Shown in pieces: positions 1-13,843 of a DNA stretch of 13,843 nucleotides (positions within the stretch are counted from its first letter, which is position 1; each line of letters begins with the position of its first letter). The notes under the pieces are model-generated. The model did not search any database. It saw only the letters and a program-made list of their open reading frames with translations, and was not told the origin of the DNA. Made by a program: the position numbers and the translations under genes. Origin of the DNA: an uncultured Altererythrobacter sp. GTDB lineage: Bacteria; Pseudomonadota; Alphaproteobacteria; Sphingomonadales; Sphingomonadaceae. The stretch is taken from contig CALFEA010000293.1 of NCBI GenBank assembly GCA_937950385.1, positions 1-13,843 on the forward strand, read 5' to 3'.

Positions 1-1170
1 CATTTCCTTCAGCGGCCTGATTGGGCGCTTGGGATAGAATTGCTTCTGGTCGTTTTGCTGGGCGGCGGGCTTGTATGGATCTTGCCGAAATTGGGCGCGG
101 TGAAGGGGGCGGTGTTTGCCTTTGCCGGAGTTATCGGCGTAGCAGCACTGTCCTATTTCGCTTTCACGTCGCTGCAATATTTGATCGATCCGGTCTATCC
201 GATGCTAGCGCTGACATTGGTGTATACGCTGCAAACGGTTGCGACATTTTACCGCGAGGAACGCCAGCGCTCGCATATCCATGCCGCCTTTGACCGGTTC
301 TTGTCGCCGGAATTGGTGCGCGAGATTGCCAATGATCCAAGCCGGTTGGAGCTTGGCGGGGAAGAGCGCGATATGAGCGTGATGATGTGCGATGTGCGCG
401 GGTTTTCGCGGATATCGGAGCAATACACGCCCTCGCAAGTCATTCAGTTTCTGATCGAATTTCTGACGCCCATGTCGGATATTCTGCTGAAGAACCGGGC
501 CACGCTCGACAAATATATTGGCGATGCCATTCTCGCCTTTTGGAATGCGCCGCTCGATGATGCTGATCATCACCGCAATTCGGCGCGGTCTGCCTTGCTG
601 ATGGCGCAGCAGCTTGAAAAGCTCAACCGAACGAAACCGGATGAAGACGGCGCCACTTGGCCAGGCGAGGTGAAGATTGGGATCGGCCTTAATTCAGGCA
701 CATGCTGCGTTGGCAATATGGGCTCAAAACAGCGCCTCGATTATTCGATTATCGGCGACACGGTGAATGTGGCCGCGCGGCTCGAAGGGCTGACCAAACA
801 ATATGGTGTGCAGATTATTGCCGGCGCTGATCTGGCGCGCAATTTGAGCGGCTTTGCAGTATTTGAACTGGATACTGTGCGCGTTGTTGGGCGCGGGGCG
901 GCGGAAAGCATTTACCTGCTGCTGGGCGATGAAAAGATGGCGGGCGAGGGCGATTTCACCCGCTTGCGCGATGCGCATGGGACGATGCTGAGCCATTACC
1001 GCGCGATGGAGTGGGATGATGCGCTGGAGGCTCTAGCGGTCAATAAAGACGCCTATGCAGATTGCCATGTGCCTGCGCTCCACGCGCTGTTTGTCGAACG
1101 CATCGAGGCCATGCGCGCAAATCCGCCAGAAGGGGATTGGGACGGCGTATTTGATGCAGTCGCTAAATAG
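1..1170 (+). CDS. Membrane-bound class III adenylate cyclase, probably CHASE2-type (5' end outside window)
   Basis: The frame is open from base 1, so the N-terminus is missing; 389 residues are visible. Residues 11-80 hold about three membrane segments, ending in a YREERQRSHIHAAFDRFLSP linker typical of CHASE2 cyclases. The CHASE2 sensor itself would lie upstream, so that part is inferred. The catalytic domain covers about 122-310. Metal-binding aspartates are D131 (MMCDVRGFSRISE) and D175 (DKYIGDAILAF). K171 and D247 fit the adenine-recognising Lys/Asp pair, and N256 and R260 in GDTVNVAARLE fit the transition-state Asn/Arg. ATP to cAMP is therefore the expected reaction, on the cytoplasmic side. 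The 80-residue helical tail is common in this family. The gene ends 11 bp from the convergent FecR gene; CHASE2 and FecR proteins are often encoded near each other, which hints at a shared envelope-sensing role. Confidence 0.93.
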   Translation, partial: HFLQRPDWALGIELLLVVLLGGGLVWILPKLGAVKGAVFAFAGVIGVAALSYFAFTSLQYLIDPVYPMLALTLVYTLQTVATFYREERQRSHIHAAFDRFLSPELVREIANDPSRLELGGEERDMSVMMCDVRGFSRISEQYTPSQVIQFLIEFLTPMSDILLKNRATLDKYIGDAILAFWNAPLDDADHHRNSARSALLMAQQLEKLNRTKPDEDGATWPGEVKIGIGLNSGTCCVGNMGSKQRLDYSIIGDTVNVAARLEGLTKQYGVQIIAGADLARNLSGFAVFELDTVRVVGRGAAESIYLLLGDEKMAGEGDFTRLRDAHGTMLSHYRAMEWDDALEALAVNKDAYADCHVPALHALFVERIEAMRANPPEGDWDGVFDAVAK

Positions 1171-1181
1171 CTGCGCGCCGC

Positions 1182-2108
1182 TTAGCATACACCATTTGTG
1201 TCTGGATCCTCGCAGCCTGCGGTTGGTGTGCCGTCAGGTTCAATAATCACTCCTGGCACATCGCTGCCGCCATCCTGCGATATGAGAACAGCCGCTGCTG
1301 CTGCGCCTAGGCCAGCGGCCACAGGCAGCAAATCGCCGAGCAACCCGCCACCATCATTGGCCCGTTTCACCTCAGGCGCGAGACGGTTTTGTGAGCGCAA
1401 TAGCCCGCGATCTGAAATGCGGAACGGGCCGATGGGCGCAGCGCCAATGCGGGGGATATAGGCCGCCAAACCCGGCTCATCCAACACGACGGTAACGCCC
1501 GCCGCCTCAACCTCGACCAACCCGCGTGTCAGCTCGCCCGCCGTGCCCGCGCCGGGGCCGCGCAGGATCACCATGGTGGCCTCGTCCTTCTTGTCTTTCA
1601 CGCCTTTGAGCGCGTCTTCATGTTCGGCGACTTTGACCGCTTTGGGCCCAGCGAACATATCAACCGCCGTGCCGCGAATGCCAATCCGGCCAGAGCTGGT
1701 TTTGACCTCGCCTGATTGGTTGCCGCCTTTGCGCCCCGAAAAGAAGCGCAAGGCCCCTTTCAGCAGGGTTGCGCCAAAGGAGCGATCTTTGTTTGGATCA
1801 TAGACGAATTTATCGATCCGCACGCGTGACTTTGTTCCGATCCCAAAGCTCGACCGGTCAAGTAGCAGCAATTGCGCCTGTGACTTTTTCGAAGTCGAAA
1901 TAATATCGCCCCAGGCCACACGCTGCTTGCGCGCAAGCTTGCGTTTCTTTGCCTTTGCGCTGGCCTGAATTTCAACCGTGCCCACGACCGATGCGGCATT
2001 GCCGACCTCGACCCGGCCTTGGGCGGCGGCGGGCAATGATAGGCTGGAGGTGATGAGGCTGGCGGATATGAGCAGCGCAGCGCAGCTGTTGACGCGGATG
2101 ATTTTCAT
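1182..2108 (-). CDS. Exported FecR-domain protein
   Basis: 308 residues. A signal peptide is clear (MKIIRVN, hydrophobic 8-28, probable cleavage after LPAAAQ near residue 30), so the protein should be periplasmic. Residues about 60-165 match the FecR fold: a basic entry (KKRKLARKQRVAWGD), SQAQLLLLDRSSFGIG, a RFFSGRKGG stretch and the hallmark TSSGRIGIRGTAVD at 138-150. The C-terminal part (250-308) is a Gly/Ala-rich hydrophobic segment followed by an acidic tail with two cysteines (C299 and C308). Unlike FecR itself it has no nearby ECF sigma or TonB receptor gene, so it is not a ferric-citrate regulator; FecR domains of this class accompany CHASE2 cyclases. Its start ATG overlaps the stop of the TPR-like gene by four bases, indicating translational coupling. 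Ligand unknown. Confidence 0.9.
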   Translation of the reverse strand: MKIIRVNSCAALLISASLITSSLSLPAAAQGRVEVGNAASVVGTVEIQASAKAKKRKLARKQRVAWGDIISTSKKSQAQLLLLDRSSFGIGTKSRVRIDKFVYDPNKDRSFGATLLKGALRFFSGRKGGNQSGEVKTSSGRIGIRGTAVDMFAGPKAVKVAEHEDALKGVKDKKDEATMVILRGPGAGTAGELTRGLVEVEAAGVTVVLDEPGLAAYIPRIGAAPIGPFRISDRGLLRSQNRLAPEVKRANDGGGLLGDLLPVAAGLGAAAAAVLISQDGGSDVPGVIIEPDGTPTAGCEDPDTNGVC

Positions 2109-2488
2109 TCCGGCATCTCCCCGCCGCAGCGCAGAAAAGCGGCGCGCAATGCCTCTTCGCCGACTTCCTTTTTCTTCAGCTGACGAAGCTCCACCAAGCC
2201 GCCTTGCTTGTCATCAATATCGCAGAGATAGACCGCATGCAGAGTGCGCGCGCCAATGGATTTGGGGAAGATTGCCAGCACGCGTTCCAGTGTTGCAATG
2301 GCTTCTAGATAATCGCCATTGGCCGCCTGATTGCTGGCCGTTTGAATGCCCGCTTGCTCATCAAGTGCGGCATCGGACAATGCGTCAATTTCATCGAAAT
2401 TCTGGGCTTGGCCGATGGCTGGAACAGTGATCATTGCCAGCATCGCCGCTGTGCCTGCGGCTAGAATTGGTCGTTGGAATTTTAGCAT
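2105..2488 (-). CDS. Small exported TPR-like protein
   Basis: 127 residues. Residues 1-28 form a signal peptide (MLKFQRP then a hydrophobic core, cleavage near AIGQA-Q). The mature part has one TPR-like helical hairpin at about 50-85 (NQAANGDYLEAIATLERVLAIFPKSIGARTL, with the usual G/Y/A/P spacing) and a second helical pair up to residue 120. A single TPR pair suggests an adaptor or partner rather than an enzyme. The start has a good Shine-Dalgarno, AGGGGG, about seven bases before the ATG. It is the first gene of a two-gene operon with the FecR protein, which it overlaps by ATGA, so the two probably work together in the periplasm. C90 and C121 could form a disulphide; this is inference. Confidence 0.85.
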   Translation of the reverse strand: MLKFQRPILAAGTAAMLAMITVPAIGQAQNFDEIDALSDAALDEQAGIQTASNQAANGDYLEAIATLERVLAIFPKSIGARTLHAVYLCDIDDKQGGLVELRQLKKKEVGEEALRAAFLRCGGEMPE

Positions 2489-2816
2489 ATCGGCCCCCTG
2501 TTTATGGCTATGTCATATGTTCGAGGGAGGCTGCAAGCTTGCACGCGGTTTTCCTCGGCTCATTTTCCTACATGGGTGAATATCGCTAAAGGGTCCTTTG
2601 GCGCTTAAAAAGTGGCGCTTGGCTCTTTCAATTCGCTTAGGTTTTATCGCACGTAAATGGACGTATCAGGGCTGCAAAAGTGACAAACACGGCCTCTCCC
2701 CCCAATTGTCACTTTCGCATAATTTTTGCGTTAGGCGTTGAATTTGCATGATAATATTGCAAGATGCGAAAGTGACACGGTGTAACCTTTGTCACCTTCG
2801 CGGCTCAAATGGGCGG
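2489..2816. other. 328-bp intergenic region between the GntP gene and the TPR/FecR operon
   Basis: No coding region is convincing here. Reading leftward it must hold the promoter of the TPR/FecR operon and the end of the permease transcript. A weak leftward promoter is possible: TTGAAA (2631-2626) followed about 16 bases later by TTTAAG near 2609-2604. A perfect 12-bp palindrome TGCAAGCTTGCA lies at 2532-2543, and TGGCGCTT is directly repeated at 2599 and 2613 (14-bp period). The upstream half contains the four-copy dyad array described separately. Confidence 0.5.
2674..2801. repeat. Four-copy GCGAAAGTGACA array in two inverted pairs (candidate operator)
   Basis: Four related 12-mers alternate in orientation: GCAAAAGTGACA (2674-2685, +), TGTCACTTTCGC (2707-2718, inverted), GCGAAAGTGACA (2766-2777, +) and TGTCACCTTCGC (2790-2801, inverted). 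Copies two and three extend to a perfect 14-bp inverted repeat (2707-2720 with 2764-2777). Copies three and four form a 12-bp hairpin with one mismatch and a 12-base loop. The array lies 185-315 bp upstream of the TPR/FecR start and just beyond the permease stop, so it could be a regulator-binding array or partly a terminator. No clear T-run follows, which favours a protein-binding role. Confidence 0.6.
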
Positions 2817-4175
2817 CTAGAATATCATCGCCAAAGCAACGCAAATCAGCGTGGCGATCACTGGCACAGCAACGGTGACCATGCCGACATCCTTATAGGC
2901 CTGTTTATGGGTCAAGCCGGTGATCGTCAGCATCGCAATCACCGCGCCGCAATGGGGCAGGCTATCGAACCCGCCAGCGGCCATAACGACCAGCCGGTGG
3001 AGCTCTTCTGGATCGATGCCCATGGCGATATATTTGTTCGCCATGGTCGCCATGAAAATCTGCAAGCCGCCCGATGATGATCCGGTAACGCCGGACACAA
3101 CGCTGATCGCGCCGGTCATCGAAAGCAGCGGGGGCAGGCCGGAATTGGCAGCGGCATCGGCGAAGGTTTGAAAACCGCTGGTTTTCGCCACCACTCCGCC
3201 AAAGCCGATCACGGTGGAAGTCGCCATTAACGGCATGATGGCGTCGCCTGCGCCCTCACTGATCGCAGCGAGCGGACGGCGGCGGATGGCAGGGAACAAA
3301 AGCGCCGCGATAACGCTGGCGATAACCAGTGCGATAGATGGCCACAGGATCGGCTGCGCATTGGCAAATGCGATGATGCTGGAGCTCTCGCCAATGCCCA
3401 AAACGCCCGCCATGCGCGGGGCGAGAATGGTGGCGATAACCAGCAGCAGCGGCACCATCGCCAGTGCGGCATTGGGGCGGTCTTTGGCAATCGCATCCAG
3501 ATCGGGAATGACATCGGTGGGCGCTGGGTCAAACCCCTCACCATTGGCAGCGGCTTTCTTCCGCTCGCGCTCAAGGTAAAGCATGCCAAGCGCGAACATA
3601 ATTGCCCCGCCAATCAGGCCCAGCCAAGCGCCTGCGAACAGATCCGTTCCCAGCACTGTGGTCGGGATCACATTGTGAATAGACGGCGTGCCGGGCAGGG
3701 CGGTGAGGGTGAATGTGCCTGCCCCCAAAGCCGCGGCTCCGCAGAGCAATCGTTTGGGAATATCCGCCTCTTTCAGCAGGCGAAGCCCGAGCGGATAGAT
3801 CGCAAAGATCACCACAAATACAACAACACCGCCATAGGTCAGCAAGCCGCAAGCAATGACGATAATCCAAAGCGCGCGCTGGGCTCCCAGCTTCTCCACA
3901 AGCGCCAAAGCGATGCTGGTTGCGGCATGGCTCTCGCCCATAACCCGTCCGAAAATCGCGCCTGCTGCAAACAAAAGGAAAAACCGGCCGGCAAAGGTAA
4001 ATGCGCCCAAATCGCCGAAAGTGAAATTGTCCGACAGGCTTTGCGCAAAGGGCATGCCATTGGAAAGGATCACCACGATCGAGCAAATCACAGCGGCAAA
4101 CACGACATTAATCCCGCGCAATGCCATCCAAATCAGCAGCGCCAAGCCTGCGAGCAGACCCAAAATTCCGACCAT
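2817..4175 (-). CDS. GntP-family permease (gluconate/organic acid:H+ symporter type)
   Basis: 452 residues, normal length for the GntP family, with about 11-12 hydrophobic membrane segments and no signal peptide. Family features visible are LPGTPSIHNVIPTTVLGT (160-177), the glycine/serine-rich GVTGSSSGGLQIFMA (362-376), GGFDSLPHCGAVI (401-413) and GLTHKQAY (420-427). GntP permeases import gluconate or related hydroxy-acids with protons; the sequence resembles the general branch rather than a proven gluconate carrier, and no sugar-acid kinase or dehydrogenase lies beside it, so the substrate is open. The ATG at 4175 is preceded by a purine-rich GGGGAAGTGAGAAT. It is transcribed alone and diverges from the ferritin-like gene. 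The 207-bp divergent region may contain promoters for both. Confidence 0.88.
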   Translation of the reverse strand: MVGILGLLAGLALLIWMALRGINVVFAAVICSIVVILSNGMPFAQSLSDNFTFGDLGAFTFAGRFFLLFAAGAIFGRVMGESHAATSIALALVEKLGAQRALWIIVIACGLLTYGGVVVFVVIFAIYPLGLRLLKEADIPKRLLCGAAALGAGTFTLTALPGTPSIHNVIPTTVLGTDLFAGAWLGLIGGAIMFALGMLYLERERKKAAANGEGFDPAPTDVIPDLDAIAKDRPNAALAMVPLLLVIATILAPRMAGVLGIGESSSIIAFANAQPILWPSIALVIASVIAALLFPAIRRRPLAAISEGAGDAIMPLMATSTVIGFGGVVAKTSGFQTFADAAANSGLPPLLSMTGAISVVSGVTGSSSGGLQIFMATMANKYIAMGIDPEELHRLVVMAAGGFDSLPHCGAVIAMLTITGLTHKQAYKDVGMVTVAVPVIATLICVALAMIF

Positions 4176-4287
4176 ATTCTCACTTCCCCATTACGCTCTC
4201 TCGCGCTTGCCCCTCTCATCGCCAACCTCATGGCGCAGCGCAACCCCGCATCGTGCAGCCCGCTCATCGCATTTCTCGCGCCGCGCA

Positions 4288-4315
4288 TTGACGCTAGAGG
4301 TGCAATCGCTAGGCT
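4288..4315 (+). promoter_or_regulatory. Candidate promoter for the ferritin-like/GtrA operon
   Basis: TTGACG (4288-4293) matches five of six -35 bases; TAGGCT (4310-4315) follows after 16 bases but matches only three of six -10 bases. Transcription from here would start near 4322, placing the 4339-4362 hairpin in the 5' UTR. Assigned by eye. Confidence 0.3.
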
Positions 4316-4338
4316 AACCGGGCGGGTCACACGAGCGA

Positions 4339-4362
4339 AAACAGCCCTATTGCGGGCTGTTT
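4339..4362. promoter_or_regulatory. Strong hairpin in the presumed 5' UTR of the ferritin-like gene
   Basis: AAACAGCCC (4339-4347) and GGGCTGTTT (4354-4362) form a nine-bp perfect stem with a six-base loop TATTGC. It looks like an intrinsic terminator core, but no gene precedes it on either strand that would need one: the permease reads away from it. It ends eight bases before the GGAG Shine-Dalgarno (4371-4374). A role as a 5' UTR regulatory or mRNA-stabilising stem, or as an attenuator, is possible. Confidence 0.5.
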
Positions 4363-4382
4363 GCCATTTTGGAGACTTTCCT

Positions 4383-5063
4383 ATGTTTGCATGGTTTCGC
4401 CGCCGCTATCTCGACGTTCTTGGTTCGATCTACATTTATAATGAGCACCGCGGCTATACCGCGATTGACCGCGTGTTGGAGGCGGTGCGGGCGCGCTGCC
4501 CGGATGATCACAAGCTGATTGCGTTGATTGAACAGCACCGCGTTGATGAGCGCGCGCATTATATGATGTTTCGCCGCTGGTTCGAATTGCAGGGCAAAAT
4601 GCCCCTTTGTGTCGACCGCACATTTGGGCATATTGACCGCTTTATTGAGATCATGTTCCGCACCAAAATCGATGATTTGGATACGCAGGCTTTGATTGAT
4701 GATGACGACCAGTTTGAAAAGCTATGCCGCGTCATTGCGCTCACCGAACAGCGCGGGTTCAAACAGGTTGAGATTTTGCTGGATCACGCGCTTGTTCAAA
4801 GCGATCCGGTCTTGATGAAGATCTTTCGCGTCATTCATAAGGACGAGCCCAGCCATTGGGCCCCTTATGAGGGGTGGCTGCGGGCCAATGGCAAGCGCGA
4901 GCCAAAATGGTGGGAACGGCGTGTCGACACATTTGTCCATTCTGAATTGTTGTTTTTGAAACTGCCGTTCCTCTTTCTCAACCCATTTATCGCACGCCGT
5001 CAGGATTGGGCGGACAGTGGCGAAGTAGCAGCGCCTGCATCTGGGGTCACTGCAAGCGCGTGA
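4383..5063 (+). CDS. Ferritin-like di-iron protein
   Basis: 226 residues from the ATG at 4383, chosen because GGAG at 4371-4374 sits eight bases upstream; the frame stays open much further left but that part is antisense to the permease gene. The chain is mostly helical and shows the four-helix-bundle metal signature twice: E21 (YNEHRGY) with E56-RA-H59, and E122 (LTEQRGF) with E155-PS-H158. This E / ExxH / E / ExxH pattern is that of ferritin-like/rubrerythrin-type carboxylate-bridged di-iron sites. It has no signal peptide. The C-terminal part (about 180-205) is hydrophobic and may contact the membrane. The exact reaction (iron oxidation, peroxide removal, or a lipid-modifying oxidase) cannot be told. 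Its TGA overlaps the GTG start of the GtrA gene. Confidence 0.8.
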   Translation: MFAWFRRRYLDVLGSIYIYNEHRGYTAIDRVLEAVRARCPDDHKLIALIEQHRVDERAHYMMFRRWFELQGKMPLCVDRTFGHIDRFIEIMFRTKIDDLDTQALIDDDDQFEKLCRVIALTEQRGFKQVEILLDHALVQSDPVLMKIFRVIHKDEPSHWAPYEGWLRANGKREPKWWERRVDTFVHSELLFLKLPFLFLNPFIARRQDWADSGEVAAPASGVTASA

Positions 5064-5485
5064 ACGCGGAAAAAGCGTCCTTTTTTGCGCGCTTCTGGAA
5101 CCGGCGCGCTGGCGCCATGCTGGTGCGCAATACGGTGGTAAGCACGGGGTCATTTCTATTGGGATTGGCCGCGCTTTGGGCGCTTGTGCAATATGGCGGC
5201 ATGGACAAGGTTTTGGCGACCGGCATCAGCTTTTTGATTGCCCAAACATTCCACTACAGCCTTGGCCGCAGCTGGATTTTCAAAGGGACGGACCGCGCGA
5301 TTGGTACTGGCTATGTGATATTTCTCGGCAATGCAGCCATGGGTTTGGTAATTACGGTCGTGCTGTTTGCTTTGCTGACCCATTACACACCGCTGCACTT
5401 CCTAGTGGCTCGCGTTGCTGTGTCGGTGATCGCGGGGCTGGCAATGTTTGTCGTCAATGCCGCGTTTAATTTCCGCCGTGTTTGA
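5060..5485 (+). CDS. GtrA-family small membrane protein
   Basis: 141 residues from a GTG start at 5060 that overlaps the preceding stop (GTGA), typical of coupled genes; ATG 5117 is a possible later start. Four membrane helices are visible (about 22-41, 48-66, 79-102, 108-130). GtrA-like features are the short basic N-terminus, SFLIAQTFHYSLGRSWIFKG between helices two and three, and the closing FVVNAAFNFRRV. GtrA proteins are thought to help move or retain polyprenyl-linked sugars in the inner membrane, usually with a GtrB glycosyltransferase; no glycosyltransferase is seen here, only the di-iron protein, so the role is uncertain. The gene stops 140 bp before the CHASE2-EAL gene. Confidence 0.82.
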   Translation: MNAEKASFFARFWNRRAGAMLVRNTVVSTGSFLLGLAALWALVQYGGMDKVLATGISFLIAQTFHYSLGRSWIFKGTDRAIGTGYVIFLGNAAMGLVITVVLFALLTHYTPLHFLVARVAVSVIAGLAMFVVNAAFNFRRV

Positions 5486-5565
5486 GTTTGAGTGGCGGGC
5501 GGCTCGCAGCTAGTGAATTGAAAAGTCAGAACAATACTCCGCAAGGGGCTCTTGGTAACCGCGCA

Positions 5566-5580
5566 TTAACCAAATCTTAT
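5566..5580 (+). promoter_or_regulatory. Near-consensus CtrA box upstream of the CHASE2-EAL gene
   Basis: TTAA (5566-5569), seven bases, then TTAT (5577-5580): one mismatch from the alphaproteobacterial CtrA consensus TTAA-N7-TTAA, with C following the first half as usual. It lies 45-59 bp before the start codon. A sigma70-like pair TTGGTA (5552-5557) and TCTTAT (5575-5580), 17 apart, overlaps it, so binding could either activate or block. Assigned by eye. Confidence 0.4.
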
Positions 5581-5624
5581 GGCATTTTCGGCATTGTGTA
5601 GGGGAGAAAACTCATAGGTTATCC

Positions 5625-7916
5625 ATGCAAGTCGCAAAGTTCAAATTTCCAGCTATTCCCAAGGTGACGCGTCACCTTGTGCTGGCGTTTGTGTTGGCGG
5701 GGTTTATCGCGCTTGGGCATCTCCTGCTGCCATTAGATACGATGTCTTGGATAATCCAAGCGAGAGCGGGAAGTAGCACTCCTAGCGATGAGATCATTCT
5801 GGTTAAGGTAGATCAAAGCACGATTGAGAATGATCGAGACGCAAAAGCCATATTAGCAGCCATCTCCAATATTGAGGATGCAGGTGCAGCCAAGGTATTC
5901 TTCGATATACCTAGCGACAAGCTGGGAACGATTGAAGAGGCTCTTGCTTCCGGCTTGGATCGGAGCGCAGGAGATAACTTGTTTCTTGTTGGTCGATATT
6001 CACTGCAGGATGGCGAAAAAACGCTAGATTTCCCACTCGATGTTCAGAGAATGAATGATCGAAACTTAGTTGTCTCTGATCCAATTGATCCGTCATTTTT
6101 TGGATACATTTGGGGTGTTTCAAGCGCGGTCATCTATAAAGACCGTACATATAATTCTTTTGCGATGGAGTTGGCGGGCGAGAAAGCTCACAAAACGCCG
6201 GTTATTCCGATTGGCTACAAATTTGAGGTCACTGACTTCCAGACAGTTAGTGCTTTAGACGCTGCGCAAGGCAATTTTAAATCATCGATTTTTGCCGGTA
6301 AACATGTCGTTGTCGGCTATGTAGGCTCGCAAGAAAGTGAATTGGTCAAACTCCCTAGATGGGGATATGAAGCCAAAAGTTTTAGCGCGATCTATGCAGC
6401 GGAAAGCCTAAAGAGCGGCGGAGTAACCTATGTCACGCGGGTAGAAGTATTCCTCGCTTTCTTTTTCATGCTTGTTGGCGTGGTTATCCTTCTTCGAAAG
6501 GCCCGTTGGGTTGGCTATGCCGGAATAGTGGGCGTTTTCATTGGCGGCTTGATCGTGCCAATTTTCATGCCTCTTTATCTTGAGCTTTCCGCAGCAGGTG
6601 TTTTGCTCTTGTCCTTCGCTGGCTTTAGAGGATTCAATCGCTGGCGCAGTTCGATCGAAATGCGATCGGGCGAGAGCGGATTGCCTACCTTGAAGGCGCT
6701 GGCGCGCAAGCTTCAGAATACCAAAACACTTGAAAATCAGTCTTTGGTGACAGCCAAATTGCACGGTCTCTCTGATGCTATGGCCATGCTGGATGATGAC
6801 GGAAGGTTGAAGTATTTTGAGGCAATTGCAGCACGGCTAAAAATCGCAAATAAGAACCTCGACCTATTTGCCAATAGCGGCGAGCATATCGTCTGGTATG
6901 AGCGCTTTGAGCAGCGTGACATATTGCAATCGCATTTGGTTGCGCTGAAAGCCATTTTTGCCAATCCGCTGGAGATTAATGGAAAATTCTTCGATGTGCC
7001 TGTGACTTTTGCAGCCGATCTGAGCTTTGGTGAAGCGGCGGCTAAGCGGATCAGCAATGTGATTGCACTCGCAGATAAGACGTCTTTGGCAGAGACGCCT
7101 ATCCTGATCGGCGACGAGGCCACTGCAAAAGACCGCGAATGGACTGTGTCCTTGCAATCCAGCATTGATGCGGCTTTGAAAAAGGGCGAGATTTTTCCCG
7201 TTTTCCAGCCAAAGATATGTTTGGATGATGGCTCAATCTGCGGATATGAGGCGTTGGTTCGCTGGAACGATAAGGAACGCGGCTTTATCAGCCCAGCCTA
7301 TTTCATCGAACAATGCGAGCAAGCGGGCCGCATGGGCAAGTTAACGCAATTTATGCTGGATCAATCAATCCGGCAGTATCAAGCTTCTGCCGCCTATCAA
7401 TATGGCGGCACATTGGCGGTGAATATCTCCTCCACCATGTTCTCTGATACCAGCCTGCCGCAAATGGTCGCCGACATTTTGGACGCAACGGGCTTTCCAG
7501 AAGAGCGCCTAGTCATCGAAGTTACCGAAACCGCCAGAATTCACGATCCCAAAACGGCGAAATCGGTTTTGAATGCACTGGCATCCATTGGTGTGGGCTT
7601 GTCATTGGATGACTTTGGGACGGGAACGGCGGGTCTTGAAACGCTGTATACTTACCCGTTTAGCGAAATTAAGATCGACCGCGCCTTTATTGCCGGGCTC
7701 AATTCTGATCCCAAAGCGCGCCTTATCTGCAACCAAGTCATTGCACTGGGCAATTCGTTGAATATGAATGTGGTGGCCGAAGGGATTGAAGACCTGGCCA
7801 CAATGATGGCGCTGAAGCAAATGGGCTGTCCTATGATGCAAGGATTTTATCTTGGACGCCCTGAAGTAGAGCCGGCCATCGAGCCTTTGGTGCGACTGGA
7901 TTTAACAGGAAATTAA
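5625..7916 (+). CDS. CHASE2 - degenerate GGDEF - EAL cyclic-di-GMP phosphodiesterase
   Basis: 763 residues. An N-terminal membrane helix (about 18-38) leads to a periplasmic CHASE2 sensor (about 40-268), then three membrane segments (272-335). Residues about 350-495 look like a decayed GGDEF domain: SGLPT is the remnant of LTGLPNR and the GGDEF loop reads NSGEHIVWYE, so cyclase activity is not expected. The EAL domain (about 510-755) keeps the catalytic set: E542 (YEALVRW), N600, E632/E635 (EVTE), D662-D663 (DDFGTG), K683 (KIDR), E719 (AEGIE) and Q739 (QGFYLG). Hydrolysis of c-di-GMP to pGpG on the cytoplasmic side, controlled by an unknown periplasmic signal, is expected. The ATG at 5625 has only a weak Shine-Dalgarno (AGG, six bases upstream); V14 (GTG 5664) is an alternative. 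CtrA-like boxes lie before and at the end of the gene. Confidence 0.93.
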   Translation: MQVAKFKFPAIPKVTRHLVLAFVLAGFIALGHLLLPLDTMSWIIQARAGSSTPSDEIILVKVDQSTIENDRDAKAILAAISNIEDAGAAKVFFDIPSDKLGTIEEALASGLDRSAGDNLFLVGRYSLQDGEKTLDFPLDVQRMNDRNLVVSDPIDPSFFGYIWGVSSAVIYKDRTYNSFAMELAGEKAHKTPVIPIGYKFEVTDFQTVSALDAAQGNFKSSIFAGKHVVVGYVGSQESELVKLPRWGYEAKSFSAIYAAESLKSGGVTYVTRVEVFLAFFFMLVGVVILLRKARWVGYAGIVGVFIGGLIVPIFMPLYLELSAAGVLLLSFAGFRGFNRWRSSIEMRSGESGLPTLKALARKLQNTKTLENQSLVTAKLHGLSDAMAMLDDDGRLKYFEAIAARLKIANKNLDLFANSGEHIVWYERFEQRDILQSHLVALKAIFANPLEINGKFFDVPVTFAADLSFGEAAAKRISNVIALADKTSLAETPILIGDEATAKDREWTVSLQSSIDAALKKGEIFPVFQPKICLDDGSICGYEALVRWNDKERGFISPAYFIEQCEQAGRMGKLTQFMLDQSIRQYQASAAYQYGGTLAVNISSTMFSDTSLPQMVADILDATGFPEERLVIEVTETARIHDPKTAKSVLNALASIGVGLSLDDFGTGTAGLETLYTYPFSEIKIDRAFIAGLNSDPKARLICNQVIALGNSLNMNVVAEGIEDLATMMALKQMGCPMMQGFYLGRPEVEPAIEPLVRLDLTGN
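5661..5678. repeat. 18-bp perfect palindrome inside the CHASE2-EAL coding start
   Basis: AAGGTGACGCGTCACCTT is its own reverse complement and covers codons 13-18 (K V T R H L). Its half-site AAGGTGAC also occurs in the reverse complement of the fourth repeat of the 2674-2801 array (GCGAAGGTGACA). It could be an intragenic operator or an RNA hairpin near the start codon, or chance. Confidence 0.6.
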
Positions 7917-7917
7917 C
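7902..7917 (+). promoter_or_regulatory. Perfect CtrA box overlapping the end of the CHASE2-EAL gene
   Basis: TTAA (7902-7905), CAGGAAA, TTAAC (7913-7917) is an exact match to TTAA-N7-TTAAC. It overlaps the TAA stop codon (7914-7916) and ends eight bases before the -35 box of the small transcription unit. A further TTAAC half-site lies at 7937-7941 inside the promoter spacer. The position fits control of the small ORF downstream. CtrA is the conserved cell-cycle and motility response regulator of alphaproteobacteria. Confidence 0.6.
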
Positions 7918-7925
7918 CTTAGGTC

Positions 7926-7953
7926 TTTACATCCCATTAACTAAGTGCATTAT
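7926..7953 (+). promoter_or_regulatory. Promoter of the small ORF/sRNA unit
   Basis: TTTACA (7926-7931, five of six matches to TTGACA), a 16-base spacer, and CATTAT (7948-7953, four of six matches to TATAAT). The start site would be near 7960, giving a transcript of about 100 bases that ends at the terminator at 8058. The CtrA box sits directly upstream. Confidence 0.5.
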
Positions 7954-7980
7954 GGAGCGGTCGAAAAAAGGAGATCGCAC

Positions 7981-8010
7981 ATGTTGGGTTCTTGGTTAGA
8001 TTGGTTCTAG
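7981..8010 (+). CDS. Nine-codon small ORF (MLGSWLDWF) in a stand-alone transcription unit
   Basis: ATG at 7981 follows a strong Shine-Dalgarno, AAGGAGAT (AGGAG about eight bases upstream), and encodes MLGSWLDWF with a TAG stop. Two of nine residues are tryptophan and the peptide is hydrophobic with one acidic residue. The stop codon lies in the loop of a small hairpin: ATTGGT (8000-8005) pairs with ACCAAT (8011-8016). A second TTGGT at 7992-7996 could compete for the same ACCAA. Promoter, CtrA box and terminator frame it closely. A Trp-rich short ORF plus alternative stems and a terminator recalls an attenuator leader, but no gene follows on this strand for over 2 kb, so a free micropeptide or a dual-function sRNA is more likely. 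I do not recognise the family. Confidence 0.5.
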   Translation: MLGSWLDWF

Positions 8011-8035
8011 ACCAATTCATAAAAACAACGACTTA

Positions 8036-8058
8036 GGGGGCCTTGGGGCCCCCTTTTT
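8036..8058 (+). terminator. Intrinsic terminator of the small ORF unit
   Basis: GGGGGCC (8036-8042), loop TTGG, GGCCCCC (8047-8053), followed directly by five Ts (8054-8058). A seven-bp all-GC stem with a T tract is a textbook rho-independent terminator, oriented rightward. Confidence 0.85.
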
Positions 8059-8298
8059 CATGCCTGAAGCCCTGAGTTCAGCCCGGATTTATGGTTAAGT
8101 GATTCGCACCATTTCGGATCAAAACGCCAATATCTCGCGTGTTTCATCGCTGCTTTGTTAACGCAATTCGTAGTCAATACGGCCAGCATCAGGCCCAAAT
8201 ACAGCAAACCCGCACCCCTTTTTAAAGGGATACGGGATTACTGTACCAAACAATCAAAAGGTGGTTTGCTCGAAGCCTCTTGAAGCGAGGCCGGAAGC
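8059..8298. other. Non-coding stretch between the small ORF terminator and the leftward operon
   Basis: With the preceding small unit this makes a 382-bp gap without a conventional gene. I see no coding region in it. It holds the hairpin at 8209-8236 and a second small stem, GCCTC (8275-8279) with GAGGC (8287-8291), close behind the stop of the leftward operon. The rest (8059-8200) shows nothing recognisable. Confidence 0.5.
8209..8236 (-). terminator. Possible terminator of the leftward four-gene operon
   Basis: CCCG (8209-8212) pairs with CGGG (8233-8236) and CCCTTT (8216-8221) with AAAGGG (8224-8229), separated by a three-by-three internal loop, with a two-base tip. It lies about 60 bases beyond the last stop codon of the operon. 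Only a short TTT follows in the leftward direction, so termination is likely weak. Confidence 0.4.
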
Positions 8299-8691
8299 TT
8301 ACTCAACCAAGGCTTTAATCCGCTGAGCCTCTGATTGCTCCTCTTCTTCTTCTGCGACCGAAAAGCTGCTGGGCTGATTTTTTATGCCCCAACGCGTTTG
8401 AAAATCGTCAATGCGGTGCATCTGTTCCTCGCGTTCACGCTTATTGTGCCGCCATCCAAAGACGCCAACCACGCAGCCCAATGCAAACAAAGATGCAAGC
8501 GATGTCGTATTCACAATATTGGTCCCGCTAAGGCCAAAGATTAGCAAGCACCACAAGACGATCAATCCGCCAATGCCCATCAATGGCCAGCCGAACATGC
8601 TGCGAGAATAGGCATATTGGCGCTCGCGCGTATATTGATCACGCTCGCCCCAGCCTTGCTGGCGGCCTGCTTCAAAATCCATATCCGACAT
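8299..8691 (-). CDS. Unrecognised two-helix membrane protein
   Basis: 130 residues, not recognised. The N-terminal 33 residues are polar and aromatic-rich (QQGWGERDQYTRERQYAYSR). Two membrane helices follow (about 34-54 and 63-80), then a charged C-terminal tail with a five-glutamate run at 114-118. Both termini should face the cytoplasm because the regions flanking the helices are rich in Arg/Lys (RHNKRERE after helix two). The start ATG has a good GAGAGG Shine-Dalgarno seven bases upstream. It is the last gene of the leftward cluster and starts three bases after the preceding stop, so co-expression is likely. No enzymatic motif is visible. Confidence 0.78.
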   Translation of the reverse strand: MSDMDFEAGRQQGWGERDQYTRERQYAYSRSMFGWPLMGIGGLIVLWCLLIFGLSGTNIVNTTSLASLFALGCVVGVFGWRHNKREREEQMHRIDDFQTRWGIKNQPSSFSVAEEEEEQSEAQRIKALVE

Positions 8692-8694
8692 AAT

Positions 8695-9219
8695 TTATCC
8701 TCTCGACGGGCCAAGCCCGAAGCTTTGTGACCAATCCATCCAGTCTTGATCGTAACCGTTTTGCTTTAATCGTTGAAAATGCCCGATGAAGCCGATGATG
8801 ACGGAGATTGTTAAGATCTGTGTGGGGGCGGTTCGCAATATTGAGTAGGCCATCTCGTCGATATCCAACTGCACTGCTCTGGAAAAGTGACTGAAAACCG
8901 CCAGCAATTGGCCTCCCGCTGCGACAAGTGGCCAAATACGATTGGCGTTCAAGGCTATGGCCACGAAACCAATGGCGAGCACCAAATCAGCCAATAGCGC
9001 GATAGTGTCTACGCTGGAAAAGATCGGCGAGATTTTCGCATAAAAGGCGGACTGAATGAGTAATGAGAGAACAATCACGCTCGTCCCAAACAATTCTGGC
9101 TGACCCGATTTCTCCCCCTTGGCGGTTCTCAGAACCTTCCAACCTGCAAGCAGAATACATACTGCAAGCGGCGCCAGGCCCAAAGTAACGCGCCAATCAG
9201 AGAAATCGGGCGCAGACAA
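8695..9219 (-). CDS. Unrecognised five-helix membrane protein
   Basis: 174 residues from a TTG start at 9219 that directly abuts the TAA of the preceding gene (TAATTG); no ATG suits the N-terminus. About five membrane helices are seen (11-30, 44-64, 71-90, 96-112, 130-148). The polar C-terminal tail (149-174) contains GYDQDWMDWSQSFGLGPSRG. I do not recognise a family or catalytic motif. Neighbours on both sides are close enough for one transcript, and the first gene of the cluster is a membrane-tethered regulator, so a membrane-located accessory or sensor function is conceivable, as inference only. Confidence 0.75.
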   Translation of the reverse strand: MSAPDFSDWRVTLGLAPLAVCILLAGWKVLRTAKGEKSGQPELFGTSVIVLSLLIQSAFYAKISPIFSSVDTIALLADLVLAIGFVAIALNANRIWPLVAAGGQLLAVFSHFSRAVQLDIDEMAYSILRTAPTQILTISVIIGFIGHFQRLKQNGYDQDWMDWSQSFGLGPSRG

Positions 9220-9543
9220 TTACTTGTTCACCAGTTTGAGAGGTGTCACTTCTTTTACAGAAGCATCTGGGCATTCCCAAGGGTAAGAATTTTTGACTTC
9301 AAATGCGTCTGCGACGCTTGCGTGTGCTGCGACGACTTTCATGCGCGCTTCGATCAAATGTTTTTGTGCATCAGCCATACGGGCGAGCGCTTTTTGTCCA
9401 GTGGCAGCGTCCATATTTGCTTCGATGCGGTAATCCGCCATTAGCGCCATCAATTGAGCGGCTTGGACAATTTCCATGTCAACGCCGTCTTCCAAATTAT
9501 GCATTGCTGCGCTGATAGCTTTTGCTTGTTGATCCTGTTGCAT
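9220..9543 (-). CDS. Unrecognised small helical cytoplasmic protein
   Basis: 107 residues from the ATG at 9543, preferred over the ATG at 9561 because AGGGG lies seven bases before it. There is no signal peptide or membrane helix. The chain is almost all helical, with Ala/Met-rich stretches (about 5-75, QAAQLMALMADYRIEANMDAATG then KALARMADAQKHLIEARMKV style pattern) suggesting a coiled coil, then a short non-helical tail with one cysteine (SYPWECPD). It is the second gene of the cluster, 51 bp after the LuxR-type gene and abutting the five-helix membrane gene. Function unknown. Confidence 0.75.
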   Translation of the reverse strand: MQQDQQAKAISAAMHNLEDGVDMEIVQAAQLMALMADYRIEANMDAATGQKALARMADAQKHLIEARMKVVAAHASVADAFEVKNSYPWECPDASVKEVTPLKLVNK

Positions 9544-9594
9544 TTTTAAACCCCTAATCATCTATAGTTGATCGAGAAGGCTCTCGCAGTTTGA

Positions 9595-10068
9595 TCAGAT
9601 CAGAACGCTCAATGATGTCGCAATGGACATCATCAAAAGACCGATCATGGCAATCGATATTGCGATTGCAATGACTAGTCCTATCCGACCCCAACGCCCA
9701 AACTGTGCGTCGATTGCCTCCAGGAAAGAGGATCGCGGGACTATGCCTGCACCCTTTGTTTCCTGAGGAGGTGATTGATCCACATCGGATGTAATATCGA
9801 GGTGGGGAAAGGCATATATGGGTTGTCCGCATATCGATCTAAGCTCAACAAAACGCCGGATACTCGAATTGCGATCAGTGGTTTCAAGCTTGTCGCGCAC
9901 ATAGGCAATGCGCTGCTCAACTGTGCTGGGCGATATGTCCAATTCCCGCGCAATCAGCTTGTTGCTTTTATGCTGAGCGGCCAATTCCATCACTGCCGTT
10001 TGCCGCTTAGTGAGGCGGTCCAGTGCCTCGGCCGCGCTGGCTATTTCAAGATCAGATGGTGTGCCCAT
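9595..10068 (-). CDS. LuxR-type HTH regulator with a C-terminal membrane helix
   Basis: 157 residues from ATG 10068; a TTG start at 10110 with AGGG ten bases upstream is an alternative (171 residues). Residues about 18-76 form a LuxR/GerE helix-turn-helix: LTKRQTAVMELAAQHKSNKLIARELDISPSTVEQRIAYVRDKL style, with the usual Ser-Thr-Val-Glu at the recognition helix. There is no receiver or ligand-binding domain in front. A polar linker (77-125) leads to one membrane helix (about 129-154) at the very end. It would thus be a tail-anchored DNA-binding protein, DNA-binding head in the cytoplasm. It heads a leftward cluster of three unrecognised genes and diverges from the receiver-domain gene, so it may control either or both. 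Release by proteolysis or direct signalling through the membrane is speculation. Confidence 0.85.
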   Translation of the reverse strand: MGTPSDLEIASAAEALDRLTKRQTAVMELAAQHKSNKLIARELDISPSTVEQRIAYVRDKLETTDRNSSIRRFVELRSICGQPIYAFPHLDITSDVDQSPPQETKGAGIVPRSSFLEAIDAQFGRWGRIGLVIAIAISIAMIGLLMMSIATSLSVLI

Positions 10069-10206
10069 GTAATTTTGTCTTAAATCAAACCCTGTCTTGT
10101 CTACCAGCAAAATAAATTAACCCTTTGATCCTTTGAGTTTTCGTGCCGAGTAATCGCTGCGTCTTTGAGCCAGAATTAGCCTATTTGCGGCGCTCTAAGC
10201 ACTATT

Positions 10207-10220
10207 TTAACGCGCGTTAA
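10207..10220. promoter_or_regulatory. 14-bp palindrome TTAACGCGCGTTAA in the divergent promoter region
   Basis: Two TTAAC-type half-sites face each other with six bases between the TTAA cores, one short of the CtrA spacing. A lone TTAACC lies at 10117-10122. The site is between the divergent LuxR-type and receiver genes (10069-10350), where regulatory sites for both are expected. It could bind the HTH protein itself. No clear -10/-35 pair is seen in this region. Confidence 0.4.
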
Positions 10221-10350
10221 TTTTGCGAAGGCGGCTTATGGGCTTGGATGTTGTGTTTTGCCGGTCTCTCCAGATCGGATGTTTCACTGCTTTACTAAAA
10301 GGGGTTCGCATCCTTTCATCACGATCGAGCCGAGTGATGGAGAAATTGCG

Positions 10351-11610
10351 ATGTTTGCGAGCGAAACAGCCTTGAGTGGCGCAAGAGGCAGCCATGCAGA
10401 AGTGCAATTGGAAAAGCTCCAAGGGCGATCGCGAGCCGCAAAACTGGTATCTTCCGGCACACAAGCTGAGGAAGGCAGGCTGATCGGCCACTATATTGAG
10501 GATGATGCCCTTGATGCGCTGGCCCTTACTGGGATGTTGAATGGGGAAGGCGATATCAGCCTGACGACCAGTACATCATTGCACGATTTTGAAGATTGGA
10601 TCGAAGGCGGTGATCTCGATTTTGTCTTGGTTGATATTTATCGCCCCGATTCTCGGTCATTTGAGGATGAAGTGAAACGTATCCGGGCATTTTCCAATGC
10701 TGCAATATTCTTCATCACGGGCGATGAAGCGAAATTCTACGTCGATGATGCATTGGAAGTGGGGGCCGAAGGGGTTTTGGAAAAGGAGGCTTTGACGGCT
10801 CAGGGGCTGCTCAAGGTCTTGCGAAAGGCGGTAAAGGCGCGGCAAGAGGACCTAAATCGCGGCTGTTTCATGGCCAATGGTGCACCTTCAATGGGAGCAG
10901 GGCGCGGCACAGATATTGCGGGCGGCGATAAAGGCACGTGCTCGCAAGATCAGGCCGAGGATCACTCTGATTGGCTTGTTTTGCCGGCAGAGCAACAGAC
11001 AAATAGCGTTGATCCGCAGCGGTTCGAAACGGCGCAGAATTACCTCAATGACGCGCTCAAGGGGATTGCTGCAAATGGTGATAGCGCCCTGCCATTGGGC
11101 GAGATATTGGGCGCGGTCGCGGACGCACAGATTTTGCTTAAGGCCTTCGCTCAAAACCGGCCAAATGGCGCTCAGCCAGCATCTAAATCAGCGCCCCGAG
11201 CCATCCGCGACTTGCAGCGCACTGCGCTATCGGCGGCAAAGCAGCGCGGCATCAAACTGGCTTTCCATGCTGAGGCATCTGTATTTGACGATGCCGCATT
11301 GAGCGAGATCAGCTTGTGTATTCGCAGCCTGCTAAAAGCGGTCATCATTGGCAGTCCAAAGGGTGCGACAATCCAATTCAATGGGTTGGGCAATGCAGAC
11401 GGGATCCGGCTTAGTATCACCTCTACAGCGGTATTTCCGTTCGATATTGGTGACGTTATTGATAAAAGGATAATTGGAAGAATAAATAACTTATCATCAA
11501 CAATACTAATGACAGCCGCGTGTATGTTGCTACAGATCGATTCGTCCAAAATTACAGTATTTAAGAGAAAATTCTTAAATACTGTACTTATTGATATTCA
11601 GGATGATTGA
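10351..11610 (+). CDS. Receiver-domain protein with an unusual kinase-like C-terminus
   Basis: 419 residues from ATG 10351, chosen because GGAG (10339-10342) sits eight bases upstream; earlier starts (TTG 10258, ATG 10279) lack one. Residues about 41-165 are a response-regulator receiver with all key residues: acidic D51-D52 (IEDDALD), phospho-acceptor D95 (VLVDIY), T123 (FITGD) and K145 (LEKEAL). After a low-complexity linker (170-215) comes a helical part (about 222-300) and then an alpha/beta part (300-360) that resembles a histidine-kinase ATPase fold (LLKAVIIGSPKGATIQF, DGIRLSITST) but lacks the N-box Asn and the DxGxG motif. No HTH or output enzyme is visible. The last 50 codons are AT-rich and use AGA, AGG, ATA and TTA, unlike the rest. 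Three bases separate it from the CheB-CheR gene, so the receiver may act in trans on that hybrid, which has none of its own at the N-terminus. Confidence 0.82.
   Translation: MFASETALSGARGSHAEVQLEKLQGRSRAAKLVSSGTQAEEGRLIGHYIEDDALDALALTGMLNGEGDISLTTSTSLHDFEDWIEGGDLDFVLVDIYRPDSRSFEDEVKRIRAFSNAAIFFITGDEAKFYVDDALEVGAEGVLEKEALTAQGLLKVLRKAVKARQEDLNRGCFMANGAPSMGAGRGTDIAGGDKGTCSQDQAEDHSDWLVLPAEQQTNSVDPQRFETAQNYLNDALKGIAANGDSALPLGEILGAVADAQILLKAFAQNRPNGAQPASKSAPRAIRDLQRTALSAAKQRGIKLAFHAEASVFDDAALSEISLCIRSLLKAVIIGSPKGATIQFNGLGNADGIRLSITSTAVFPFDIGDVIDKRIIGRINNLSSTILMTAACMLLQIDSSKITVFKRKFLNTVLIDIQDD
11553..11586. repeat. 14-bp perfect inverted repeat at the AT-rich end of the receiver gene
   Basis: TACAGTATTTAAGA (11553-11566) and TCTTAAATACTGTA (11573-11586) are exact reverse complements with a six-base spacer GAAAAT. 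It lies inside codons near the receiver gene's 3' end and 27 bases before the CheB-CheR ATG. The surrounding 150 bp (11461-11610) count 45 G/C, that is 30%. It could be an operator for an internal promoter, an RNA stem affecting relative expression of the two genes, or a scar of insertion. Confidence 0.7.
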
Positions 11611-11613
11611 TCG

Positions 11614-13843
11614 ATGGCAAAAAAACTCCGCACTGCACATGTGCCCAAGACTAGTCAGTCTAAGGTCAAGCCGGAGTTAAACAAAAGCGAGTACCCCAAA
11701 TTCGTTATCGGCCTTGGTGCCTCTGCTGGCGGGCTAGAGGCTTTGGAGCAATTTTTCGATCATGCGCGCGATGATGCTGGGGCCGCCTATATTGTTGTGA
11801 TGCACCTCTCGCGCGACTTTAAGAGCATGCTCGATGATCTGCTCGCACGCCGCACAAGTATGAAAGTGCTCGCCGCCGAAAATGGGCAGGCATTGGAAGG
11901 GGATACAATTTATGTGATCCAGCCCAACACTTCTCTCGAAGTGGAAGGCACCAAGCTCAAAGTCGAAGAGCGTGAGACTATCGGTTCAGAAGGCGTTGTG
12001 ACAGCGGTTGATACGCTGTTTCGGTCAATCGCGGAAAGCTGGGGAGAGCGCGGCGCGGCGATTGTGCTGTCGGGTTCTGGTTCAGATGGCGCGCGCGGCA
12101 TTCGCAGTGTCCGGCAGGCAGGTGGTTTCACCTGCGCGCAGTCACCTGAAACAGCCAAGTTTGACCCCATGCCAATTGCCGCGATTGCAACCGAAGAGGT
12201 CAATGCCGTCGAGCCGCCAGAACAATTGGCGCGCACCGTTATAGAGGGCCTGATGATGCCCATGTCCTCACGTCTTTCTTCTGCGAAGAGTGATGATGAC
12301 AAGGCAATGGCGCAAATCGTCGACGCGGTGATCGGGGCGACGACGTTGAAAGCGGAGGAATATAAGCATTCCACGTTTGCACGGCGTGTGAGCCGCCGGA
12401 TGATGAACCGCCGAATTGATGATCTGGGCGAGTATTCGCGGATCGTTGCGCAGGATAAGTCTGAGGCTAAAGCGCTTAGCGATGACTTGCTGATCGGGGT
12501 GACTGAGTTTTTCCGTGACACGGGGCCTTTCAAGACGATCAAGCAGGTTATCGTGCCGCAGATCATCCAAAAGGCGCATGAAGAAAAACGCGGTATCCGA
12601 ATTTGGATCGCTGGATGTGCCACTGGCGAGGAGGCCTATACGATCGCGATATTGTTTCGTGAGGCTTTGCGCGACATGCCATTTGAAATCGATGTGCAAT
12701 TGTTCGCATCTGATATTTCCCGCAAGCATTTGGATATCGCCAGCCGCGGCAGTTACACCAGCGATCAAGTCGCCAATATTCCGCGCACTTTGCTAGAGCG
12801 CTATTTCGAATTTGACGATGAGCTCAATAGCTGGACTGTGACAAAGCGCGTGCGCAAGATGATCGTCTTTGCTCCCCATGATTTGCTGTCTGATCCGCCC
12901 TTTACCAAGCTTGATCTGGTGACCTGCCGCAATGTGCTGATTTACTTCTCGGTCGAAGCGCAGCAGCGCATTCTGGGTGGTTTCGCCTTTGGTTTGGTTC
13001 CCGGGGCGTTTCTATTCCTTGGGTCGAGTGAGACAATCGGCGGGCAAGGGGATGTTTTCGAATTTGTAGATGGACGCCAGCGCATCTTCCGCCGCACACC
13101 GGACCGCGTCAGCCTGCGCTCGATGAGCAAAGCTCGGTCGCTTTTCCCAGGCAAAACCGCAGCGACATTGGCACCTGCCCGCAAATCCGCGACCGTGCGC
13201 AGCACCGAGCTGCAACCTGCTTATACAGCTTTGCTCAGCGAATATGCGCCGGCCAGCCTGCTGTTTTCTAGCGACCGCGAATTGCTGCATAGTTTTGGCG
13301 ATGCCCACCGCTTTTTGAGGCCGCCTGCCGGTGTCGCCAATTTGGACATCACAGAGATGGTGGATGCCTCGCTCAAAACGCCAATGATTGTGGCGCTAGA
13401 ACGCGCTTCACGCGATCTGAAGTCGCTGACTTTTAGCAAAATCGCGCTCACATCGCATCCATCAGAAGGCTTGCTCGTCGATTTGACTGTGCGTCCGCTG
13501 AAGGCGGAAAGCGATGGCGCCGCGACAAATTTTCTGGCGATCATTGACGATCATAAGGCTAATGCAGCCGCCCCTGCAGAATTTGCGTCTGTGCAAGCGA
13601 TCAATGCCGATGAACTGATGAGCAGCCGGCAAACTGAGCTTGAGCAGGAATTGAACCGAACGCGCGAGGCTCTGCAATCCACCATTGAGGAGATTGAGAC
13701 CGCCAATGAGGAATTGCAGGCATCTAACGAGGAATTGATGTCGGCCAATGAGGAGCTGCAATCCACCAATGAGGAATTGAGTTCGGTCAATGAAGAGCTT
13801 TACACGGTCAATGCCGAATACCACCGTCAAAATGACGAGCTGA
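11614..13843 (+). CDS. CheB-CheR hybrid with C-terminal coiled coil (3' end outside window)
   Basis: ATG at 11614 with AGGAT about nine bases upstream; 743 codons are visible and the frame runs off the end. Residues about 28-215 are a CheB methylesterase domain with the catalytic triad S37 (GLGASAGG), H64 (VMHLS) and D158 (SGSGSDG). Residues about 230-495 are a CheR methyltransferase domain: TEFFRD (297-302), SAM-binding AGCATGEEAYTIA (333-345), FASDIS (364-369) and CRNVLIYF (438-445). A PAS-like segment (about 520-645) follows, then a coiled coil of NEELxxx heptads from residue 698. Such hybrids usually continue into PAS and histidine-kinase domains; that part is not seen. No receiver precedes CheB, as is usual for these hybrids. 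No che operon or methyl-accepting protein is nearby, so control of something other than flagellar chemotaxis is likely. Overlapping leftward frames are shadows. Confidence 0.92.
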   Translation, partial: MAKKLRTAHVPKTSQSKVKPELNKSEYPKFVIGLGASAGGLEALEQFFDHARDDAGAAYIVVMHLSRDFKSMLDDLLARRTSMKVLAAENGQALEGDTIYVIQPNTSLEVEGTKLKVEERETIGSEGVVTAVDTLFRSIAESWGERGAAIVLSGSGSDGARGIRSVRQAGGFTCAQSPETAKFDPMPIAAIATEEVNAVEPPEQLARTVIEGLMMPMSSRLSSAKSDDDKAMAQIVDAVIGATTLKAEEYKHSTFARRVSRRMMNRRIDDLGEYSRIVAQDKSEAKALSDDLLIGVTEFFRDTGPFKTIKQVIVPQIIQKAHEEKRGIRIWIAGCATGEEAYTIAILFREALRDMPFEIDVQLFASDISRKHLDIASRGSYTSDQVANIPRTLLERYFEFDDELNSWTVTKRVRKMIVFAPHDLLSDPPFTKLDLVTCRNVLIYFSVEAQQRILGGFAFGLVPGAFLFLGSSETIGGQGDVFEFVDGRQRIFRRTPDRVSLRSMSKARSLFPGKTAATLAPARKSATVRSTELQPAYTALLSEYAPASLLFSSDRELLHSFGDAHRFLRPPAGVANLDITEMVDASLKTPMIVALERASRDLKSLTFSKIALTSHPSEGLLVDLTVRPLKAESDGAATNFLAIIDDHKANAAAPAEFASVQAINADELMSSRQTELEQELNRTREALQSTIEEIETANEELQASNEELMSANEELQSTNEELSSVNEELYTVNAEYHRQNDEL
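13705..13842 (+). repeat. 21-bp coding repeat encoding NEELxxx heptads
   Basis: Five exact-frame heptads start at 13705, 13726, 13747, 13768 and 13789 (NEELQAS, NEELMSA, NEELQST, NEELSSV, NEELYTV), followed by the looser NAEYHRQ and NDEL. The DNA repeats every 21 bp but with varied codons, so selection on the coiled coil rather than recent duplication explains it. Such linkers join CheR to downstream sensor-kinase parts. Confidence 0.85.

Follow-up and report, generated by a model that had tools for sequence, protein, structure and literature searches.

In alphaproteobacteria, CtrA and c-di-GMP rank among the main regulators of development. Open reading frames (ORFs) of 9-15 codons fall below the usual annotation cut-offs. 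Among described small proteins, CydX and KdpF are small subunits of membrane complexes, and type I toxins and leader peptides come from very short ORFs in which RNA structure controls translation. For the leaders of the phage T4 genes e, soc, 49 and I-TevI, a hairpin is predicted to mask the Shine-Dalgarno (SD) sequence in the long read-through RNA, and an internal promoter located in the DNA that encodes the 5′ strand of the hairpin produces a transcript that escapes masking (PMC3014915). CtrA-controlled promoters are described with the full site TTAA-N7-TTAAC, whose sequence is given in PMC3692519, and the half-site TTAACCAT, near the -35 element (PMC3692519, PMC11527210).

Here we analysed a peptide unit located in the window, that is, the whole stretch of 13,843 nucleotides presented above. 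As in the T4 gene e type, a hairpin is predicted to lie over the SD, and a promoter may overlap its 5′ arm. Unlike that type, the unit resides on a bacterial chromosome, has a CtrA-type instead of a T4 late promoter and encodes a product of 9-36 amino acids, and its masking is a computed one that is weaker in the window member. The unit shares with CydX and KdpF a tiny conserved ORF beside a membrane protein gene, but it has a separate promoter-like block, and many of the family peptides, at 9-15 residues, are by inspection too short for a membrane-spanning helix. As in type I toxins and leader peptides, a very short ORF coincides with RNA structure over the translation signals. In contrast to type I toxins, the family members are short and without long hydrophobic stretches, those of 9-12 residues being unable to span the membrane; in contrast to leader peptides, no close gene follows on the same strand in the window. 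The motifs are identical in sequence to those of CtrA-controlled promoters and lie close to the -35 element (PMC3692519, PMC11527210), whereas the putative half-sites of the peptide unit are placed before the -35 and within the spacer.

A nine-codon ORF with its own signals follows a CHASE2-EAL gene

The features of the locus were as follows:

5625..7916, + strand: CHASE2 - (GGDEF-like) - EAL phosphodiesterase gene, which regularly accompanies the peptide unit (Pfam and fold matches)
7902..7917, + strand: TTAA-N7-TTAAC, matching the CtrA full site and extending over the EAL stop codon (2 of 81 loci have it here)
7926..7931, + strand: -35 element TTTACA (55 of 81 loci carry TTTACA in the 90 nt upstream; shuffles, 5.5)
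7936..7941, + strand: ATTAAC in the spacer, at the position of the conserved ATGGTTAA half-site of the relatives (read from the sequence; logo of 62 loci)
7948..7953, + strand: -10 element CATTAT (logo nA(T/A)nnT, A 90%, last T 51%)
7957..7978, + strand: SD hairpin, arms GCGGTC 7957-7962 and GATCGC 7973-7978 (-8.4 kcal/mol, z -2.3 at this locus)
7970..7973, + strand: Shine-Dalgarno GGAG (read from the sequence; 76 of 81 loci have an SD string; shuffles, 8.3)
7981..8010, + strand: micropeptide ORF MLGSWLDWF (ATG 7981 to TAG 8010)
7999..8017, + strand: hairpin around the stop codon, 7999-8006 pairing with 8010-8017 (z -1.2 at this locus)
8035..8058, + strand: intrinsic terminator (76 of 81 loci have a terminator within 130 nt past the stop; shuffles, 4.0)

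The original prediction had described a stand-alone unit at this place, and all the elements that it listed were present in the window sequence at the places given. The spacer between -35 and -10 is 16, and the terminator stem (8035-8054) has 8 bp, 7 of them G-C, followed by T. Taken alone, promoter matches in the region were at chance level (2 found vs 2.1 expected), as were terminator matches (3 vs 2.4), and the RNA of the unit folded only slightly better than shuffles (z -1.65). The unit stands above chance because it is conserved in relatives, not through promoter and terminator matches alone, and this conservation of unit and peptide supports the view that it is a stand-alone unit with a real micropeptide.

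The next gene-like open frame on the + strand, which encodes a receiver domain, begins no earlier than 10258, so that the earlier statement that no gene follows on this strand for over 2 kb holds. A short ORF with a terminator shortly after it would suit a leader peptide or attenuator of the following gene, and inspection by eye showed a similar ORF on the same strand soon past the terminator in four members of the genus (L034-L037). However, no regulated gene lies close downstream in the window, and strands were mixed over the 81 loci: the longest frame in the next 900 nt, counted as open frames and not as gene calls, ran with the unit in 44 and against it in 35, and 2 had too little sequence. 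A leader function, which the original prediction had also thought unlikely, is thus extremely improbable.

The product of the preceding gene, whose tie to the peptide had no place in the original prediction, matched Pfam EAL (7.1e-64) and CHASE2 (5.3e-8); its middle region had no Pfam match, and its fold matches were GGDEF-EAL tandems. Residues E542, N600, E632, D662, D663, K683 and E719, which we take to be the EAL catalytic set, were invariant among 14 EAL orthologs. The presence of the EAL domain and of the catalytic residues is consistent with an active EAL phosphodiesterase.

Comparison of relatives points to coding selection on the peptide ORF

The family comprises 81 loci encoding peptides of 9-36 amino acids, the nine-residue window peptide being the shortest. 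All 81 ORFs start with ATG, W-x-W is present in 76 of the peptides, and the family core [FI]-W-x-W-[LIM]-[FL] is encoded by many synonymous codons; FWDWLF, for instance, is written in 8 codon sets. Single-base codon differences were synonymous in 46% of cases vs 20% expected, in a codon table from which 3 peptides lacking a clear core and one of insufficient length were omitted. Conservation of the codons in relatives was the point on which the original prediction had staked itself, and the codons are conserved. As judged by this comparison, the peptide ORF is under coding selection.

Protein-family searches, whose 20-residue limit lies above the length of the window peptide, returned no Pfam match for 5 longer relatives; with NCBIfam, one relative gave no match and another a single chance-level match (E 0.22). 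The peptide was absent from titles and abstract openings among the literature matches listed, in a scope that leaves out most subscription journals. The W-x-W peptide family has apparently not been described before.

The peptide unit travels with the CHASE2-EAL gene

A direct DNA search with 176 bp was convincing only for the nearest relative (E 1e-7, 1e-4), the remaining matches being short stretches with E 0.006 or worse; therefore, the family was traced by synteny via the EAL gene. A fixed rule was applied (ATG, SD, a W-containing ORF of 6-60 amino acids and a terminator). It was satisfied behind all 50 close EAL orthologs, behind 14 of the 20 intermediate orthologs fetched (18 of 20 when the terminator test was dropped) and behind none of 14 distant paralogs; since the loci are related, these counts are not independent. 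Among the intermediate loci, L150, L153, L155 and L161 failed the terminator scan, L157 had no standard SD and its unit was spotted by eye, and L151 had no unit. No unit was found either at G076/L045, at the lower edge of this group (442.5 bits). L049 and L053 contain TTG-started, out-of-frame W-x-W ORFs that fail the ATG rule; L052 and L054 were unusable as paralog controls. At class level, A1 matches at E <= 1e-90 occurred in 4 of 241 genomes, all within the window's own family.

Pattern searches gave the same picture. Across 397 order genomes, 22 of 23 matches to the W-D-W pattern lay behind the EAL gene and the remaining one at a contig start; the reversed pattern, used as a control, matched once. 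In 114 genus genomes another pattern search gave 49 places, of which 30 were fetched and the other 19 checked only where they coincided with known loci; the fetched places contained 7 cases of a short ORF plus terminator, all 7 behind the EAL gene. Neither search yielded a peptide copy free of the EAL gene. ORFs of 9-15 codons can in this way be recognised through synteny.

The unit directly followed the EAL gene in all 70 order loci except the one without a unit, and the EAL mRNA would likewise end at its terminator, as one would expect if the region were a non-coding 3′ end element of that mRNA, made of stability hairpins and a terminator, with the ORF as a by-product. This explanation is very unlikely given that conservation is of the coding type, with ATG and SD string retained as described above, that a promoter-like block is conserved between the EAL stop and the ORF, and that G667 has a tandem copy equipped with a promoter-like block, hairpin and terminator of its own. 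The same tandem copy, together with the unit's own block and terminator and a link between peptide and EAL protein that is one of gene order, would also agree with a peptide functionally unrelated to the EAL protein, for example membrane-active or stress-related, that simply stays where it is, behind a convenient gene. We consider this rather unlikely, because the EAL link is retained across 22 genera and both pattern searches led back to the EAL gene.

Comparison of the loci shows that the peptide unit travels with the CHASE2-EAL gene and has its own promoter-like block, SD hairpin and terminator. Because in sphingomonad bacteria a family with its own promoter and terminator directly follows one particular c-di-GMP phosphodiesterase gene, the nine-residue Trp-rich peptide probably has a genuine regulatory role and its ORF is probably no chance occurrence.

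CtrA-type elements recur in the promoters of the family

TTAA-N7-TTAA occurs once in the 13.8 kb window, where shuffles expect 0.10 (at least one in 18 of 200), and through the full site TTAA-N7-TTAAC the window promoter would qualify by sequence as CtrA-type. This box overlaps the EAL stop codon (7914-7916). As a family feature it was rejected: at that position it was found otherwise only in L061, the nearest relative, and anywhere in the 90 nt upstream in 7 of 81 loci. What recurs is a TTAA half-site on either side of the -35. The first TTAA-type element shares bases with the EAL stop codon in 46 of 50, and the -35 and the spacer TTAA element are found together in 54 of 81 loci. The exact CtrA half-site (TTAACCAT) was present in 38 of 81 loci vs 0.44 in shuffles, is restricted to 10 of 22 genera and is absent from the window's promoter; half-site or full site at the promoter combined amounted to 44 of 81, leaving 37. 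A -35 with nAnnnT at a spacing of N15-18 was seen in only 38 of 81 loci, a count without shuffle comparison. The presence of CtrA-type sites in the promoter is supported, and the 7902 box on which the proposed CtrA control had been built is nearly private to the window. In 10 genomes, the composite promoter occurred once per genome in 6, always at the peptide unit, and not in the other 4; no regulon sharing it was found among them.

A hairpin with conserved pairing involves the Shine-Dalgarno sequence

Folding of the SD hairpin gave a mean z of -2.60 over the 81 loci, 56 of them below -2, and a per-genus mean of -2.00 (22 genera), compared with +0.17 for 23 ordinary genes. Hairpin sequences varied between loci while pairing was retained, and own arms (-11.44 kcal/mol) paired better than swapped arms (-9.20 +- 0.20 kcal/mol), which argues for locus-specific pairing. 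At least 3 of 5 SD positions were paired in 73 of 81 loci, where shuffles already expect 56; in the window's hairpin most of the SD sits in the loop. Overall, the SD appears to lie in a helix of the long RNA whose pairing has been kept by evolution, the window's SD being mostly in the loop.

Measured from the -35, the 5′ arm covers roughly 20-30 nt and the predicted start falls at 29-30; these positions omit 19 of 81 loci, in which no -35 or SD pairing was recognised. Since the 5′ arm overlaps the -10 and the predicted start, the read-through mRNA would hide the SD and the unit's own transcript would expose it. Median SD opening energy was 8.5 kcal/mol in the read-through RNA vs 3.2 kcal/mol in the predicted short RNA (63 loci; 18 of 81 omitted), a contrast that is partly built in because any shortening of an RNA frees some sequence. 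These data suggest that promoter-dependent SD masking, known from phage T4, may operate in bacterial chromosomes.

We favour, with slightly better than even confidence, a translated micropeptide that is coupled to the upstream EAL enzyme and expressed from a CtrA-type promoter, for which we infer regulator, start and target. CtrA would bind the TTAA/TTAACCAT elements and switch on the short transcript. In the EAL read-through mRNA the hairpin would hide the SD; the short transcript, predicted to begin inside or just past the 5′ arm, would leave it free, and peptide synthesis would depend mainly on firing of the unit's own promoter. More speculatively, the short aromatic peptide may lie at the inner membrane surface and adjust how active the EAL protein is or where it is placed, which would link CtrA timing to local c-di-GMP; a direct contact between the two may be supposed from their synteny. 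A conserved peptide gene, unannotated and set between a CtrA-type promoter and the gene of a phosphodiesterase, provides a link of CtrA and c-di-GMP in sphingomonads that is direct and can be tested. A stronger version, in which peptides of down to 9 residues bind and control their dedicated CHASE2-EAL phosphodiesterase throughout the lineage, silent in read-through RNA and active only via the CtrA-fired internal promoter, is conceivable but doubtful; if true, it would be a chromosomal counterpart of the T4 gene e switch, wiring cell-cycle timing to c-di-GMP.

Stems around the stop codon

As to RNA structure, the original prediction had pointed to two competing stems over the ORF and its stop; the structure best supported is the SD hairpin instead. 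Compact and terminated, with conserved hairpins, a hairpin tendency in the stop region and a short transcript overlapping the 3′ end of an mRNA, the unit could be read as a dual-function or purely regulatory small RNA that base pairs via anti-SD or GGAG arms, the peptide being secondary. This is unlikely: conservation is of the coding type, no constant seed is seen because hairpin sequences differ among loci though pairing stays, and Rfam at gathering score gave nothing for the window and 8 relatives. With regard to the competing stems, TTGGT at 7992 and 8001 and ACCAA at 8011 matched exactly. The group score of the stop-region hairpin was weak (mean z -1.11 across 76 loci, of which 19 fell below -2), giving the stem that encloses the stop codon some support. 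The 7992/8011 alternative did not appear in the predicted fold, and the 8001/8011 stem did.

Elements of the peptide unit behind the CHASE2-EAL gene

The original prediction of a CtrA-type box, a promoter, a Shine-Dalgarno (SD) sequence, a nine-codon ORF and a terminator was borne out in that all five are present at 7902-8054, as follows:

5625-7916, + strand: CHASE2-EAL gene (Pfam EAL, 7.1e-64; CHASE2, 5.3e-8)
7902-7917, + strand: TTAA-N7-TTAAC, the sequence of a full CtrA site, at the EAL stop
7926-7931, + strand: -35 element TTTACA, followed by a 16-nt spacer
7948-7953, + strand: -10 element CATTAT
7970-7973, + strand: SD GGAG
7981-8010, + strand: ORF MLGSWLDWF, ATG to TAG
8035-8054, + strand: intrinsic terminator with an 8-bp stem

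The window has no second TTAA-N7-TTAAC sequence (expected number in shuffles, 0.10). Because promoter and terminator matches in the window alone were not commoner than in shuffled sequence, and the RNA fold of the unit was only mildly special (z -1.65), relatives had to supply the evidence.

The peptide is conserved behind orthologous EAL genes

In the genus sample (114 genomes, the window's own counted in), the nearest relative found was an Altererythrobacter MAG (JALZVZ). The layout was repeated behind orthologous EAL genes, with peptides including MFEDGDGFGWWKWW, MFDFWNWLFR, MWNFWRWMFG, MRRSIWDWIFS and MSKRKIMQAPRGSNPRRPQQHRGFWRWFLGDW. A profile of 14 EAL orthologs (A1), run on 297 order genomes, matched 114 of them at E <= 1e-130, with one gene each and all within the window's own family; in a class-wide draw, matches at E <= 1e-90 occurred in 4 of 241 genomes, each again in this family. 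Scores fell into two groups separated by a gap, namely 50 close orthologs (at least 686 bits) and 64 intermediate ones (442-548 bits). The 3' side of 50/50 close and 20/64 intermediate orthologs was read in a stretch starting shortly ahead of the EAL stop and extending 420 nt past it, using a fixed rule that comprised an ATG, an SD string and an ORF of 6-60 aa containing a W followed by W, Y or F within four residues. Results showed a peptide behind all 50 close and 18/20 intermediate orthologs, and a terminator within 130 nt accompanied it in 50/50 and 14/20, respectively. The same rule found none behind 14 distant EAL paralogs (12 from one set and 2 from a class-wide draw), one of which, L045 (G076), stands with 442.5 bits at the bottom of the intermediate score range. 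Of the two intermediate loci that fail the rule, L157 by eye carries an ORF that is related but lacks a standard SD. The other, L151 (G185), by eye has a transposase-like ORF directly behind the EAL stop instead of the peptide unit. The peptide was also present in two further intermediate members (L188 and L189). The distance from the EAL stop to the peptide ATG was 57-67 nt in close and 51-187 nt in intermediate orthologs.

We then compared 81 loci (50 close, 19 intermediate including L157, and 12 from the genus and Croceibacterium). Their peptides, 80 of them different, are 9-36 aa long (median 14) and all start with ATG; every one has at least one W, 79 at least two and 76 a W-x-W, and 77 aligned cores gave the consensus [F/I]-W-[D/x]-W-[L/I/M]-[F/L]. 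The same core is written in many codons (FWDWLF in 8 codon sets, IWDWIF in 5), and at four variable positions 46% of single-base codon differences were synonymous versus 20% expected, counted over pairs of related loci that are not independent. Since synonymous differences are in excess and identical cores occur in several codon sets, the codon pattern indicates that the ORF is under coding selection. The predicted micropeptide is very probably conserved and translated. Pfam gave no family for five longer peptides, NCBIfam none for two (one chance-level match) and Rfam none for the window and eight loci; among the publications listed in a literature search, none dealt with the peptide by its title or abstract start.

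Searching 397 order genomes for the combination of SD, ATG and W-D-W-x-F yielded 23 places, spread over 21 genomes, versus 1 for the reversed pattern. All but one (22/23) lie behind the EAL gene, and the 23rd begins at a contig end and duplicates the sequence of another match. With a looser pattern, 114 genus genomes yielded 49 places, of which 30 were fetched; 7/7 cases of a short ORF plus terminator were behind the EAL gene. We consider it likely that peptide and EAL protein are functional partners; that the peptide acts directly on the protein can be proposed tentatively, at slightly less than even chances.

In L181 (G667), with peptide ORFs at locus positions 1512 and 1707, promoter-like block, hairpin, ORF and terminator form a tandem copy behind a single EAL gene, which marks off the predicted unit. 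By eye, the genus members L034, L035, L036 and L037 carry a similar ORF (starting MQIKIDTHFAFELE, MDLSITTHFAFELS and alike) behind the terminator on the same strand.

A hairpin at the Shine-Dalgarno sequence

When the 26 upstream bases were shuffled with SD and spacer kept fixed, the SD hairpin had a mean z of -2.60 over 81 loci (56 below -2), compared with +0.17 for 23 ordinary genes. Per genus the mean was -2.00, negative in 20/22 and below -1 in 14/22, and at least 3/5 of the SD was paired in 73/81 loci versus 56 expected. Folding weakened when upstream arms were swapped between loci (-11.44 kcal/mol with own arms, -9.20 after swapping, sd 0.20; none of 300 permutations went below -9.91), and the own arm ranked among the best tenth in 24/81 loci versus 8.1 expected. 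The loss upon swapping indicates that arms fit their own partners, that is, that they covary. In the window (GCGGTC/GATCGC, z -2.3) masking may be weaker because most of the SD lies in the loop.

By its median ends, the 5' arm stretches from roughly 20 to 30 nt past the -35, across the -10 to the predicted transcript start (29-30 nt behind the -35). Median SD opening cost was 8.5 kcal/mol in read-through RNA versus 3.2 when the RNA begins at the predicted start; it dropped by more than 2 kcal/mol in 53/63 loci, a drop that is partly automatic for any shortened RNA. Chances are about even that SD masking depends on the promoter used. According to the excerpted text of PMC3014915, phage T4 genes e, soc, 49 and I-TevI have this same arrangement, the late promoter of gene e lying within the DNA encoding the 5' strand of the structure. 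The stem predicted around the stop codon was suggestive only (mean z -1.11, 76 loci).

Promoter and CtrA-type elements

The logo of 62 loci with a recognisable -35 reads ATGGTTWA, C-TTTACA-AACA-NNN-ATGGTTAA-YG, nA[TA]nnT at N17. An excerpt of PMC3692519 gives the CtrA half-site as TTAACCAT (reverse complement ATGGTTAA) and the full site as TTAA-N7-TTAAC. Counts in the 81 loci versus shuffles were 38 versus 0.44 for the exact half-site (10/22 genera), 7 versus 0.46 for the full site, 79 versus 23.4 for GTTAA/TTAAC and 55 versus 5.5 for TTTACA; 37/81 have neither exact half-site nor full site, and nAnnnT at N15-18 occurs in only 38/81. Half-site-like elements flank the -35 as a pair in 49/81 loci, the first overlapping the EAL stop codon in 46/50 close orthologs. 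Among the 81 loci, the window's full site at the EAL stop has the same place only in L061, the locus from its nearest relative. A scan of ten genomes showed a single composite block in each of six, every time at the peptide locus, and none in the other four; it is therefore not a genome-wide box. On these putative sites, the unit is rather more probably under CtrA control than outside it.

Upstream of the EAL gene, the region 5560-5600 contains TTAACCAA, which differs from the CtrA half-site at one position, and the EAL gene itself may belong to the same regulon. An exact half-site ATGGTTAA adjoining GATTC also lies behind the terminator at 8091-8098 (0.27 expected in the window). The intergenic stretch 8060-8120, between convergent genes, is well conserved relative to L061.

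The probable EAL partner and neighbouring features

All 14 orthologs share seven invariant residues, which we take to be the EAL catalytic set. An AlphaFold model (14 sequences; mean pLDDT 78.6, pTM 0.49) has a helix at the N terminus, a mixed domain (CHASE2), several long helices in succession, which we read as membrane helices, a GGDEF-like part and an EAL part; in this model the domain order is reliable and relative domain placement is not. Best PDB matches were the GGDEF-EAL proteins DosP, MorA and PA0575. The genome of the window also contains a second CHASE2-EAL-like gene (L167, G000:C91:7744-9774), which scores 329 bits to A1 and runs up to the locus edge.

A strong terminator-like hairpin of 12 pairs (8209-8236, - strand) belongs to the convergent gene 8299-8691 and is distinct from the unit's own terminator. 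Further along, 9595-10110 (- strand) encodes a DNA-binding protein of LuxR type that has no match to a receiver domain and, by eye, has a hydrophobic C-terminal stretch. A gene with an adenylate/guanylate cyclase catalytic domain (1-1170, + strand), truncated by the window start, is a second cyclic-nucleotide enzyme nearby.
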